Positions 1 to 64,000 of a DNA stretch of 64,000 nucleotides are shown here, piece after piece (within the stretch, counting starts at the first letter, position 1; each line of letters begins with the position of its first letter). The notes under the pieces are model-generated. The model saw nothing but the letters and a program-made list of their open reading frames with translations, searched no databases and was not told the origin of the DNA. Both the position numbers and the translations under genes were made by a program. Source of the stretch: an uncultured Alphaproteobacteria bacterium (GTDB lineage: Bacteria > Pseudomonadota > Alphaproteobacteria > Rs-D84 > CACZYB01); the NCBI GenBank assembly GCA_944392955.1, contig CALXYK010000016.1, forward strand, positions 1 to 64,000, written 5' to 3'.

Positions 1-158
1 ATACGCATTATGACCCCACCCCTCTCTTTCTATTATTTTATACTAAATATAGGAATAAAATCTTAAATATAAATAAAAAAAATATAAATATATTAATAAT
101 CATTATTTTAAATATTCCAAATAATAATATTTAAATACGATTTTCTTCCTTTTTTATA

Positions 159-187
159 TTGACTTTTTTCCTACATTTTCATAATAT
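159..187 (+). promoter_or_regulatory. sigma70-type promoter of the surface lipoprotein gene
   Basis: A -35 hexamer TTGACT (159-164) and a -10 hexamer TAATAT (182-187) are separated by 17 bases, just upstream of the lipoprotein gene. A strong ribosome binding site (AAGGAGG, about 203-208) follows. The upstream stretch from base 1 is very AT-rich and shows no ORF. Confidence 0.65.
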
Positions 188-213
188 TACAATAGAGGTT
201 TAAGGAGGTACAT

Positions 214-2238
214 ATGAAAAAGTTTTTCAAATATAGTTATTTTTTACTTCTTTGTGGATGTCTAACATCAAACAATGATGGGGGAAGTTATCGTCCACCT
301 ATAATAATAGGCGGTGGAAATGGTGGATCTTCAAGTGGTGGAAATTCTTCTGGGTCTGGTGGCAATACCAATACTGGCTCAAGCTTGGAAAAACTTTCCA
401 ATATTTCAAAAATTACATCCATTATAACCGAAGAAAACACTTCAAGGATTAAAAACGGAATAACCGCATATAATAAGAATTTACCTGTCAATGAACAATT
501 GTTTTTAACAACCTCTGATTACACATATATAAATAACCTCCTCGCAACAAAAACTGATGATTCTAATCCTGTATCAAATATTCCTACTAGAATATCAACA
601 ATAGAATCCTTAGAATCAACTTACACAGACTATAAAAACAACACATCTTTGTATGATAACTATTCTATCCTCTATTTAGATAAAAATCGTGATGATTTCG
701 AAGATAACGATTCTTATGCAAATTATCTAGAAGCAAATTCAAATACTAATATAAACAGAGGTTCCTATTCAACCGCCACTGAATATGTTGCCGCAGTTGA
801 AAGTTATTTATTCAATAATATAAAGGCAATAGAAGGACTAACAGAAAGTACTGATTATGCAAATGCAAGGGAAAATTTAAACACCTTACTTGGCACTACA
901 TCTAGTGCAATAGAAACAAACAAAAATACATTAAAGGAAATATTATCTAAATTGGATCCTTCTATAACAGATTTTCCAATAACCTTAGACAGCATAATTG
1001 CTCAATACATAAGACAAGGTAAAATTTTAGAAGCAATCAAAAATGTATCTTACATTCCAATTCAAGATATAACCGCTGATAATGCTATTTCTGCAAAAGC
1101 ATCTGGCGACGAACCAGACTCTTCTGCTGTATCATATAAATACAATTCTGCATTAGAAGATTATATATTGGAATTAACAGAAACTTCCAAAAGTGATACA
1201 CATAAAACAGAAGGAACAATTTCATTTAAGGCTAGTGATTTTAAAAATAATGGAAATGTTTTCATAGCATCTTCCGAACGACTTGTTTCAACAGAAAAAT
1301 ACACATTTATGCCTGAACTACAAAAATATTTACTAAGTGGTGGAAATTTTGCAGATGAAATTTCTGCTAGAAGTAAAATTGTAACCTTAATATTGGATAA
1401 GGTAAAGGCAGGAACAGCCTCCGAAGAGGAAAAAGCCGAATTCACAAGGTTAACTGGCATAACTATATCTACATCATTTGAAGATTTATCTGACGCAGAT
1501 AAACAAAAATACAACATTGCTCACGGATTATTAAGCCGAAATGACCCTAATTTCACAGTAGATATAAACAAAAAAATAATTGATACTGTTAAATTAGGTG
1601 GTGCTAATATCGGATTATCATTTTCTGACTTCGGCATGTGGACTATTCACGGAACAAATTCTTATACCGGAGATTCTACACTAATAGAAAACGATCCTGA
1701 TAATAAACTAAGTGGAAACGATGATTATTATGTAGATTATGCATTTGCAAGTGGTATAGACGCTTTTAAGCAAAAATATGTAACAGATACAACATTAGAA
1801 GCAAATAGAAAAGTAAAGTTTTCTGGAAATGCTATAGGAGTTGCTACAAAGGTTGGTGTTGATACAGCAGATAGTCAAAGACAAGATCTTTCTGGAAAGG
1901 CTGTCTTAGAAATAGATAATGATTCTGCAACTGGAAACTTAAATTTAAAATTTGATAAATGGTACGGATTCGACTTTTCTGATATAGACTTATCCTCAAA
2001 AGATGGATTCAACTCATCAAATGTTAAAATATCAGATTCTTCCTCCGTAACAGGATTCAAATTCGGTGCCAGCCCTAATCTAGTTGGAAATCTATCCGGA
2101 ACTATGTATGGTTCAGAAGAAAATAAACCAAGTGAAGCAGTCGGTATATTTGATATTTCTTCTGACAAGGTATATGGCGATACCGAAGGTAAATATAATA
2201 GTATAAAAGTAGAAGGTGCCTTTGGTGCAAAAAAATAA
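214..2238 (+). CDS. TbpB-like surface lipoprotein
   Basis: Predicted lipoprotein of 674 residues. A short signal sequence ends in the lipobox LCGC, so Cys16 would be lipidated. A Gly/Ser-rich flexible linker follows (about residues 24-55), then a long mainly polar region. The last 200 residues have alternating beta strands with blocks such as FSGNAIGVA, GTMYGSEE and a terminal GAFGAKK. This pattern resembles the C-terminal beta-barrel of transferrin-binding protein B and other Slam-dependent surface lipoproteins. Such proteins are exposed on the outer membrane and bind host proteins or nutrients. The ligand cannot be read from the sequence, and no TbpA or Slam gene lies in the window. The start is fixed by the strong ribosome binding site and the signal peptide. 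The gene stands alone between its own promoter and terminator. Lipoprotein status is firm; the TbpB-like assignment is moderate. Confidence 0.7.
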   Translation: MKKFFKYSYFLLLCGCLTSNNDGGSYRPPIIIGGGNGGSSSGGNSSGSGGNTNTGSSLEKLSNISKITSIITEENTSRIKNGITAYNKNLPVNEQLFLTTSDYTYINNLLATKTDDSNPVSNIPTRISTIESLESTYTDYKNNTSLYDNYSILYLDKNRDDFEDNDSYANYLEANSNTNINRGSYSTATEYVAAVESYLFNNIKAIEGLTESTDYANARENLNTLLGTTSSAIETNKNTLKEILSKLDPSITDFPITLDSIIAQYIRQGKILEAIKNVSYIPIQDITADNAISAKASGDEPDSSAVSYKYNSALEDYILELTETSKSDTHKTEGTISFKASDFKNNGNVFIASSERLVSTEKYTFMPELQKYLLSGGNFADEISARSKIVTLILDKVKAGTASEEEKAEFTRLTGITISTSFEDLSDADKQKYNIAHGLLSRNDPNFTVDINKKIIDTVKLGGANIGLSFSDFGMWTIHGTNSYTGDSTLIENDPDNKLSGNDDYYVDYAFASGIDAFKQKYVTDTTLEANRKVKFSGNAIGVATKVGVDTADSQRQDLSGKAVLEIDNDSATGNLNLKFDKWYGFDFSDIDLSSKDGFNSSNVKISDSSSVTGFKFGASPNLVGNLSGTMYGSEENKPSEAVGIFDISSDKVYGDTEGKYNSIKVEGAFGAKK

Positions 2239-2261
2239 ATTTATATAAAAAACTAGAAAAG

Positions 2262-2295
2262 GGGTAAAATTTCACTTGATTTTACCCTTTTTTTT
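2262..2295 (+). terminator. rho-independent terminator after the lipoprotein gene
   Basis: The stem GGGTAAAAT (2262-2270) pairs with ATTTTACCC (2279-2287) and is followed by a run of T. It separates the lipoprotein gene from the MATE gene. Confidence 0.8.
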
Positions 2296-2348
2296 AATAC
2301 AATAAGTAATATAAAATCTTAAAAATTCGTTATATTTAGAGGTATTTT

Positions 2349-3737
2349 ATGGAAACTAAAAATGAATTGGCAGTAATGCCCATCAAGTCCTTGCTTGCCA
2401 AATTTGCCTTACCTTCAATAATTGCATTGTTAGTAAATTCACTATACAATATAGTAGATCAGATATTTATAGGTAACTATTCAGAATATCTTGGAAATGC
2501 TGCAACCTCAATACCATTCCCATTATTTATGTTTGGAATGGCATTGGCAAATTGCATATCCGAAGGAGGTGCTGCATACTTATCCCTTCAACTTGGAGCA
2601 GGACACAAAAAAATATCAGAAAAAATTGTTGGAAATGTTCTATTATTATTAACCTTTGTTCCTTTAATTATTTCTATATTAGGTATAACATTTATGGAGC
2701 CAATGTTAAAATTATTCGGGGCAACACCAGAAATACTTCCCTTATCAAAAGATTATACTTTCATAATGATTTTAGGCTTACCTTTTATGTTGTTTGGTAT
2801 GGGATTAAATGCTTTAATAAGAGCTGATGCAAGTCCAAAATATGCAATGGCATCAATGCTTACCGGCGCAATTTTAAATCTTATTCTTGATCCTATATTT
2901 ATATTTGTTTTTGATTGGGGAATAAAAGGTGCTGCCTGGGCAACAGTTATAGGTGAAATAGCTTCATTTATAATTTCTTTTCTATATATTTTTAGATTTA
3001 AATTTATAAAGATAAGTTTCAAAAGTTTAAAATTTAGTTTTCGTATTGCAAAAAAAATTATTATATACGGAATTTCAAACTTTATAATATCATCGGCAAT
3101 TACATTTGTCATAATATTATATAATAATAGTCTTAATTTTTATGGCGCCCAAAGCAGTTTCGGAAGTACTATACCACTTGCTGCATACGGATTAACTGCA
3201 AAGGTAAATCAAATATTTATGGCATTTGCAATAGGTATTGGTGTAAGTTTGCAACCAATCATAGGTTTCAATTACGGAGCAAGAAATTATACCCGAGTAA
3301 AAGAGGCCTTAAAATATTGCCTTATTACAGGATTCGCAGTAGGTCTTGTCTTTTCATTAGTAGTAGAAATTTTCCCTCACTTTTTTGTAAGATTATTCGG
3401 AAAAGGAAATAACACATATATTGAATTTGCAAACTTTTCATTTCGCGCAATATTCGCAGCTCCTATGTTTACTGCGGTCTCAATAGTAATAAGTAATTTT
3501 TTCCGTGCAATAGGAAAGCCATGGATGTCTGTTCTTTCTGCCGGTGCAAGATTTACAATATTCCTAATCCCTACAATATATTTTCTTCCAAAAATATGGG
3601 GTGTTGCCGGAGTATTATTTGCAACCCCTATTTCTGAATTTTTATCAGCAATATTTTCATTATGGTTAATAAAGGGACAAATGAAAAAACTAAACAGATT
3701 GATAAAAGAAGAAAACAAAAGAAAAAATATAATTTAA
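2349..3737 (+). CDS. MATE family multidrug/cation efflux transporter
   Basis: Integral inner-membrane protein of 462 residues, the usual length for MATE transporters, which export drugs or metabolites using a Na+ or H+ gradient through 12 helices. The N-terminus (PIKSLLAKFALPSII, then NSLYNIVDQIFIG) and the repeated second-half pattern (IAFAIGIGVSLQPIIGFNYGA-like, about 290-310) match the MepA-like branch. Two homologous six-helix halves are visible, and the tail is positively charged. The 3' end overlaps the convergent RNA methyltransferase gene by 4 bases. Substrate is not predictable. The start has a modest upstream GAGG. Confidence 0.9.
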   Translation: METKNELAVMPIKSLLAKFALPSIIALLVNSLYNIVDQIFIGNYSEYLGNAATSIPFPLFMFGMALANCISEGGAAYLSLQLGAGHKKISEKIVGNVLLLLTFVPLIISILGITFMEPMLKLFGATPEILPLSKDYTFIMILGLPFMLFGMGLNALIRADASPKYAMASMLTGAILNLILDPIFIFVFDWGIKGAAWATVIGEIASFIISFLYIFRFKFIKISFKSLKFSFRIAKKIIIYGISNFIISSAITFVIILYNNSLNFYGAQSSFGSTIPLAAYGLTAKVNQIFMAFAIGIGVSLQPIIGFNYGARNYTRVKEALKYCLITGFAVGLVFSLVVEIFPHFFVRLFGKGNNTYIEFANFSFRAIFAAPMFTAVSIVISNFFRAIGKPWMSVLSAGARFTIFLIPTIYFLPKIWGVAGVLFATPISEFLSAIFSLWLIKGQMKKLNRLIKEENKRKNII

Positions 3738-4780
3738 TTTTTTTCAAACATTGCAACTATTTCTAAATGCTTTGTATTAGGAAACTGATCAATAGGTGTT
3801 ATGTTTGAAATTTTATACCCACCCTTTATAAGTTCCAATGCATCATCTTTAAATGTCAAAGGATTACATGAAACATAAATAACATTTTTAACATTACTTT
3901 TTGCTATTTCAATAGATTGTTTAAATGCACCACTTCTCGGAGGATCCATAACAATCAAATCAAACTGATTCAAACCTTCAGCCTTTATTGGCTTTTTAAA
4001 CAAATTTACTTGATTCCCTTTTATATTCAAGTTATAAAATTTTGCAGTATTATTCAAATTTTTAATAGCATCTTCATCACAATCAAAGGCAACCACCTTA
4101 TCAGAAAAATCTTTTAAATAAAAAGAAAACAACCCCAAACCAGAAAATATATCCGCAACATTTGCCAAATGTCTTTCTTTAATTTTATCAACTATTAGTT
4201 GTACAATAGCATTCTGCCCTTCCACACTAGGCTGTAAAAAAGATTTAAAAGGATAACTAACCTTAACCTCATTAAACATAACAAAAGGCTCTTCCCTTTT
4301 ATAAATTTCCTTATTCCCAGCGGATAACCTTAATATCTGATGTTGCTCACAAAAATCTTTAATTTTTGGATAATCCAAAGGCATTAAATTTACATTATCA
4401 AAATGAATCGCAATACCATTATCTAATAATGAAATATCAATTTCACCATCACTTCGTTTAACAAAAGTCTTAAATAATTTTCTCAAAGGAGTAATCAAAG
4501 CATTTATCTCTTCTTTTAATAAAGGACACCTCTGAATAGGAACTATATCATTTGATTTTCCTTTAAAAAAACCAATATTGCAACCATAATCCACCTTTAA
4601 CAAAGCCCTTCTCCTAATCCCCGAAGGAAAAGTAATCATAGGACTAAACGATTCACAATTTAGGTCTTTTAATATATTTCTAAGATACGATTCTTTTCTA
4701 GATAGATACTCAGACTTATCAACACCTTGAATTTGACAAGCCCCACACTCCGAAAAATATTTACATTTACCTTCTAACAT
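3734..4780 (-). CDS. TrmA/RlmD family RNA (uracil-5-)-methyltransferase
   Basis: SAM-dependent m5U methyltransferase acting on RNA, 348 residues. The N-terminus carries Cys6, Cys12 and Cys15 (pattern CX5CX2C) and a further Cys in RCPLL near residue 80. Together these would bind a 4Fe-4S cluster as in RlmD, the 23S rRNA U1939 enzyme. The C-terminal half has the SAM-binding fold (IFSGLGLFS), the acidic motif MDPPRSG, and the catalytic cysteine in YVSCNP. The N-terminal TRAM domain of E. coli RlmD is missing, which explains the short length. 23S rRNA is the likely substrate, but tRNA cannot be excluded. Transcribed alone, convergent with the MATE gene. Confidence 0.88.
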   Translation of the reverse strand: MLEGKCKYFSECGACQIQGVDKSEYLSRKESYLRNILKDLNCESFSPMITFPSGIRRRALLKVDYGCNIGFFKGKSNDIVPIQRCPLLKEEINALITPLRKLFKTFVKRSDGEIDISLLDNGIAIHFDNVNLMPLDYPKIKDFCEQHQILRLSAGNKEIYKREEPFVMFNEVKVSYPFKSFLQPSVEGQNAIVQLIVDKIKERHLANVADIFSGLGLFSFYLKDFSDKVVAFDCDEDAIKNLNNTAKFYNLNIKGNQVNLFKKPIKAEGLNQFDLIVMDPPRSGAFKQSIEIAKSNVKNVIYVSCNPLTFKDDALELIKGGYKISNITPIDQFPNTKHLEIVAMFEKN

Positions 4781-4862
4781 AAAAACTATTATGAATAAAT
4801 TATATAAATAAGCAAGAAATAAAATGAAAAATAACTAAGGAATTTGTTCTTTTAAATATTGC

Positions 4863-4891
4863 TTGTCTTATAAAACAAATATTTTTATAAT
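4863..4891 (+). promoter_or_regulatory. promoter and long leader of the cold-shock gene
   Basis: TTGTCT (4863-4868), 17 bases, then TATAAT (4886-4891). Transcription would start near 4898, giving a leader of about 100 bases before the coding region. A long 5' leader is typical of cspA-type mRNAs, where it acts as a thermosensor. No specific cold box was identified. Confidence 0.65.
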
Positions 4892-4997
4892 AAAACTTGT
4901 TAATATGGTTGTAAGGAGAGGATTTTAAAAAGGCTTGTTTATTCTTTTTTCTATCATCATATTTTCATATTATTAACTTTTAACTATGAGGATTTTA

Positions 4998-5201
4998 ATG
5001 ACAAAAGGTACAGTAAAGTGGTTCAATGCCAAAAAAGGTTACGGATTTATTCAACCAGACGAAGAAGGTGCAGGTGATGTTTTTGTTCACATAAGTGCAG
5101 TTAAAACAGCCGGTATATTTTTAAACGAAGGCACAAGACTTGAATTTGATATAATAAATAACAAAGGTAAAGATGCAGCCGAAAATTTGAAACAAATCTA
5201 A
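4998..5201 (+). CDS. CspA-family cold-shock protein
   Basis: Single cold-shock domain of 67 residues that binds single-stranded RNA/DNA and acts as an RNA chaperone in the cytoplasm. The hallmark start TKGTVKWFN, the RNP1 motif KGYGFI and the RNP2 motif VFVHI are all present. An in-frame ATG 12 bases upstream would add MRIL. The downstream ATG is chosen because GAGG lies at proper spacing in front of it and the family begins there. Closely followed by a terminator, so monocistronic. Which paralogue this is cannot be told. Confidence 0.93.
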
Positions 5202-5223
5202 GAAAATAATAAACAACCTTTTA

Positions 5224-5247
5224 ACCGCCACAATGGCGGTTTTTTTA
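5224..5247 (+). terminator. rho-independent terminator of the cold-shock gene
   Basis: ACCGCCA (5224-5230) pairs with TGGCGGT (5234-5240) around a three-base loop, followed by a run of T. Confidence 0.85.
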
Positions 5248-5297
5248 TTTACAATCCAAACAAAAAAATTTAAAATACAAAACAAAAAGGAAATAAT

Positions 5298-5759
5298 ATG
5301 AAAGTAAAAGCAAAAATACTATACTTACCTAATTACGATAAATCATGGGGACCTATGAAATATGCCTACAATACAGATACAGGCTTTGATATAAGGGCAT
5401 GTAATACCGATGATATAATACTTAAAAGTTATGAACGATGTCTAATCCCAACCGGTTTTAAAATTGCAATAGAACCAGGCTATGCCCTACAAATACGCCC
5501 ACGAAGTGGCAATGCTATAAAACTAGGCCTTTCATTTGCAAATGCCATAGGAACAATAGATAATGAATACCGTGGGGAAATATGTGTAATCGCTATAAAT
5601 TTAGGAACTGAACCAATAACAATACAAAAAGGTATGCGAATTGCACAGGGAGTAATAGAACCTGTAATCCAATGCGAATTTGAAGAGGTAAATAACGAAA
5701 ACGATTTAAGTACAACTCAAAGAAGCGATAAAGGTTTCGGAAGTTCCGGCACTAATTAA
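5298..5759 (+). CDS. dut: dUTP diphosphatase
   Basis: Trimeric dUTPase of 153 residues. It hydrolyses dUTP to dUMP and pyrophosphate, keeping uracil out of DNA and feeding dTMP synthesis. All five family motifs are seen in order: TGFDIRA, RPRSGNA, GTIDNEYRGEI, RIAQGVI and the C-terminal RSDKGFGSSG, which closes over the active site. Length is standard. AAGGAAA precedes the ATG. The end overlaps the convergent Cys-rich gene by 8 bases. Confidence 0.95.
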   Translation: MKVKAKILYLPNYDKSWGPMKYAYNTDTGFDIRACNTDDIILKSYERCLIPTGFKIAIEPGYALQIRPRSGNAIKLGLSFANAIGTIDNEYRGEICVIAINLGTEPITIQKGMRIAQGVIEPVIQCEFEEVNNENDLSTTQRSDKGFGSSGTN

Positions 5760-6072
5760 GTTTATGATCCTTATTACATTCACAACAGGAGCAAGTATCC
5801 GAACCACATTCGCAATTTTCATGCCCACAACAACAATGCTCTTCCCCCGCTTCTCCATCAAAAACTTTTGAAAACTCATTGTCATCATCTAAGGCTTCTG
5901 AATTAGGGTTAATATTCTTATCAATCTTAACATTGATAGAAGAATATTCACCATCAAACCCATATTTTTTAGCAATTTTCTGATTTTCAATGAATTTAGC
6001 AATCTCTTCTTCCGGCAAACCAAGTTCTCTTGCCTTCTCTATAATATCTATATCTGAAACTTTTTTATCCAT
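5752..6072 (-). CDS. small protein with a Cys/His-rich metal-binding tail
   Basis: Protein of 106 residues of unknown function. The N-terminal 40 residues look helical (an IEKARELGLPEEEI stretch), the middle is acidic and polar, and the last 27 residues hold nine cysteines and three histidines in motifs such as HCCCGH, CECG and CSCCEC. This density suggests binding of zinc, copper or a metal cluster, somewhat like a metallothionein. It is not the SecC tail motif. No signal peptide, so cytoplasmic. GAGGTG precedes the ATG at good spacing. It overlaps the end of dut in the opposite direction. The metal role is inferred from composition only. Confidence 0.75.
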   Translation of the reverse strand: MDKKVSDIDIIEKARELGLPEEEIAKFIENQKIAKKYGFDGEYSSINVKIDKNINPNSEALDDDNEFSKVFDGEAGEEHCCCGHENCECGSDTCSCCECNKDHKLN

Positions 6073-6187
6073 AATAACACCTCAACTAAAAATTAATTCT
6101 ATAAATAATAGAAAATAAATCAATAAGAATATTTTTTATTAAAAGTCTTGCAATTTAAAAAATATATTATATAATTCTTCTCATCTT

Positions 6188-6264
6188 GGGTGATTAGCTC
6201 AGTTGGCTAGAGCATCTCGTTTACACCGAGGAGGTCTGGGGTTCGAGTCCCTAATCACCCACCA
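6188..6264 (+). tRNA. tRNA-Val (anticodon TAC), CCA encoded
   Basis: The acceptor stem GGGTGAT pairs with ATCACCC. The D arm (GCTCAGTTGGCTAGAGC), the anticodon loop TTTACAC and the T arm (GGGGTTCGAGTCCC) are all regular, and the 3' ACCA is encoded. It decodes GUA and other GUN valine codons. The 3' half overlaps, antisense, the end of a broken recombinase frame. No terminator follows it directly, consistent with insertion of foreign DNA right after the gene. Confidence 0.97.
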
Positions 6265-6974
6265 TTCTTCACAATCATCATTATTTAATAAAAAATCAAA
6301 CGGTTTAGCTATTGAAAATACTGCACTTTTCCCATTCAAAAAAGAGTTCGGACTAAGCATTTTTAAAATTGCACGTTTTTCACAAATGTCCGAACTTTCA
6401 AAGTAAAATGCAGAGTTTCCCAAGAAATCGATAACACTATCAACAATTTTATCTATTTCACTATTTATCAAAGTATATGATGCTAATTCTTCATTAAGTC
6501 TAACTTCTTCATTTGCAATTTCAGACATTTTTCTATCATAAATTTCTTTATCAATAGTTTTTTCAATAAGCAAATCAACACATCTACTTTTTTGAACACT
6601 TATTTCAGCTAACTTCTTTTCAACTTGATTTTTTAATAAAATTGTTTGTTCATACTCTTTTTCAAGCTTTTTTCTAACTGCTTCTTTAATAATTGGCAAC
6701 ATTTAGCGTCAACTTTTAATTTATTAAATACTTCATTTTCTAATTGTTTCAATATTAAATTTTCATTAACTCAAGGTTGGACACATGCACTATCATGATG
6801 ATAACATCTTAAATAAACATAAGACTTGTTGCCTTTAGTATGTCTTTCTAGCGTAATTGCACGTCCACAAGTTGCACATCTTAAAATTCCACTAAAAATA
6901 AAAGTATCAGATTGCTTTGTAAATGATGGTTTATATTTTCCAGAAACTACTTCCATATTCAGACTTTGCTCCAC
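6199..6974 (-). pseudogene. broken, 5'-truncated large serine recombinase
   Basis: Two reading-frame pieces make up the C-terminal half of a large serine recombinase. The upstream piece (6771-6974) has the recombinase zinc ribbon: FSGILRCATCG, a basic stretch, then CYHH and a final Cys. It stops at an in-frame TGA where a conserved aromatic residue would sit (CVQP-stop-VNENL). The downstream piece (6199-6702) is in another frame. It begins with the coiled-coil region and ends in residues read antisense through the tRNA-Val 3' end (WWVIRDSNPRPPR). The catalytic N-terminal domain with its active-site serine is absent. At least one nonsense change, one frameshift and one 5' deletion are therefore needed. 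It was probably the integrase of the island that begins at this tRNA. Confidence 0.85.
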
Positions 6975-7134
6975 TTAATTCATATTGTGGCAATACATTA
7001 GCAATATTAACAACAAGCATATCCAAACTAATATCTTCTTTTTTACATACCCTTTTTATTCTGTATTGGTAATCCTTTGCAGTATTAGGTTTATAGTTAT
7101 TTTGTAGCAACCAATTTTCAAATTTCTTTAACAT
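6931..7134 (-). pseudogene. truncated small ORF with SAM-like (integrase N-terminal) fold
   Basis: An open frame of 67 codons whose first ~60 residues (MLKKFENWLLQNNYK, then YQYRIKRVCKKEDISL) resemble the core-binding helical domain of tyrosine recombinases or a small stand-alone relative. The last codons run out of frame into the recombinase remnant, so the natural C-terminus seems to have been lost at a junction near 6950. Function unknown. It lies immediately upstream of the recombinase debris on the same strand. Confidence 0.5.
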
Positions 7135-7365
7135 TTTTTATACCTTTCGTTTTATTTTACATATCTATTATCCCAGGTTTTCCCTCAAAAGCACACAAAA
7201 AAACACATAAAAATAGCAAATATTGGCTAAAAACAGCCATTTTATGCAACTTTTTACATAAAAACACTCAATTTTGCTTAATTTTTGGGGATTTTAATTA
7301 TTTGTTATCTCTAAGTATTAACAAATATTTCAAGAAAACGTTTTATATCCAATAAAACTAATAAA
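7135..7365. other. non-coding AT-rich stretch
   Basis: No convincing gene on either strand. It contains one small hairpin (TGGCT/AGCCA, about 7214-7229), which could be a weak terminator or part of a leader, and runs of A. Confidence 0.4.
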
Positions 7366-7395
7366 AAACCTCGTATCATCGATGATACGAGGTTT
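7366..7395. terminator. 30-bp perfect palindrome, terminator of the leftward operon
   Basis: The two 15-base arms are exact reverse complements (7366-7380 and 7381-7395). On the minus strand the hairpin is followed by TTTTTTATT, so it would terminate the operon transcribed from 10.8 kb. It starts 13 bases beyond the stop codon that the last gene would have after correcting its frameshift. Confidence 0.75.
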
Positions 7396-7408
7396 ATATA
7401 AATACTAA

Positions 7409-8048
7409 CTATTTTAATAACTTTTCACAATCTTCCTTTAACCTATAGTAATTCCAACAAATGTCAATATTTTTTCCTTTCCATTCAAGTTTAATTGTAA
7501 GTTTTACAAAATTTCTAGAATTTCTATAATTATTTATTATGTCTTTTTAATTCAAACAAAGTCATGCTCCATATATTGGCACTATTTTTATATTCATCTT
7601 CATAAAACTTCACTTTTTGTATAGATACCTCATTATGTTCTTTCATATATTCAATATCTAGATATGCATCTACTTCTGTTGTAAGTTCATAATCCACCAT
7701 ACCCCATTGAATAATTCCTTTTTGCGTCCATTTCTGAATAATTTTATATAGTAGATTATCAAACCATGTATATTGATTATTTTTTACTTTGTATATTATA
7801 TTGTTATAACCTTCAGATTCTATTCCATAACAATAATTGAACATTTCATTATCTAGCACTCCTCTTTTGGTCCATTTATTTCTACAATAACTATCAAAGT
7901 CTTTCTTTGCTTCAATTTGTGTTTTAAGAATATTAACTTTGCTAGAGACACTACTACTAGACTGTTTTTGAACATATCTAGATTTTTTTTGAATATATAT
8001 GCAAATAGCAATTAGAAAATAAAATATTACAAATTTAATGATTTTCAT
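7409..8048 (-). pseudogene. membrane-anchored protein of unknown function, frameshifted near its 3' end
   Basis: The uninterrupted frame (7530-8048, about 172 residues) has an N-terminal hydrophobic anchor (IIKFVIFYFLIAICIYI) and a soluble part with two similar segments built on W-T-(K/Q)-(K/R)-G (NKWTKRGVLDNEM and QKWTQKGIIQWGM). The frame stops after FELKRHNK. One base further on, at a run of five A (7544-7548), another frame continues for about 45 codons with coding-like content (KLTIKLEWKG, then NYYRLKEDCEKLL) and ends at 7409, just before the terminator. I infer a one-base frameshift in the A run, either decay or slippage. The start at 8048 is preferred over an upstream ATG because AGG lies before it. 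Last gene of the leftward operon. Confidence 0.55.
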
Positions 8049-8068
8049 TTTTATGCCTATCATTCTAT

Positions 8069-8770
8069 TTAAAAATCGTGTCCTATTCGAGTTAATTTTC
8101 CATCAGGAGAAAAATATCGTACATTATCACCATCAAATAAAACTCCATTTTTAAAATAACCTATAATTCTAATATTCCCATTAGGCCAATAGTTTCGATA
8201 TTCTCCATCAGCCATACCATTCTTAACATTATAAACATACTTAAGATAATTTTTTCTAAAATTAAGTTCTGGATATCGTTGTTCATCAAGTTGTCTCAAA
8301 TAAAGTTCTCCACTAGGATTAGGAAGGTCTTGAATAAAATCTTCCGAATAAACTTTTACAATACCTGTTATTGGTTTACCCTTATGTTTACAAATAAGAG
8401 GTTGATACCTTAATCCAAATCCTGTGCATTCAGCTGTTTTGCCACGAAGATATACTTTTTCAGAAAATAAAGTATAATATCCAATAAAAATACAAATAGG
8501 AATTAAAATTATTTTCTTACTTTTATATTTCTTACAAACAGAAATAACTTTTGATGAATATTCTTTATACATTTCATTCTTATTTAATTGTTCATTTATT
8601 GAAGATAAACAATTTTTAGTTTGAGATTTTATCTTATTTATTTGTTTATTTTTTGATAATTTTTCTTTTACATCGGATATTTGTTTATTTACGTCTTTAT
8701 TATCATAAATAACTATCCATATTATAAATAATACTATTGCAACGATTGCTATAATCAAATATTGTTCCAT
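8069..8770 (-). CDS. membrane protein with C-terminal MORN-like repeats
   Basis: Protein of 233 residues. An N-terminal membrane segment (IIAIVAIVLFIIWIVI) is followed by a Lys/Asn-rich coiled region (about 25-80) and a second hydrophobic segment (IILIPICIFIGYYTLF). The C-terminal half contains two or three MORN/YwqK-like units of the form G-x-Y-x-x-Y-x-x-x-G (NGMADGEYRNYWPNGN, then GDNVRYFSPDGK). Such repeats occur in bacterial surface or toxin-associated proteins, but the role here is unknown. It sits in the island operon, 15 bases after the coiled-coil protein gene. Confidence 0.7.
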   Translation of the reverse strand: MEQYLIIAIVAIVLFIIWIVIYDNKDVNKQISDVKEKLSKNKQINKIKSQTKNCLSSINEQLNKNEMYKEYSSKVISVCKKYKSKKIILIPICIFIGYYTLFSEKVYLRGKTAECTGFGLRYQPLICKHKGKPITGIVKVYSEDFIQDLPNPSGELYLRQLDEQRYPELNFRKNYLKYVYNVKNGMADGEYRNYWPNGNIRIIGYFKNGVLFDGDNVRYFSPDGKLTRIGHDF

Positions 8771-8785
8771 TTTTTAATCCTTTCA

Positions 8786-9733
8786 TTAAAATCCATTTAA
8801 AGTTTCAGCACATAAAGTAAGCCAACTATTATCATCAAGAATCTGCTCCATTCTATCAGGATTTTCATAAGTAAGCTTTACAGATTCTCTCATAAATATA
8901 TAAGCTTCAGCTCCATGAGAATAAGTACTTTCTATCATTTTATATGCAATATTAATAGGAGTTCCATTTCTTCTATGTCCAACTATAACGTTCATTATAG
9001 TAGCAAAATTAGAACATATTCTTCCTCCCATTGTATTTAGAAGTTCACTCTTCTTTTGCTCTTGTTCTCTAATTTTTCTATATTCTTCAGGATGTTCCGC
9101 TATCCATTTTTTTTCTGCTTCATTAATTTGACGTTGTCTTTCTTCTGCTTCTTTTTGTTTTTTCACAACATCTTGTTTTTCTTTACTTATATCTTGAACA
9201 AAGTCATTTATAAGTTTTGAAGATTTTTTTAATTTGTCATCTAATTCCGATATCTGCATATCTTTTACTTCATTGTCAGATATAATATCCTCAAATTCTT
9301 TTATAGCATAATCGGCTTTTTCTATAAGATTCTGTCTCTTAGTACTTGTTGTATATCTATCATATCCCAATTTATTCAAATCAGATATAGCATCATCAAA
9401 TTTTTTATTTAATTTTTCAACTTCAGATATATATTTCAAATATACTTTAAAATTTTCTTTTAGATTTGAATAAAACTTTAAATAATATTCTTTATTTCCA
9501 ATTAAACCTTTTTCTTCTTTCTGATAATTTAAATATTTTTGAATATATTTTCTTATATCTGAATAAGATTTTCCCATATTTAAATAATCTTGATATGTTT
9601 CAAAATCAACATAAAAAAAATCTATCCCTGAGATAAGTTCATATTGTTCTTTATCTTCTTCTAATGTTCTTGCAAAAACGCTATTAATATTTGTTAAACA
9701 AAAACTAAATATTAATAAAAAAATTTTTAACAT
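8786..9733 (-). CDS. secreted coiled-coil protein of unknown function
   Basis: 315 residues with a signal peptide (LKIFLLIFSFCLTNINSVFA, cleaved near residue 21), so probably periplasmic. The middle (about 90-240) is strongly helical and charged, with a coiled coil rich in Lys, Glu and Gln. The C-terminal 80 residues are more compact and carry two cysteines (RICSNF and TLCAETL) that could form a disulfide. Its start overlaps the stop of the preceding lipoprotein gene by 7 bases, suggesting translational coupling. I recognise no family. Confidence 0.75.
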   Translation of the reverse strand: MLKIFLLIFSFCLTNINSVFARTLEEDKEQYELISGIDFFYVDFETYQDYLNMGKSYSDIRKYIQKYLNYQKEEKGLIGNKEYYLKFYSNLKENFKVYLKYISEVEKLNKKFDDAISDLNKLGYDRYTTSTKRQNLIEKADYAIKEFEDIISDNEVKDMQISELDDKLKKSSKLINDFVQDISKEKQDVVKKQKEAEERQRQINEAEKKWIAEHPEEYRKIREQEQKKSELLNTMGGRICSNFATIMNVIVGHRRNGTPINIAYKMIESTYSHGAEAYIFMRESVKLTYENPDRMEQILDDNSWLTLCAETLNGF

Positions 9734-10371
9734 ATTTTCTCTGCCTCCCTTACAATTCTTCTAACTGAAAAATCTTTTTTCCATTTATCTAAAACTTCTT
9801 CATCATTTACATTATTCATAAGATATATAAGTTTATCTAAATCTTCATTTGACACATTCCTAATTATATAATTTGTCTGGCAAATACATTTAAAATTTCC
9901 CCCACAGGCAGGAATAAAAGCTGATTTCATTTCTTTTCTAAATTCATCGTAATCAACGGGCTTTTCTTCTTTTTTAGGACTATTTGGATTAAAACATTTT
10001 TCTTCAGCTTTTTCAGCTATAGCTTTTATAGATGGTCTTTTCCAGAAATTATTAAATTCAGGAGTTTCATTTTTATCGATGGCATTTTGGAATATAAGAG
10101 CAATTTCTTTCAAATCTGTTTCTGTTAATTTTTTTGAAAGATAATTTGTTTTACATGTACAATCTATATCATCACAAGATTTTAGCATTACATCTCTAAA
10201 CAATTCTCTAATTTCTTCAGCAGAAGCTTCTTGTAAATTTATTTTTTGTTCATTAGATTCTGTTTCTGTTATACTATTAATACCATTTAAACCTTTATCA
10301 ACAATATCCTTCAATTGAACACATGCAGCAAAACTGAATACCATTGGAATTATAAATAATTTTTTATTCAT
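9727..10371 (-). CDS. lipoprotein with a duplicated four-cysteine domain
   Basis: 214 residues. The signal sequence ends in the lipobox FAAC (Cys17). The mature part consists of two similar ~70-residue domains, each with the order FR-x(2)-M, then a Cys, a C-x-C pair before a TNY triplet, and a final Cys after KAEE/REAE. Compare CTCKTNYLSK with CICQTNYIIR, and KAEEKC with REAEKIC. Four cysteines per repeat suggest two disulfides each in the periplasm. Function unknown. It is the second gene of the leftward operon and is translationally coupled to the next one. Confidence 0.75.
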   Translation of the reverse strand: MNKKLFIIPMVFSFAACVQLKDIVDKGLNGINSITETESNEQKINLQEASAEEIRELFRDVMLKSCDDIDCTCKTNYLSKKLTETDLKEIALIFQNAIDKNETPEFNNFWKRPSIKAIAEKAEEKCFNPNSPKKEEKPVDYDEFRKEMKSAFIPACGGNFKCICQTNYIIRNVSNEDLDKLIYLMNNVNDEEVLDKWKKDFSVRRIVREAEKIC

Positions 10372-10388
10372 TTTATTTCTCCTTATTC

Positions 10389-10817
10389 TTATATTTGTTT
10401 AATTAAAAATTTTAGCCCTGAAACTTTTGTATCAAACCAATTTTCATTAGATAACGGATTTTTCTCTTCATTTTTACGAGAACTTCCATTATAATCACAT
10501 TCCACTTCTGATAAAAATATACCAAAACAATAAGTATTATAAGTTTTTAGTTTTTCTAAATTTTTACAATCATCTATAAAACTACTTCTTTTATTTGTAT
10601 TACCTTGATTAATTTTATCATATTTAAATTCAATATAATAATTAATATTATTCACAACAAAATACATATCAACATCATGACCATTACGATGCTCTTCCGT
10701 ATGAAGTTTTTGCAAATTTTGTTTTAATAAGCCATCAGATACATAATTTCTGAAATCATTTTCATCTTCTGGGCGAAAATTAAGATTTTCAATTATTTTA
10801 ATTAAAACGTTTAACAT
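10389..10817 (-). CDS. PD-(D/E)XK nuclease-like small protein
   Basis: 142 residues without a signal peptide. The order GHDVDMYF, then IEFKY, fits the D...(E/Q)xK catalytic core of the restriction-endonuclease fold: an Asp on one strand and Glu-x-Lys on the next, preceded by a helix. No specificity domain or methylase is present, so a restriction function is not implied. It could be a small nuclease, an effector or a regulator. It is the promoter-proximal gene of the leftward operon, with a strong GGAGGA ribosome binding site. The fold assignment is an inference from the motif. Confidence 0.6.
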   Translation of the reverse strand: MLNVLIKIIENLNFRPEDENDFRNYVSDGLLKQNLQKLHTEEHRNGHDVDMYFVVNNINYYIEFKYDKINQGNTNKRSSFIDDCKNLEKLKTYNTYCFGIFLSEVECDYNGSSRKNEEKNPLSNENWFDTKVSGLKFLIKQI

Positions 10818-10886
10818 TGTTCCTCCTTTTTCATATTAAAATTCTCTATCAATCCAGTTGATTTTTGCGATTTTTAATATACAAAA

Positions 10887-11015
10887 ACCACCGTTTGTGT
10901 AGAGAGTAGTTTGGAAAGTCTTAAAAGTGCCTAGAAACCTAGGTTTGGATTTTATTCCTTGACATTTATTCCATATTGGAATAATTTAAAATTACTATAA
11001 CAAATAGACGGTGGT
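10887..11015. repeat. short inverted repeats flanking the promoter region next to the invertase
   Basis: ACCACCGT at 10887-10894 is the reverse complement of ACGGTGGT at 11008-11015. The similarity extends weakly outward and inward (10 of 12 bases, plus a TTGT/ACAA match offset by three bases). The 113 bases between hold a strong rightward promoter. An invertase gene begins 88 bases to the right and a leftward operon begins 69 bases to the left. I infer that this may be an invertible promoter segment, but the repeats are short and not perfect. Confidence 0.4.
10959..10987 (+). promoter_or_regulatory. strong promoter with an operator palindrome in its spacer
   Basis: Consensus TTGACA (10959-10964), 17 bases, then TAATTT (10982-10987). 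The spacer is almost filled by a palindrome with 8-base arms, TTATTCCA (10966-10973) and TGGAATAA (10977-10984). A repressor dimer bound there would block RNA polymerase. The promoter points at the invertase gene, with a leader of about 110 bases. A second palindrome, AAACCTAGGTTT (10935-10946), lies just upstream and could be another regulator site. Confidence 0.7.
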
Positions 11016-11103
11016 CTAGTTGTCATATCTATTTTTCATAGCAAAACATGGCTAAAATCTGGTAGTTCTTATAGTTGTAAAAACAACAAATAGGAGCTTA
11101 AAA

Positions 11104-11691
11104 ATGATTTATGGATATACTAGAGTTTCAACTGAACTACAAAACACCGAAAACCAAAAACACGAAATTCAAACCTTTGCAGAAGCCAATAAAATCACAA
11201 TAAATAAATGGGTGAATGAAGTAATTTCTTCCCGTAAATCATTAAAAGAAAGGCAACTAAGCAAACTTTTAAAACATCTTAAAAAAGGGGATATTTTGAT
11301 TGCATCAGAACTTTCAAGACTTGGCAGAAATTTACTTGAAGTTATGGGGATTTTACAAAATTGTCTTGAAAAAGATTGTCAAATTTGGACATTAAAAGAA
11401 AACTATAAACTTGGAGCAGATATTCAATCAAAAGTCCTTGCATTCGCTTTTTCGTTGGCTGCAGAAATCGAACGCCAACTTATTTCTCAACGCACAAAAG
11501 AGTCATTAAAAAGGCTTAAAGACGAAGGCAAACATCTTGGTAGACCATTTGGATTTAATTACAATAAACTTGCTTCTAAACAAGATAAAATCAAAGAATT
11601 GCTTGATAAACAAGTTTCCAAAGCAGAAATTGCAAGACTTTTAAATTGTTCATGGATAACACTACATAGATATATTCAAAAGTCATTATAA
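11104..11691 (+). CDS. Mpi/Hin-type serine DNA invertase
   Basis: Small serine recombinase of 195 residues. The N-terminal resolvase domain begins GYTRVST, with catalytic Ser9, and continues with SELSRLGRN, then VLAFAFSLAAEIERQLISQRT before the E helix. The C-terminal ~45 residues form a helix-turn-helix (KAEIARLLNCSWITLHRYI). The motifs and spacing are closest to the Bacteroides master invertase Mpi, which flips promoter segments. Expected function: inversion of DNA between short inverted repeats, or resolution. A candidate target lies directly upstream. AGGAG precedes the ATG. Confidence 0.9.
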   Translation: MIYGYTRVSTELQNTENQKHEIQTFAEANKITINKWVNEVISSRKSLKERQLSKLLKHLKKGDILIASELSRLGRNLLEVMGILQNCLEKDCQIWTLKENYKLGADIQSKVLAFAFSLAAEIERQLISQRTKESLKRLKDEGKHLGRPFGFNYNKLASKQDKIKELLDKQVSKAEIARLLNCSWITLHRYIQKSL

Positions 11692-11693
11692 AA

Positions 11694-11719
11694 ACCTTGT
11701 GCCACCAATGACACAAGGT
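11694..11719 (+). terminator. terminator of the invertase gene
   Basis: ACCTTGTG (11694-11701) pairs with CACAAGGT (11712-11719) directly after the stop codon. The T run behind it is weak. Confidence 0.6.
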
Positions 11720-11726
11720 CCGTATT

Positions 11727-11872
11727 TTAATTTTCTATTCTACTAATTAAATCTAATTTATGATTTTCATTATAAGATTTAAGAAAGTCTTCTATTAATT
11801 TATATGCATTTTGCTAATCTTTAAAATTTTTAATTATTCGGGAATCCTGTAATCTCTCCCACCAAAGTTTTA
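11727..11872 (-). pseudogene. coding remnant reading out of a displaced tRNA 3' end
   Basis: A minus-strand frame, interrupted by TAG at 11814-11816, ends at 11727 with coding-like residues (NAYKLIEDFLKSYNENHK). Further upstream the same frame reads antisense through the tRNA-like end (WWERLQDSR), just as the recombinase remnant does at tRNA-Val. It is too short for a functional assignment and may be debris of an integrated element. Confidence 0.3.
11837..11864 (+). other. tRNA 3'-end-like fragment, possible attachment-site remnant
   Basis: A 28-base stretch begins TTCGGGAATCC, like a T loop and T stem, and ends TCTCCCACCA, like an acceptor stem with encoded CCA. No tRNA body precedes it. 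A terminator hairpin follows 8 bases later, as is usual after tRNA genes. It shares the TTCG..TCC..TAATC..CCCACCA pattern with the 3' end of tRNA-Val at 6188-6264 but is not identical. It could be the far border (diverged att site) of the island, or the end of a different tRNA. Confidence 0.4.
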
Positions 11873-11900
11873 AAGTCCGTCTAAAAAGGCGGATTTTTTT
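11873..11900 (+). terminator. rho-independent terminator following the tRNA-like end
   Basis: AAGTCCGTC pairs with GGCGGATTT (nine pairs including G-T) around TAAAAA and is followed by seven T. It may be the original terminator of the interrupted tRNA gene. Confidence 0.7.
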
Positions 11901-11995
11901 AATATTTCATAGGTAATACAAAATAGAAATATATTTACTTTTGGTAAAATACTAAACAATATATTAATTGCGATAATAAATTTACCCAAAAAACA

Positions 11996-12037
11996 AAATC
12001 CCCCTTTGCATCAAGGGGGATTTTAGTTTGTAATTAT
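11996..12037. repeat. 42-bp direct repeat (copy 1), terminator hairpin
   Basis: Identical over 42 bases to 16016-16057. It contains an 11-pair stem (AAATCCCCCTT/AAGGGGGATTT) with loop TGCATC, so it is also a transcription terminator. This copy ends the HAD phosphatase gene on the minus strand and includes its stop codon. Confidence 0.95.
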
Positions 12038-12837
12038 CTTGTTTTTTGAATAATATTTGACATATTCAAATGTTTCTGTTTTATTTTTTCTAGTATTATA
12101 ATTTCTGTTAACAAGGAGTTATAACTTGTAACAACAGAAACATCTTCTGGGAAAATACGACTTTTTCTATTTTCAAAATCTAACCCTATGAATATTGTTG
12201 TTGGTCTTTTTGTTGCTTTGTATTCAGACATTGCATCTCCTGTTGCAAAAATATTTTTATCAGGATATTGTTTTTCAATATCTTCTACCCATTCTGTTTT
12301 CTTTTTTTGAGATCCAAGAATTCCATCAAAATATTTATCTATATTATGATTTTTAAGAGATGCTTCTATCATATCATTTTCCATTCCAGTAAGAATATAT
12401 TGTTTTACACCTAAAAGATGTAGAAGTTCATGATATTCACCTGCCTTATCATACATTTTTCTATTCATATAATTTGGACGAATGTAATCGTTAAGATTTT
12501 CAGTGATTTTTTGTCCTTCTTCTAACGAAATTTCTTTTCCATAAACTGTTTTTAAAATATCTACGAAAATCATATTCATAGGCAAACCATGAGCAGAACG
12601 ATGAATTGCATTAACGGTTTCATCTTTTACAATTTTCCCATCTTTGTCAGTTTTACCTAACTGAGTTCTACAAAATTCACCTAAAAGTTCGTCTTTTACT
12701 AAATTTGTATCACAAATAGATCCATCATGATCCGCAAGGATTACCTTATCTTTAAAGAAATTTTTAAATAAATCAAAGTCCTGGTCTGTCATGCCTAAAA
12801 AGTTTTGAAGTTCTTTAATTCTACTAATATTTTTCAT
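12034..12837 (-). CDS. HAD-superfamily phosphatase (type I)
   Basis: 267 residues. HAD motif I is DHDGSICDT (nucleophile Asp and second Asp), motif II the Thr in ILTGME, motif III a Lys in SQKKKTEW, and motif IV GDAMSE. The helical cap lies between motifs I and II (about residues 55-135), as in phosphoglycolate or beta-phosphoglucomutase-like HADs. Expected reaction: dephosphorylation of a small phosphorylated metabolite in the cytoplasm, substrate unknown. It has its own promoter, an exact copy of the one upstream of the radical SAM gene, and its own terminator. It therefore belongs to the cassette as a separate transcription unit. Motif IV lacks the second Asp of GDxxxD at the usual place (GDAMSEY). 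Confidence 0.85.
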   Translation of the reverse strand: MKNISRIKELQNFLGMTDQDFDLFKNFFKDKVILADHDGSICDTNLVKDELLGEFCRTQLGKTDKDGKIVKDETVNAIHRSAHGLPMNMIFVDILKTVYGKEISLEEGQKITENLNDYIRPNYMNRKMYDKAGEYHELLHLLGVKQYILTGMENDMIEASLKNHNIDKYFDGILGSQKKKTEWVEDIEKQYPDKNIFATGDAMSEYKATKRPTTIFIGLDFENRKSRIFPEDVSVVTSYNSLLTEIIILEKIKQKHLNMSNIIQKTR

Positions 12838-12891
12838 TTTTTTTTCCTTTACATCTTTTAATTGCTTTTGATTCTTTTAGAATCTATTGAC

Positions 12892-12921
12892 TAAAATAAA
12901 CAAAAACAAATAAAATGTCAA
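12892..12921 (-). promoter_or_regulatory. duplicated promoter of the HAD gene (copy 1)
   Basis: Minus-strand TTGACA (12916-12921), 17 bases, TATTTT (12893-12898). The 30-base segment is identical to 15956-15985 upstream of the radical SAM gene, so the two genes should be expressed alike. Confidence 0.8.
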
Positions 12922-12959
12922 TATTTTTTTAAAATTTATGTGATAAAAAGTATTATTGA

Positions 12960-12992
12960 AGGGAAACCCTCCTTAATTTTAGAGGATTTCCC
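12960..12992 (-). terminator. terminator after the kinase gene
   Basis: GGGAAA and CCTC pair with GAGG and TTTCCC with one mismatch. The hairpin lies 10 bases after the kinase stop codon. The T run on the minus strand is poor, so efficiency is uncertain. Confidence 0.5.
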
Positions 12993-13001
12993 AATTTAGA
13001 A

Positions 13002-13787
13002 TTATCTTTGTTTTGAATTATCAAGTAAAATATTTTTGTTGGTTTTTGCTCTGATTTCTTTTGCAAAATCTTTTTTCCAACTATTAAATAATTTATTATA
13101 TTCTTCATTCATTTTAAAGTTATTAATTGCAATAATCATAATTACTTTTTTAGCTATTGAATCAACACTCCAATCTATTCCATTTAAATCCAAAGTATAA
13201 TTAGCCTTTGAATAAATAAAATCTACTCTTTTAAGAGTTCCCATATGACGGGTCATCCAACCTTCTTCTAAGGTTTTTCCCTCTTCTAAGGCTTTTTTGG
13301 CATCTTTTACATATCCTGAACGACGAGCCCAATTTTCATACCCTTTTTCTCCTGTAATTGGATTTATAGATTCTGAGTCATATCCTTTTAGATGTGCAAT
13401 TGAAACATTGATATCATTATTTAAAAATACTGTTTGAACTCCGTTATCTTTAAGTTTATCAAAAACTTCTTGATAACCTATATCGTATGATCCAAAACCT
13501 CCGAAATCAAGGACACTTTTTTCTTTAATATCGAACTGATTCATTAAGAGTTCTTTTTCATATTTTCTCCATTCAAGTTCGCCTTCGTTGTTAATAATAT
13601 CTTTTGGTAAAACATTTCTATTTTCCAAAGTTTTTTGTTTTAAAGTTGCATCAACATTTACAACTTCACGATCAAGCATTTCACCAATTTTTTTACTTAC
13701 AGTTGTTTTTCCTGTTCCAGGAATACCTAAAACACCAAAAGTAGGTAATTCATTGTTAAGTTTATACATTAATGATACATTTTTCAT
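13002..13787 (-). CDS. shikimate-kinase-like P-loop kinase
   Basis: 261 residues. The N-terminus has a Walker A motif GIPGTGKTT, followed by VNVDATLKQKT. That is the position of the acidic substrate-binding residue in shikimate and gluconate kinases. Further on, WRKYEKELL and SVLDFGGFG are equivalent to the FRxLExxxL and GGG segments of AroK. A C-terminal extension of about 80 residues goes beyond AroK length. The likely activity is ATP-dependent phosphorylation of a small hydroxylated molecule; the substrate need not be shikimate. It starts two bases after the stop of the HAD-IIA gene, so the pair is almost certainly co-translated. Confidence 0.8.
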   Translation of the reverse strand: MKNVSLMYKLNNELPTFGVLGIPGTGKTTVSKKIGEMLDREVVNVDATLKQKTLENRNVLPKDIINNEGELEWRKYEKELLMNQFDIKEKSVLDFGGFGSYDIGYQEVFDKLKDNGVQTVFLNNDINVSIAHLKGYDSESINPITGEKGYENWARRSGYVKDAKKALEEGKTLEEGWMTRHMGTLKRVDFIYSKANYTLDLNGIDWSVDSIAKKVIMIIAINNFKMNEEYNKLFNSWKKDFAKEIRAKTNKNILLDNSKQR

Positions 13788-13789
13788 TT

Positions 13790-14842
13790 TTAGTTCCTTT
13801 CATTTTGTTTAAGTAGTGTAAAATTTAAAGTTGTACCTTCGTTATATCCTGCAACTGAATATATTAAAAAGTCAGGATAACTTTTTTTCTCTGCACAAAG
13901 GTTATCAAGAATATTAAAATCAATCTGTTTGTTTTTTTTAATTATATCCCTTGTAACTCCGGTTTCAGTAGTAAGTATGGTTTGTATTCCTGCCTGATTT
14001 CCACCACGAATATCAGTATCCATATTATCCCCAATAATGGCAATACGACTTTTATCTATACTTATGCCATTTAAATCAAGAATTTTAAATATATAATCAA
14101 ATGCATTTTTGTGTGGTTTTCCAATTTCAACAACTTCTCCTCCAAGATTTTTATAATACTGGACAAGAGCACCTTGGGTTAAACCATATTTTGTTGATTG
14201 ATTTGTAATATCATTTTTAATAGTTCCTACATCAGGATTTGCATTAAATCCAGGAAGATTAAGTTTTTTTACTTTTTCAAACTCACCTTTAAAAATCTCA
14301 GGAGTTGTTATGGAGTATTGTTTTTTTAATCCATCATTACTTACTTTTGATAGAAAAAATTTACCACTGAATTCTGGGGAAAGAGTTGTTGTTTCTTGCT
14401 CAGTTAATTGAGGAACTCCAAAATAGAAAAAATCCGCCTCCTCAATATTTTCAACAGAATTATATATTGTATTTTTAAATAATTTATCGTTTTTCATTCC
14501 TATTGTATAATAGTTTATAGGATGAGAATTAGTTTTGAATTTTAATTTACCATTTAACAAAAAATCACGTGCAATTTCCCCAGAAGTAATAGCCTTATCA
14601 TAATGAATTCCTTTAATAATACCTTTTTTAGCATAATTATTTTCAAATTCATCACTAAGTTGTGTTCCATTTGATAAAATATAGATAATTTTACCTGCCT
14701 TCCTTAAAGTTTCCATAGTTTCAGGTATATTTTTATATATTTGTTTACCACTCCAAATAACTCCATAAACATCAAAGACAAAGACATCAAAATTATTCAT
14801 TATGTCTTTGATATTTCTAAAAATTAAATGGTCCATATACAT
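13790..14842 (-). CDS. HAD-superfamily class IIA hydrolase (TIGR01459-like)
   Basis: 350 residues. Motif I is FDVYGVIWSG. The residue two after the nucleophile is Tyr instead of Asp, as is usual for the HAD-IIA subgroup with DVWGV, often seen in alphaproteobacteria. Motif II is YILSNGTQ, motif III GKPHKNAFDY, motif IV IGDNMDTDIRGG, and a C2-type cap lies between. Relatives are NagD and nitrophenyl- or pyridoxal-phosphate phosphatases. Substrate unknown. It is the first gene of a two-gene unit with the kinase and is preceded by its own promoter. A kinase and a phosphatase side by side suggest activation followed by removal of a phosphate in a small pathway. Confidence 0.85.
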   Translation of the reverse strand: MYMDHLIFRNIKDIMNNFDVFVFDVYGVIWSGKQIYKNIPETMETLRKAGKIIYILSNGTQLSDEFENNYAKKGIIKGIHYDKAITSGEIARDFLLNGKLKFKTNSHPINYYTIGMKNDKLFKNTIYNSVENIEEADFFYFGVPQLTEQETTTLSPEFSGKFFLSKVSNDGLKKQYSITTPEIFKGEFEKVKKLNLPGFNANPDVGTIKNDITNQSTKYGLTQGALVQYYKNLGGEVVEIGKPHKNAFDYIFKILDLNGISIDKSRIAIIGDNMDTDIRGGNQAGIQTILTTETGVTRDIIKKNKQIDFNILDNLCAEKKSYPDFLIYSVAGYNEGTTLNFTLLKQNERN

Positions 14843-14876
14843 TTTAATCCTTCTTATCTTGTATTTTAATTTTCAC

Positions 14877-14904
14877 ATTTTAATACAAAATTTTACAAAG
14901 TCAA
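14877..14904 (-). promoter_or_regulatory. promoter of the HAD-IIA/kinase pair
   Basis: Minus-strand TTGACT (14899-14904), 16 bases, TAAAAT (14877-14882), placed 35 bases before the start codon. Confidence 0.6.
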
Positions 14905-14932
14905 TACTTTTTGTCAAAAAGCGCTGACTATT

Positions 14933-15928
14933 TTATCTTGTTTTTAAATTTTCCTTTATTGCTTGAATCTGTGAACTATGTGGTTTAAACATACAAGTTT
15001 TACAAGGTGTAGGAATAGTATCTCTATCAAAATCATAAGTTAATGATTTTATCATAGGAATACCTTTTGCGTAAATATCCCATATTTTTTCATCATTTAT
15101 ATTGCCAAAAATATATGGTTTATGAGTATCTGTCATAGCACCGGTGAAATTCGTACAAAGAGAAACATCTCCATTTGCATCAATGCCTAAAAAATGACCT
15201 ATTTGCGAACAAGGCTCAGTTCTTTCCCCTTGTTCTCCTGTTTTTACAGATTCTGCCCTATTACAACCAAGTTTTGTTAAATTTTTTGCATATATAACAA
15301 ACTCCTTATCTTCCCCATAATCTGAAATTTTCCATTCATAATAGTAGCCGTCTAAAATTTTTGTTTTATTTGTATCAATGTTTATATTGAGTCTTGTTAT
15401 ATATTCATCAAGTCCAGATTCTGCAAATTCACGACTAAATTCAATTCTATCTTTTTCATTTTTAGGATAAATCTGTATATTCATTCCTGTTAATCCAGCC
15501 TCACAAAGTTTGTCTAGTTTTTCGCGAGTTAGCAAAGAGCCATTCGTATTAAATCCGATTTTTCTACATTTAGGAAGTGAACCTTTTATAAATTTTACCC
15601 TTTTGCAAAGTTCATCAATATCCATAAGTAATGCTTCGTTATAGCGAATTAATGAGATATTGCCAGAGTAATCAACTTCTTTTAATTCGTTGATAAATTT
15701 TTCAAATGTAATCCATGGCATAATATAATCTTCTTTTGGATCTTTTTTATTACATTTTGGACACCATTTACAAATACCAGTTCCTGCAAAATTACAATTA
15801 TTATTAAGTGCTAAATCTATATTTGCATTTACATTGTTTGCAAATATGTCTTTATTACTACCTTCAAAAATTAAACTGTTTATATTTGCATATCCATCAG
15901 AAATATTAGTCTTTTTTAGTATATTCAT
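14933..15928 (-). CDS. radical SAM enzyme with SPASM-like C-terminus
   Basis: 331 residues. The cluster-binding motif CNFAGTGICKWC has the spacing CX7CX2C instead of CX3CX2C. The rest of the barrel is recognisable, including FNTNGSLL and MNIQIYPK. The C-terminal third resembles a SPASM/twitch domain: PCSQIGHFLGIDANGDVSLC, then FGNINDEKIWDI and PCKTCM, able to hold at least one auxiliary Fe-S cluster. Such enzymes do radical dehydrogenation or peptide and sugar modification. No precursor peptide was found next to it, so a small-molecule substrate, perhaps phosphorylated, is more likely given the HAD and kinase neighbours. It is transcribed from the duplicated promoter. Confidence 0.82.
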   Translation of the reverse strand: MNILKKTNISDGYANINSLIFEGSNKDIFANNVNANIDLALNNNCNFAGTGICKWCPKCNKKDPKEDYIMPWITFEKFINELKEVDYSGNISLIRYNEALLMDIDELCKRVKFIKGSLPKCRKIGFNTNGSLLTREKLDKLCEAGLTGMNIQIYPKNEKDRIEFSREFAESGLDEYITRLNINIDTNKTKILDGYYYEWKISDYGEDKEFVIYAKNLTKLGCNRAESVKTGEQGERTEPCSQIGHFLGIDANGDVSLCTNFTGAMTDTHKPYIFGNINDEKIWDIYAKGIPMIKSLTYDFDRDTIPTPCKTCMFKPHSSQIQAIKENLKTR

Positions 15929-15955
15929 AATACCTCCATAATTCTAAATTTAAAA

Positions 15956-15985
15956 TAAAATAAACAAAAACAAATAAAATGTCAA
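15956..15985 (-). promoter_or_regulatory. duplicated promoter of the radical SAM gene (copy 2)
   Basis: Minus-strand TTGACA (15980-15985), 17 bases, TATTTT (15957-15962); identical over 30 bases to 12892-12921. Confidence 0.8.
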
Positions 15986-16015
15986 CAAGTTTATTTTATA
16001 AAAAGAATTTTTATC

Positions 16016-16057
16016 AAATCCCCCTTTGCATCAAGGGGGATTTTAGTTTGTAATTAT
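16016..16057. repeat. 42-bp direct repeat (copy 2), terminator hairpin
   Basis: Exact copy of 11996-12037. Here it terminates the leftward unit of two secreted proteins, three bases after the stop codon at 16061. The two copies bracket the radical SAM/HAD/kinase block. Confidence 0.95.
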
Positions 16058-16060
16058 ATA

Positions 16061-16957
16061 TTAAAGTGAATTTAGGACATTTTCACATTTTTCTGCCCTT
16101 TCCAAATCTTTTTTAGCCTTATCTATTGATACAGCAGATAAAACAGTAGAAGTTCCAGAAAGTCCTGTTGTAACACCTGCTAATATATTAGAAGCTAAAT
16201 TCAAATTTTTCTCTTTTTTCTTTCCCTTTTCACTATCATCGCCTCTTACTTTATCACTATTAGCAAGCGCAGAAGTAATTGCTCCTGTTGAAGCAGTCCC
16301 AAATCCTATACCACTTACTATTGTATTAGCAGTAGAAATAGATTTTAACTTATTAATATTATCCTTATCAAATTCAGAGCAAGCAGAAAGAATCTTGTTT
16401 GCAGGTTCACTTTTTTCTTCTAATGCCTCTAACCTTCCACGAGCGATTTTTAAAGATTTTAAATCATTATTACATTTTTCCATCTTTTGTGCCAAATCTT
16501 TTGCACCCAAAGTTGCTCCTACAGAAGTTCCCACTGAAACAACGGAGGTCAAAGTCGCCCCTGCAAGAAGACCTGTTCTAACATTTCCTAATTTTTTTGA
16601 CTCCTTGTTTTCGGAATTTATTTCTTCTTGTAATTGGGTTAGTTCTTGAAGCATTTCATCATAAGTCATAGAGGCGACACTTTTATAAAGGTTTTCTATA
16701 TTCTCATCTTTTTTTGCCTTCATTATACCAGTTGCCAAAGCCCCTCCTGCCGCAATAGTTCCTAAACCGGAAGAAACAGCGGTTGCCGTAGAAAGTCCCA
16801 AAATACTACTTAGATTAGATTTTATACCGGAGCAAGACTCTTTTACATTAGAAATTTGTAAGTTAACTAAATTTTTTGCCTCAGTTATTTCATTTGCTTT
16901 TGTTAACGAAGTAAATGTTAATATAAAACTTAATGTTAATATTGAAATTTTTTTCAT
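16061..16957 (-). CDS. exported protein with Gly/Ala-rich hydrophobic segments
   Basis: 298 residues with a signal peptide (KKISILTLSFILTFTSLTKA). The mature part alternates charged helical stretches with three small-residue-rich hydrophobic segments (about 55-80, 125-150 and 210-230), and another Gly/Ser/Thr-rich one near 255-275. All could insert into a membrane. Cysteines at the start of the mature part, in MEKCNND, in LSACSE and near the C-terminus (AEKCENV) could form disulfides. No recognised family. It follows the other secreted protein by 23 bases and shares its signal-peptide sequence style, so the two form one unit. Confidence 0.75.
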   Translation of the reverse strand: MKKISILTLSFILTFTSLTKANEITEAKNLVNLQISNVKESCSGIKSNLSSILGLSTATAVSSGLGTIAAGGALATGIMKAKKDENIENLYKSVASMTYDEMLQELTQLQEEINSENKESKKLGNVRTGLLAGATLTSVVSVGTSVGATLGAKDLAQKMEKCNNDLKSLKIARGRLEALEEKSEPANKILSACSEFDKDNINKLKSISTANTIVSGIGFGTASTGAITSALANSDKVRGDDSEKGKKKEKNLNLASNILAGVTTGLSGTSTVLSAVSIDKAKKDLERAEKCENVLNSL

Positions 16958-16980
16958 TTTATTTCTCCAATTTTTGTAAT

Positions 16981-18075
16981 TTAAAATTTCTGCTGAGAAC
17001 CATAAGCATCTATCGTAGATTCCTCTAAATAAATAGTATTAGTTCCAGATAAAGGTGTATTTCCATAACTTGGCTCATCCGACCAAAAATCACCTTCTTG
17101 TGTCATATATTCAAGGACATCTGTTTTATAAGAATAGTAATCTTTTTCAGCTTTTTTCCAATCAACAATATATGTAGTTTTTTCCAATGTTGGATCTGGT
17201 TTTAAGTTAAGATTTCCATTTGGTTTATATGCACTTTCCGGCGCTTTGACTATTTTACCACCTCTGCCATCATCTATAATTTCAACACCATCAGGCAATA
17301 AACTTTTATCTTCTGGTATCACTATTAATTTACCTTTTTCTTCATCTGATAAATGCTCTGACCTATCCTTTGCAACAGTATATCCTTTTGGAAGAGGAAC
17401 AGAATCTGTCGTCAGTGCCATAAATTCTGTGTGTTTATCCCCATTTGAAAATCCTCGTGAATTTACAAAATAGCGTCCATCATCCATTAAATGAACCGAT
17501 TCATAATCAAAAAAGGGTTGATTATTTTCCTTTAACTCTATCCGATCATTACCTTCACTATTAGTATACACATCCTTTGTGTATTTTTTACCATTTTCAT
17601 CAACATATGTTGTTCTTTTCAATACAATATTGTTATCAAAAATTTTCTGTTCTACCTTACCCTCTAAATTTGCAACTTTTTCTGCAAATTCATCTTGATA
17701 TTTTTCAACATAAAATTGTCTTTTTGTAAAATTAGCAGAAAAACTCATTTTATTTATTTTTTCCTTATTTTCCGCTGATAAATTTGTTAAGAAATCTAGT
17801 AATTTAGTTATCTTGGCTTCATCAGAAAGTTTTTTCCAACCATCTATTTCCAAATTAAAATTATTGTGGAAAAATTCATAAAATTCCTCTATTCGTTGTC
17901 TCTTGACCTTTTTATCGGCTTTATTTTCATAATCAAGATAGTCATCTTCAAATATTTGATCTTTTTTTGCTCTTTCTACCTGGTATTCTGGCAATCCTGT
18001 AAATTTAACTTCTGCCTTTATAGTAAATGAAGTCCCAAGTATACATAACAGTGTTAAAAATGAAATTTTTTTCAT
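16981..18075 (-). CDS. secreted protein of unknown function
   Basis: 364 residues with a signal peptide (KKISFLTLLCILGTSFTIKA). The mature protein is hydrophilic, mixed charged, with many Tyr and Lys, and has no membrane segment or lipobox. The centre (about 165-290) has short beta-like repeats around DG-(R/G) turns (MDDGRYFV, IDDGRGGKIV). Function unknown. GGAGAG lies before the ATG. Upstream is a structured RNA that ends in a terminator hairpin 28 bases before this gene, which may act as an attenuator. Confidence 0.75.
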   Translation of the reverse strand: MKKISFLTLLCILGTSFTIKAEVKFTGLPEYQVERAKKDQIFEDDYLDYENKADKKVKRQRIEEFYEFFHNNFNLEIDGWKKLSDEAKITKLLDFLTNLSAENKEKINKMSFSANFTKRQFYVEKYQDEFAEKVANLEGKVEQKIFDNNIVLKRTTYVDENGKKYTKDVYTNSEGNDRIELKENNQPFFDYESVHLMDDGRYFVNSRGFSNGDKHTEFMALTTDSVPLPKGYTVAKDRSEHLSDEEKGKLIVIPEDKSLLPDGVEIIDDGRGGKIVKAPESAYKPNGNLNLKPDPTLEKTTYIVDWKKAEKDYYSYKTDVLEYMTQEGDFWSDEPSYGNTPLSGTNTIYLEESTIDAYGSQQKF

Positions 18076-18094
18076 ATATACTCTCCTTTTTTGT

Positions 18095-18290
18095 AAAAAT
18101 TAAACCACTCGTATCAAAGAGTGGTTGGAGAGTTCACAATAACCGAAAGCAATACTAAAACGGCGTCTAATATATAAATACAATAGACATCTCCCCAACC
18201 TTTTCAAAGTTGGGATATATTGCTTTTTGAGCCATTGTGAGTAGCCCCGCACCCTCTCGGATACTAATTTAGCTTAAATATACTAAATCT
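18095..18290 (-). ncRNA. structured RNA A (small RNA or attenuated leader)
   Basis: The minus strand can form a nested structure. GAGAG (18254-18258) pairs with 18128-18132. A seven-pair helix joins 18234-18240 to 18134-18140, and a nine-pair helix joins 18218-18226 to 18146-18154. Inside lie two hairpins (18194-18199/18209-18214 and 18184-18188/18165-18169). A terminator hairpin with seven-base arms (18104-18110/18119-18125) and ATTTTT ends it. A good promoter precedes it. It shares a 3' motif and one covarying helix with the RNA near 30.5 kb. It could be a free small RNA or a riboswitch-like leader of the 18075 gene. I recognise no known family; it does not look like SRP RNA, RNase P RNA or tmRNA. 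Confidence 0.6.
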
Positions 18291-18296
18291 GATTAC

Positions 18297-18325
18297 ATCA
18301 TACCATAGAAAAATAAATTTATCAA
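18297..18325 (-). promoter_or_regulatory. promoter of structured RNA A
   Basis: Minus-strand TTGATA (18320-18325), 17 bases, TATGAT (18297-18302). The predicted start near 18290 gives a transcript of about 195 bases to the terminator. Confidence 0.7.
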
Positions 18326-18409
18326 ACCAATATTAAATTTTAATTTAAAAAAAATTTATAGGAAATTAAAAATAAATATTTAAAAAGATTGAATAATTAC
18401 CATAAAAAA

Positions 18410-18431
18410 AATGGCTCTACAGCCATTTTCA
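18410..18431 (-). terminator. terminator of tRNA-Lys
   Basis: AAAATGGCT and AGCCATTTT form a nine-pair stem, and the minus strand continues with a long T run. The T run lies on the side expected for the leftward tRNA gene. Confidence 0.8.
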
Positions 18432-18470
18432 AAAACTCTCTACAACATTTCTAAAAACATCTTACTCAAA

Positions 18471-18546
18471 TGGTGGGTGTTACAGGACTTGAACCTGTGA
18501 CCCACTGATTAAAAGTCAGTTGCTCTACCAGCTGAGCTAAACACCC
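18471..18546 (-). tRNA. tRNA-Lys (anticodon TTT), CCA encoded
   Basis: On the minus strand the acceptor GGGTGTT pairs with AACACCC. The D arm is GCTCAGCTGGTAGAGC, the anticodon stem-loop CTGAC-TTTTAAT-CAG gives anticodon TTT, the T arm is CAGGTTCAAGTCCTG, and ACCA is encoded. Confidence 0.97.
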
Positions 18547-18618
18547 ATTTAACAAGCAAGAATGATACCTAAAAAAATTTATATAGTCAAGTCTTTTTTC
18601 ATATTTTTAAATATAATA

Positions 18619-19590
18619 TCAAAAACCAGAAGTTTTATCCCTAATTTTTTTCCATTCTTGCCTATTTTTTTCATGTTCTTCCAATGTTTTTGCAAATTTA
18701 TGCCCACCTGAACCATCCGCCACAAAATAAAGGAAATCTGTTTCAGCAGGATTCAAAACTGCCCTTATACTATCAATTCCAGGATTGGCAATTGCCCCTA
18801 TTGGCAAACCATTTATTTTATATGTATTATACGGAGTAACCACCTCTAAATCTTTTTTATAAAGACGCCTTCCTCTCATATTTCCATACTTATTAGTAAG
18901 GGTGTAAACTACCGTCGGATCACTTTGAAGCCTCATTTTCTTATTCAATCTATTTATAAATACAGATGCAACCAACGGACGCTCCTCTGGAATACCTGTT
19001 TCTTTTTCAACAATAGAAGCCAAAATAATAGCTTCCTCCTTAGTTTTAATAAGCAAATTCTCCTGTCTATTTTCCCACTCTTTATCTATAACTTCAGACA
19101 TTGCCTGTTTCATTTTAAGGATTAAGTCATCTTTGGTTATCATTTTATTATAAGCATAAGTTTGAGGAAGCAATTCCCCATCTTTTACAGAAACAGATAT
19201 ATTTCCTGTTAAATCATCATAACTATTTATTATCTCAAAAATTTGCTTAACCGTTAATCCCTCGGGAATAGTTATATATTTGTTATACATACGACCACTG
19301 GTAATAATACCTTGTATTTGACTTAATGTTGCACCCTCGGGAATAGAATATTCACCAAGTTTCAAGTTATTTTGGTCCCAAGACAAATACATCCATAACA
19401 TAAACAAAAACTTAGAGTTAATTATTTCTTCTGAATAAAGTTTTTCAGCCACAATAGACAACCTATCGCCAGGAATTATTTCTATAATTTTCTGATTTTT
19501 ATTCATAGGCATAACAAATATATAAAGGAAAAAAGAAATAAAAATTCCTAATACACAAGAAAATAAAATTCTAATACGCTTTTTATTCAT
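18619..19590 (-). CDS. mltG: endolytic murein transglycosylase MltG (YceG)
   Basis: Inner-membrane-anchored enzyme that cuts nascent glycan strands and sets peptidoglycan chain length; 323 residues. The N-terminus has one membrane helix (ILFSCVLGIFISFFLYIF). A LysM-like part (PGDRLSIVAEKL) follows, then the YceG catalytic domain with IVEKETG, containing the catalytic Glu, and NRLNKKMRLQSDPTVVY. The start at 19590 is chosen over a GTG three codons earlier because AGGTG then sits at proper distance. It uses TGA as stop, one of few in the window. It lies 14 bases behind the terminator of the rpsF-rpsR-rplI unit, so it depends on read-through or a promoter inside rplI. Confidence 0.93.
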   Translation of the reverse strand: MNKKRIRILFSCVLGIFISFFLYIFVMPMNKNQKIIEIIPGDRLSIVAEKLYSEEIINSKFLFMLWMYLSWDQNNLKLGEYSIPEGATLSQIQGIITSGRMYNKYITIPEGLTVKQIFEIINSYDDLTGNISVSVKDGELLPQTYAYNKMITKDDLILKMKQAMSEVIDKEWENRQENLLIKTKEEAIILASIVEKETGIPEERPLVASVFINRLNKKMRLQSDPTVVYTLTNKYGNMRGRRLYKKDLEVVTPYNTYKINGLPIGAIANPGIDSIRAVLNPAETDFLYFVADGSGGHKFAKTLEEHEKNRQEWKKIRDKTSGF

Positions 19591-19603
19591 AACTTTCACC
19601 TAT

Positions 19604-19633
19604 AAAAAAGGATTGTAGCAAAAACCACAATCC
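19604..19633 (-). terminator. terminator between rplI and mltG
   Basis: GGATTGT (19610-19616) pairs with ACAATCC (19627-19633), and the minus strand continues with six T. Confidence 0.75.
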
Positions 19634-19664
19634 CTTTCAATAAAAAACGAATAAATAAAATAAA

Positions 19665-20273
19665 TTATTTAGTTTCAGTATCCTCTGATTTCTTTTCAAC
19701 TTTTTCATCAGATTCTACATTTTCTGCTTTCTCAGAGGTATTTTTTGCTTTTTCCTCTTTTTCAGAAGATTTTGCTTTTTTAGCCTTTTGCTCTTTTTCA
19801 GCATTAAGCTCAGCAACTTTTGCTTCTTCCTCTGATCTTGCAACATTAACTTTAATCACTTCTACAACTTCTGGATGCAAAGTTACATTAACATCATAAA
19901 TTCCTATTTCTTTAATAGGTGTATCAATAGAAATTTTTGAATAATCGATATCAGCCCCAGCATTTTTAAGAATTGCAGAAACATCACGGGTAGAAACAGA
20001 ACCATAAAGATGACCTGTATCACCAGCTTGTCTTATAACAACAAAGGATTTTCCTTTAATTTTAGCAGACAAAGCCACAGCCTGTTTTTTAGCCTCTTCA
20101 CTAGCCTTTGCCAATTCTGCCTTTCTACTTTCAAACATTTCCAAATTAGCTTTGGTTACTCTTAAAGCCTTACCATTAGGTATAAGGAAATTTCTAGCAT
20201 AACCATCTTTTACATTTACCTTATCGCCAAGGTGGCCAAGTTTTCCTATTTTTTCTAATAAAATAACTTCCAT
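19665..20273 (-). CDS. rplI: 50S ribosomal protein L9
   Basis: 202 residues. The N-terminal signature (VILLEKIGKLGHLGDKVNVKDGYARNFLIP) is diagnostic and contacts 23S rRNA. The long helix and C-terminal domain follow to about residue 150. The last 50 residues are an unusual Lys/Glu-rich low-complexity tail, absent from E. coli L9 (149 residues) but common as variable extensions in alphaproteobacteria. Third gene of the rpsF-rpsR-rplI operon. Confidence 0.96.
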   Translation of the reverse strand: MEVILLEKIGKLGHLGDKVNVKDGYARNFLIPNGKALRVTKANLEMFESRKAELAKASEEAKKQAVALSAKIKGKSFVVIRQAGDTGHLYGSVSTRDVSAILKNAGADIDYSKISIDTPIKEIGIYDVNVTLHPEVVEVIKVNVARSEEEAKVAELNAEKEQKAKKAKSSEKEEKAKNTSEKAENVESDEKVEKKSEDTETK

Positions 20274-20282
20274 TTTAAACTC

Positions 20283-20507
20283 CTATTCATTATTTGCGAC
20301 ATAAGGCAACAAAGCAATATATCTTGCACGTTTAATTGCATTAGCTAATTGTCTTTGACTTTTAGCAGATGTTCCAGAAATTCTACGAGGAACAATCTTA
20401 CCACGTTCAGAAATAAACTTTTTAAGAAGTTTTACATCTTTATAATCAATAACAACAGATTTTAAAGAATCGCCTTTTTTTCTAATAACTTTATCTTGTA
20501 TAGCCAT
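20283..20507 (-). CDS. rpsR: 30S ribosomal protein S18
   Basis: 74 residues, the normal size, with the conserved [18 protein letters not shown] and [22 protein letters not shown] blocks. S18 binds as a heterodimer with S6 on the 30S platform. The start at 20507 (MAIQDKV) is chosen, not the longer frame that would overlap rpsF. AAGGAAA precedes it and the family starts there. One base separates it from rpsF. Confidence 0.96.
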
Positions 20508-20508
20508 T

Positions 20509-20853
20509 TTATTTCCTTTCATCTTTAACATCTTTTTGAGAAAGCATAGGAGAAGGACCTTCCGAAGGTTTATCAAGTTTAACAGTCATAAACCTTAGGA
20601 CATTTTCATTCAATCCAAGTTTTCTTTCAAATTCAGTAATAGCAGCAGCCGGAGCTTCTGTTTCCAAAAGGACATAATGACCTTTTTTATTTTTTTTGAT
20701 TTTATATGCAAGAGAACGAAGTCCCCAGTTTTCTTCTTTAAGTAATTTACCATTACCATCAGAAATAATTTTTTTGAAATCTTTGGAAATATCTTCCACT
20801 TGTTGTGGAGTTAAATCCTGTCTCAAAACAAAAACAGTTTCGTAAAATGCCAT
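20509..20853 (-). CDS. rpsF: 30S ribosomal protein S6
   Basis: 114 residues. It begins [19 protein letters not shown] and carries the conserved [21 protein letters not shown] strand-helix segment. First gene of the S6-S18-L9 operon, transcribed leftward. The 190-base upstream gap contains a short GCC-GTTTA-GGC hairpin that could be part of an S6:S18-binding leader, but I cannot confirm that. Confidence 0.96.
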
Positions 20854-20988
20854 AATAAAAAACTCCTTATGGTTAATTTCAAAGGTATAATTTTTAAATT
20901 TCTACACCAATAGAAATCCTTTGAATCATCCACTTTTTTTCTTGTTAACTAACGCCTAAACGGCAATAAAAAAGAATCTCAAAAGCAG

Positions 20989-21016
20989 AAAGGTGATGTT
21001 AATCTACACCACCTTT
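20989..21016 (-). terminator. weak terminator after the pilin gene
   Basis: AAAGGTG (20989-20995) pairs with CACCTTT (21010-21016) with a 14-base loop. The T-rich tract on the minus strand is interrupted. Confidence 0.4.
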
Positions 21017-21043
21017 GCAAAAAAATCAAGTGTTTTCTTATAC

Positions 21044-21568
21044 TTACTCCTTTAAAAAGAAGCCCTGCACTGTATTTATATCTTTTGCAGAACAACTAGT
21101 TGCAATTTCTGATATAGAAGGGACAGAGTTAACACCAGTATCCTTGTTAACCCCTATTGCAACAGGCGATTGTTTAATAAAGATATTTGCCACACTAACA
21201 CAAGTTGCAGGGGATAAATTTTTAAATTTAATACCAAAATAAGGTTTGGACAAAGTTGTTCCAGCAGTTCCTGTTTTATTAGCAGATATTGCAAGGTTTG
21301 AGCCCCAAGGATCCACCAAATTTATTTGATCCCCAAGTTTTGTTTTTAAAGTATTTGTTAAATCACCAGTCAAAGGGAACTGTCTACCCATATAATAAGT
21401 ATTTATTATTTCTACAATATCACCTACTTGATCTTCTGCCTGAATCACCCTTGTTTTTTCAACCGAGTCAGAATACATTTTTATAGTAGATGCACTCAAA
21501 ACAACTATCAACCCTAAATATAGGATCATTTCCATCATAGAACGCCCTAAATCATTTTTAAATTTCAT
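21044..21568 (-). CDS. type IV pilin-like protein (prepilin)
   Basis: 174 residues. The N-terminus is a class III signal: a short basic leader (MKFKNDLG), then RSMMEMILYLGLIVVLSAS, a hydrophobic helix with Glu at mature position +5 as in type IV pilins. It is processed by a prepilin peptidase after Gly. The C-terminal domain has two cysteines (ATCVSV and ATSCSA), the usual disulfide-bonded D-region. It resembles the PilS/TcpA-type class. The longer upstream frame overlapping ksgA is rejected because AAGGAG lies just before ATG 21568. No pilus assembly genes are nearby, so it is an orphan subunit or pseudopilin. Confidence 0.78.
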   Translation of the reverse strand: MKFKNDLGRSMMEMILYLGLIVVLSASTIKMYSDSVEKTRVIQAEDQVGDIVEIINTYYMGRQFPLTGDLTNTLKTKLGDQINLVDPWGSNLAISANKTGTAGTTLSKPYFGIKFKNLSPATCVSVANIFIKQSPVAIGVNKDTGVNSVPSISEIATSCSAKDINTVQGFFLKE

Positions 21569-21644
21569 AATTTTCTCCTTTCTTATTTTTTCAACATAGT
21601 TTATTATATCATAAGAAAGCAAATAACTCAAAATAAATTTTACT

Positions 21645-23572
<1,928 letters not shown>

Positions 23573-23654
23573 TTACAATAAATTTTTATAAACTATAATA
23601 TAAAATATAAGTTTTAAAACTACAAGGAAAAGTTGCAAATTTTATATATTTTTT

Positions 23655-24287
23655 TTATTTTTTCACAATTTTACAAAATCTTTTCATATAGCAATTTTTA
23701 CAATCTGGATTTTTTGCCTTACAAATATATCTTCCAAACAAAACTAAATAATTTGAAATAAATGGCTTATAATAATCCGGAATTATTTTCTCCAAAGCCT
23801 CTTCTACCTTTTCCGGAGTATTACAATCACTACCTACCAAACCAAACCTTTGTACAAGCCTTAAAACATGAGTATCCACACCAATAGTCGGAGCCCCATA
23901 CAATTCATTTAATATCACATTCGCGGATTTTCTGCCAATACCTGGCAATTTAATTAAATCTTCCCTAGTTTTAGGAAGAACACCATTAAAATCAGAAATA
24001 AGCATTTCTGACATTTCAATAATGTGCTTTGCCTTTGAATTAAACAAACCTATTGTTTTTATATATTTTTTTATATTATTCAACCCTAATTCAAGCATAG
24101 CATGAGGATTATCAGCAACTTCAAACAATTCCCTTGTCGCAATATTAACCGATTTATCCGTAGCCTGAGCCGAAAGCAAAACTGCCACCGCAAAGGTATA
24201 GGGATTTTTATAGTTAAGTTCAGATTTTGTATTTCCTATTTTTTTAGAAAATATATCTAACATTTCAAGCAAATCTGATTTTTTCAT
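23655..24287 (-). CDS. nth: endonuclease III (DNA glycosylase/AP lyase)
   Basis: 210 residues. Base-excision-repair enzyme for oxidised pyrimidines. The helix-hairpin-helix LPGIGRKSANV contains the catalytic Lys, VDTHVLRL the catalytic Asp. The C-terminal cluster C-X6-C-X2-C-X5-C (CKAKNPDCKNCYMKRFC) holds 4Fe-4S. It starts one base after the dnaG stop, so it is co-transcribed with dnaG. Confidence 0.95.
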   Translation of the reverse strand: MKKSDLLEMLDIFSKKIGNTKSELNYKNPYTFAVAVLLSAQATDKSVNIATRELFEVADNPHAMLELGLNNIKKYIKTIGLFNSKAKHIIEMSEMLISDFNGVLPKTREDLIKLPGIGRKSANVILNELYGAPTIGVDTHVLRLVQRFGLVGSDCNTPEKVEEALEKIIPDYYKPFISNYLVLFGRYICKAKNPDCKNCYMKRFCKIVKK

Positions 24288-24288
24288 A

Positions 24289-26037
24289 TTAAATATCCTG
24301 TTCTAACCTATGATTTATTTCTTCTATATCCTTCTTAACTAAATTTATTTTTTCCCTTATAATTTGTATTTCACTTTCGGGAACAGAAAATAATTGAGCA
24401 TTCAAAGACTTCAACTCTGCATTCAATTTTTCCAAATCACATCTTGCAATTTTTTCTTCTAAAATTTTTTCTGCACTCTCCGGTTTATTTACCAAAGAAG
24501 CCAATTCAAACTTTAATAAAATTTGCGGATTATAACCTTTGTCATTTAAAAATTTTAATATAGTAGTCCTTGTATGAGGATTAACCGAAATTTCATTTAC
24601 CACATCTGTAAATATTTTTTTATAAACAGGATGTTCCAATTGTATAGTTTTTCCCCTTTCTAAAAACTTAGAAAACAAATCAGGATATGCAATAGAAAAT
24701 GCCAAAATCATTTTCTCATTGGAATTTTCAGGATTCGCCTTTGGAATAACAACATTTTTACTAGAACTAACTTTAACAAATTGTTTTTTCATACGACTAG
24801 CAAAATCATTCAAATAAAATTTTCTAATACTTTCACTTTTAATTCTTGAAAATTCTTGTTTGATTTCTTGCTCTAACCCTGCCCTTTGTTCAGGAGTTTC
24901 TATTTTCTTATCAGATGAAAAATACATCCATAAAATATCAGATAGGGAAATAGATTTTGTGTTAAGCATTTTCTGAAATTCATCATGACCAAAGGCATGC
25001 AAGAATTCATCTGGATCTTTTGCCCCTTCAATAAGGCAAAATTTTAAGGAATATCCCGGCTTTAAAATAGGAAGCACTCTTAATGCTGCCCTTATACCAG
25101 CCTTTCGTCCTGCGGAATCAGAATCAAAACACAATATAGGTTCCGGAGCCAACCTCCACAACAACTCTATCTGACTTTCGGTAATTGCAGTGCCCAAAGG
25201 AGCCACCGCACACTTAAATCCAAATTGATGCAAAGAAATAGTATCCATATAACCTTCTGTTGCAATTACTTGTTTTTTTTCTATTGCTTCCACTCTTGCC
25301 TGGGCAAAACCATATAAATTTTTACCTTTTGAAAAAACTAATGATTCCGGAGAATTTAGGTATTTTGGCAATGAATCATCCATCACCCTTCCACCAAAGG
25401 CAACAACTCTGCCTTTAAAATCAGTAATAGGAAATAAAACTCTATCTCTAAAATAATCATACAACATAGAATTTTTTTCACTTCTTCTAGCCAATCCCGC
25501 CTTTACCATAACGGAAACAGGAATATTTTTTTCTTCTAAATATTTAATAAGTTTATTGCCATTAGGAGCATAACAAATATGGAAATTTGATATAATTTCA
25601 TCAGACAGCCCCCTTTTTTTCAAATAATCCAAGGCATGTTTACCTTCCTCTGAATAAAGTTGTTTTTTAAAAAACTCTAATGCAAGGTTTAAAACTTCAT
25701 ATAATTCATGAGCCTCTTTATCCTTTTTTCTTTGTTCCTCACTTGCAACCGGTATTTCAATACCAGCATCATTACATAACTTTTCAACTGCTTCTATAAA
25801 AGACAGATGTTGTATCTGCATAGTAAAGGAAATTATATCACCATGTGCCCCACAACCGAAACAATGATAAAACTTCTTTTGTTCATTAACAGAAAACGAT
25901 GCTGTTTTTTCATTATGGAAAGGACATCTACCCCAATTCTCCTTTCCCTTATTAGTCAACGGAACATGCCTAGAAACTACATCAACAATAGATATCCTAT
26001 CCCTAAGATTTTCTAAAAATAACTTATCAAAACCCAT
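24289..26037 (-). CDS. dnaG: DNA primase
   Basis: 582 residues. It makes RNA primers for lagging-strand synthesis. N-terminal CHC2 zinc ribbon (CPFHNEKTASF, then FYHCFGCG), TOPRIM core with EGYMDT and CFDSDSAGRKAGIRA, and a C-terminal helicase-binding region rich in helices. The start at 26037 is preferred over an upstream in-frame codon because GAGG lies 8 bases before it and the family begins around GFDKLFLENLRDRI. The usual neighbour rpoD is replaced by nth. Confidence 0.95.
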   Translation of the reverse strand: MGFDKLFLENLRDRISIVDVVSRHVPLTNKGKENWGRCPFHNEKTASFSVNEQKKFYHCFGCGAHGDIISFTMQIQHLSFIEAVEKLCNDAGIEIPVASEEQRKKDKEAHELYEVLNLALEFFKKQLYSEEGKHALDYLKKRGLSDEIISNFHICYAPNGNKLIKYLEEKNIPVSVMVKAGLARRSEKNSMLYDYFRDRVLFPITDFKGRVVAFGGRVMDDSLPKYLNSPESLVFSKGKNLYGFAQARVEAIEKKQVIATEGYMDTISLHQFGFKCAVAPLGTAITESQIELLWRLAPEPILCFDSDSAGRKAGIRAALRVLPILKPGYSLKFCLIEGAKDPDEFLHAFGHDEFQKMLNTKSISLSDILWMYFSSDKKIETPEQRAGLEQEIKQEFSRIKSESIRKFYLNDFASRMKKQFVKVSSSKNVVIPKANPENSNEKMILAFSIAYPDLFSKFLERGKTIQLEHPVYKKIFTDVVNEISVNPHTRTTILKFLNDKGYNPQILLKFELASLVNKPESAEKILEEKIARCDLEKLNAELKSLNAQLFSVPESEIQIIREKINLVKKDIEEINHRLEQDI

Positions 26038-26095
26038 AACTATATCCTCAACACACGAAGCATATATGATTTTTTTCAAAAAATCAAAATAAAAA

Positions 26096-26117
26096 AAGCC
26101 CCAAAAAAATGGGGCTT
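26096..26117 (-). terminator. terminator of the Yip1-like gene
   Basis: AAGCCCC (26096-26102) and GGGGCTT (26111-26117) form a seven-pair stem. The minus strand continues with seven T. Confidence 0.85.
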
Positions 26118-26133
26118 GTAAAAAAGTCTTAAA

Positions 26134-26904
26134 TTACCTAATATTTACAACAGGTAAAACATCTTTTCTTAATTTTTCAAAATGATGTTTAAATCCGACA
26201 TTTGGATTTTTTGTTGAAATATATAATGCTCCACTATTTGAAAAATGAATAGCAATGATAAAGATTGCAAAAATCCCAAAAATAATTTTTGAAATACCTT
26301 GTTCCCCCTTCAAACAATATGTAGTCGCAGTATAAATCAAAAATACAATATACAAATCTATAACCAAACTAAATGCGAACAAAATCCAGTAAGAAAATGC
26401 AATTTGATATGCGACATATGAAAGAGGATACATAAATATACATGATGCAACCGCCTTCATAGAAGTTTCAAAATTCATTTCTCCTTTGGACAGATAAGAG
26501 AAAAATAACATAATTCCCGCCAAAGCAAATGTTATAAATATTGCATATATAGGCATCAAAACTAAGGCTGATACAGCACCTAACAAAGTTATACTTGCAA
26601 GGTTAAATAAAATTTTAATACCTGCGGTCAATAAACCATACATAATTACTTTCACAATAGCATTTTCATAATTGCCATCCGCTTTAATAGATGTAAAATA
26701 CTTTACAGGATGAAGCAACATATAAACAGCATCAGTTAAAAATTTTTCTATATTAACCTTTTTTACTTTTTTTTCTGCTGATTTAAAATAATCCTTCGCA
26801 GAAGATACAACTTCTGGTTTTATTGACTTTATCTTCTGTTCTACATCGTTAAAAATTTTTGATTTTTTACTATCAGATTTTTTTGCTGATTTTTTTGCAA
26901 CCAT
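26134..26904 (-). CDS. Yip1-domain-like membrane protein
   Basis: 256 residues. The first ~75 are Lys/Ser-rich and cytoplasmic, beginning VAKKSAKKSDSKKSK. Then HPVKYFTSI starts a Yip1/DUF1282-like domain with five hydrophobic segments. This family is broadly distributed with no clear enzymatic role; membrane scaffolding is a guess. The start at 26904 is selected because GGGAG lies six bases upstream; the longer frame lacks a site. Monocistronic, with its own terminator. Confidence 0.65.
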   Translation of the reverse strand: MVAKKSAKKSDSKKSKIFNDVEQKIKSIKPEVVSSAKDYFKSAEKKVKKVNIEKFLTDAVYMLLHPVKYFTSIKADGNYENAIVKVIMYGLLTAGIKILFNLASITLLGAVSALVLMPIYAIFITFALAGIMLFFSYLSKGEMNFETSMKAVASCIFMYPLSYVAYQIAFSYWILFAFSLVIDLYIVFLIYTATTYCLKGEQGISKIIFGIFAIFIIAIHFSNSGALYISTKNPNVGFKHHFEKLRKDVLPVVNIR

Positions 26905-27046
26905 TTTCATCTCCCTATTTTGTTTACATAACAACAAAATTATAATATGATTCATAAAAAAAATCTACAAAAATAAATTCATAATTGAAAAAATTTTAAA
27001 AATATAATAGACTGCAAAACAAATAAATAAATAATTTAGGAATAAA

Positions 27047-28486
27047 ATGATAAAAGTCGCAATAGTAGGAAGACCTAATGTTGGAAAATCCACCTTGTTT
27101 AACAGACTTGCAAAACGAAACATTGCAATAGTCCACAACAGCAGTGGCACAACTAGGGATGTAAAACAATATATTGTAAAGGGATATGATGGTTTTGAGT
27201 TCGCACTGCTTGATACTGCTGGATTGGAAAAAGCACAAAAGGGAACTATTGCAAATCGTATGACTGAAAAAACCTTAGATGCAATAAAACAAGCAGATAT
27301 TATATTCTTTTTAATAGACGGGCAAACATCTGTTATTCCCGAAGATATGGAGTTCGCTCAAATAGTAAAAAGATATAACAAGACTGTAATTTTAATAGTC
27401 AACAAATCCGAAAATATAAACAATTTTAAAAATAATCTAGGTGATTTTTATAAACTTGGATTCGGCGATCCCCTTCCTTTATCAGCCGAACATGGTCAAG
27501 GTATGATAAACCTAATAGAAAAACTAAAATCAACAATCAACGAAATTGAACAAAAAACATCATCTGAAACAGAAATTAACGATGAAAATTTAAACAACGA
27601 AGAATTAAAGGACATTATAGAAATAGTTGAAAAAGAAGAAGATATAGAAGAGGAAGAAGAAGAAAAAGATTTCCGTGTAAGGATTTCTATAATAGGTCGC
27701 CCTAACGTTGGAAAATCAACTTTGGTTAACACTCTACTCAAAGAAGATAAAATGCTTACCGGCAACGAACCTGGTTTAACCCGTGATTCAATAGACACCG
27801 ACTTTACATACAAAGGTCGCGATATAAAACTAATTGATACCGCAGGATTACGAAAGAAAAATAAAATTTATGAAGAGTTAGAACAACTTTCCAATGCCCG
27901 CACAATAGAAAGTATTAAAAACTCTGATGTCTGTATAATAGTAATAGATTCGCAACTAGGTTTGGATAAGCAAGACCTAATCATAGGTAATTATGCGGTA
28001 AAAGAAGGCAAAGGACTTATCATTGTAATAAACAAATGGGATCTAATAACTGAAAAAAAGGAAAAGTTAGAAGAAATAAAGGATAAACTTGCCATATCTT
28101 TTTCTCAGGTAAAGGAAATCCCCGTAGTCTGTATTTCTGCATTAAAAAACAAAGGTATTCAGGAAATGATGAAGGAAACCTTTGAAATATATGATTTAAG
28201 ACGACAACGAATAACAACTGGAAAACTTAACAAATGGCTTGATAAAGTAGTGGCTCAAAATCCACCACCTTTATCACGACTAAAACGCCCTATGAGTATA
28301 AAGTACATTACCCAAAGTGCTACTCGTCCCCCTACATTTACAATGTTTGTAGGTGGAGCATCTGACATACCTGAAAATTACAAAAGGTATTTAATAAATT
28401 CCTTAGGTGAAACTTTTGGATTTAACAAAACAATAATCAGGTTAAAAATTAAAACATCTAAAAATCCATACAAGGACAAAAAATGA
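27047..28486 (+). CDS. der: ribosome-assembly GTPase Der (EngA)
   Basis: 479 residues with two tandem GTPase domains, unique to Der, and a C-terminal KH-like domain; required for 50S biogenesis. Domain 1: GRPNVGKSTLF (P-loop), DTAGLE, NKSE. Domain 2: GRPNVGKSTLV, DTAGLRKK, NKWD. The linker is very acidic, with a run of glutamates near residue 200. The KH-like domain ends with GFNKTIIRLKI. Its last four bases overlap the start of lspA (ATGA), so the two are translationally coupled. Confidence 0.96.
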   Translation: MIKVAIVGRPNVGKSTLFNRLAKRNIAIVHNSSGTTRDVKQYIVKGYDGFEFALLDTAGLEKAQKGTIANRMTEKTLDAIKQADIIFFLIDGQTSVIPEDMEFAQIVKRYNKTVILIVNKSENINNFKNNLGDFYKLGFGDPLPLSAEHGQGMINLIEKLKSTINEIEQKTSSETEINDENLNNEELKDIIEIVEKEEDIEEEEEEKDFRVRISIIGRPNVGKSTLVNTLLKEDKMLTGNEPGLTRDSIDTDFTYKGRDIKLIDTAGLRKKNKIYEELEQLSNARTIESIKNSDVCIIVIDSQLGLDKQDLIIGNYAVKEGKGLIIVINKWDLITEKKEKLEEIKDKLAISFSQVKEIPVVCISALKNKGIQEMMKETFEIYDLRRQRITTGKLNKWLDKVVAQNPPPLSRLKRPMSIKYITQSATRPPTFTMFVGGASDIPENYKRYLINSLGETFGFNKTIIRLKIKTSKNPYKDKK

Positions 28487-29007
28487 TAAATAAAATAAAA
28501 GAAATATTCAAAAAAACTTGGTTTTTAATTTTAATATTTTTCTTAATTGATTTTATAACAAAAACCATAATATTGGAACAAACCCCATTCCCACTATCTT
28601 TATATGGAAATCATAAGGAATTATACCCAAGCATATTTCCTATCTCATCACCATTTTCATTTTTTAACATAGTCTTAGTTTGGAATAATGGCGTAAGTTT
28701 TTCAATGTTTTCCAATGATACTATCATAGGAAGATATATTTTAATTTTACTTTCTTGTATAATCACAGGCTATATAATTTACTTATTTAAACAAGAGAAA
28801 GACAAAATAAACAAATTTGCATTTATTTTAATAATAAGTGGAGCCCTAGGCAATATAAGCGATCGTATAAGATATGGTGCAGTAATTGACTTTTTGGACT
28901 TCCACATAAATTCATATCATTGGCCTGCATTTAACCTTGCTGATACATTTATTTGTATAGGTGTTGCAACAATAATAATAAATTCTATAAAAAATCATAA
29001 AAAATAA
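28483..29007 (+). CDS. lspA: lipoprotein signal peptidase (signal peptidase II)
   Basis: 174 residues, four membrane helices. The catalytic aspartates are in GNISDRIRYG and FNLADTFI, and the conserved VWNNGVSFSMF segment is present. It cleaves lipid-modified prolipoproteins before the Cys; substrates in this window include the lipoproteins at 214, 9727 and 30702. Coupled to der. Convergent with the cytidylyltransferase. Confidence 0.94.
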   Translation: MINKIKEIFKKTWFLILIFFLIDFITKTIILEQTPFPLSLYGNHKELYPSIFPISSPFSFFNIVLVWNNGVSFSMFSNDTIIGRYILILLSCIITGYIIYLFKQEKDKINKFAFILIISGALGNISDRIRYGAVIDFLDFHINSYHWPAFNLADTFICIGVATIIINSIKNHKK

Positions 29008-29014
29008 AAATTTA

Positions 29015-29404
29015 TTATTTTGTATTAAGCATATTTTTAACCTTAGTAGAAGATATATCCGGAGTCCGTGGCAAATAAACTACTTCACATAAATCAGACA
29101 GGAAATCAAACTTTCCCGTCCAATCACTACCCATTACAAAAATATCTGCATTATACTTAATGACATCTTCCCTCTTTTGTTCCCAAGAAGATTCTGGAAT
29201 AACCAAATCAACATACCTAACCGATTCCAAAATCATTTTTCTTTGTTCAAAGGTATAAAAAGATTCTTTGTGTTTCATCTTATTAAATTCATCACTGGAA
29301 CAGGCAACTATTAAATAATCACCCAATGCCTTCGCCCGTTTCAAAAGATTTATATGTCCATAGTGTAAAACATCAAAAGTTCCATAAGTAATCACTCTTT
29401 TCAT
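29015..29404 (-). CDS. glycerol-3-phosphate cytidylyltransferase-like protein (TagD family)
   Basis: 129 residues, matching TagD. Nucleotidyltransferase signature GTFDVLHYGH (HxGH), then the RTPDISSTKV motif corresponding to RTxGISTT. It would form CDP-glycerol or a related CDP-alcohol from CTP and a phospho-alcohol. It follows the LicD gene by 9 bases, suggesting that the CDP product is the donor for the LicD-type transferase in decorating a surface glycan. The exact alcohol is not determined; CDP-ethanolamine or CDP-ribitol branches cannot be ruled out. Confidence 0.85.
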   Translation of the reverse strand: MKRVITYGTFDVLHYGHINLLKRAKALGDYLIVACSSDEFNKMKHKESFYTFEQRKMILESVRYVDLVIPESSWEQKREDVIKYNADIFVMGSDWTGKFDFLSDLCEVVYLPRTPDISSTKVKNMLNTK

Positions 29405-29413
29405 TTTTCACAC

Positions 29414-30346
29414 CTATAAATCCCTAAATTGTTTTATCTTTAACATATCTTCCAAAGATAATTTTTTAATATTAAAATGATAATGTAAAACATCAGGCAA
29501 TTTCATATAATCACCATAAATACAGGTCAAATATATTTCTGAATTAGCCGGAGCAAAAAATTTACTCCCCTCAAATTCAATTTCTTTTAATGGAAAAATA
29601 TCTTTGTAATCAAAGGCTATACAATTCCAATAATGAAGAAAATCTATGCCATAAAAAATCGTTGCCTCATCAAAGTTTTTAACTATGTTTACACCCGGTA
29701 TTGTTTCTGTATAATATCTTTCATACTTGTAATCATACGATGTCAAAGTTTTGGATTTAACATTTTTCTTATTAAATTTAACCGCCATATTTTGAAGATC
29801 CGATGAAAATTTAAACTTCTCTTTTAATGACATTTTGCCTTCCTTTACATCACAAGGGAAAATATCTATAAATAAGAACGGAATATCCTGATTTACTATT
29901 TTAATAATCCTATATTTTTTCTTTGACCAAAAAACAGCCTTTAAGTTTTTATAAGTAGTTTTTTCATTAAATACCCGCACAAATTTTTTATAATCATCTC
30001 TTAACATAGAAATATCAATATCATCGTCCCATGGAATATATTTACCGGACCTAACCGCCCCCAATAATGACCCAAAACTAAGCCAGTATTTAATATTTTC
30101 TTCTCTACAAATTCTATCTACTTCTTTTAAAATCTTTAATGTGCATAATTGAATATCTCTCAATATTCCCGAAGCAGGTGGAATTTTATCAACAGCCAAA
30201 GACATTTTAAATAAATCTGATAAATCTTTTAATTCATATGCAACTGAATTTCTAATAAACTTTGTATGTAAATTTTTTCTAAGTCTATCTCTACGCATCT
30301 GAGACGGCACAAACAAACACACAAAATTGATAAAAAGTTTTTTCAT
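29414..30346 (-). CDS. LicD-family phosphotransferase
   Basis: 310 residues. The LicD/fukutin-related nucleotidyltransferase fold is shown by YWLSFGSLLGAVRSGKYIPWDDDIDISM, with the GSLLG, DDDID metal-binding aspartates. LicD enzymes move phosphocholine, and eukaryotic relatives ribitol-phosphate or glycerol-phosphate, from a CDP donor to a sugar. The tandem TagD-like gene suggests a glycerol-phosphate-type donor here. The N-terminus is basic and slightly hydrophobic, without a clear signal. The gene is preceded by a structured RNA with terminator, possibly controlling it. Confidence 0.82.
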   Translation of the reverse strand: MKKLFINFVCLFVPSQMRRDRLRKNLHTKFIRNSVAYELKDLSDLFKMSLAVDKIPPASGILRDIQLCTLKILKEVDRICREENIKYWLSFGSLLGAVRSGKYIPWDDDIDISMLRDDYKKFVRVFNEKTTYKNLKAVFWSKKKYRIIKIVNQDIPFLFIDIFPCDVKEGKMSLKEKFKFSSDLQNMAVKFNKKNVKSKTLTSYDYKYERYYTETIPGVNIVKNFDEATIFYGIDFLHYWNCIAFDYKDIFPLKEIEFEGSKFFAPANSEIYLTCIYGDYMKLPDVLHYHFNIKKLSLEDMLKIKQFRDL

Positions 30347-30391
30347 TTTATACTCCTAAATATTCTAAAAGTTAATATAAGGATTCAAAAG

Positions 30392-30411
30392 AAAAACCAT
30401 TTAAATAATGG
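30392..30411 (-). terminator. terminator at the 3' end of structured RNA B
   Basis: CCATT (30397-30401) and AATGG (30407-30411) form a short stem. The minus strand continues with TTTTT. It lies about 45 bases before the LicD start codon. Confidence 0.65.
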
Positions 30412-30615
30412 CGGGGAGTTCGCAAATCATATCTGTCGAGATGACTTCTTTGGTCTTTAAGGGGAAACCCTCTGAACATACACCAAAGACTCCCCTTAAA
30501 TACAGGGGATTTATAACGAAGCATAACCTTGCATTATGCTCCGCGACAGATAAAAGACTTGCGACAGTCCGTATTCTCTTGAATACTACTTTAATAGACA
30601 ATAACTATCAAAGAT
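30392..30615 (-). ncRNA. structured RNA B (small RNA or attenuated leader of licD)
   Basis: On the minus strand a hairpin (GTATTC-AAGA-GAATAC) precedes two long-range helices: a six-pair helix joins 30559-30564 to 30420-30425, and an eight-pair helix joins 30544-30551 to 30431-30438. Inside is a seven-pair hairpin (30520-30526/30534-30540). Two mutually exclusive helices are also possible: ten pairs, 30456-30465 with 30491-30500, and seven pairs, 30448-30454 with 30482-30488. Alternatives of this kind are typical of regulatory RNAs. After the last helix comes CGAACTCCCC, nearly the same as in RNA A. A good promoter and a terminator bound the unit (about 225 bases). Not SRP RNA, RNase P RNA or tmRNA by eye; 6S RNA was considered but not supported. 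Confidence 0.6.
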
Positions 30616-30621
30616 GCGATT

Positions 30622-30649
30622 ATTTTAGCATAACATAACGAATTTGCAA
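30622..30649 (-). promoter_or_regulatory. promoter of structured RNA B
   Basis: Minus-strand TTGCAA (30644-30649), 16 bases, TAAAAT (30622-30627). It begins right behind the rlpA terminator. Confidence 0.6.
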
Positions 30650-30652
30650 GAA

Positions 30653-30678
30653 AAAAGGAGATATAACTATCTCCTTTT
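30653..30678 (-). terminator. terminator of rlpA
   Basis: Ten-pair stem AAAAGGAGAT/ATCTCCTTTT with a six-base loop and T run on the minus strand. Confidence 0.85.
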
Positions 30679-30701
30679 AAACACACTATATCAAAAACTT
30701 A

Positions 30702-31817
30702 CTATTTCAAATTCCATTTAAAAGCTCCATCTTCTCTCAGTATAACACGAGAACCTTTAATTCCGGAATCATCAACTGCTTTTTGCACTTTTTCGGCCTC
30801 TTCTTTGGTAGAAAATTCACCAAGTCTAACCTTGTAAAGTGTATTTCCATTAACAACAGACTTGAAAATCTTCACTGTTCCAAAATTAACTAACTTATTT
30901 TTCAAAGCTTCCGCCTTTTCATAAGTTGAATAAGCGGCTACTTGAACAAAATAATCTCCTTGTGTTTGTGTTGATGAAGGTTGAGCTACTGTATTTGTTT
31001 GTTGATTACCAACCGCACCAACAACAGGTGCAGGTGCAGTATTTACAACTTCTGGCTTGCTTGCCTCTACCTTATTTTCAACAGGAGCCTGTTTTTGAAT
31101 AGCATCAGAAGAATAAGACATATTCAAAGGATAAATATCAGTATTTTGTCCTGCAATTGCAAGTTCCTTTAATTTCTTACTTTCCTCAGGCAAAATTTCC
31201 ACCCTAACCTTTGCAGTGCCTTTTTCTTTTATTCCCAACACATCAGCCGCTGCCGAAGATAAATCTATAATTCTATCCCTTGCATAAGGGCCTCTATCAT
31301 TAACCTTAACATTAATAGAAACACCATTTTCCAAATTTGTTACCCTTACCAAAGAAGGCATAGGCAATGTTCTATGTGCTGCGGTAAATTTTGTTTCATC
31401 AAACACTTCACCATTAGAGGTATTTCCACCATGGAAATCAGGTCCATACCACGAAGCCATTCCCTCCTCTTTATATGTATAATCTTCATGAGGATAATAT
31501 GAAACTCCATCAATTAAATAAGGATTTCCAATTTTATAACTTCCTACTGCTGCAAAATTAGTTTTTTCCACATCAACTGAACTATTAACGGAATTTACCT
31601 CCTCCATCATAGAAGTTTTATTTTCTTGCATTTCAACCGGTGCACTTTCCTCTGGCATCTGATATGAATCATATGCAGGATCATAAGATTGATCATAAAA
31701 ATCAGTTTCAGTGTAAGGTGCGGGCTGAGTCGCAGAACGTATAGGTACATTATTTCCTGTTATAGAGCAAGAAGCCAACAAAACAGACAAAGTCAAAAAA
31801 GATATATTTTTTTTCAT
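30702..31817 (-). CDS. rlpA: septal ring lytic transglycosylase RlpA (lipoprotein with SPOR domain)
   Basis: 371 residues. Signal sequence with lipobox LLASC (Cys17). An acidic, Pro-rich linker follows, then the double-psi beta-barrel (about 118-210: GMASWYGPDFHGG, NDRGPYARDRIIDLS). A low-complexity region and a C-terminal SPOR domain (about 285-365: FVQVAAYSTYEKAEALKNKL) that binds denuded glycan at division sites complete it. The conserved Asp in NDRGP and Glu in the TSNGEVFD segment fit a catalytic enzyme. Stand-alone, with its own terminator. Confidence 0.92.
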   Translation of the reverse strand: MKKNISFLTLSVLLASCSITGNNVPIRSATQPAPYTETDFYDQSYDPAYDSYQMPEESAPVEMQENKTSMMEEVNSVNSSVDVEKTNFAAVGSYKIGNPYLIDGVSYYPHEDYTYKEEGMASWYGPDFHGGNTSNGEVFDETKFTAAHRTLPMPSLVRVTNLENGVSINVKVNDRGPYARDRIIDLSSAAADVLGIKEKGTAKVRVEILPEESKKLKELAIAGQNTDIYPLNMSYSSDAIQKQAPVENKVEASKPEVVNTAPAPVVGAVGNQQTNTVAQPSSTQTQGDYFVQVAAYSTYEKAEALKNKLVNFGTVKIFKSVVNGNTLYKVRLGEFSTKEEAEKVQKAVDDSGIKGSRVILREDGAFKWNLK

Positions 31818-31872
31818 TTTTCTACTCCTTATTTTTCTTTAATAATAACACATTTTTAGTGCTGTATCAAGA

Positions 31873-32649
31873 TTATTTTAAATATAGATATAAAAATATT
31901 CCCAACAATACTCTATATAAGGCAAAAACTTTAAATGTTGCTCGTTTTACCCAGGCCATCATAAATTTTATTGCCAATAACGAAAATACAAAAGAAAACA
32001 AAATAGTCATAACCAAAGACGACACATTCACAACCTCCTCTGATTTTGCAAAATCAACAATCCCCGCTAATCCTGCTAATGCAACCGTTGGAACAGACAA
32101 AAGGAATGAAAATCTCAATGCTTCTTCTCTTTTTAATCCTAAAAATAACCCTTGTGTAGTAGTAATTCCACTTCTACTTACACCTGGAATAATAGACAAT
32201 GTTTGCATCACTCCTATTAAAAAAGCATCTCTAAATGTTAAATCGGCTATTGTCTTATTCTGCCTTGCAAATAAATCCGAAAGATAAAATAAAATACCAA
32301 AAATTATACTGGTATAAATCACTATTTCTGGATTCCTAAAATCCAAATCTAAAAAGAAAAAAACACCCCCCACAAAAACAACAGGAACAGTAGCAATAAC
32401 TAACTTAAAAAACAAGGATTTATCTGCTCCTTTACAAAATACAGAAACTATAATGTTTTTAATATCATTTCTATAAAAAAACAACACTGCAAACAATGAA
32501 CCAATATGTGCTGCAATATCAACTACGATTCCCTGATCTGATACCTTTAATAAGAAAGGGAAAATCATTAAATGGGCAGATGAACTAATAGGTAAAAATT
32601 CAGTAACTCCCTGTATTAACGACAATAAAATCAAATAAACAACACTCAT
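31873..32649 (-). CDS. uppP: undecaprenyl-diphosphatase UppP (BacA)
   Basis: 258 residues, eight membrane segments. It recycles undecaprenyl pyrophosphate for peptidoglycan and surface polysaccharide synthesis. Catalytic motifs: QGVTEFLPISSSAHL near the N-terminus and PGVSRSGITT around residue 155. Overexpression of such proteins gives bacitracin resistance (family knowledge). GGAGGT precedes the ATG. Confidence 0.95.
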   Translation of the reverse strand: MSVVYLILLSLIQGVTEFLPISSSAHLMIFPFLLKVSDQGIVVDIAAHIGSLFAVLFFYRNDIKNIIVSVFCKGADKSLFFKLVIATVPVVFVGGVFFFLDLDFRNPEIVIYTSIIFGILFYLSDLFARQNKTIADLTFRDAFLIGVMQTLSIIPGVSRSGITTTQGLFLGLKREEALRFSFLLSVPTVALAGLAGIVDFAKSEEVVNVSSLVMTILFSFVFSLLAIKFMMAWVKRATFKVFALYRVLLGIFLYLYLK

Positions 32650-32669
32650 AATCTACCTCCAAAAAATAC

Positions 32670-32698
32670 TTGTTTTATATATGAATTTTTGCTATAAT
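32670..32698 (+). promoter_or_regulatory. promoter of carD
   Basis: TTGTTT (32670-32675), 17 bases, TATAAT (32693-32698), about 70 bases before the carD start. Confidence 0.65.
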
Positions 32699-32767
32699 AC
32701 GGCATTATACAGCAATCTTTTTTAAGATTCTATTACTATTTTTACAAAATAAATAACGGAGATATAA

Positions 32768-33325
32768 ATGGCAAAAAACGAATGGGAAATAACAGTTGGA
32801 GATTATGTAGTTTATCCTACACATGGTGTTGGACAGGTAAAGGAAATTACCGAAGAAAAGATAGCAGGTCTTAACATTGAATTCCTTGTTATTTTATTCG
32901 CAAAAAACAGAATGACACTTAAAATTCCTGTTGATAAGATAGAAGTATCCGGACTAAGAAAATTATCATCAGAATACGAAATCAAAAAGGCAATAGAAAT
33001 AATGAAAACCGCACCACAACAAAAAAGAATTGTTTGGGCGAAAAGGGCACAGGAATACGAAGAAAAAATCAATTCTGGAAATCCATTAGTTGTTGCCGAA
33101 GTAGTAAGGGACTTATATAAAAGGGCAGATCGTGTAGAACAATCTTTCAGTGAACGTCAAATTTATGAACAAGCATTAGGTAGACTTGCTGACGAATATG
33201 CGGCAATCTTCGGGCTTCCATCTGATGAGGCTATCGCAAAAATAGAAGGTATCATGGAAAAAGAAGACAAAAAACAACAAAGCATTAAAAATACTGCTGA
33301 ATTTGACGAAGACGACGACGAATAA
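32768..33325 (+). CDS. carD: CarD/CdnL-family transcriptional regulator
   Basis: 185 residues. The N-terminal Tudor-like RNA-polymerase-interaction domain (VGDYVVYPTHGVGQVKEI) binds the RNA polymerase beta subunit. A helical C-terminal domain with KRAQEYEEKI and ADRVEQSFSER stabilises open promoter complexes. The family is near universal in alphaproteobacteria. The tail is acidic (EFDEDDDE). GGAG precedes the ATG. Convergent with tRNA-Glu. Confidence 0.94.
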   Translation: MAKNEWEITVGDYVVYPTHGVGQVKEITEEKIAGLNIEFLVILFAKNRMTLKIPVDKIEVSGLRKLSSEYEIKKAIEIMKTAPQQKRIVWAKRAQEYEEKINSGNPLVVAEVVRDLYKRADRVEQSFSERQIYEQALGRLADEYAAIFGLPSDEAIAKIEGIMEKEDKKQQSIKNTAEFDEDDDE

Positions 33326-33347
33326 ATAATTTAATCTAAAACAAATA

Positions 33348-33423
33348 TGGTATCCCTAACGGGAGTCGAACCCGTGTTCCAAGAATGAGAATCTTGTGTC
33401 CTAGGCCTCTAGACGATAGGGAC
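33348..33423 (-). tRNA. tRNA-Glu (anticodon CTC), CCA encoded
   Basis: Minus strand: acceptor GTCCCTA pairs with TAGGGAT (one G-T), the D arm is GTCTAGAGGCCTAGGAC, the anticodon stem-loop CAAGA-TTCTCAT-TCTTG gives anticodon CTC, the T arm is CGGGTTCGACTCCCG, and ACCA is encoded. CTC reads only GAG, so a TTC isoacceptor should exist elsewhere. Confidence 0.95.
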
Positions 33424-33476
33424 ATCTATAAAACCCAACACAAGAATAAAGTAATTATAAAAATTTTGCAAGGATT

Positions 33477-34304
33477 TTATATATTGGGGCCTTTTATTCC
33501 ATAGGGATATTCCTCCCTCCAAAAATCTATTTCCATAATTTTCACTAACTCTTTAATATCAGAAATCAAATCATATAATTGATGAGAAAGCAATTCAACA
33601 GATTCGGTCGGAACCTTAAAATATTCTAATAATTTAGATTTATCTACATTATCAAAATTTCCAAAATCTACTTTAACATTTCTATAAAACAATTCTAATT
33701 CAGAACTATGAGGATTATCATCTGCCCTCACCCTTAATACTTTATTTTTCCCTAGCAAAAGGAAAGATAAAACCGACTTTTTTATCAAGGTAATATTACG
33801 CAAAATATCCATAAATCTTATCATTTCATCATCTGTAATATATTGGTTTAAATTTGCATTTTTAATAACAGAACCAAGACCTAAAATTTTATCATCAATA
33901 TTCTTGTAAATAAAAAAGCCTAACAAAGTTTTTTCTGTTAACATTTTTTCAAAATCAGATGCAGATACATCATAAAGTTTTTGAATTTTATTTTCATCTA
34001 ATAAAATAGGTGTTTTTTGTGTAGGGAAAAACCAACAATAAATATATTTTAAAAAAGAAAACAAAATTTTTTCCGTATGAAAATTTATATAATTTCTAAT
34101 TTTCGTTTTAATTTTTTTCTCTGATACTTCTCGTACTAATTCATAGCAAATAAAGATAAACGGAACACTTATTAAACCAGCGGCAATATTCAATATCAAA
34201 TTTTGCCAATTAACATCAGCAATATAATCCACCATAACAAAAATTAAAATACCGACAAATGAACTTATAAAAAAAGGTAAAATTCGTAAATATAGTTTCT
34301 GCAT
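33477..34304 (-). CDS. membrane protein of unknown function
   Basis: 275 residues. Two N-terminal membrane helices (ISSFVGILIFVMVDYIA and ILNIAAGLISVPFIFICYELV) are followed by a cytoplasmic domain of about 200 residues, mixed helical, with Lys-rich and Leu-rich stretches. No recognised domain. The start at 34304 is preferred to one four codons upstream because GGAGG then lies at the right distance. Single gene, leftward. Confidence 0.7.
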   Translation of the reverse strand: MQKLYLRILPFFISSFVGILIFVMVDYIADVNWQNLILNIAAGLISVPFIFICYELVREVSEKKIKTKIRNYINFHTEKILFSFLKYIYCWFFPTQKTPILLDENKIQKLYDVSASDFEKMLTEKTLLGFFIYKNIDDKILGLGSVIKNANLNQYITDDEMIRFMDILRNITLIKKSVLSFLLLGKNKVLRVRADDNPHSSELELFYRNVKVDFGNFDNVDKSKLLEYFKVPTESVELLSHQLYDLISDIKELVKIMEIDFWREEYPYGIKGPNI

Positions 34305-34387
34305 AATTTCCTCCATAATGTAATTATATTAGAAATATGATAAAAAACTATAAGTATAAAATCCCTTTTATTATCCTTAAATTCTAA

Positions 34388-36358
34388 TTAAAAATCCAAA
34401 TTTTTAGTAAATTTTGCACCCTCTTGAATAAATCTAAACCTATAATCAGGATTTTTCCCCATAAGATTCGCAACCAATGTTTTGGTATTTTGTAAATCCT
34501 CCATCCCCTCTTCTGTCTTCGGAGGAATTTCTATCTTCAACAATTGCCTTGTTTTAGGGTCCATAGTAGTTTCTTTCAGTTGAGAAGGCATCATCTCCCC
34601 TAAACCTTTAAACCTACTAATTTCAACTTTTTTACCCTTAAAGTTTTTCTCTATAATTTTATCTTTTTCATCATCGTCCATCGCATAAAAAGAGTTTTTT
34701 CCATCAGTAATTTTAAATAACGGAGGAAGGGCAATATACAAATGTCCGTTTTGTATTAAATCTGGCATTTGCTCAAAAAAGAAAGTCATCAACAACGATG
34801 CAATATGAGCCCCATCAACATCAGCATCAGTCATAATAATTACCCTATCATAACGAAGTTTGTCTTCATTATAGTCGCGTCCAACACCACACCCTATCGC
34901 CTCTGTAATATCTTGAATTTCTTTATTGGCCTGCAATTTTTCATTACTAGAACTTGCCACATTTAAAATTTTACCTCTTAAAGGAAGTATCGCCTGAGTA
35001 AGTCTGTTTCTAGCCTGTTTCGCAGAACCTCCCGCAGAATCTCCTTCAACAATAAACATTTCCGTATCTTTTCTATCTTTACTGGAACAATCTGCAAGTT
35101 TTCCTGGCAACCTTAATTTTTTTGTAGGAGTTTTCCGTATAGTTTCCTTTATCTTTTTTAATTTTAATCTGGCTTCACTTTTTTCCACTATATAATCCAA
35201 AAGCAAACTTGCCTCTTTTGGATTAGAGGTTAAATAGTAATCAAAATAATCCTTAACAGCATTATCCACTAGCCTAGTTGCTTCTGCCGAAGAGAATTTT
35301 TCCTTTGTCTGTCCCTGAAATTGAGGATTCTTAAAAAATAACGACAATATAACAACAGCATCATCAAAAACATCTTCTGTAATAACAGAGGAAAACTTTT
35401 TATTTCCTACCATATCTGCAAAAGATTTAAGACTTCTTAAAATAGCAGATTTTAAACCTGACTCATGTGTTCCACCTTCTGTTGTCGGAATAGTATTACA
35501 ATAAGAATTAAAGAAACCACCATCATTTCCCTCTTCATGAGGAGTATCAATCCAAGACATTGCAACTTCTACCTTACCCATATCATTTGCAAGATTGGAT
35601 TCTGTATAAAATATATTTGAAACTACTTGAGGACGAGATTTTATTGTTTCCGCAAGGAAATCTTTTATACCATTAGGAAAAGTTAAAACAGACTCCGCTG
35701 GAACATTTACATCCGCAGATAACAAACTTTCATCACATTTCCAATTTATCTTAACACCTTTAAATAAAAATGCCTTTGACCTAATCATGCGATAAAGTTT
35801 TAAAGGCTTAAAAAGATTATTTTCTCCGAAAATCATCGCATCTGGCTTAAATGTTATTTTTGTTCCTCTTGCCTTAGTTTTACCAACTATCTCCAACTTA
35901 GACATTACTATTCCACGGGAATAATTTTGCCTATAAATATTACCATCTCTGAAAACTTCTACTTCCATAAATTCAGATAATGCATTAACAACAGACGAAC
36001 CCACACCATGTAATCCACCTGATGTTTGATAAACTTTATTAGAAAATTTTCCACCACTATGAAGTGTAGTTAAAATAACCTCTAATGCAGATTTAGAAGG
36101 ATACTTAGGATGATTATCAACTGGAATTCCACGACCATTATCAGTAATAGTAATTGTATTATCAGGTTTAAGTTCCACCCAAATTTCATTTGCATAACCT
36201 GCACCAACTTCATCCATAGAATTATCAACTATTTCTGAAACCAAATGATGCAAAGCCGTTGAATCAATACCACCAATATACATACCTGGACGAAGTCTAA
36301 CTGGCTCTAAACCTTCTAAAATTTGAATATCTTTTGCTGAATAAGAACTTTCCACCAT
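34388..36358 (-). CDS. parE: DNA topoisomerase IV subunit B
   Basis: 656 residues. It decatenates daughter chromosomes together with ParC. GHKL ATPase: EIVDNSMDE, DNGRGIPVD, GGLHGVGSSVVNAL. Transducer follows, then the TOPRIM domain with EGDSAGGSAKQARNRLTQAILPL and DADVDGAHI. The SAKQ form and the ILNVASSS segment favour ParE over GyrB. The start at 36358 (MVESSYS) is chosen: AAAGGTG is upstream and the longer frame adds a non-conserved Lys-rich stretch. Confidence 0.93.
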   Translation of the reverse strand: MVESSYSAKDIQILEGLEPVRLRPGMYIGGIDSTALHHLVSEIVDNSMDEVGAGYANEIWVELKPDNTITITDNGRGIPVDNHPKYPSKSALEVILTTLHSGGKFSNKVYQTSGGLHGVGSSVVNALSEFMEVEVFRDGNIYRQNYSRGIVMSKLEIVGKTKARGTKITFKPDAMIFGENNLFKPLKLYRMIRSKAFLFKGVKINWKCDESLLSADVNVPAESVLTFPNGIKDFLAETIKSRPQVVSNIFYTESNLANDMGKVEVAMSWIDTPHEEGNDGGFFNSYCNTIPTTEGGTHESGLKSAILRSLKSFADMVGNKKFSSVITEDVFDDAVVILSLFFKNPQFQGQTKEKFSSAEATRLVDNAVKDYFDYYLTSNPKEASLLLDYIVEKSEARLKLKKIKETIRKTPTKKLRLPGKLADCSSKDRKDTEMFIVEGDSAGGSAKQARNRLTQAILPLRGKILNVASSSNEKLQANKEIQDITEAIGCGVGRDYNEDKLRYDRVIIMTDADVDGAHIASLLMTFFFEQMPDLIQNGHLYIALPPLFKITDGKNSFYAMDDDEKDKIIEKNFKGKKVEISRFKGLGEMMPSQLKETTMDPKTRQLLKIEIPPKTEEGMEDLQNTKTLVANLMGKNPDYRFRFIQEGAKFTKNLDF

Positions 36359-36465
36359 AATAATCACCTTTAATAAATTCTTAAAAACTATACTTTTTTT
36401 ATTTACAAAAGGCAAGTTTTTTTAATAAACTTATCAAATACTATTTACGAGCAAAGGAGAATAAA

Positions 36466-38106
36466 ATGAATTTTGAAGAAGTTCAAAGTTATAATCAATT
36501 AAAAAAACATTCTGTATTTCTAAGTGATACAACAATATCAGATTTATTTAATCAAGACAGCGAAAGGTTTTCTAAGTTTTCTCGTTCATACGAAGATATA
36601 ATATTTGATTTTTCAAAAAATTTAATAGATGAAAAAACACTAGACTTACTTATAAAAAGTGCAGAACAATTAGATTTAAAAGAAAAAATAAAAGATATGT
36701 TTGATGGGGTAAAAATAAACACCACCGAAAAACGTAGTGTTCTACATACCGCCCTTCGCTCCGACTTAAAGGAAATCAAAGTAGATGGTAAAAATATAAT
36801 AGAAGACATTCAAACAACAAATGATAGATTATTCAGTTTTGCCGAAAGTATCCGAAACGGCGATTTCAAAGGATTCAAAGGCAACCGAATATTAGATGTA
36901 GTTAACATAGGTATCGGAGGTTCATACCTAGGTCCACTTATGACAATAGAGGCATTAAAACCTTATAAAACACCTTTAATAAATTTTCATTTTATATCTA
37001 ATGTTGATGGAACTGATATAACAGAAACATTAAAACTTTTAAATCCGGAAACTACTTTGTTTATAATTTCCAGTAAAACATTTACCACCGCTGAAACTAT
37101 GTTAAATGCAACAACAGCAAAAGATTGGATTTGCGAAAAATTGGGAACCGAAGCAATTGCTAATCACTTTTGTGCAGTCAGTTCAAATGTCGCATTGGCA
37201 ACAGAATTCGGTATAAAAAAGGAAAATATTTTTGGATTCGGTGATTATATTGGTGGACGATATTCTATGTGGGGACCAATCGGACTTTCTACAATAATTG
37301 CAATAGGCAAAGAAAGATTCTTAGAATTTTTAGAAGGTGCAAGACTAGCCGATTTACATTTTAAAAACACACCTTTTGATAAAAACATACCTGTCCTTAT
37401 GGCATTGATTTCAATATGGAATATAAATTTCTTAGGGGTTGGTTCAAGTGCAATTTTACCTTACGATAATTACTTAAAATATTTACCACTTTACCTACAA
37501 CAACTAATAATGGAAAGTAATGGTAAATCAATAGATAGACAAGGAAATCATGTAAATTATAACACCTGCCCTATAATATTTGGAGAAGTTGGCACCAACG
37601 GACAACACTCTTTCTATCAACTTCTTCATCAGGGAACAGAAAAAATATTATGTGATTTCATAATTCCTGTTTTATCTCATAATGAAAAAGGTCTACATCA
37701 AATAAACCTTTTGGCAAATGGTATAGCCCAAAGCGAAGCCTTAATGAAAGGAAAGACCAAAGACGAAGTTATAGCAGAATTAAAAAAAGATGGGCTTTCA
37801 CAAACTGAAATTACGAAACTACTTCCATACAAAATATTTACTGCTAATCGTCCTTCCAATACATTTTTAATCAAAGAAATTACTCCAAAAACATTTGGTA
37901 TGTTAATAGCATTTTATGAACACAAAACATTTACCGAAGGAATTTTTTGGAATATAAATTCATTTGATCAATTTGGTGTTGAACTAGGAAAACAACTAGC
38001 AAAAAGGGTAATAAAGGATTTAGAAAATCCTTCAAATGAACTTTTAAATCAATATGATTCTTCAACTGGAAGTTTAATTGAAATAATAAAAAATATAAGG
38101 AAATAA
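36466..38106 (+). CDS. pgi: glucose-6-phosphate isomerase
   Basis: 546 residues. It interconverts glucose-6-P and fructose-6-P in glycolysis and gluconeogenesis. Sugar isomerase (SIS) segments NIGIGGSYLGP and SSKTFTTAETM; signature 1 with GGRYSMWGPIGL; catalytic Glu and His in FGEVGTNGQHSF-QLLHQGTE; signature 2 SFDQFGVELGKQL. The length matches the E. coli-type enzyme. AAGGAG lies before the ATG. Confidence 0.95.
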   Translation: MNFEEVQSYNQLKKHSVFLSDTTISDLFNQDSERFSKFSRSYEDIIFDFSKNLIDEKTLDLLIKSAEQLDLKEKIKDMFDGVKINTTEKRSVLHTALRSDLKEIKVDGKNIIEDIQTTNDRLFSFAESIRNGDFKGFKGNRILDVVNIGIGGSYLGPLMTIEALKPYKTPLINFHFISNVDGTDITETLKLLNPETTLFIISSKTFTTAETMLNATTAKDWICEKLGTEAIANHFCAVSSNVALATEFGIKKENIFGFGDYIGGRYSMWGPIGLSTIIAIGKERFLEFLEGARLADLHFKNTPFDKNIPVLMALISIWNINFLGVGSSAILPYDNYLKYLPLYLQQLIMESNGKSIDRQGNHVNYNTCPIIFGEVGTNGQHSFYQLLHQGTEKILCDFIIPVLSHNEKGLHQINLLANGIAQSEALMKGKTKDEVIAELKKDGLSQTEITKLLPYKIFTANRPSNTFLIKEITPKTFGMLIAFYEHKTFTEGIFWNINSFDQFGVELGKQLAKRVIKDLENPSNELLNQYDSSTGSLIEIIKNIRK

Positions 38107-38159
38107 AACCTTGAAGAAAAAAATAACTTCCTATAAACTTATCTCATAAAGGAGTTTTT

Positions 38160-39902
38160 ATGAGCATCAGAGTCTTATCACAAAATTTAATAAATCAAAT
38201 AGCCGCAGGTGAAGTAATAGAACGCCCTGCCAGTGTAGTAAAAGAACTACTTGAAAACTCTATTGATGCCGAAAGTACTAAGATAGATATAACAATAAAA
38301 AATTCCGGAAAAACATATATCTGTGTCGCAGATAATGGCTCTGGTATGAGTAAAGAAGATCTTCAAAATTGTATATTACGACACGCTACCTCAAAACTAC
38401 CTACCGACGACTTAACAAATATAAACTTTTTAGGTTTCCGAGGCGAAGCAATTCCATCTATCGCATCTATATCCAAAATGACTATAACAACAAACAATGG
38501 AAATGAATGTTGGTCCATGGAATTGGAAAATGGTGAAATAAAAAAATTAGTTCCATCAAGTTATATCAAAGGAACCAAAATAGAAGTATACGATTTATTC
38601 TATAATGTCCCTGCACGATTAAAATTTCTTAAAACAGACAGGGGCGAAATGTCATCAATAATAGATATAATAGAAAGAATCGCTTTATGTCATCCTGACA
38701 AAACTTTTACATTAAATGACACTTTAAAATTCCGCCCTTGTGATAGGTTAAGTAGAATCTGCTCTGTCTTAGGAAAGGATTTTAAGGAAAATGCAATTGA
38801 AATAAATACAACTGCATATAATATGAAGATAGAAGGTTTTATCTCTCGCCCAACATATACAAAGGGAACATCTGCAAATCAATATTTCTACGTAAATGGT
38901 CGCAGTCTAAAAGACAAGGTTTTATTTGGTATATTAAAGGCTGCCTATATGGATACAATAGAAAAAGGTAAATTTCCAAGTGTCTGCCTTTGGTTAACAA
39001 TTCCTAACAGCGATATTGATGTAAATGTCCACCCACAAAAGGCAGAAATAAGATTCAAGGAACAAAATTTAATAAGGGGTTCACTTATAAACATAATAAA
39101 AAAACATATAGCCGAAGCTCCGGTAATTCCAAATGTAATAAACATAAACAAAATATTATCAGATCCAAAATCTACTCAAAATGTTTTAAATCTTAATACT
39201 AAAATACAAAACATATCATCAAACTTTGCGAATGAAACTGGTCAACAATTTTTTGATAATAAAATCTTACCACTAAGTATAAATAAGGATACAATTTCAA
39301 CATCTAATACATACGACTATATCACTTATCCACTTGGCATTGCCAGAGGTCAAATTCACAATACATACATAATTTCACAAACTACTGATGGTATAGTAAT
39401 ATTGGATCAACATGCATGCCATGAAAGATTGGTATATGAAAAATTAAAAAAACAACTATCCGAAGGCGGAATCAAACGCCAACTTATGCTTATCCCTGAA
39501 ATAGTAGAGGTTGGCGAGAAAAAAGTTGGTTGCCTACTTGATATACAAAAGGAATTAGAAACTTTCGGACTTGTTATAGAAGAGTTTGGTAAAGGTGCTA
39601 TAATCATAAGGGAAATTCCCGCCATACTATCTGATGCCGATTTACAAGGCCTAATAAAACACATGGCCGAGGATATAGAAGACCTAAACAATGCTAAAAT
39701 TTTAGAAAATAAAATCGCAATGATTGCCAAAACTTATGCTTGTCATACTTCTATCCGTGCAGGAAAGACCTTGACTATTGACGAAATGAATGAACTTTTA
39801 AGGCAAGTTGAGCAAAGCGAAAATGCAGGTGAATGTAATCACGGACGCCGTGCTTATATAAAAATGAACCTAAGTGATTTAGAAAAACTTTTCAACAGAT
39901 AA
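38160..39902 (+). CDS. mutL: DNA mismatch repair protein MutL
   Basis: 580 residues. N-terminal GHKL ATPase with LLENSIDAEST, DNGSGM, and GFRGEAIPSIASIS. The C-terminal domain has the endonuclease motif DQHA-X2-E-X4-E (DQHACHERLVYE), the ACHTSIRAG segment and CNHGRRAYI (equivalent to CPHGRP). Hence it is a nicking MutL for cells without MutH. It follows pgi by 53 bases with its own AAGGAG site. Confidence 0.95.
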   Translation: MSIRVLSQNLINQIAAGEVIERPASVVKELLENSIDAESTKIDITIKNSGKTYICVADNGSGMSKEDLQNCILRHATSKLPTDDLTNINFLGFRGEAIPSIASISKMTITTNNGNECWSMELENGEIKKLVPSSYIKGTKIEVYDLFYNVPARLKFLKTDRGEMSSIIDIIERIALCHPDKTFTLNDTLKFRPCDRLSRICSVLGKDFKENAIEINTTAYNMKIEGFISRPTYTKGTSANQYFYVNGRSLKDKVLFGILKAAYMDTIEKGKFPSVCLWLTIPNSDIDVNVHPQKAEIRFKEQNLIRGSLINIIKKHIAEAPVIPNVININKILSDPKSTQNVLNLNTKIQNISSNFANETGQQFFDNKILPLSINKDTISTSNTYDYITYPLGIARGQIHNTYIISQTTDGIVILDQHACHERLVYEKLKKQLSEGGIKRQLMLIPEIVEVGEKKVGCLLDIQKELETFGLVIEEFGKGAIIIREIPAILSDADLQGLIKHMAEDIEDLNNAKILENKIAMIAKTYACHTSIRAGKTLTIDEMNELLRQVEQSENAGECNHGRRAYIKMNLSDLEKLFNR

Positions 39903-39941
39903 AAACCTTCTTAAAAAAAAATATACACAATAATATATTTA

Positions 39942-40556
39942 TCAATGTGCGAAAATATCTTCGTCCGTCCAACCCTGCAAATCTAATGCACATCTTGCAG
40001 GCAAAAATTCAAAACATTTCTTGGCTAGTTCTAAACGTTTTTCCCTTTTTAATTTTTCAATAAGTATTTCTTTTATCCTATGCAAATACTCCACATCACC
40101 AGCCGCATACTGAATTTGCTTTTCTGATAATTTAGACACTGCCCAATCACTTGTTTGTTCGTCTTTATTCAAATCTACATCAAAAAATTCCTTTACCAAA
40201 GATTTTAAACTATGTTTATCAGTAGATGTTCTACAAAGTTTAGAAGCAATCTTAGTACAAAATATAGGATAAACATCAACCCCTAAACATTTCTTTATCA
40301 TAGCCACATCAAACCTAGCAAAATGAAAAATCTTTTCAATTTTTGGATTCGCAAGAACAGATTTTAAATTAGGACAATTATATGGAGATTCTACTTTCAC
40401 AACATATATATTTCCCTTTCCATCAGTCAGTTGCACCACACACAATCTATCCCTTAACATAGAAAGTCCCGTAGCCTCTGTATCTACCGCAATAGAAGTA
40501 TCAAACTTTAAATTTTTAGGAAGATCTTTATCTAAGTATATGATTTTATTTTTCAT
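39942..40556 (-). CDS. rnd: short ribonuclease D (3'-5' exonuclease domain only)
   Basis: 204 residues. DEDDy exonuclease: VDTEATGLS (DxE), FHFARFDVAMI (Asp), and YAAGDVEYL (Tyr and last Asp). The HRDC domains of E. coli RNase D (375 residues) are absent, as in many alphaproteobacteria. Likely role: tRNA 3'-end trimming. It ends 40 bases from convergent mutL. The 3' end of the protein contains two cysteines of no known role. Confidence 0.88.
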   Translation of the reverse strand: MKNKIIYLDKDLPKNLKFDTSIAVDTEATGLSMLRDRLCVVQLTDGKGNIYVVKVESPYNCPNLKSVLANPKIEKIFHFARFDVAMIKKCLGVDVYPIFCTKIASKLCRTSTDKHSLKSLVKEFFDVDLNKDEQTSDWAVSKLSEKQIQYAAGDVEYLHRIKEILIEKLKREKRLELAKKCFEFLPARCALDLQGWTDEDIFAH

Positions 40557-40906
40557 TTTAACGCCTCAACTAAATTAAAACAGAAACATTATAAAATGAT
40601 TCTTAAACATAAGCAAGCAACAAATTCACGATTCTTTGGCAAAAATGCTTGATTATAAAAAATAAATAAATAAAAAATAAATACAATTTACGATATAACA
40701 TACTGATTTAAAAAAGAAATTTCCAGTTTCGTTTAAAAAAATTATTAAATAAAAAAGAAGTGTCAACACTGAAACTTGTCAAGGATAAAAAATAATTTCT
40801 TCCCTTGTTTTTTAGTTTTGTATTTCCTAATATGACTCCTGTATCAAAGAAAAGATACAATTTTGAGAAAAGGAATTTTAATTAAAGGAGAGAAGGACTT
40901 TCTAAA
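40557..40906. promoter_or_regulatory. 350-bp region between rnd and dnaA with dnaA promoter
   Basis: No gene. A promoter for dnaA is seen at 40805-40833: TTGTTT, 17 bases, TAATAT, with the start around 40840 and AAGGAGAG before the ATG. The stretch is extremely AT-rich (long A runs). I found no perfect DnaA box (TTATNCACA) cluster, so an origin is possible but not shown. Confidence 0.55.
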
Positions 40907-42259
40907 ATGTCGTTTTGGGAAAAGATACAAGAGACTGTTCAAAAAAGCATAAACTCATCTGAATATGTCAGTTGGATTGCCCCGCTTAGTTTTGACAAGA
41001 TTGATCTTGACACACTATATCTAAATGCCCCTACACGTTTTATTGCCGATTGGGCAAAAAGGAATTACTTCTCTCACCTTATCTCTATAATAAATGAAAC
41101 TAATCCTGAAATAAAAGAAATTAAAATAAATGTTGGTCAGACAAAAATTGCACCAAAAATAATTTCTAATGAAATTACAAAGTCCAATAATGAAATAATA
41201 CAAACAGAATCTTCATCACATTTTTTTGAAAACATAAATACAAAGGTTTATTCAAAATTTACATTTGACAATTTTATAAAAGATTCTTCAAATACTATTG
41301 CTTTTGAAAGTATTAAAAGCATAACTACACAAAACGAAGTGCAATTTAATCCTATATTGATACATTCACCATCTGGATTCGGAAAAACACATTTACTAAA
41401 TGCCTTAGTTAATGAAATAACAAAAACAAATATATCTAAAAAGGTAATTTATATTTCTGCGGACAAGTTTATGTATTCATTTGTAAAATCTTTAAAGGAA
41501 AATGATACTTATCGTTTCAAACAAAGTTTTAAGTCCGCAGACATCTTAATAATAGATGACATACAATTTTTGGCAGGAAAAGATTCCACAACAAAAGAAT
41601 TATTCCATATAATAGATGACTACCTTACAAACGGGAAACAGGTTGTAATTGCTGCAAACAACTCTCCATTTTTAATAGAAGGTCTAAACGATAACCTAAA
41701 ATCCAGAATTGCATCAGGTTTAGTAGCCTCTATTTCTCCTGCTAATTTTGATTTAAGGTTAAAAATAGTCAATGCAAAATGTCATTTACTAAACCTTGAA
41801 TTACAACAAGGTATTGCTGAATTCATAGCATCAAAAATCACCTCTTCCATAAGAGAGATAGAAGGTGCATTAAACAGAATTTCTGCACATACAATATTGA
41901 TGCAGGAATCTCCAACCCTATCAAACATCAGAAAAATTTTACATGATATTTTATCTGTAAATACAAAACCAATAAACATAAATGATATAAAAAAAATGGT
42001 TGCTGAAAAGTGGAATATTTCCGTATCTGATATAGATAGCCAAAAAAAGAATAAGGAAATAGTAATTCCACGACAAATCGCAATGTATATATCTAAAAAT
42101 TTAACATCAAAATCTCTTCCTGAAATAGGTAAAAATTTTGGTGGCAGGGATCATGCAACCGTCATATATGCTGTAAAAAAAGTAAAGGAATTAATGACAA
42201 CAAATATAAACATGGAAAATTTAATAAATGAAATAGAACGAAAATGTTCTTCAATTTAA
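40907..42259 (+). CDS. dnaA: chromosomal replication initiator DnaA
   Basis: 450 residues. Domain I (residues 1-75, WEKIQETVQK...WIAPLSF), a short low-complexity linker, and the AAA+ domain III with Walker A SPSGFGKTHL (about 153-162) and Walker B ILIIDDIQFLAGK. Domain IV has the DnaA signature GRDHATVIYAVKKV that binds DnaA boxes. dnaN does not follow; the downstream neighbour is a convergent outer-membrane protein, unlike the classical dnaA-dnaN order. Confidence 0.96.
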   Translation: MSFWEKIQETVQKSINSSEYVSWIAPLSFDKIDLDTLYLNAPTRFIADWAKRNYFSHLISIINETNPEIKEIKINVGQTKIAPKIISNEITKSNNEIIQTESSSHFFENINTKVYSKFTFDNFIKDSSNTIAFESIKSITTQNEVQFNPILIHSPSGFGKTHLLNALVNEITKTNISKKVIYISADKFMYSFVKSLKENDTYRFKQSFKSADILIIDDIQFLAGKDSTTKELFHIIDDYLTNGKQVVIAANNSPFLIEGLNDNLKSRIASGLVASISPANFDLRLKIVNAKCHLLNLELQQGIAEFIASKITSSIREIEGALNRISAHTILMQESPTLSNIRKILHDILSVNTKPININDIKKMVAEKWNISVSDIDSQKKNKEIVIPRQIAMYISKNLTSKSLPEIGKNFGGRDHATVIYAVKKVKELMTTNINMENLINEIERKCSSI

Positions 42260-42285
42260 TAAAAGTTAAAAATACTTAATAAAAA

Positions 42286-42311
42286 AAAGGAGAGTTTTTC
42301 AACTCTCCTTT
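42286..42311. terminator. bidirectional terminator between dnaA and the outer-membrane protein gene
   Basis: Eleven-pair stem AAAGGAGAGTT/AACTCTCCTTT with loop TTTC, A run on the left and T on the right, serving both convergent genes. Confidence 0.8.
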
Positions 42312-42352
42312 ATCTCACTCACCTTTGTGTATATTAACAATGAAAAGTCAAA

Positions 42353-43255
42353 CTAGAATTGAACTCCCATTCTTGCACCGTATGACCATCTGTTATCATT
42401 TCCGTCATCACCAACAAGAGCTGCTGAGTTAGCATCTAATCTATTTTCTTTACCTGTTGCATCGTAATCAACATACAATGTAAACAAAGCCATATCTGTT
42501 GCTTGCCAGTTAGCAGAAGCAATTATGTTAGAACTATCAGCCTTATTAAATCCATCATTGTTTACAAACTTTTTATATTTATAAGCAAGATTCATAGACC
42601 AATCATCATTAAACATATATTGTCCTTCAACACCTGCATTCCAGTAAGAAGTATCACCAAGTTCTTTATTAGCCAAATCTTTTTTGTCATCAATATCAAA
42701 CATATATCCAACATCAAGAGCAACCATAAAGTCTTGAATAACATTCATACCTAATTTTGTTCCAAGGAAAATACCTGTATCTTTTTTACCATAATCATTT
42801 ATAGGCAAATCCAAAGAATATTGGCTAACCATATCATCAGCAATGTCAATGCTTACACCAGCAACAACATCCCAAACGAAATCAGGAGTAGCAATATTTC
42901 TATACAAAGCACCTATTGCAAAATTTGAAACTTGAGATTCCTTACCAAAAGCATTAGCGTCCTTTGACATCCAACCATAACCAACAGAAGCTGATACAGC
43001 CCATTCTTCAGAAAGACCATAACCAAACTCTTCTGTTAATGAATAAGAATCATCATGTTTATCAACAGGAGTATAGTTAAAATTAGTTTTAGAATAAAAC
43101 ATACCTTCTCCTGGTTTATACATAGGATTTTCCATATTTGATAACGAAGGATTATCCATAGTTGTTCCACTCATTCTTCCAGTAGCCATCTGTGCTGATG
43201 CCATAGAGGAAATAAGAGTAGCAGTAGCTAGAGTTAACAAACTTACTTTTTTCAT
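42353..43255 (-). CDS. outer-membrane beta-barrel protein
   Basis: 300 residues. Signal peptide (KKVSLLTLATATLISSMASA). The mature part is a series of amphipathic strands with aromatic girdles (YSLTEEFGYGLSEEWAVSASVGYGW, MNLAYKYKKF), ending in an aromatic C-terminal residue (ARMGVQF) as needed for BAM recognition. About 10-12 strands are expected. No specific porin or OmpA family is recognised. Strong single gene with own terminator, likely an abundant envelope protein. Confidence 0.78.
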   Translation of the reverse strand: MKKVSLLTLATATLISSMASAQMATGRMSGTTMDNPSLSNMENPMYKPGEGMFYSKTNFNYTPVDKHDDSYSLTEEFGYGLSEEWAVSASVGYGWMSKDANAFGKESQVSNFAIGALYRNIATPDFVWDVVAGVSIDIADDMVSQYSLDLPINDYGKKDTGIFLGTKLGMNVIQDFMVALDVGYMFDIDDKKDLANKELGDTSYWNAGVEGQYMFNDDWSMNLAYKYKKFVNNDGFNKADSSNIIASANWQATDMALFTLYVDYDATGKENRLDANSAALVGDDGNDNRWSYGARMGVQF

Positions 43256-43342
43256 AATTAGTTTCCTTTCTTTGTGTTAAAATTCACAACTCTCACTCGT
43301 GGAATTGCTTGATTTCAACTATAAATAGAAAAAAGGATAAAA

Positions 43343-44077
43343 TCAACAAGTAGATTTTCCTAAACTGAGCAAAAAATCAGATAAAAAACAACTAATAAAA
43401 AATCGTCCCTTTCTAACAACCTCCTGCCCTAATAACAAAGAAGATAAACGATAGGCATCATCAACAATAAATTTTCCTGTGGAATTTCTATCATACAAAA
43501 AATCAATCCCTATATCTGTGGATAGTGCTTCTTCTAATATAGCATTCAAATGGTTAATAGTAGAAGCAGATGAATATAAACCAGAAGATGTTTTTATAAA
43601 ATCAATATCATATTTAGATAAAAAAGAAACTACCTCTTTGAATTTAGAAGGATATTTTAAAAAGGCACTTTCTATGGAAACTTTCAACTTTTTTACCCCT
43701 TTTGCCTCAACCATTGCCAACAAATATTCATCAACAGATGCTGGTGTATTATTAAAATCTATATCAAAGAATAAAGGGGATAAAAATACTTCAACAATAT
43801 CTGCCCCTTTACTAACTACATTTTTTATTTTTTTAAACAACAAATCTACTGAAAGATTATCATTAAAATTATTTATAACAGCACTTAATTTAACATCTGA
43901 TAATTCAAGCCACTTCCAAACATTTTCTACATATTTTTCTTCAACAGAAATACTTCCTACCTGATTATCCACTGCCGTCTTACAAAGTTTTATCAAAGAA
44001 AAATCATCAAATTCTTTCAACGAAGAATAAAGATTGATAAAGCTAAACAATTGCGAACTTAGAAAAATTTCTTGCAT
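43343..44077 (-). CDS. divergent DeoC-like aldolase-fold protein
   Basis: 244 residues. Strand and helix spacing follow deoxyribose-phosphate aldolase: VGSISVEEKYVE, then GADIVEVFLS (where DeoC has GADEIDMVIN), KLKVSIE, and DFIKTSSGL with the Schiff-base lysine. The second catalytic Lys (KxxGG loop in DeoC) is missing; the region reads GIDFLYDRNSTGKF. The Asp of EVDMV is replaced by Glu. It may be an aldolase of changed specificity or an inactive relative. Transcribed away from mlaA. Confidence 0.6.
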   Translation of the reverse strand: MQEIFLSSQLFSFINLYSSLKEFDDFSLIKLCKTAVDNQVGSISVEEKYVENVWKWLELSDVKLSAVINNFNDNLSVDLLFKKIKNVVSKGADIVEVFLSPLFFDIDFNNTPASVDEYLLAMVEAKGVKKLKVSIESAFLKYPSKFKEVVSFLSKYDIDFIKTSSGLYSSASTINHLNAILEEALSTDIGIDFLYDRNSTGKFIVDDAYRLSSLLLGQEVVRKGRFFISCFLSDFLLSLGKSTC

Positions 44078-44150
44078 TATTTTCCTCTTGTAAAAAAGTG
44101 ATATACAAATATAATAACATAAATAAGAAAAAATATAAAGTTATAAAATA

Positions 44151-44960
44151 ATGGGAAAAATAACAACAGGTATAATACTTGTAATAGCATTAACCTTTTT
44201 AAATGTTTCAGCCAATGCTCAAACAATTCTTCTAACAAAAGAAAGCGATAAGATATACCAAACACCAACTGAAATTACTCCGGATTTATTTCCTAAAACC
44301 AGCAGATATATGCACGACTTAAATATGAAACTTATATATGCAATAAAACCTGCCTTTGATGAATACAAAGAACAAAAAATAGCCCCTTTTCATAAAGGAT
44401 TCGTAAACTTCTTAAAAAATTTACAGGAACCATTAAATGCAGCTAATTCTCTACTACAACTTGATTTTTCCAGTTCTGTTAAAACATTAGGAAGATTTGT
44501 AATAAATTCCACTGCTGGAGTATTTGGCATAATGGATGTTGCTGGGGAAATGGGGTTAAAACGTGATGACAGAGATTTCGGACAAACTTTAGGTGTTTGG
44601 GGTGTTCCTATGGGCGGATTTTTCGTAATGCCAATATATGCACAAACGACAACCAGGGATTTTGCAGGAAGTATCGTTGATTCTATATATAATCCAATAA
44701 ATTATTATACCAGTTGGACTTTTGGCCTTTTCTTAAGTGTGTCAATACAACTAATGCAACTTTATGACAATTATGACTTCATAATATCAACTGATGAAAC
44801 ATCTATTGACTCATACGAAACATTTAAAACAATGTATTTACAATACAGAAAAAATATGATAGAACAACATCAACTCTTCTTTAAGGATGTACCTCCTGAA
44901 AAAGAGGAAACAAATAAACTTGGACAATCGTATGATTACGATTTTGATATGGAATTTTAA
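44151..44960 (+). CDS. mlaA: MlaA (VacJ)-family outer-membrane lipid transport protein
   Basis: 269 residues. Family motifs in order: HKGFVNFLKNLQEPLNAANSLLQ, RFVINSTAGVFGIMDVAGEMGL, DFGQTLGVWGVPMGG, and RDFAGSIVD. MlaA sits in the outer membrane and removes mislocalised phospholipids towards MlaC. Signal peptide present (ITTGIILVIALTFLNVSANA) but no Cys lipobox, unlike E. coli MlaA, so it is probably not lipidated. The stop lies 2 bases before the likely start of the pseudouridine synthase gene, so the two are coupled. Confidence 0.9.
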   Translation: MGKITTGIILVIALTFLNVSANAQTILLTKESDKIYQTPTEITPDLFPKTSRYMHDLNMKLIYAIKPAFDEYKEQKIAPFHKGFVNFLKNLQEPLNAANSLLQLDFSSSVKTLGRFVINSTAGVFGIMDVAGEMGLKRDDRDFGQTLGVWGVPMGGFFVMPIYAQTTTRDFAGSIVDSIYNPINYYTSWTFGLFLSVSIQLMQLYDNYDFIISTDETSIDSYETFKTMYLQYRKNMIEQHQLFFKDVPPEKEETNKLGQSYDYDFDMEF

Positions 44961-44962
44961 AA

Positions 44963-45880
44963 ATTATAAAAGAAGTTATAACATCGGATAAAATAAAATT
45001 AAATGTATGGATAAAAAAAAATTATCCATCACTTACTATGTCGCACCTTCAAAAATTATGTAGAAAAGGTGAAATCCGAATAAATGGCAAACGGACAAAA
45101 GCAACCGCTCCATTATTTGAAAATGACGAATTAAAATTGCCTCCATATATAATAAATTACACATCTACTACTATTACAAAACCAAACAAAGATTCTGTAT
45201 ATAATGCAAAAGATATACAAGATATATTAAAAAGTATTATATTTGAAGATAATGAAATCATAGTAATAAACAAACCCTCTGGCATTGCAACCCAAGGAGG
45301 TAGCGGATTAAAAAAGCATATAGATACTTTAATCAATACCGCATTACCTCAGTATAAAAATAACCTAAGATTAACTCATAGAATAGATAAAGACACTAGC
45401 GGGATTTTAGTAATTGCAAAAAATTACGAATCTGCATTAAAAATCACCACTTTATTCAAGGAACAAAAAATTCACAAAACCTACCATGCACTTGTATATG
45501 GAACTTTTGATTCAAATGAAAAAACAGGCACCATAAAAACACCTATTCAATCAACTAAGGACAAAGAAGCAAAATACGCAATAACAAAATACAAAGTATT
45601 AGACGAAGCATTCAATTGCCTTAGTCTACTTGAATTAAAACCCCAGACTGGACGAATGCATCAACTAAGGATTCACACATCTCAAATACATCATCCAATA
45701 ATAGGCGATTTCAAATACAGCACCAATAACGAATTTTTAAAACTTAAAAATTCATTTGAAATAGATATTCCAAGAAAACTTTATTTGCATGCTTATACAA
45801 TAGAAATAGAAGGCAAACCAATAATAAAGGCGGATTATCCTGACCATTTTAAAAAAATCTGCAAATATTTAAATTTTTAA
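44963..45880 (+). CDS. RluC/RluD-family 23S rRNA pseudouridine synthase with non-canonical start
   Basis: 305 residues if started at ATT 44963. The first ATG (45038) would cut off the first strand of the S4 RNA-binding domain. The open frame upstream encodes family-like sequence (KEVITSDKIKLNVWIKKNYPSLT, comparable to the EI...RLDRWFKRHFP.LT start of alphaproteobacterial homologues), with no ATG, GTG or TTG in it. S4: LCRKGEIRINGKRTKA. Catalytic motif HRIDKDTSGILV (Asp); C-terminal KPQTGRMHQLRIH. It isomerises uridines in 23S rRNA. Start codon choice (ATT 44963 or ATA 44966) is an inference; coupling to the mlaA stop would help initiation. Confidence 0.8.
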   Translation: MIKEVITSDKIKLNVWIKKNYPSLTMSHLQKLCRKGEIRINGKRTKATAPLFENDELKLPPYIINYTSTTITKPNKDSVYNAKDIQDILKSIIFEDNEIIVINKPSGIATQGGSGLKKHIDTLINTALPQYKNNLRLTHRIDKDTSGILVIAKNYESALKITTLFKEQKIHKTYHALVYGTFDSNEKTGTIKTPIQSTKDKEAKYAITKYKVLDEAFNCLSLLELKPQTGRMHQLRIHTSQIHHPIIGDFKYSTNNEFLKLKNSFEIDIPRKLYLHAYTIEIEGKPIIKADYPDHFKKICKYLNF

Positions 45881-45890
45881 AGGAAAAAAA

Positions 45891-48179
45891 ATGGGTAAAA
45901 CAAAAAAAGAATCAAAAAAACATTTAAAATTTTTTCAAAAATTACCTGCTTTTTTAATAAGTTTTTATAAGAAAACTTTATTTTTGCTTCGCCTATTTAT
46001 AATAACAACCATTGCAATAGTAATAGGAATCGCAATAATAATAACTAACACAGACCCCAATAAATATAAAGAAGACATTACTATATCCATAGAAAAATTC
46101 ACCGATAAAAAAGTAGAAATAAAAGGTGACCTAAAATGGAACTTTTCTACATTTGAACCAAAAATTAAAATAGAACAACTATATATAGACAATTCATCTT
46201 GGGGAAAAAATGAATATCTAATAACCGCAGATAACATAATGGCAACAATATCATTAAAGGATTTATTTAAACGAAAAATATCTCTTGATTCTCTTATTGT
46301 TGATAACTCTAAAATATACTTAGAAGTTTCTTCCTTAGGGAATAGAAACTGGCGATTAAGCGAGGAACGAAAACAAAAAATAAAAGAAGAAAAAGAAATA
46401 AAATCCAATACCTCCAATAAATCTCATTTTGCATTTGATATAAAAACCATAAGAATAAATAATGCAGAAATTTTTTATGACAATAGGCAAAGTAAAATAA
46501 AGGAAAATATTAAATTAAACGAATTACTAATAACTTCAAATGATTATTCTTCACCTATATTTTTAGGTATTGAAACTATATACAAAGGAGCAAAGTTCAC
46601 TGGCGATTTTAAAACAAATTCCCTAAAAGATTTAATTGCTGATTCTTCAAATATTCCGTTAACAGGAATATTGAATTTAAATGACATAGAAATTAAATTT
46701 GCTGGTAAATTATCTAATGTATATAAAAATGGAGCTTTATCCTCTACCTTATTCATATCAGCCCCAAATTTACAAAAATCTTTATCTCCATTTATAACAA
46801 CCAGACAATTTGCCCCTACTAGTGCAGAAATTGAATTAATTGCAACCCCAACATTTATATCATTGAAAAAAATAAATTTAAAATACCTAACTGCTCAAAT
46901 AACAGGAACGTCAGAAATAACACTCAAAAAAGGTGAAAAGCCTAATATAAAGGCAAATTTACATATGCCTTTCCTTGATATACCAAATGTATTTTATCCA
47001 AATTGGGAAAAAGATTATTTTGATCGTTTAGCAACAGGAAAAGAAAAAATAAAAATTAAAAAGAAAAAAATAGAAAATCCAAAAGCCTTTCGTAACATCC
47101 CATTACCTGTAAAGGAGTTAGATTGGTTAAATTTCAACATTAAACTAAGCATAGATAAATTAAAAGCCATGCCTGAAATGGAAGTAAATAAAATAAATTT
47201 AAATGCTATATTAAATGACGGAAATGGTATAATCAGTCCTTTATCGTTCAATTATATGGGGGGAAATGTTGATATAGATATAATCGCAGACAATAAAAAT
47301 AATACATTTAATGGACAAGTAGGTATTAAAGCAGAAGACATAAACCTTGGCCAAACAATAGACAGCACCGGATACAAAGATGTATTCAAAGGTGGTGATG
47401 TTGATATAGATATTATTTTATCAGGAAAAGGACAAAACCTTGAAACATTTATGAAGAACCTAAACGGATACATAAAGGCCTATACCACAACGAAAACAAT
47501 AGGTTATAAAATAGAAAATATTCTTATGGCAACGGATTTAGTTTCATCAATATTTAAATTTATTAGTAAAGACATAGTAGGCTCTATAACAGGCAAGGAT
47601 AAAAAAGTAGAAACAAGTAATTTTCAATGTATGGTTGTAAACTTGAATATAAAAGATGGCCAAACAACTAGTAATAGAGGTATAGCAATACAAACTGATG
47701 CAGCCAATATAATAATAGATGGTTCTGCAAACCTAGGTAACGAATACATAGATGTTTCTATAATCACAGTTGTAAAAGAAGGCTTTAAATTATCAAGCGG
47801 ACTAACCGAAATGATAAGAATACAAGGAGCAATGGCTTCTCCTGAAATAATAATAAGCAAAGATGGGCTTATAAATACCGTCGCAAAAACTGCATTTACG
47901 ACCGCAATTTTGGGAACATTAACAGGGGGTATTACCCTTGCCACAACAGGATTAGGATTATTTACAAAATCATGGCTAAATAATATACAGGCAGATGACA
48001 ACCCTTGTAAAACAGCCTTTGAAGGAAAGGTAGAAGGTCAACCAACCGAAGATTTTGATAATCAAATAATAATAAAGGAAAAATTAGAGGAAAATATAAA
48101 TAAAGAAAAAACAACTTTAAATAAAATCACAACAAAAAAGATAGAACAGGAAAAACAAAAAATAAAATCTAAAAACTAA
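45891..48179 (+). CDS. AsmA-family protein
   Basis: 762 residues. Basic N-terminus, one membrane helix (about 35-57, FIITTIAIVIGIAIIIT), then the AsmA domain beginning TDPNKYKEDITISIEKFTDKKVEIKGDL, and a long beta-rich periplasmic part. The conserved C-terminal domain (about 480-640) includes NLNGYIKAY and DGQTTSNRGIAIQT. It ends with a Lys/Glu-rich tail. AsmA-like proteins form lipid-transport bridges between membranes. It starts 10 bases after the pseudouridine synthase gene; the mlaA-rlu-asmA order brings two lipid-trafficking genes together. Confidence 0.88.
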   Translation: MGKTKKESKKHLKFFQKLPAFLISFYKKTLFLLRLFIITTIAIVIGIAIIITNTDPNKYKEDITISIEKFTDKKVEIKGDLKWNFSTFEPKIKIEQLYIDNSSWGKNEYLITADNIMATISLKDLFKRKISLDSLIVDNSKIYLEVSSLGNRNWRLSEERKQKIKEEKEIKSNTSNKSHFAFDIKTIRINNAEIFYDNRQSKIKENIKLNELLITSNDYSSPIFLGIETIYKGAKFTGDFKTNSLKDLIADSSNIPLTGILNLNDIEIKFAGKLSNVYKNGALSSTLFISAPNLQKSLSPFITTRQFAPTSAEIELIATPTFISLKKINLKYLTAQITGTSEITLKKGEKPNIKANLHMPFLDIPNVFYPNWEKDYFDRLATGKEKIKIKKKKIENPKAFRNIPLPVKELDWLNFNIKLSIDKLKAMPEMEVNKINLNAILNDGNGIISPLSFNYMGGNVDIDIIADNKNNTFNGQVGIKAEDINLGQTIDSTGYKDVFKGGDVDIDIILSGKGQNLETFMKNLNGYIKAYTTTKTIGYKIENILMATDLVSSIFKFISKDIVGSITGKDKKVETSNFQCMVVNLNIKDGQTTSNRGIAIQTDAANIIIDGSANLGNEYIDVSIITVVKEGFKLSSGLTEMIRIQGAMASPEIIISKDGLINTVAKTAFTTAILGTLTGGITLATTGLGLFTKSWLNNIQADDNPCKTAFEGKVEGQPTEDFDNQIIIKEKLEENINKEKTTLNKITTKKIEQEKQKIKSKN

Positions 48180-48184
48180 AAAAT

Positions 48185-48209
48185 AAAAGCCTTCTAAAAG
48201 AAGGCTTTT
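48185..48209. terminator. bidirectional terminator between asmA and rpmA
   Basis: Eleven-pair stem AAAAGCCTTCT/AGAAGGCTTTT with a three-base loop, directly after the asmA stop codon. Confidence 0.85.
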
Positions 48210-48226
48210 AATAAATCATTGAAATA

Positions 48227-48484
48227 TTAAGCAGGAATAACAGAAATATAAGTTCTTCCTTTTGCATCACCTTTCTTAAATGAAACAGCGCCATCAACAG
48301 TAGCAAATATAGTATAATCTGTTCCCATTCCTACATTTGTTCCTGGGTGATATTTTGTTCCACGTTGACGAACAATGATAGTCCCGCTCTTAACTTTTTC
48401 ACCACCAAAATGTTTGATTCCTAATCTTTTACCTTCGGAATCACGACCATTTTTAGAACTTCCACCAGCTTTCTTATGTGCCAT
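48227..48484 (-). CDS. rpmA: 50S ribosomal protein L27
   Basis: 85 residues. Starts [16 protein letters not shown], with the N-terminal tail reaching toward the peptidyl transferase centre, then [15 protein letters not shown]. There is no Firmicutes-type cleavable N-terminal extension. It follows rplU by 15 bases in the L21-L27 operon. Confidence 0.97.
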
Positions 48485-48499
48485 TTTTCACCTCTTTTT

Positions 48500-48796
48500 T
48501 TAAGCAATAATATCAGTTATTTTAATAACAGTTAAATACTGTCTATGTCCCTGAGTTCTTCTGTAATTATGTCTTCTTTTCTTTTTGAAAACAAGGATTT
48601 TATCATCACGAATTTGTTTAAGGATTTCAGCCTTTACCTTTGCACCATCAACAAAAGGAAAACCAACTTTATCCCCAGCCATAAGTACTTCTTCAAAAAC
48701 AACTTCCTTTTTATCAGAGTCAAGTTTTTCAATAGTAAGCACTTCGTCTTTTTTAACTTTATACTGTTTTCCACCAGTTTTAAATATAGCAAACAT
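48500..48796 (-). CDS. rplU: 50S ribosomal protein L21
   Basis: 98 residues, starting MFAIFKTGGKQYKV with the KKRRHNYRRTQGHRQ rRNA-binding segment near the C-terminus. First gene of the rplU-rpmA unit, leftward. obgE does not follow in this window. Confidence 0.97.
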   Translation of the reverse strand: MFAIFKTGGKQYKVKKDEVLTIEKLDSDKKEVVFEEVLMAGDKVGFPFVDGAKVKAEILKQIRDDKILVFKKKRRHNYRRTQGHRQYLTVIKITDIIA

Positions 48797-48880
48797 TTCA
48801 ATACCTCGATTCTTTTAAATGTTTTGAAAATATAAGCTAAATATAGTAAATAGTCAAGTAAAATTTAGAAAAACACACAA

Positions 48881-49318
48881 TCAACTTTCATTTTTCCTTT
48901 TCTTATAAAGGGCAAAAAGAAAATATAAAACCGCAATAGGCAAAATAATCATCAATACCTTTATAAACGATAAGAAAGGAATCAAAAACAATGCCGAATA
49001 AAAGGTATAACTACCATCCAATCCAGTAAAAAACAAAAACCAGTTTAAAAAGGTAAAAAAATACATACAAACAATACTTATTACGGCAAATATATTCACC
49101 AAACTCTGACTTAAACTAAGTTTATCTATCAATGCCCTTACAATATAAACAGGCCCCATAAAACACAAAAAATAATGAACAATTAAAATAGAAGCATTAA
49201 CCAAATAAATACTAGACGGAGCAAAGAAAAAAAGCGGTAATAACAATATCAAAGGAAAAAACACTATCTGTTTTTTTAAGAATAAAATTCTACTATTAAC
49301 CTTTACTTTTTCTGCCAT
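48881..49318 (-). CDS. small membrane protein of unknown function
   Basis: 145 residues with four strongly hydrophobic segments (about 17-37, 40-60, 72-95, 105-135), basic ends and no recognised motif. AAGGTGATG precedes the ATG, and the stop is TGA. It lies between the rplU promoter region and the rpoC terminator, and is transcribed leftward. Its frame is well supported by the ribosome binding site and hydrophobic periodicity. Confidence 0.7.
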   Translation of the reverse strand: MAEKVKVNSRILFLKKQIVFFPLILLLPLFFFAPSSIYLVNASILIVHYFLCFMGPVYIVRALIDKLSLSQSLVNIFAVISIVCMYFFTFLNWFLFFTGLDGSYTFYSALFLIPFLSFIKVLMIILPIAVLYFLFALYKKRKNES

Positions 49319-49384
49319 TTACATCACCTTAACAAATAAAAACAATCACAATATATTGACAAAATATAAAATTGTCAAGAAAAT

Positions 49385-49412
49385 AAAAAAAGAGAGAGTA
49401 AAAACTCTCTCT
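49385..49412 (-). terminator. terminator of the rpoBC operon
   Basis: AGAGAGAGT (49391-49399) pairs with ACTCTCTCT (49404-49412), and the minus strand continues with six T. It lies about 20 bases after rpoC. Confidence 0.85.
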
Positions 49413-49432
49413 CCTTTTCTAAAAGCCAGAAA

Positions 49433-52400
49433 TTAAACAATTCCAGGCAAAGTTAAATCAGCAGATTCTTTGTTAAGTTTTTCTATTTGTTCTGCCTCTA
49501 ACTCTTGATCCTGAGCTTTTGCAATAGATTTAATTCTATTTACATAAGCACCAGTTCCAGCAGGTATCAATCTACCAACTATCACATTTTCTTTCAATCC
49601 TTCCAAATTATCCTCTTTACCAGCAATTGCTGATTCTATAAGGACTTTTGTAGTTTCCTGGAAAGATGCAGCAGAAATAAATGATCTAGTCTGTAAACTT
49701 GCCTTTGTAATACCTAACAAGTAAGGTCTTGCCTGTGCTGGTCTTCCACCAGCTTCAACAGCTTTTTTATTTTCAGCCAAAAGATCTTCCTCATCAACAT
49801 ATTCACCAACAACAAATGTTGTTGCACCTGCATCAGTAATTTCTTTCTTTCTAAGCATTTGTCTTACTATAACTTCAATATGTTTATCATTTATTTCAAC
49901 ACCTTGAAGTCTGTAAACACCTTGGATTTCACCAACAAGGTATTTAGAAAGTTCTTCTACACCAAATATTCTTAAAATATCATGTGGATCAGTTTTTCCA
50001 TCAACAAGTTTATCGCCTCGTTTAACTATATCACCATCTTGAACATTAAGTGTAGTTGTTTTAGAAATTAAATACTCCACAGGATCGCCTTCTTTTGGCA
50101 CTATTACTACCTTATACTTTGACTTATAATCATCTTCAAAATGAACAGTTCCATCAATCTCAGCAATCAAAGCAGCATCTTTTGGTCTTCTTGCTTCAAA
50201 CAATTCTGCTACACGAGGAAGACCTCCGGTAATATCCTTTGTCTTACTATCTTCACGAGGAATATAAGCAATAATATCACCTGCCTTCACTTCATCTCCA
50301 TTGTTTGCAACCAAGATAGTTCCTGTTGATATTATATATCTAGCAATAGATCCAGAAGATAGAAGTTTTGTATCTCCCTTTTCATCAAGAACGAATATCG
50401 CAGGATTCAAATCTTTCTTTTTAAGGCCTGTCTTCCAATCAACAACAACCCTAGAAGAAACTCCTGTTGCTTCATCTCTAACTTCGGAAACAGAAACTCC
50501 ATCAAGTAAATCTACAAAGTTAAGTTTTCCAGAAACCTCTGTAATAACAGGTCTGATATAAGGGTTCCATTCAGCAACTTTTTGTCCTTTTGAAACCTTA
50601 TCTCCATCTTTTACATAAAGTTTAGTTCCATAAGGCATTTTGTCCCTATTAATTTCTTTACCCATACTATCAACAAAGATTAACTCTGCATTACGTGTCA
50701 TAACAATAACATCACCAGAAGAATTTTCTGCAACAGAAACATTTTCAAACCTAACACTCGCATCATAAGGAGATTCAATAGAAGATTTTGTTGCGCCTTT
50801 CTGAGCAGTTCCTCCAATATGGAAGGTTCTCATGGTTAACTGAGTTCCAGGTTCACCAATAGATTGTGCAGCAATAATACCTACTGCTTCACCTACATTA
50901 ACCATAGTACCACGAGCCAAATCTCTACCATAACACTTACAGCAAATACCATGATGTGCTTCACAAGTTAAAACTGAACGGATTTTAACAGATTCTATAC
51001 CTGCTGCTTCTATTGCTTTCACAGCATCTTCTGTAACTTGTTCACCTTTTTTAACAAGGACATCTCCATTATGATTTATAACATCTTCTGCAACAACACG
51101 ACCAAAGATTCTATCTCCCAAAGATTCTACTACATTACCACCATCAACAACAGCAGTTACTTCTATGAATTTTTCTGTTCCACAATCTTCCATAGTAATG
51201 ATAGCATCTTGCGAAACATCAACCAATCTTCTAGTTAAATAACCTGCATTTGCAGTTTTCAAAGCGGTATCTGACAAACCTTTACGAGCACCATGGGTAG
51301 AATTAAAGTATTCTGCCACAGTTAAACCTTCTTTAAAGTTTGAAATAATAGGAGTTTCAATAATCTCACCATTAGGTTTAGCCATCAATCCTCTCATACC
51401 AGCCAACTGCTTAATCTGAGCTTTTGAACCTCTTGCTCCTGAATTTGCCATCATATAAATAGGATTCTGTGATTTTCCAAGATCTTGCTTAGAAAATTCT
51501 TTCATCATTTCATCAGCAACTAATTCAGAACAATTTGACCACGCATCAATAACCTTATTATACTTTTCTTTTGAAGTAATAAGACCTTCTTGATATTGCT
51601 TTTCAAACTCAATAACTTTCTTTTCTGTATCGTCAATAAGAGCCTTTTTCTCCGCAGGAATAACAATATTATCTTTACCAAATGAAATACCTGAATACAT
51701 AGCATTTTTATAACCAAGATCCATTATTTTATCAGCGAAAATAACTGTTTCCTTCTGCCCACAATGTTTATAAACAGCGGCAAAAAGTTCACCTATCTTT
51801 TTCTTTGTCATAGGTTGATTAACTAATGAATAAGAAATACCAGGTTTTTTAGGAACTATCTCATACACCAAGATTCTACCCGCAGTAGTTTCTATAAGTT
51901 GAGTTTCAAAGGATCCATCTTCTTTCACTACTTCCACTCTTGCTTTTATCTTAGCATGCATATCAAGTTTTTTCGCAGCCAAAGCAAGTTTGATTTCATC
52001 AACAGAAGCAAATGACATACCTTCACCTTTTGCCTTCTCAATATCAATAGTCATATAATAGATACCAAGCACAATATCCTGGTTAGGTGTTATAATAGGT
52101 TTTCCATTTGCAGGATGTAATATGTTATTTGTAGATAACATAAGAACACGTGCTTCTAACTGGGCTTCTAATGACAAAGGAACGTGAACAGCCATCTGGT
52201 CACCATCAAAGTCAGCATTAAATGCCGTACAAACAAGAGGATGAAGCCTAATAGCCTTTCCTTCTATCAATACTGGTTCAAATGCCTGAACTGATAATCT
52301 ATGAAGTGTAGGAGCACGATTCAAAAGAACTGGATGTTCCTTTATAACTTCTTCCAAAATATCCCAAACAATAGGAAGTTCCCTATCCACCATCTTTTTT

Positions 52401-53599
52401 GCAGACTTTATGGTATTTGCATGTCCATAAAACTCTAATTTAGAATAGATGAAAGGTTTAAATAATTCCAAAGCCATACGTTTAGGAAGTCCGCATTGAT
52501 GTAATTTCAAGAATGGACCAGAAACAATAACTGAACGACCTGAATAATCAACACGTTTACCCAAAAGGTTTTGACGGAAACGACCTGACTTTCCTTTAAG
52601 CATATCTGCCAAAGATTTCAAAGGTCTTCTGTTATTTGCAACAACAGGACGAGGACGTCTTGAATTATCAAATAAACTATCTACTGCCTCTTGAAGCATT
52701 CTTTTTTCGTTTCTAATAATTATTTCCGGAGCTTTAAGTTCCATCAATCTTTTCAAACGATTGTTTCTGTTAATAACCCTTCTGTATAAGTCATTCAAAT
52801 CAGCAGTAGCAAATCTACCTCCATCAAGTGGAACCAGCGGACGAAGCTCAGGTGGGATAACAGGAATAACATCCATTACCATCCATTCTGGCTTTGATCC
52901 TGATTCAAGGAAAGCTTCTACTATTTTAAGTCTTTGAATAACCTTTTTACGGGTCATTTCAAACTTCATTTCTTTTAATTCATCACGAAGTTTCAAAGCC
53001 TCTTCCTTCAAATCAACAGATGCTAACATTTCCTTCAATGCTTCTGCACCAATACCTGCACGGAAAGCATCTTGACCATATTCTTCCAAAGCCATTTGAT
53101 ATTCATCTTCTGTCAAAAGTTGATGAAGTTTCAAAGATGTCAAACCTGGTTCAATAACTATATAGTTATCAAAGTAAAGAACTTTTTCCAATTTTTTAAG
53201 TGGCATATCTAACAATATACCCATTTTGGAAGGCAAAGATTTCAAAAACCAAATATGAGCAACAGGGCTAGCAAGTTCAATATGTCCCATTCTTTCTCTA
53301 CGAACTTTCGAAAGGGTAACTTCCACACCACATTTCTCACAAATGATTCCTTTGTATTTTATTCTTTTATACTTTCCACAAAGACATTCATAATCTTTCA
53401 CTGGTCCGAAAATTTTAGCACAAAACAAACCATCTTTTTCAGGTTTAAAAGTTCTGTAATTGATAGTTTCTGTTTTTTTCACTTCACCAAAAGACCAAGA
53501 TCTGATTTGTTCAGGAGAAGCAACTGAAATTTTCAATTTGTTAAAGCTATCTTCTGGAAGAGCAACTGAATTTTTAAAAGCTTTTTGAATTTCATTCAT
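49433..53599 (-). CDS. rpoC: RNA polymerase subunit beta'
   Basis: 1388 residues, full length for the alphaproteobacterial form. N-terminal zinc site ([13 protein letters not shown], then CEKCGVEV), the catalytic Mg-binding loop [12 protein letters not shown], the bridge-helix/trigger-loop region ([17 protein letters not shown], then [18 protein letters not shown]), and the second zinc site ([15 protein letters not shown]). It follows rpoB by 17 bases and ends the operon at a terminator. No frameshift or insertion seen. Confidence 0.98.
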
Positions 53600-53616
53600 T
53601 TTTTTATTCCCCTTTA

Positions 53617-56600
53617 TTATTTCTTAGTTTCTAGGTTAAGTCCAAGTGATTTAATTTCTTTTACAAGAACATTAAAGCTTTCTGGAATACCATACTCAAA
53701 ATCATAATTTCCACGTACGATAGACTCATAAACTTTTGTTCTACCAGTCACATCATCAGACTTAATTGTTAACATTTCTTGTAAAGTATATGCAGCACCA
53801 AATGCTTCTAATGCCCAAACTTCCATTTCTCCAAATCTCTGACCTCCGAATTGAGCCTTACCACCAAGAGGTTGTTGTGTAACCAAAGAGTAAGGTCCAA
53901 CAGAACGAGCATGGATCTTTTCATCAACAAGATGATGAAGTTTCAACATATACATATAACCAACAGTAACTGGATAATCAAACTTTTCACCATTTTCACC
54001 ATTGTAAAGTTCAACTTGACCAGAACTATCAAGACCTGCTTCTTCAAGTAATTTTGAAATATCACTTTCCTTTGCACCATCAAAAACAGGTGTTGCCATA
54101 GGCACGCCGTTTGAAAGAGATGTTGCAAACGATTTAATTTCTTCATCAGTAAAGTCCTTAATTTCATTATCATAAGTTTCCTTACCATAAATTTTTTCAA
54201 GTTCCTTACGAATATCTGCAACTTGAAGATTCTTTTCATAAAGATCTTCCATCATTTTACCAAGTTTTACACCTAATCCTTTTGCCGCCCAACCAAGATG
54301 GGTTTCCAAAATCTGTCCCACATTCATACGAGAAGGCACACCCAAAGGATTTAAAACTATATCAACTGGTGTTCCATCTGCTTGATAAGGCATATCTTCA
54401 ACAGGAACAACACGGCAAACTATACCCTTATTACCATGACGACCTGCCATTTTATCACCTACTTGAAGTTTTCTCTTTATAGCGATAAATACCTTTACAA
54501 CTTTAAGTACACCAGGAAGCAAATCATTACCTTGTTTAATTTTTTCTACTTTATCATCAAACTTTGCTTCATGAGCTTTAATCACTTCGGCAAATTCAGA
54601 TATCATAGAAAGCAAAGTTTCCTGTGCTTTTTCATTTTCAAGTTTAATTTTACCTAATTTAGCAGAAGAAATACCTGACAAATCTTTTGCACTTAAAACA
54701 TCACCCTTTGATGCAACATCCTTAGGAGCATCAAGAACAACCTTTCCATCAAGGAATGTTTTCAACTTTTCATTAAATCCATTCTCTAAGATTTGTCTTT
54801 CATCATTTCTATCTTTATTAAGTTTTTCTATTTCTACATATTCAATAGACAATGCACGTTCATCTTTTGCAATACCACGTCTAAAGAACATACGAACATC
54901 AAGGACTGTTCCCTCTGTTCCAGGTGGCACTCTCAAAGATGTATCTCTAACTTCCGTTGCCTTTTCTCCGAATATAGCTCTAAGCAGTTTTTCTTCTGGT
55001 GTAACAGGAGTTTCACCCTTCGGAGTAACTTTTCCAACAAGTATATCACCTGCTTTTACATGAGCTCCTATATGAATCACACCAGTTTCATCCAAATTCT
55101 TTAATGCTTCTGCACCAACATTTGGAATATCTCTTGTGATTTCTTCTGGACCCAATTTTGTATCACGAGCCATAATTTCAAATTCTGAAATATGAACAGA
55201 TGTAAATACATCGTCTTTTACTATTCTTTCACTTATAACAATAGCATCTTCATAGTTATAACCTTGCCATGGCATGAATGCAACACGAACATTTCTACCT
55301 AATGCCAATTCACCAAGATCGGTACAAGGTCCATCCGCCAAAATATCCCCTGCTTTAACTTTATCACCCACATTCACAATAGGTTTTTGGTTTATACAGG
55401 TATCCTGATTTGAACGAACATATTTTTGAAGTCTGTAAATATCAACACCAGTCGCAGATTTTGACTTTTTACCTGTTGTCTGAACAACTATTCTTGTTGA
55501 ATCTACTTGTGTTACAATACCATCATTAACAGCTTGTATAGTTGCCTTTGAGTCTGTTGCGACACGATATTCAATACCAGTTCCAACAAAAGGAGCCTCT
55601 GATTTTACCAAAGGAACTGCCTGTCTTTGTTGGTTGGATCCCATCAATGCACGGTTTGCATCATCGTTTTCAAGGAATGGAATCAAAGCAGCAGTAACAG
55701 ACACAAGTTGTTTAGGAGAAACGTCCATCAATGAAATTTCACTAGCAGGAAGCAAAACAAATTCCCCATTTCTTCTACAACTTACAAGTTCTTCTGCAAA
55801 ACTACCATCTTTGTTAAGTACAGAGTTAGCCTGAGCAATAATATATTTATTTTCTTCCATCGCAGAAACATAAATAACTTCATCTGTAACTTTACCATTA
55901 ACAACTTTTCTATATGGTGTTTCAATAAATCCATACTTATTTATAACAGCATACGAAGCCAAAGAGTTAATAAGTCCAATATTTTGTCCTTCTGGTGTTT
56001 CAATAGGACAAATACGTCCATAATGAGTTGGATGCACATCTCGAACCTCAAATCCTGCACGTTCACGTGTCAATCCACCAGGACCCAAAGCAGACAATCT
56101 TCTCTTATGTGTAACTTCTGATAAAGGATTGTTTTGATCCATAAATTGAGAAAGTTGAGAAGAACCTAAGAATTCCTTAATCGCAGAAAGCACAGGTCTA
56201 GCATTAACTAAATCCTGAGGCATTATAGAATCTATCTGAGCAGAAGACATCTTTTCCTTAATCGCTCTTTCCATTCTAATAATACCAATTCTGTATTGAT
56301 TTTCCAAAAGTTCACCAACTGAACGAATACGACGATTTGAAAGGTTATCAATATCATCTATTTCACCTTTACCATCTTTTAAATCAACTAATGCTTTAAT
56401 AGTTTTTATAACATCATCACGACGAAGGATAGTTAAATCTTCCGGAGCATCTTTAAAATCAATATCAAGTCTTGTATTCATTTTAAATCTACCAACAGAT
56501 GATAAATCATAAAAATCTTTATCAAAGAACATTTTAAAGAACATATTTTCCGCTGCTGATACAGTAGGTGGTTCACCCGGACGCATTACTTGATAAATAT

Positions 56601-57789
56601 CAAATAAAGCTTCTTCACGAGTTTTGTTTTTATCAATAACTAATGTATTTCTGATATGAGGTCCAACTGTAACATTATCAATATATAATACACCAAATTC
56701 TTTTATCTTTGCATCTTGTAATTTTTGCAAAACATCTGATGTAATTTCTTGACCTGCCTCTGCTACTACTTCAAAAGTTTCTTCATCAAGAATATCATCA
56801 GAAAGATATAATCCAGCGGATACCAATGCTTCATCTGTAATATAGACTTCTTTCAATCCATCATCTACAAGTTTTTTAGCAGCCCTTGGAGAAAGTTTTG
56901 CACCCTGTGCAAGAACTACATTACCTGTTTTAGCATCAACTAAATCATAATTAAATTTAACACTTTTTGTGATAAGTGAAGGATTAAATTCTTTTTTCCA
57001 ACCATTTTTAAATTTTGTAAGGATTTCTTCATTATAAAATAATTTTAATATTTCATTTGAAAACATACCTACTTTTTTTATACTATCAACATCTTTACCT
57101 TCCTTAATAGCCTTTTCAACAGCCATTTCTGTTTCATCATTATAAAAAGATGCCAACAAAGTTGTAACAGGAAGTTTACGTTTTTTATCAATTCTTACAT
57201 ACAAAATATCTTTTGCATCAAATTCAAAATCTAACCAAAAACCACGCGAAGGAATAATTTTTCCGCTAAACAATAATTTACCACTAGAATGAGTTTTTCC
57301 TTCATCATGAGTAAAAAATACACCAGGTGAACGTTGCATCTGAGAAACAAACACTCTTTCTGTTCCGTTAAAGATTAAAGTTCCCTTTTCTGTCATCAAA
57401 GGAATTTCACCCATAAATATTTCTTGTTCTTTAACATCTTTAATTGACTTATTACCTTCTTCATCAATATCCCAAAGTATAAGTCTTAATGTAACTCTTA
57501 AAGGAGCAGCAAAAGTAAGACCACGACGCAAACATTCTTCTGCATCATATTTAGGAGCATCAAACTCATATTTAACAAATTCAAGATCGACTAAACCTGA
57601 AAAATCATGTATTGGGAAAACAGATTTGAAAACAGCCTGAATACCAACATCTTTACGTTCTTCGGGTTTTTCCTCTAATTGAAGGAAACTTTTATAAGAT
57701 TCTTCCTGAATTTTTATAAGATTAGGAAGTTCAATAGGAGATTTTATTTTTCCAAAATCTTTTCTGATTCTTTTATAAGCATTAAACAT
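53617..57789 (-). CDS. rpoB: RNA polymerase subunit beta
   Basis: 1390 residues. The rifampicin-binding segment reads [29 protein letters not shown], with the usual susceptible-type residues (Gln513, Asp516, His526, Ser531 in E. coli numbering). Then [10 protein letters not shown], the [12 protein letters not shown]-like region, and the C-terminal [21 protein letters not shown]. The upstream gap to rplL contains an imperfect hairpin that may be a processing site. Confidence 0.98.
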
Positions 57790-57899
57790 ATTTTCACCCT
57801 TTTTTGTTTTGCTAACCTTAAAAGTTTATCATCTTTTTAAAGTTAAATTTAACTTTATTTTGCTTTTTTTAATACTACATTCGCCTAAACAACCGAAAG

Positions 57900-57931
57900 G
57901 GAGGAAGGAGAAAAAAGCATCTCCCACCTCC
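57900..57931 (-). promoter_or_regulatory. intergenic hairpin between rplL and rpoB
   Basis: GGAGG and GGAG (57900-57910) pair with CTCC and CCTCC (57921-57931), with an internal mismatch and a 10-base loop, in the transcribed spacer. No T run follows on the minus strand. It may be an RNase III processing or partial attenuation element as known between these genes in other bacteria. Confidence 0.45.
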
Positions 57932-57949
57932 ACCAACAATGTAAAAAAA

Positions 57950-58315
57950 CTACTTTAATTCTACTGTTGCACCAGCAGCTTCTAATTTAGCTTTCATTTC
58001 TTCTGCTGCTGCTTTTGCTACGCCTTCTTTAACAGTTTTAGGAGCGCCATCAACTAAGTCTTTTGCATCTTTAAGGCCAAGACCTGTGATTTCACGTACT
58101 TCTTTAATAACTGCAATCTTGTTTCCACCAGCAGAAGCAAGAACAACATCAAATTCAGATTTTTCTTCTGCGGCACCAGCTGCTGCTGCACCTGCCATAA
58201 CAACAGGAGCTGCTGCACTAACACCCCAAGTTTCTTCTAATTTTTTTGAAAGTTCTGCTGCTTCCATAACAGTAAGTGTTGAAAGTTCATCAACTAATTT
58301 TTGTAAATCTGCCAT
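57950..58315 (-). CDS. rplL: 50S ribosomal protein L7/L12
   Basis: 121 residues. N-terminal dimerisation domain ([25 protein letters not shown]), Ala/Gly-rich hinge ([16 protein letters not shown]), and C-terminal factor-binding domain ([23 protein letters not shown]). It forms the stalk with L10 and recruits translational GTPases. It follows rplJ by 54 bases. Confidence 0.97.
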
Positions 58316-58369
58316 TTTATTTTCCTTTTTTTTAAAATTAAATTTGTTTGTTATTATTAAATTGTTAAC

Positions 58370-58852
58370 TTATGCTGCTTGCTTTTCAGAGTAAGCCTTG
58401 AAAACACGAGCAAGATTTCCAGCAGGTGTAGTAAGCACTGCACAAATCTTAGCACGAGCTTCATCAAGAGAAGGAAGAAGAGCAATAGATTTAACTCCAT
58501 TCACATCTAAAATTTCCTTACCCATAGCACCACCAAGTATTTCAACTTTATCATTAGTTTTCGCAAAATTATAAATTGCTTTTGCTGCTGATACAGGATC
58601 TGTAGACCATGCAACTAATGTAACTCCTTTAAACAAAGGAGCAAGTTCTTCATAGTTGGTTCCTTTCAAAGCAAGTTTAGTAAGTCTGTTCTGAGTAACT
58701 TTGATTGAAGCACCAAGTTTTCTTGCTTCATTTCTTAAATCTGACATTTCTGACACAGTCAATGCTTTAAACTTTGCCACAACCGCAGATTCCGAAGAAG
58801 AAAGAGCAGAATTCAAACTTGAAATCCAATCTTTTTTATCATTACGATTCAT
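58370..58852 (-). CDS. rplJ: 50S ribosomal protein L10
   Basis: 160 residues. Conserved N-terminal blocks KDWISSLNSAL, KFKALTVSEMSDLR, KVTQNRLTKLAL and a short C-terminal helix for L12 binding (ARVFKAYSEKQ). It binds 23S rRNA and carries L12 dimers. With L12 it represses its own mRNA through the leader upstream. Confidence 0.96.
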   Translation of the reverse strand: MNRNDKKDWISSLNSALSSSESAVVAKFKALTVSEMSDLRNEARKLGASIKVTQNRLTKLALKGTNYEELAPLFKGVTLVAWSTDPVSAAKAIYNFAKTNDKVEILGGAMGKEILDVNGVKSIALLPSLDEARAKICAVLTTPAGNLARVFKAYSEKQAA

Positions 58853-58946
58853 TTACAAACCTTTCTTTTTCTTGGTTAATATTAAGTTTCAAAAGAATTT
58901 CTTTTAAAACCGCCTTCTTGCCCAAGATAAAAACTTTCATTTTTCT

Positions 58947-59004
58947 CTTGTCTTGGTAGGGCGAATATTTCGTTTAAGCAAAAGCCCCTACTGTCTTGGA
59001 CAAG
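58947..59004 (-). promoter_or_regulatory. ribosomal protein L10 autoregulatory leader
   Basis: In the rplA-rplJ spacer the minus strand reads CTTGTCCAAGACAGTAGGGGC (59004-58984), then a loop, then GCCCTACCAAGACAAG (58962-58947). The GGGGC/GCCC and CTTGTC/GACAAG parts pair, leaving an asymmetric internal loop typical of the L10(L12)4-binding kink-turn leader. It supports feedback repression of rplJ-rplL translation. Confidence 0.8.
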
Positions 59005-59019
59005 TATTTTTTCCTCTGA

Positions 59020-59712
59020 CTATTTAAGATCAGATAAATCTATTTTAAGTCCTACACCCTGTGTTGATGAAAGACTTACTGCTTTTATATAAGTTCCTTT
59101 TGAAGAAGCAGGTTTTGCCTTTTGAATTGCTTCAACAAAAGCACGAATATTTTCTTCTAACTTTTGTTCACCAAAAGATAGTTTTCCAAGTCCAGCATGA
59201 ACAACGCCAGATTTTTCCGCTCTGAATTCTACTTGTCCAGCTTTTGCCTTTGAAACTGCACCTTTTACATCCATAGTAACAGTTCCAAGTTTTGGATTTG
59301 GCATTAAACCTTTTGGTCCTAATATCTTTGCAACTTTTCCAAGTGTTGCCATCATATCAGGAGTTGCAATACATCTATCAAAGTTAATTTGTCCTTTTAA
59401 TATATTAGCAATTAAATCATCATCACCAACAATATCAGCACCAGCATCTTTTGCTTCTGTTGCCTTTGGACCTTTTGCAAATACTGCTACTACACATTTT
59501 TTACCAGTTCCATTAGGAAGAACAACCATACCACGAATATTCTGATCTGATTGTTTTGTATCTATTCCTAAGTTCATAGCAATATCCACAGTTTCATCAA
59601 ATTTAACTGTTGATTTTTCTTTTAAAATTTTAAGAGCATCAGAAATTGTATAAAGTTTTTCTTTATCAAGACCTTCTGCCATTTTTTTCATTCTTTTGGA
59701 AATAAATGTCAT
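59020..59712 (-). CDS. rplA: 50S ribosomal protein L1
   Basis: 230 residues, standard. Starts with SKRMKKMAEG; VDIAMNLGID and KGLMPNPKLGTVT identify L1. The L1 stalk protein moves E-site tRNA, and in many bacteria it represses the L11-L1 mRNA. GGAGGG at the rplK end lies in front of the ATG, with 3 bases between the genes. Confidence 0.97.
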   Translation of the reverse strand: MTFISKRMKKMAEGLDKEKLYTISDALKILKEKSTVKFDETVDIAMNLGIDTKQSDQNIRGMVVLPNGTGKKCVVAVFAKGPKATEAKDAGADIVGDDDLIANILKGQINFDRCIATPDMMATLGKVAKILGPKGLMPNPKLGTVTMDVKGAVSKAKAGQVEFRAEKSGVVHAGLGKLSFGEQKLEENIRAFVEAIQKAKPASSKGTYIKAVSLSSTQGVGLKIDLSDLK

Positions 59713-59715
59713 CTT

Positions 59716-60156
59716 TTAACCCTCCACAACTTCTACACTCATAGTTTTACATTGACCTTCAATCATAGACATAGCAGCTTCAACAGTATGACAATTCATA
59801 TCTTTCATCTTACCTTCTGCTATTTCACGAATTTGAGATTTTTTAAGTTTTCCAACAGCAGGACCTTTTCCAGGTGTCTGACTTCCAGATTTAATACCCG
59901 CAGCCTTTTTAATTAAAAAACTTACAGGAGGTAATTTAACAACAAAGTCAAAAGATTTATCCTTGTAAACTGTAATAATAACAGGACAAGGTATTCCTTT
60001 TTCCATATCCGCTGTTTTTGCATTAAAGGCCTTACAAAATTCCATAATATTCACACCAGCCTGTCCCAAAGCAGGACCAACAGGAGGAGAAGGATTTGCA
60101 GAACCAGCATTTATTTGCAACTTTACATATTTTGCAACTTCTTTTTTTGGTGCCAT
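59716..60156 (-). CDS. rplK: 50S ribosomal protein L11
   Basis: 146 residues. The N-terminus [29 protein letters not shown] is characteristic; the C-terminal domain carries the rRNA-binding segment. It forms the GTPase-associated centre of the 50S. Follows nusG by 70 bases. Confidence 0.97.
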
Positions 60157-60226
60157 TTTAAACTCCTTTTATTTATTGTTATTAGGATGGTAGTGCAGTT
60201 ATGGCAAACCTACTACCGGTTAAACT

Positions 60227-60796
60227 TTATAATTTTTCTACCTGAACAAATTCCAAATCTACCTGAGTTGGACGTCCAAAAATAGAAACTGAAACTTTTA
60301 CCCTTTGTTTTTCTTCATCAACCTTTTCAACCACTCCATTAAATGAAGCAAAAGGACCATCACAAACCTTAACTTGTTCCCCTACTTCAAAAGAAATTCC
60401 AGTTGAAAGAGATTCATCATTATTTTCAAGTCTATGAAGCAAAACATCTGCATCTTTTTCACTAACAGGCGAAGGTTTTGTTCTAGAACCCAAAAATCCA
60501 GAAACCAACGGAATATCACGAACCAAATGCCATGTATCATCATTCATAACCATACGAATTAAAACATAACCAGGGAAAAATTTCTTTTCTACTTTCACTT
60601 TTTTTCCTTGTTTTACTTCGGTCACTTCCTGTGTCGGAATAAGGATTTCTTCAAAAGAATCCTGCATTTTATACTTTTTAATCTTTTCTTCTAATCTAGA
60701 AACAACAGCCTTTTCACAACCAGAATGCACATAAACAACATACCATCTGGCATTATTTTTATTTGTTTCAACTAAATTTTGTTCGTTATTTTCCAT
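60227..60796 (-). CDS. nusG: transcription termination/antitermination factor NusG
   Basis: 189 residues. The N-terminal NGN domain begins ARWYVVYVHSGCE and contains KFFPGYVLIRM; the C-terminal KOW domain has GEQVKVCDGPFASFNGVVEKVD. It links RNA polymerase to Rho or the ribosome. The start at 60796 is chosen: a GTG three codons earlier would place AAAG next to the start, whereas AAAGGTG suits the ATG. Confidence 0.95.
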   Translation of the reverse strand: MENNEQNLVETNKNNARWYVVYVHSGCEKAVVSRLEEKIKKYKMQDSFEEILIPTQEVTEVKQGKKVKVEKKFFPGYVLIRMVMNDDTWHLVRDIPLVSGFLGSRTKPSPVSEKDADVLLHRLENNDESLSTGISFEVGEQVKVCDGPFASFNGVVEKVDEEKQRVKVSVSIFGRPTQVDLEFVQVEKL

Positions 60797-60810
60797 AATA
60801 AACACCTTTA

Positions 60811-60999
60811 TTAAAAATTAAAAATAAAACTCATAACCCACATAAAAAATCTATCTACTAAAAAGAAGAATACAGCGGCTACAATAGAAAACACAGCAAT
60901 CATTATCGCCGAAGAAATTGTTTCTCGTCTGGTTGGCCACACAACTTTGGCCATTTCTTGCTTAACTTGTTCAAAAAAATTAAAAATTTTACCAAACAT
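60811..60999 (-). CDS. secE: protein translocase subunit SecE
   Basis: 62 residues, the short single-helix form. [24 protein letters not shown] is the amphipathic conserved segment, followed by one membrane helix. The longer upstream frame is rejected; TGAGG precedes ATG 60999. First protein gene after tRNA-Trp, 14 bases before nusG. Confidence 0.95.
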
Positions 61000-61133
61000 A
61001 AAAACCTCACTGTTTACAACTAACTTCCAATAAATCAAAGACAAATTCACGATTCTATCAAATACACGTGAAAAGCCAACGATTCGCAAATTTACCAAAA
61101 CTTCCACAAAACATAGGAAAACCTAGGTTTTAA

Positions 61134-61209
61134 TGGCAGGGGCAGAAGGATTCGAACCCTCGACACCTGGTTTTGGAGACCAGTACTCTACCAGCTGAGC
61201 TATACCCCT
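61134..61209 (-). tRNA. tRNA-Trp (anticodon CCA), CCA end encoded
   Basis: Minus strand: AGGGGTA pairs with TGCCCCT, the D arm is GCTCAGCTGGTAGAGT, the anticodon stem-loop CTGGT-CTCCAAA-ACCAG, the T arm GAGGGTTCGAATCCTTC, and GCCA is encoded. The tRNA-Trp, secE, nusG order is conserved in many bacteria. With anticodon CCA it reads UGG, in line with the standard code. Confidence 0.97.
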
Positions 61210-61415
61210 AACATATTGATTTTACGAGCATACTCTTCTATACCTTTACACTGGCTAGAAGAGTCTAGTAAATTTTGACTGTAAAATCAAGCAGTTTTTA
61301 AATTCCACCACACTATACACAACTTTTTTTAAAATTTCAATCAAAAACTACTAAAAAGAGTCTGATTTCTGCTATTTCACAAATATTTTATATAAAAAAA
61401 TATGTTAAAATTTCT

Positions 61416-61444
61416 TTGACTTCTAAACAATAAATCATTATCAT
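61416..61444 (+). promoter_or_regulatory. promoter of aspS
   Basis: TTGACT (61416-61421), 17 bases, TATCAT (61439-61444), 32 bases before the start codon. The stretch from the tRNA gene to here (about 200 bases) shows no gene. Confidence 0.6.
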
Positions 61445-61476
61445 ACTGTGATAATATAATTTTGAGGTAAAAAAAA

Positions 61477-63243
61477 ATGCATAAATATAGAACAAATACT
61501 TGTGGTGAAATAAACGAAAGTTTTATTGGTAAAAAAGTTAAATTATCCGGATGGATAAATTCCAAAAGGGATCACGGCGGACTTGTTTTCTTAGATTTAA
61601 GGGATCATTACGGAATAACCCAATGTGTGATAGATACCACTCATAAGGATTTTCCAAAAATAGAACATTTAAGGATAGAAAGTGTAATAACTGTATCCGG
61701 TGACATTATTGCTCGTGATAAGGAAACAATCAACGAAAACCTACCATCTGGAAAGGTTGAATTAAAAATAGAAGAAGTTGAAATAATTTCATCTGCAGAT
61801 GTTCTCCCTATTTTAGTAGCAACAGATGAACAATTCCCAGAAGATTTAAGGTTAAAATATAGATATATAGATTTACGAAGACAAAAACTTCAAAACACTA
61901 TAACCCTAAGATCTAAGATAATAAAAACTATGAGAGATTATATGTGGGAACAGGGATTTAACGAATTACAAACCCCCATATTAACTGCATCTTCTCCCGA
62001 AGGGGCAAGGGACTTTTTGGTTCCAAGTCGTGTTCATCAAGGCAAATTTTATGCATTACCACAGGCTCCTCAACAATTCAAACAACTTGCTATGGTAGCA
62101 GGTTTTGATAAATATTTCCAAGTTGCTCCATGTTTCAGGGATGAAGACACAAGAGCCGACAGAGTATTAGAATTTTATCAACTTGATATGGAAATGTCTT
62201 TTGCAACACAGGAAGATGTTTTAAACATAGCAAAAGGTTTAATAGAGGCAACTTTCTCAAAATTTGCTAACGGCCGTAAAATTGCTGATTGGCAAACAAT
62301 CCCATACAAAGAAGCAATGGAAAAATATGGTTCGGACAAACCAGATTTAAGAAATCCTTTAATAATAAAAGATGTAACCGAGGCATTCCGCGGTTCCAGT
62401 TTTACAATTTTTGCATCAAATATTGAAAAAGGTGCAGTTGTAAAGGCAATAAAGGCACCAAAAACTCATGACAAGCCAAGATCTTGGTTTGATGGATTAA
62501 ATGATTGGGCAAGGGAAAATAAAGCAAAGGGATTAGGTTATATAGTATTTGATGAAAATGGTGAAGAAAAAGGTCCTATTGCAAAAAATCTTTCAAAAGA
62601 TAGAATAGAAGATATAAAGCAAATTTGCGAAATAGAAAACGGAGACAGCGTATTCTTTGTATGTGAAAAATTATCTCCTGCACAAAAATTTGCTGGATTA
62701 ACAAGGATAAAATTAGGAATGGATTTAAACCTTATAGAAAAAGATATCTTCAAATTTGCATTCATAGTAGATTTTCCATTCTATGAATTAGATGATGCAA
62801 CCGGAAAAATAGACTTTGGACACAACCCATTTTCTATGCCACAAGGTGGATTACATGCACTTGAAAACAAGGATTTATTATCCATAAATGCATACCAATA
62901 TGATATTGTCTGCAACGGATACGAAATGGCAAGTGGTGCCGTAAGAAATTATGATATTGCAACAATGATAAAGGCATTTGAAAATGTAGGTTATACAAAG
63001 GAAACTGTGGAACAACGTTTCAGTGGACTTATGACTGCCTTTAAATATGGTGTTCCACCTCATGCTGGTATTGCATTGGGAATAGATAGAATAGTAATGC
63101 TTCTTGCTGACGAACCAAATTTAAGGGAAGTTATTTTATTCCCTATCAATGGTAAAGGGGAAGATTTAATGATGGGCGCCCCATCTGTAATTGATGAAAA
63201 ACAATTAAAAGAATTACATATAAAAGTAGATTTAAAAAAATAA
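61477..63243 (+). CDS. aspS: aspartyl-tRNA synthetase (bacterial type)
   Basis: 588 residues. Class II synthetase. N-terminal OB fold (KVKLSGWINSKRDHGGLVFLDLRDHYG), motif 2 FRDEDTRADR, the bacterial insertion (GAD) domain around 290-410, and motif 3 GIALGIDRIVMLL. No GatCAB genes are in the window, so it cannot be told whether it also charges tRNA-Asn. TTGAGG precedes the ATG. Confidence 0.97.
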   Translation: MHKYRTNTCGEINESFIGKKVKLSGWINSKRDHGGLVFLDLRDHYGITQCVIDTTHKDFPKIEHLRIESVITVSGDIIARDKETINENLPSGKVELKIEEVEIISSADVLPILVATDEQFPEDLRLKYRYIDLRRQKLQNTITLRSKIIKTMRDYMWEQGFNELQTPILTASSPEGARDFLVPSRVHQGKFYALPQAPQQFKQLAMVAGFDKYFQVAPCFRDEDTRADRVLEFYQLDMEMSFATQEDVLNIAKGLIEATFSKFANGRKIADWQTIPYKEAMEKYGSDKPDLRNPLIIKDVTEAFRGSSFTIFASNIEKGAVVKAIKAPKTHDKPRSWFDGLNDWARENKAKGLGYIVFDENGEEKGPIAKNLSKDRIEDIKQICEIENGDSVFFVCEKLSPAQKFAGLTRIKLGMDLNLIEKDIFKFAFIVDFPFYELDDATGKIDFGHNPFSMPQGGLHALENKDLLSINAYQYDIVCNGYEMASGAVRNYDIATMIKAFENVGYTKETVEQRFSGLMTAFKYGVPPHAGIALGIDRIVMLLADEPNLREVILFPINGKGEDLMMGAPSVIDEKQLKELHIKVDLKK

Positions 63244-63269
63244 CTTATTTTAACGGAGGGGGGAAATAA

Positions 63270-63803
63270 ATGTTATCAAAAAAATGGCAAAGATTTTTAA
63301 CTGATACAGATGTCATACCAACAAATAAACCTTTATTTCCTCTTAAATTCTTATTCATCCTTGCATTATGTGCCAGTGTGATATTTTACAGATTCGTTTA
63401 TATTTACCTTTACGAAGTTCCTATATCAAAATACTTATACGATTACAAAATATCATATACTTCAAAAACATATATAGAAGGTTTTTTCTTATCCACTTGG
63501 GTAATATTTATAGTAGTTTTATTATTCAGGATTAGTAATTTTATTTTAGACACGCTTATAATGCCACTACTAAGGATAACATACATTATAATATTAAAAA
63601 TATTATATGGATTGGATTTACTAACAGAAAAAACATATAATATTTTCAAAAGAAAGAAAATATTTACAAATACAAACAAAGACTTTACAAAAACCTCAAA
63701 ACATACTAAAATGGAAAAAAGTAATAAAAGACAAAAAATTTCAAATGACCGAAGAAAAGAAAGAAACAAAACATTATCTAGGACACAGAGAAAGACTTCG
63801 TAA
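63270..63803 (+). CDS. small membrane protein of unknown function
   Basis: 177 residues. Hydrophobic segments near 27-47, 72-92 and 98-114 suggest three helices; the last 50 residues are very basic and hydrophilic (KKIFTNTNKDFTKTSK...). Strong GGAGGGGG site before the ATG. Its 3' end overlaps the start of radC by 59 bases in another frame. Family not recognised. Confidence 0.65.
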   Translation: MLSKKWQRFLTDTDVIPTNKPLFPLKFLFILALCASVIFYRFVYIYLYEVPISKYLYDYKISYTSKTYIEGFFLSTWVIFIVVLLFRISNFILDTLIMPLLRITYIIILKILYGLDLLTEKTYNIFKRKKIFTNTNKDFTKTSKHTKMEKSNKRQKISNDRRKERNKTLSRTQRKTS

Positions 63804-64000
63804 AAAATTATTGGATTACGGGGATGAGGTCTTTGAAGATTACGAATTACTAGAACTTCTTTTGACAATAATAATTCCACGAAAAGATGTAAAACCATTA
63901 GCCAAGGAACTACTTAAAAAATTTGGATCTTTTTCAAATGTTATAAATGCATCACCATACGAATTAAAGGAAATAAATGGAATTGGCGATTTTGCAGTTG
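63745..64000 (+). CDS. radC: RadC-family protein (partial, 5' end)
   Basis: 85 codons are seen before the window ends. HYLGHRERLRKKLLDYG, DYELLELLLTIIIPRKDVKPLAKELLKKFGSF and the helix-hairpin-helix end NGIGDFAV match the N-terminal part of RadC (UPF0758) of alphaproteobacteria. The JAB metal site would follow outside. The start overlaps the preceding gene. Despite its name, a role in repair is unproven. Confidence 0.85.
   Translation, partial: MTEEKKETKHYLGHRERLRKKLLDYGDEVFEDYELLELLLTIIIPRKDVKPLAKELLKKFGSFSNVINASPYELKEINGIGDFAV

Follow-up and report, generated by a model that had tools for sequence, protein, structure and literature searches.

The window analysed here is a 64 kb stretch of G000, a small gut alphaproteobacterial genome of 915,102 bases (~0.9 Mb). 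A leftward run of five genes (10817 to 7530) and a rightward serine recombinase gene lie on either side of its intergenic region 10818-11103 (Table 1). A sequence-only reading had proposed that a near-consensus promoter lies here between short inverted repeats, and that its inversion would redirect transcription from an Mpi-like invertase to a divergent operon of exported proteins. The inverted repeats, the invertase and the divergent operon were all found at the positions given by that reading, with ACCACCGT at 10887-10894 on the forward strand and its inverted copy at 11008-11015.

Table 1. Features of the candidate switch in the window, and degenerate invertase paralogues at homologous loci (locus names precede the coordinates).
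Feature	Coordinates	Strand	Remarks
Putative exported or membrane protein	7530-8063	-	Last of the tight leftward run
Membrane protein with MORN_2 repeat	8069-8770	-	Domain match
Putative exported coiled-coil protein	8786-9733	-	Signal peptide by eye
Putative lipoprotein	9727-10371	-	FSFAAC lipobox by eye
First gene of leftward run, 142 aa	10389-10817	-	Weak PD-(D/E)XK resemblance, E-value 0.03, below cut-off
Left 26-bp crossover site	10878-10903	+	tatacaaaaacc-AC-cgtttgtgtaga; core ACCACCGT at 10887-10894
Probable invertible segment	10890-11012		Central dinucleotide to central dinucleotide, from site anatomy; homologous segment inverted in L037 versus L041
Promoter inside segment	10959-10987	+	-35 TTGACA; -10 AATAAT (15-bp spacer) or TAATTT (17-bp spacer); now faces invertase
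Palindrome TTATTCCatattGGAATAA	10966-10984		Overlaps promoter; possible operator, judged from sequence
Right 26-bp crossover site	10999-11024	-	Read on the minus strand, gacaactagacc-AC-cgtctatttgtt; core at 11008-11015
Predicted 5'-UTR hairpin	11064-11098	+	Pairs AGGAG ribosome-binding site of invertase
Mpi-like serine invertase, 195 aa	11104-11691	+	Catalytic residues intact
Dead Mpi paralogues	L057:4163-4750; L043:4143-4736; L046:4141-4734; L051:4153-4737; L040:4157-4678	-	Leaders of glycan operons

As proposed, the gene starting on the right encodes a serine invertase that is Mpi-like by sequence. Its product matched the Pfam Resolvase domain (E-value of 9.8 × 10−32), with HTH_7 slightly under the cut-off, and the NCBIfam model NF009949 ('master DNA invertase Mpi family') with an E-value of 8.9 × 10−81 and 270.4 bits, where the cut-off is 272. 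When frame neighbours were included in the genome search, the NF009949 score was 271.8 or 272.1 bits at this same cut-off. A paralogue in the same genome (L002) scored 275.2 bits, and homologues at L037 and L058 scored 273.4 and 294.1 bits. An alignment showed that Ser9, Arg7 (in the RVS motif) and the SRLGR arginines are intact, and the enzyme has the catalytic Ser and Arg residues and the Resolvase domain plus HTH that characterise serine DNA invertases. Among solved structures, DNA invertases (PDB 4m6f, 3uj3) and resolvases are closest to it in sequence. A scan of viral contigs found no relatives of the invertase.

The genes on the left form a tightly packed run, of which the later members look exported or membrane-bound; the description as an exported-protein operon does not extend to the first gene, which has no obvious signal peptide. 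A leftward operon common to the window and the same-genus loci L003 and L004 was considered and rejected, as there was just weak similarity in the MORN region (E-value of 2 × 10−5 in a single comparison) and wider BLASTp searches gave nothing.

To call the promoter near-consensus is an overstatement. Its -35 element (10959-10964) is perfect, but the -10 element is poor, with TAATTT matching three of six positions, and a consensus promoter scan did not list it. With E. coli sigma-70 weights it scored 8.3; the median for shuffled sequences was 7.0, and their 95th percentile 9.5. Though moderate, it is the top-scoring site on both strands of the intergenic region. The leftward operon has no comparable promoter of its own, as the earlier reading had stated. 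Inverting the segment in silico turns this site into the best leftward one. Relatives have stronger promoters in the same place, including TTGACT-17-TATAAT in L003 (12.1), TTGACA-17-TATAAT in L058 (13.3) and the promoter of L002 (10.4). Downstream, the predicted hairpin in the invertase leader could hold invertase levels low by pairing with the ribosome-binding site. The statistics are modest, with a folding z-score of -2.2 for the 107-nt leader of the window and of -3.0 and -1.3 for similar hairpins in L040 and L041.

Aligning 22 loci revealed two 26-bp imperfect dyad sites (12 + 2 + 12), with the 8-bp repeats as their cores. The repeats had been called short, and only the 8-bp cores do match well, but each core belongs to such a dyad; the repeats seem short because the two sites resemble each other chiefly in their cores. 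The window sites agree at 14/26 positions, core included, compared to 15/26 in L003 and about 19-23/26 in the best loci. ACCACCGT occurs twice in the window, both times here (0.32 occurrences expected by chance; two were reached in 5/100 shuffles), and also exactly twice in the 915-kb genome, inverted and beside the invertase. Further ACCACCGT-flanked promoters, for which a genome search had been suggested, did not turn up: the exact core lies nowhere beyond the local pair, and therefore the switch appears local, although degenerate distant sites are possible. Judged by this exact-core search, the invertase is Mpi-like in sequence and gives no sign of a 'master' role on many distant promoters.

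The repeats recur next to homologous invertases and are conserved there: L003 and L004 have an identical 8-bp core, and elsewhere the cores have co-diverged. The left outer half-site plus core, the 17-mer TATACAAAAACCACCGT, is identical in L003/L004, as is the right outer half-site, and the three loci also share almost the entire right flank, whereas the interior of the segment has diverged. Conserved outer half-sites and cores around a diverged interior argue that the sites are under selection. The possibility that the window segment is inverted relative to L003 was rejected, because the two interiors line up without inversion (score 13 versus 0 inverted; 95th percentile of shuffled sequences 8.5).

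Inverted pairs are a recurrent feature of this family. Perfect arms of at least 11 bp were found upstream of the invertase in 20/70 distinct homologues, compared to 0.75 in dinucleotide shuffles, and arms of at least 13 bp in 14/70 loci, compared to 0.15. In all 22 aligned loci the core-to-core distance is 107-143 bp, and the pair lies at the same distance from the invertase. The 8-bp core is equal in both sites of nearly every aligned locus and differs between loci; similarly, the central dinucleotide is equal in both arms of every aligned locus and varies among loci (AC, GA, AA, TA). A core and dinucleotide that are common within a pair but not between loci are expected for site-specific strand exchange, and not for simple binding. 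This speaks against reading the repeats as operators, where a regulator or the invertase itself would bind them to control two divergent promoters without any inversion. Dyads in a divergent intergenic region could act in this way, a separate palindrome overlaps the promoter, and the window arms are poorly matched outside the core. Still, we consider operators very unlikely, given the pattern within pairs and the physical inversion of homologous segments between co-linear flanks, described below for L037/L041 and for a second clade.

The pairs are not found everywhere. Many homologous loci (e.g. L005, L006, L011, L012 and L089-L097) lack such repeats, so flipping a local promoter is one role of these enzymes and need not be their sole one. 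Where the searched type does occur, there was one inverted pair per genome in L037, L041 and L060. A search of 11 family and 201 order genomes for paired sites of the ACCACCGTCTA and CACCGTYTA types returned G003 and G005 only, which makes the CACCGT type a rare one in the order of the window.

The sequence-only reading had named reversed segments in related genomes as a check, and these were found. The two outcomes that would have spoken against it, no inverted form anywhere and repeats unconserved beside homologous invertases, were both contradicted by the genomes compared. Between L037 and L041, the segment is identical at 136/138 positions after reverse-complementing and at 93/153 when compared directly, while the flanks are co-linear (431/472 on the left, 590/675 in the right flank plus gene). 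The promoter inside it, TTGCAA-18-TATAAT, points toward the invertase in L037 and toward a lipoprotein operon in L041. In a second clade with core ACCTAGGT, the segments of L018 and L027 run in the opposite direction to those of L015 and L009, and also to that of L014, which is of the ACCAAGGT type. An exact pair was present in 0/17 other genomes of the genus of G201, where additional orientation pairs were sought. As in invertons, inverted sites thus flank an intergenic promoter in the window (moderate here, and strong in L003, L002 and L058), and both orientations occur among homologous loci.

The L037/L041 inversion also largely refutes the notion that the repeats arose by chance or are relic ends of a recombinase-carrying mobile element, to which we give next to no credence. 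Some serine recombinases do move elements, and L037 and L041 have a near-identical segment, yet G202 is absent among the 18 genomes listed for the genus of G201. However, the repeats frame the promoter only and leave the recombinase gene outside, and their position and spacing are constant across loci. We also observed that the L037/L041 segment is 98.6% identical while the flanks are about 87-91% identical, in genomes that may belong to different genera. Horizontal exchange or a strong constraint on the segment are possible explanations for its conservation.

We conclude that the window locus is a dedicated phase-variation switch of one segment, with a probability of roughly 0.8; inversion is observed for homologous segments, and the window copy, in a gut alphaproteobacterium, very probably also inverts its ~120-bp promoter segment and so toggles a surface-protein operon. 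The invertase would bind the two dyad sites framing this segment, cut at the central AC dinucleotide, exchange strands and invert the DNA between. In the assembled orientation the promoter would read rightward into the invertase; once flipped, it should read leftward into the five-gene surface/exported operon, so that one promoter would serve the two alternately. Inversion would join TATACAAAAACCACCGT to CTATTTGTTATAG, with a reciprocal junction at the other end. The leader hairpin may damp invertase synthesis. As a flip takes the promoter away from the invertase, the ON state could be self-stabilising.

Some observations sit uneasily with a dedicated switch. In most assembled loci of the window type the promoter faces the invertase, which is unexpected for a switch whose first flip shuts off its own invertase, unless little invertase is made or being ON carries a cost. 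The window sites agree at barely more than half of their positions, a worse match than in most relatives, and the -10 element is weak. These last two features would also fit a decayed switch that was once invertible and is now locked facing the invertase, with diverged arms and a weakened promoter. In the related genome G005 (L004/L033), an in-frame TAG after residue 183 truncates the HTH of the invertase, and that switch may be locked. In the window, however, the invertase retains an open frame and its catalytic residues, and the diverged interior lies between conserved cores and outer half-sites, so we regard decay as unlikely. Separately, many contigs (L028, L034, L036, L039, L044, L050 and L053) stop either no more than ~240 bp ahead of the invertase start or shortly after the gene has begun, which is what assemblers breaking at a mixed-orientation segment would produce.

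The operons facing homologous switches encode exported proteins or lipoproteins, include a YadA-type adhesin gene, or are glycan operons with a catalytically dead Mpi paralogue as their first gene. In L009, L010, L013-L015, L018, L027 and L059, the product of the left gene is a large exported protein, which in L059 ends in a YadA anchor (E-value of 2.5 × 10−9). Inspection of the sequences in this clade placed a -35 element (TTGACT/TTGATT) just inside the left site and a -10 element (TATACT/TACCAT) outside it. A promoter split across the left site in this way would be assembled in one orientation only. These same loci have a separate fixed invertase promoter, and a terminator-like hairpin precedes the ATG.

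In L035, L040, L043, L046, L047, L051 and L057, the left operon consists mainly of glycan-biosynthesis genes, as judged by inspection. These operons start with a degenerate Mpi paralogue, recognised by NF009949 in five of them (E-values of 1 × 10−17 to 1 × 10−30; Table 1) and by inspection in L035 and L047. All five aligned paralogues have lost both SRLGR arginines and retain the HTH. L043, L046 and L051 lack the active-site Ser, L057 keeps it, and in L040 it is missing along with the N-terminus. Such a paralogue could conceivably bind the sites without cutting them, as a latch or a regulator. More broadly, we tentatively propose that the Mpi-type lineage of gut alphaproteobacteria may comprise self-contained surface switches whose promoter is shared by invertase and operon, with the glycan versions latched ON by a site-binding dead copy. 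The dead leader gene suggests a testable latch, which, if true, would make this a switch with its latch built in.

The likeness to Mpi of Bacteroides fragilis lies in sequence (NF009949, with the window enzyme about at the cut-off and its paralogue L002 above it) and in surface-structure operons preceded by short invertible promoter segments. In addition, the core of L025/L058, ACGAACGT, equals the eight bases that end a PSA primer (PMC10939037). Mpi of B. fragilis inverts 13 regions genome-wide (PMC4747536), whereas the core in the window occurs at one local pair, in an alphaproteobacterial host with a ~0.9-Mb genome, and the promoter would alternate between operon and invertase. We found no consensus for Mpi repeats in the open literature. 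Like Hin, Gin and Cin, the window enzyme is a small serine recombinase with a C-terminal HTH, and its 26-bp dyad sites are centred on 2 bp. In the left site, the outer half TATACAAAAACC appears to resemble hix half-sites. Unlike in those systems, the invertase gene lies outside the inverted segment, and the hin segment is far longer than the ~120 bp found here. Local inversion of an intergenic promoter alone, next to the recombinase gene, is also known from fimS/FimBE and from B. fragilis Tsr19/BF2766, but those enzymes are tyrosine recombinases with different sites and chemistry. The enzyme is thus Mpi-like by sequence, and its apparent mode of operation is more like that of an inverton served by a local recombinase.

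Bacteroidota, clostridia and enterobacteria provide well-described cases of promoter inversion. For this alphaproteobacterial group we found no description in the openly accessible literature. A 2018 read-based survey found inversions in 0/4 alphaproteobacteria tested (PMC5903667). The finding is real and well supported: the locus is very probably an invertible promoter switch whose general kind is known, whose lineage is new and whose dedicated layout is distinctive. This family indicates that gut alphaproteobacteria with small genomes, represented here mostly by metagenome-assembled genomes, use an Mpi-type switch to vary their surface proteins, surface glycans and a YadA-type adhesin. With two 26-bp sites, one enzyme of ~195 residues and ~120 bp of DNA, the design is simple enough for tests in a laboratory strain.

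The same genome holds a second switch on contig 13 (L002), whose invertase is 73% identical to that in the window. Its site pair, AAACGGAGGT/ACCTCCGTTT, frames a TTGACT-17-TAAAAT promoter, and to the left lies the start of a divergent gene for a cysteine-rich exported protein, as seen by inspection. The central dinucleotides (AC in the window, GA in L002) and the cores differ, so cross-reaction of the two systems would be unlikely. Another sequence, AAACCTAGGTTT, is the site core of a different clade and occurs in only two places in the genome, at 10935-10946 inside the segment and at 61119-61130 beside a tRNA-like sequence. It has no pairing partner and was treated as unexplained or due to chance. 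Finally, L064 contains a 42-residue invertase remnant (5001-5126) that is 98% identical and lies near a HAD-type gene like that at 13790-14842 of the window, which suggests a decayed copy of the window locus in a deer-gut relative.

Follow-up and report, generated by a model that had tools for sequence, protein, structure and literature searches.

A genus-restricted cassette of radical SAM, kinase and HAD genes tentatively linked to modification of a Kdo-like sugar acid in an alphaproteobacterium

The stretch of DNA analyzed here (64,000 nucleotides; hereafter the window) comes from a gut bacterium with a tiny genome. At positions 12034-15928, on the minus strand, it carries four intact genes encoding a HAD phosphatase (HAD1), a shikimate-kinase-fold kinase, a HAD-IIA protein of the TIGR01459 family and a radical SAM protein (rSAM) (Table 1). 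ORF and profile searches confirmed both the positions and the enzyme classes assigned by a first-pass annotation of the same DNA. Its arrangement of the cassette into three adjacent transcription units is plausible from the sequence: TTGACA-type promoter-like sites precede the rSAM, HAD-IIA and HAD1 genes, and a strong terminator-like stem lies on the left flank. The 30-nt promoter-like sequences before rSAM and HAD1 are identical; the genome holds no third copy, and identical copies of this kind were not present in relatives. They may serve in regulation or have arisen by recent duplication. Two perfect copies of a 42-nt direct repeat, the only two in the genome, flank the four genes. The HAD-IIA stop codon is separated from the kinase gene by 2 nt. 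The operon pairing is not fixed: relatives join HAD-IIA with the kinase, the kinase with HAD1, or HAD-IIA with rSAM.

Table 1. Positions of the cassette genes and neighboring features in the window
Feature	Position	Strand	Remarks
Mpi-type serine recombinase	11104..11691	+	adjoins the cassette
42-nt direct repeat, left copy	11996..12037	.	terminator-like stem
HAD1	12034..12837	-	divergent HAD phosphatase, 267 aa; D36/D38, T150, K178-180, D201/E205
30-nt promoter-like sequence, second identical copy	12892..12921	-	upstream of HAD1
Shikimate-kinase-fold P-loop kinase	13002..13787	-	261 aa; extended lid and C-terminus
HAD-IIA (NagD-like)	13790..14842	-	TIGR01459 family, 350 aa; paralogue of KdsB-linked HAD-IIA; motif I DVYGV (D+2 = Tyr); Ser57, Lys242, Asp272/Asp277 retained
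Promoter-like site	14890..14917	-	TTGACA-16-TAAAAT, 11/12 consensus matches; upstream of HAD-IIA-kinase
Radical SAM protein (rSAM)	14933..15928	-	BtrN-like, 331 aa; noncanonical cluster motif C45-X7-C53-X2-C56; C-terminal twitch-type domain C240-X12-G-X4-C258 ... C309-X2-C312
30-nt promoter-like sequence	15956..15985	-	TTGACATTTTATTTGTTTTTGTTTATTTTA; upstream of rSAM
42-nt direct repeat, right copy	16016..16057	.	3' end of gene 16061-16957

The cassette occurs in a single genus only. The same four of six genomes of the host genus (G000 to G003, the window's own among them) carry both kinase and rSAM, and the cassette is missing from the two other members. The kinase was absent from all other genomes of the order (201 searched) and from a sample of the class (385). 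A 35% identical relative of rSAM occurs in a fifth genome of the order (G007, another genus of the same family); the profile search of genome contigs with rSAM returned the G007 locus and otherwise no more than three of the four loci already known. HAD1 was found in three of the four cassette genomes and not in G001. The four families, whose co-occurrence elsewhere the first-pass annotation had made its test, occur together in three further species of this genus (one of them lacking a detected HAD1) and nowhere else searched. Viral contigs contained no relatives of the kinase, rSAM or HAD1, and plasmids contained neither kinase nor HAD1. A phage match to the kinase (MT836997) was dismissed, being a standard fusion of shikimate dehydrogenase and shikimate kinase.

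Among the relatives the genes are ordered and paired into operons in different ways, yet the set remains together, at sites linked to different tRNAs (tRNA-Val in G000 and G003, tRNA-Arg in G001 and G002). A 150-bp relic of an Mpi-type serine recombinase lies near the cassette in G003, and the recombinase probably serves mobility, outside the pathway. The inverted repeats near the recombinase form no obvious invertible promoter. All cassette genes are under purifying selection, with dN/dS between species of 0.07-0.13 for rSAM, the kinase and HAD1 and 0.21-0.36 for HAD-IIA. Low dN/dS and co-occurrence of the set together indicate that the grouping exceeds chance, supporting the view that the four genes behave as a single functional set. 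Because all four cassette genomes belong to one genus, however, this co-occurrence amounts to little more than a single evolutionary event.

Profile searches place a radical SAM barrel in rSAM, with 31.5 bits for SPASM and 28.2 bits (E 2.5e-6) for Radical_SAM (PF04055), the latter slightly below the cut-off of 29.5 bits. BtrN was the best match in both sequence and fold; the profile E-value, about 1e-11, derives mostly from the core, and a fold search with the low-confidence rSAM model, which returned BtrN and viperin, is supportive for the core alone. Instead of CX3CX2C, all four genus members have CX7CX2C, whereas homologues from Ciceribacter and Edwardsiella have CX3CX2C. A Cx7Cx2C motif has been described in the radical SAM methyltransferase PoyC (PMC5682303), indicating that the variant can be functional. 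The seven-Cys SPASM motif is CX9-15GX4C-gap-CX2CX5CX3C-gap-C (PMC6231123), of which rSAM has only C240-X12-G-X4-C258 and C309-X2-C312. In the earlier designation as a radical SAM/SPASM enzyme, the SPASM portion is better described as a four-Cys twitch-type domain. The four Cys follow the order expected of a BtrN-type twitch domain in all four full-length homologues, and are predicted to ligate one auxiliary cluster fully. Twitch and SPASM enzymes are poor subjects for similarity-based functional prediction (PMC6231123). Structure predictions from shallow alignments were of low confidence (pLDDT 43.5 for the kinase and 52.9 for rSAM); accordingly, we make no docking-type argument on binding.

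The kinase scored 40.2 bits (E 4.9e-10) against Pfam SKI (PF01202; cut-off 22.1) but fell far under every AroK equivalog cut-off (38.9 bits versus 204). The shikimate kinase of the cell is a different protein, a full-length AroK encoded elsewhere in the genome. It has a Walker A motif (G21-x-P-G-T-G-K27), and in PDB alignments its D46 and R74 fall on D34 and R58 of Mycobacterium tuberculosis shikimate kinase. Asp32 of that enzyme is replaced by N/G44. In shikimate kinase, R58 and R136 contact the substrate carboxyl (PMC3646032). An invariant R187 in LKR(V/I)DF matches Arg136 by eye, in a region where the profile alignment is unreliable.

Of the two HAD proteins, HAD1 scored under the HAD_2 cut-off (19.9 versus 23.8 bits) and has all four HAD motifs, including a DxD motif I (D36-H-D38). 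The HAD-IIA protein exceeded the curated TIGR01459 cut-off (113.6 versus 103.75 bits), which upholds its family assignment, but its motif I lacks the second Asp normally present there: the window has D24-V-Y26, and none of the aligned family members has Asp at D+2. Without this acid/base residue, the phosphatase activity attributed to the protein is uncertain.

A pair of genes encoding a HAD-IA protein and KdsB, the CMP-Kdo synthetase, accompanies the cassette in three of the four genomes, adjoining it in G001 and G003 and enclosed by it in G002. The KdsB trio of the window's own genome lies on another contig (C6, L034), indicating that adjacency is not obligatory. The G007 relative of rSAM divergently adjoins another KdsB-like gene. 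The cassette HAD-IIA and the KdsB-linked HAD-IIA are paralogues in two separate clades (100/100). At the trio locus of G005, one of the two cassette-free species, KdsB is absent; that genome retains KdsA, and it may either carry a second KdsB or have lost Kdo. Other neighbors are a GT2 glycosyltransferase gene in G001, and a hexapeptide sugar-acetyltransferase-like gene and glmS in G001 and G002. Ciceribacter and Sinorhizobium have remote relatives of rSAM within polysaccharide loci. In Edwardsiella, rSAM relatives are surrounded by genes for an AraC-type regulator, an acyltransferase, a sialidase and a patatin, with no kinase or HAD genes alongside. The genomic connections of the cassette suggest Kdo activation and a surface glycan, neither of which the first-pass annotation mentioned. 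The proximity to KdsB may, on the other hand, merely mark a glycan hot spot.

Kdo (3-deoxy-octulosonate) and its variants anchor the Gram-negative lipopolysaccharide (LPS). We tentatively propose, at somewhat less than even chances, that the four enzymes form a module acting on a Kdo-type polyhydroxylated sugar acid, or something closely related, and modifying it for a surface glycan. The proposal builds on the observed gene families, active-site residues, purifying selection, co-inheritance and physical link to KdsB, from which we infer substrate, step order, product and destination. Since the genes are co-inherited and move together beside Kdo-activation genes, a modified sugar acid is proposed as the product; the match of D46 and R74 to shikimate-binding residues favors a sugar-acid substrate, and the BtrN match with its shared four-Cys layout favors a dehydrogenase. 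The remote rSAM relatives in polysaccharide loci, together with the GT2, acetyltransferase-like and glmS neighbors, favor a surface glycan. The kinase would bind the acid through its retained Arg and Asp and phosphorylate a hydroxyl. The BtrN-like rSAM would then abstract a hydrogen atom from a carbinol carbon, giving a ketone (or inversion), with the twitch [4Fe-4S] cluster accepting the electron. Dephosphorylation would fall to one or both HAD proteins, and KdsB would activate the product for transfer to an outer-membrane glycan. The narrower version, an undescribed route to a modified Kdo-like ulosonic acid with a CX7CX2C twitch enzyme oxidizing or epimerizing a phosphorylated sugar acid, is rather doubtful. 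Literature searches on the gene combination, on TIGR01459 and on radical SAM proteins in an LPS context found no described pathway; the cassette is lineage-restricted and has no name in the literature, and no named cluster or family matched it, as had been stated earlier.

The first-pass annotation had envisaged a small route to a modified sugar, cyclitol or cofactor-like metabolite. The enzyme classes and neighbors fit a modified sugar; a cofactor is not supported. A cyclitol or aminocyclitol is quite improbable: the idea draws on analogy with BtrN, the closest solved relative of rSAM, and on the shikimate kinase fold of the kinase, but a cyclase search that covered the DHQ-synthase/sugar-phosphate cyclase family (PF01761) only, and was positive in 11 reference genomes, found no member in any of ten genomes, and a DegT/DnrJ aminotransferase is absent from G000, G001 and G003. 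It is unlikely, though worth weighing, that a module of the same kind makes a phosphorylated or activated polyol or sugar for LicD-type phosphodiester transfer rather than a CMP-Kdo-like acid. A LicD-family gene lies 13.5 kb from the cassette in the window (29414-30346), LicD occurs in three of four cassette genomes and in none of seven other genomes searched in the family, and TIGR01459 HAD genes adjoin FGGY carbohydrate kinases in Aminobacter. However, G003 has the full cassette and no LicD, cassette-free genomes of the order have LicD, the two are not adjacent in G000 and G001, where they share a contig, and no CDP-polyol pathway gene adjoins the cassette.

HAD-IIA proteins include promiscuous phosphatases, and the cassette, missing from two genus members, sits at tRNA-linked sites with a recombinase nearby. 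It could thus be a dispensable repair or salvage set grouped in an island hot spot, in which toxic phosphate esters are cleared by the HAD proteins, and unrelated by-products are the substrates of the kinase and rSAM. We regard this as improbable, because several rearrangements have not separated the genes, their dN/dS is near 0.1, and a radical SAM twitch enzyme would be unusual for repair. Least probable is that rSAM is a peptide maturase of the RiPP-type SPASM class with the remaining genes as accessories. Its top NCBIfam relatives are SPASM peptide or protein maturases, but all score far under cut-off; rSAM lacks the seven-Cys signature, the cassette strand has no ORF of at least 80 aa apart from the four enzyme genes, and BtrN, the relative of rSAM in the PDB, is no peptide maturase.

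If the Kdo-type module is real, the Kdo/LPS pathway would gain a type of reaction, with a modified ulosonic acid made by way of a radical enzyme. Oxygen-sensitive radical chemistry would then act on an inner LPS or surface sugar of host-associated alphaproteobacteria, and functions could be assigned to a subgroup of twitch rSAM enzymes whose cluster motif is unusual, to a shikimate-kinase paralogue and to the TIGR01459 HAD family. The KdsB linkage already narrows an unknown pathway to a short list of candidate substrates. The finding would be modest if the product is just a species-specific glycan decoration.

Among known systems, the closest solved relative of rSAM is BtrN, the 2-deoxy-scyllo-inosamine dehydrogenase of butirosin biosynthesis (PDB 4m7s/4m7t). 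Four Cys ligate a single auxiliary [4Fe-4S] cluster in BtrN, and the twitch domain of rSAM has them too, but the rSAM cluster motif contains a four-residue insertion and no butirosin-type genes surround the cassette. The kinase shares the P-loop, the D34-type Asp, the R58-type Arg and the Gly-rich loop with shikimate kinase, whereas its length exceeds the 180-192 aa of the order's AroKs and its lid and C-terminus are extended. Like the TIGR01459 hydrolase of PDB 6nq4 (HAD-SF-IIA-hyp4; DVWGV), the cassette HAD-IIA lacks the D+2 residue, but it is a paralogue specific to the genus and differs from the copy linked to KdsB. The 8-amino-Kdo route of Shewanella reportedly uses an alcohol dehydrogenase and an aminotransferase encoded beside kdsB. 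The cassette differs in having a candidate radical SAM dehydrogenase, a kinase and phosphatases, and G000, G001 and G003 have no DegT aminotransferase; the shared theme would be Kdo modification through carbinol oxidation by enzymes whose genes adjoin KdsB.

Intact ORFs, all on the minus strand, stand where the first-pass annotation had placed a radical SAM protein (rSAM), two HAD-family proteins and a kinase. HAD1, despite its weak family match, carries D36xD38, T150, K178-180 and D201/E205. TTGACA promoter-like sites precede rSAM, HAD-IIA and HAD1; those of rSAM and HAD1 have in common an identical 30-nt sequence with no other copy in the genome (915 kb in 17 contigs; the window is C16). The 42-nt repeat has just two copies genome-wide, suggesting cassette insertion, or possible excision, as a unit. 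Between species, rSAM, kinase and HAD1 have dN/dS values of 0.07-0.13 and HAD-IIA 0.21-0.36, indicating that all four genes are maintained.

Cassette genes and other features of the window
Feature	Position	Strand	Remarks
rSAM	14933-15928	-	SPASM/Radical_SAM in family scans
HAD-IIA	13790-14842	-	TIGR01459 HAD-IIA in family scans
Kinase	13002-13787	-	SKI in family scans
HAD1	12034-12837	-	weak HAD match in family scans
Perfect 42-nt direct repeat	11996-12037 and 16016-16057		terminator-like stem; exactly flanks cassette
Serine recombinase	11104-11691		Mpi-type; adjoins cassette
167-aa ORF	6188-6702	-	overlaps tRNA-Val; no Pfam match
Probable repeat	7022-7351		about 330 bp
LicD-family gene	29414-30346

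We searched six genomes of the genus, the family, 191-201 genomes of the order, and a 385-genome sample of the class. The kinase occurs in four of 201 order genomes, all from one genus, and its sole match in the class sample is the window's own genome. rSAM occurs in the same four, with a 35% identical relative in another genus of the family (G007), and HAD1 in three of the four. Outside the window's genome, the set recurs in the relatives G001 (where HAD1 was not found), G002 and G003. The corresponding chance figure, one in C(201,4), is too strong because the cassette genomes represent one genus, within which it becomes 1 in 15; gene content persisting despite differing order is the better argument. 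The cassette is limited to this genus, whose members are host-associated and known from MAGs. Relatives matched in named collections are MAGs that carry the labels Alphaproteobacteria (water deer rectum), 'bacterium' and Rickettsiales.

The order is rSAM / HAD-IIA-kinase / HAD1 in the window, HAD-IIA-rSAM / kinase-HAD1 in G003, HAD-IIA / kinase-HAD1 in G002 and GT2-HAD-IIA-kinase in G001, with rSAM beyond the KdsB genes in G002 and on a separate contig in G001. The cassette adjoins tRNA-Val(tac) in G003, and the same tRNA lies ~6 kb away in the window; tRNA-Arg(tct) adjoins the cassette in G002 and rSAM in G001. A relic of the recombinase next to the window's cassette (150 bp, 88.7% identical) lies close to the G003 cassette (L033 15842-15991), and the window's genome has a second copy, 73% identical (C13 615-1164). 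Given this reshuffled order, the differing tRNA sites, and the recombinase and its relic, the set looks like island cargo, mobile yet kept together. On inspection by eye, the 167-aa ORF, whose C-terminus DSNPRPPRCKRDALAN is encoded by the tRNA, resembles what is left of a recombinase at an integration site. The sequence at 7022-7351 is 95% identical to the extreme end of contig C5 and is probably a repeat that interrupts assembly.

The best alignment of rSAM was to BtrN, a twitch dehydrogenase acting on a cyclitol secondary alcohol; both have the same arrangement of four twitch Cys. In all four cassette species the RS motif of rSAM contains an insertion and reads CX7CX2C; this insertion is absent from Ciceribacter and Edwardsiella homologues and still longer in the G007 relative. 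A fourth Cys nearby, C59, is variable (Gly in G002), so C45, C53 and C56 most likely ligate the cluster. A second, short radical SAM protein adjoins an NrtR-type Nudix regulator in G002 (L030 17622-19226) and G001 (L032), and is absent from the window's genome.

Relative to shikimate kinases, the kinase keeps the Walker A loop, D46 (D34), R74 (R58) and the Gly-rich loop, but lacks Asp32 and is ~70 residues longer. Because R58 and R136 of shikimate kinase contact the shikimate carboxylate (PMC3646032), the simplest assumption is that its substrate would be a polyhydroxy acid; R187 matches R136 by eye alone. The kinase is a paralogue and not the AroK of this genome, which is a distinct 183-aa protein on C10 (L055 1447-1998). 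Full-length shikimate kinase (about 140 bits), with GEGA in place of GGG in its Gly-rich loop, occurs in 9/10 family or order genomes searched; DHQ synthase (PF01761) was found in none of the ten, and AroK is an orphan in a reduced genome. HAD-IIA, like other aligned members and 6nq4 (DVWGV), lacks the D+2 acid/base and may serve in binding, as a slow phosphatase or in something else.

Genome neighbourhoods link the cassette to KdsB (CMP-Kdo synthetase). HAD-IA and then KdsB are divergently adjacent to it in G001, G002 and G003 (with an intervening histidine-phosphatase-family gene in G003), and in G007 the rSAM relative and another KdsB-like gene are divergently oriented neighbours. A second TIGR01459 HAD-IIA follows KdsB in G001 and G002, completing a trio that the cassette encloses in G002; a TIGR01459 gene lies near KdsB in G014 too. 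Cassette and KdsB-linked HAD-IIA proteins form two well-supported clades. The window's genome has one KdsB, its trio being on C6, and its glycosyltransferase genes cluster on C10 and C14; C10 also carries genes that, by eye, resemble LpxA and LpxI. KdsA is present in the genus. Remote rSAM relatives of Ciceribacter and Sinorhizobium lie within dTDP-sugar/glycosyltransferase and ABC-transporter/glycosyltransferase loci, respectively.

The trio is conserved (L030 10204-12736; L034 2835-5421; L088 7328-8399), and its HAD-IA might substitute for a Kdo-8-phosphate phosphatase. At the trio locus of G005, a genome without the cassette, HAD-IIA is a 96-aa remnant, motif I of HAD-IA is DVDEV, and KdsB is missing, although the genome retains KdsA. 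G003 carries a second KdsB (L038 1-423). Beside a glycosyltransferase cluster of the window's genome, three genes in a row (L132 8668-11710; C10 68668-71710) look by eye as if they encode an archaeal-type SAM synthetase, a P-loop kinase and a protein resembling alanyl-tRNA synthetase.

From the observed families, residues, conservation, co-inheritance and linkage, we infer the substrate, step order and product of a pathway. In the reading we favour, a Kdo-like acid would be phosphorylated, a carbinol oxidised or epimerised by radical chemistry, and the phosphate removed; KdsB would then give a CMP-activated product, to be transferred to surface glycan. The cyclitol product among those first suggested is weakened, since we found no sugar-phosphate cyclases in the ten genomes searched, and three of the four cassette genomes lack DegT aminotransferases. 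LicD-type phosphodiester chemistry is retained as an alternative to the Kdo-like route because LicD occurs in 3/4 cassette genomes versus 0/7 other family genomes searched; across the order LicD is patchy.

As the first-pass annotation supposed, openly licensed papers yielded no described pathway or named cluster of this composition. The parts are members of known superfamilies; their combination, and a twitch dehydrogenase-like enzyme with a CX7CX2C motif, are new relative to the openly licensed literature searched.
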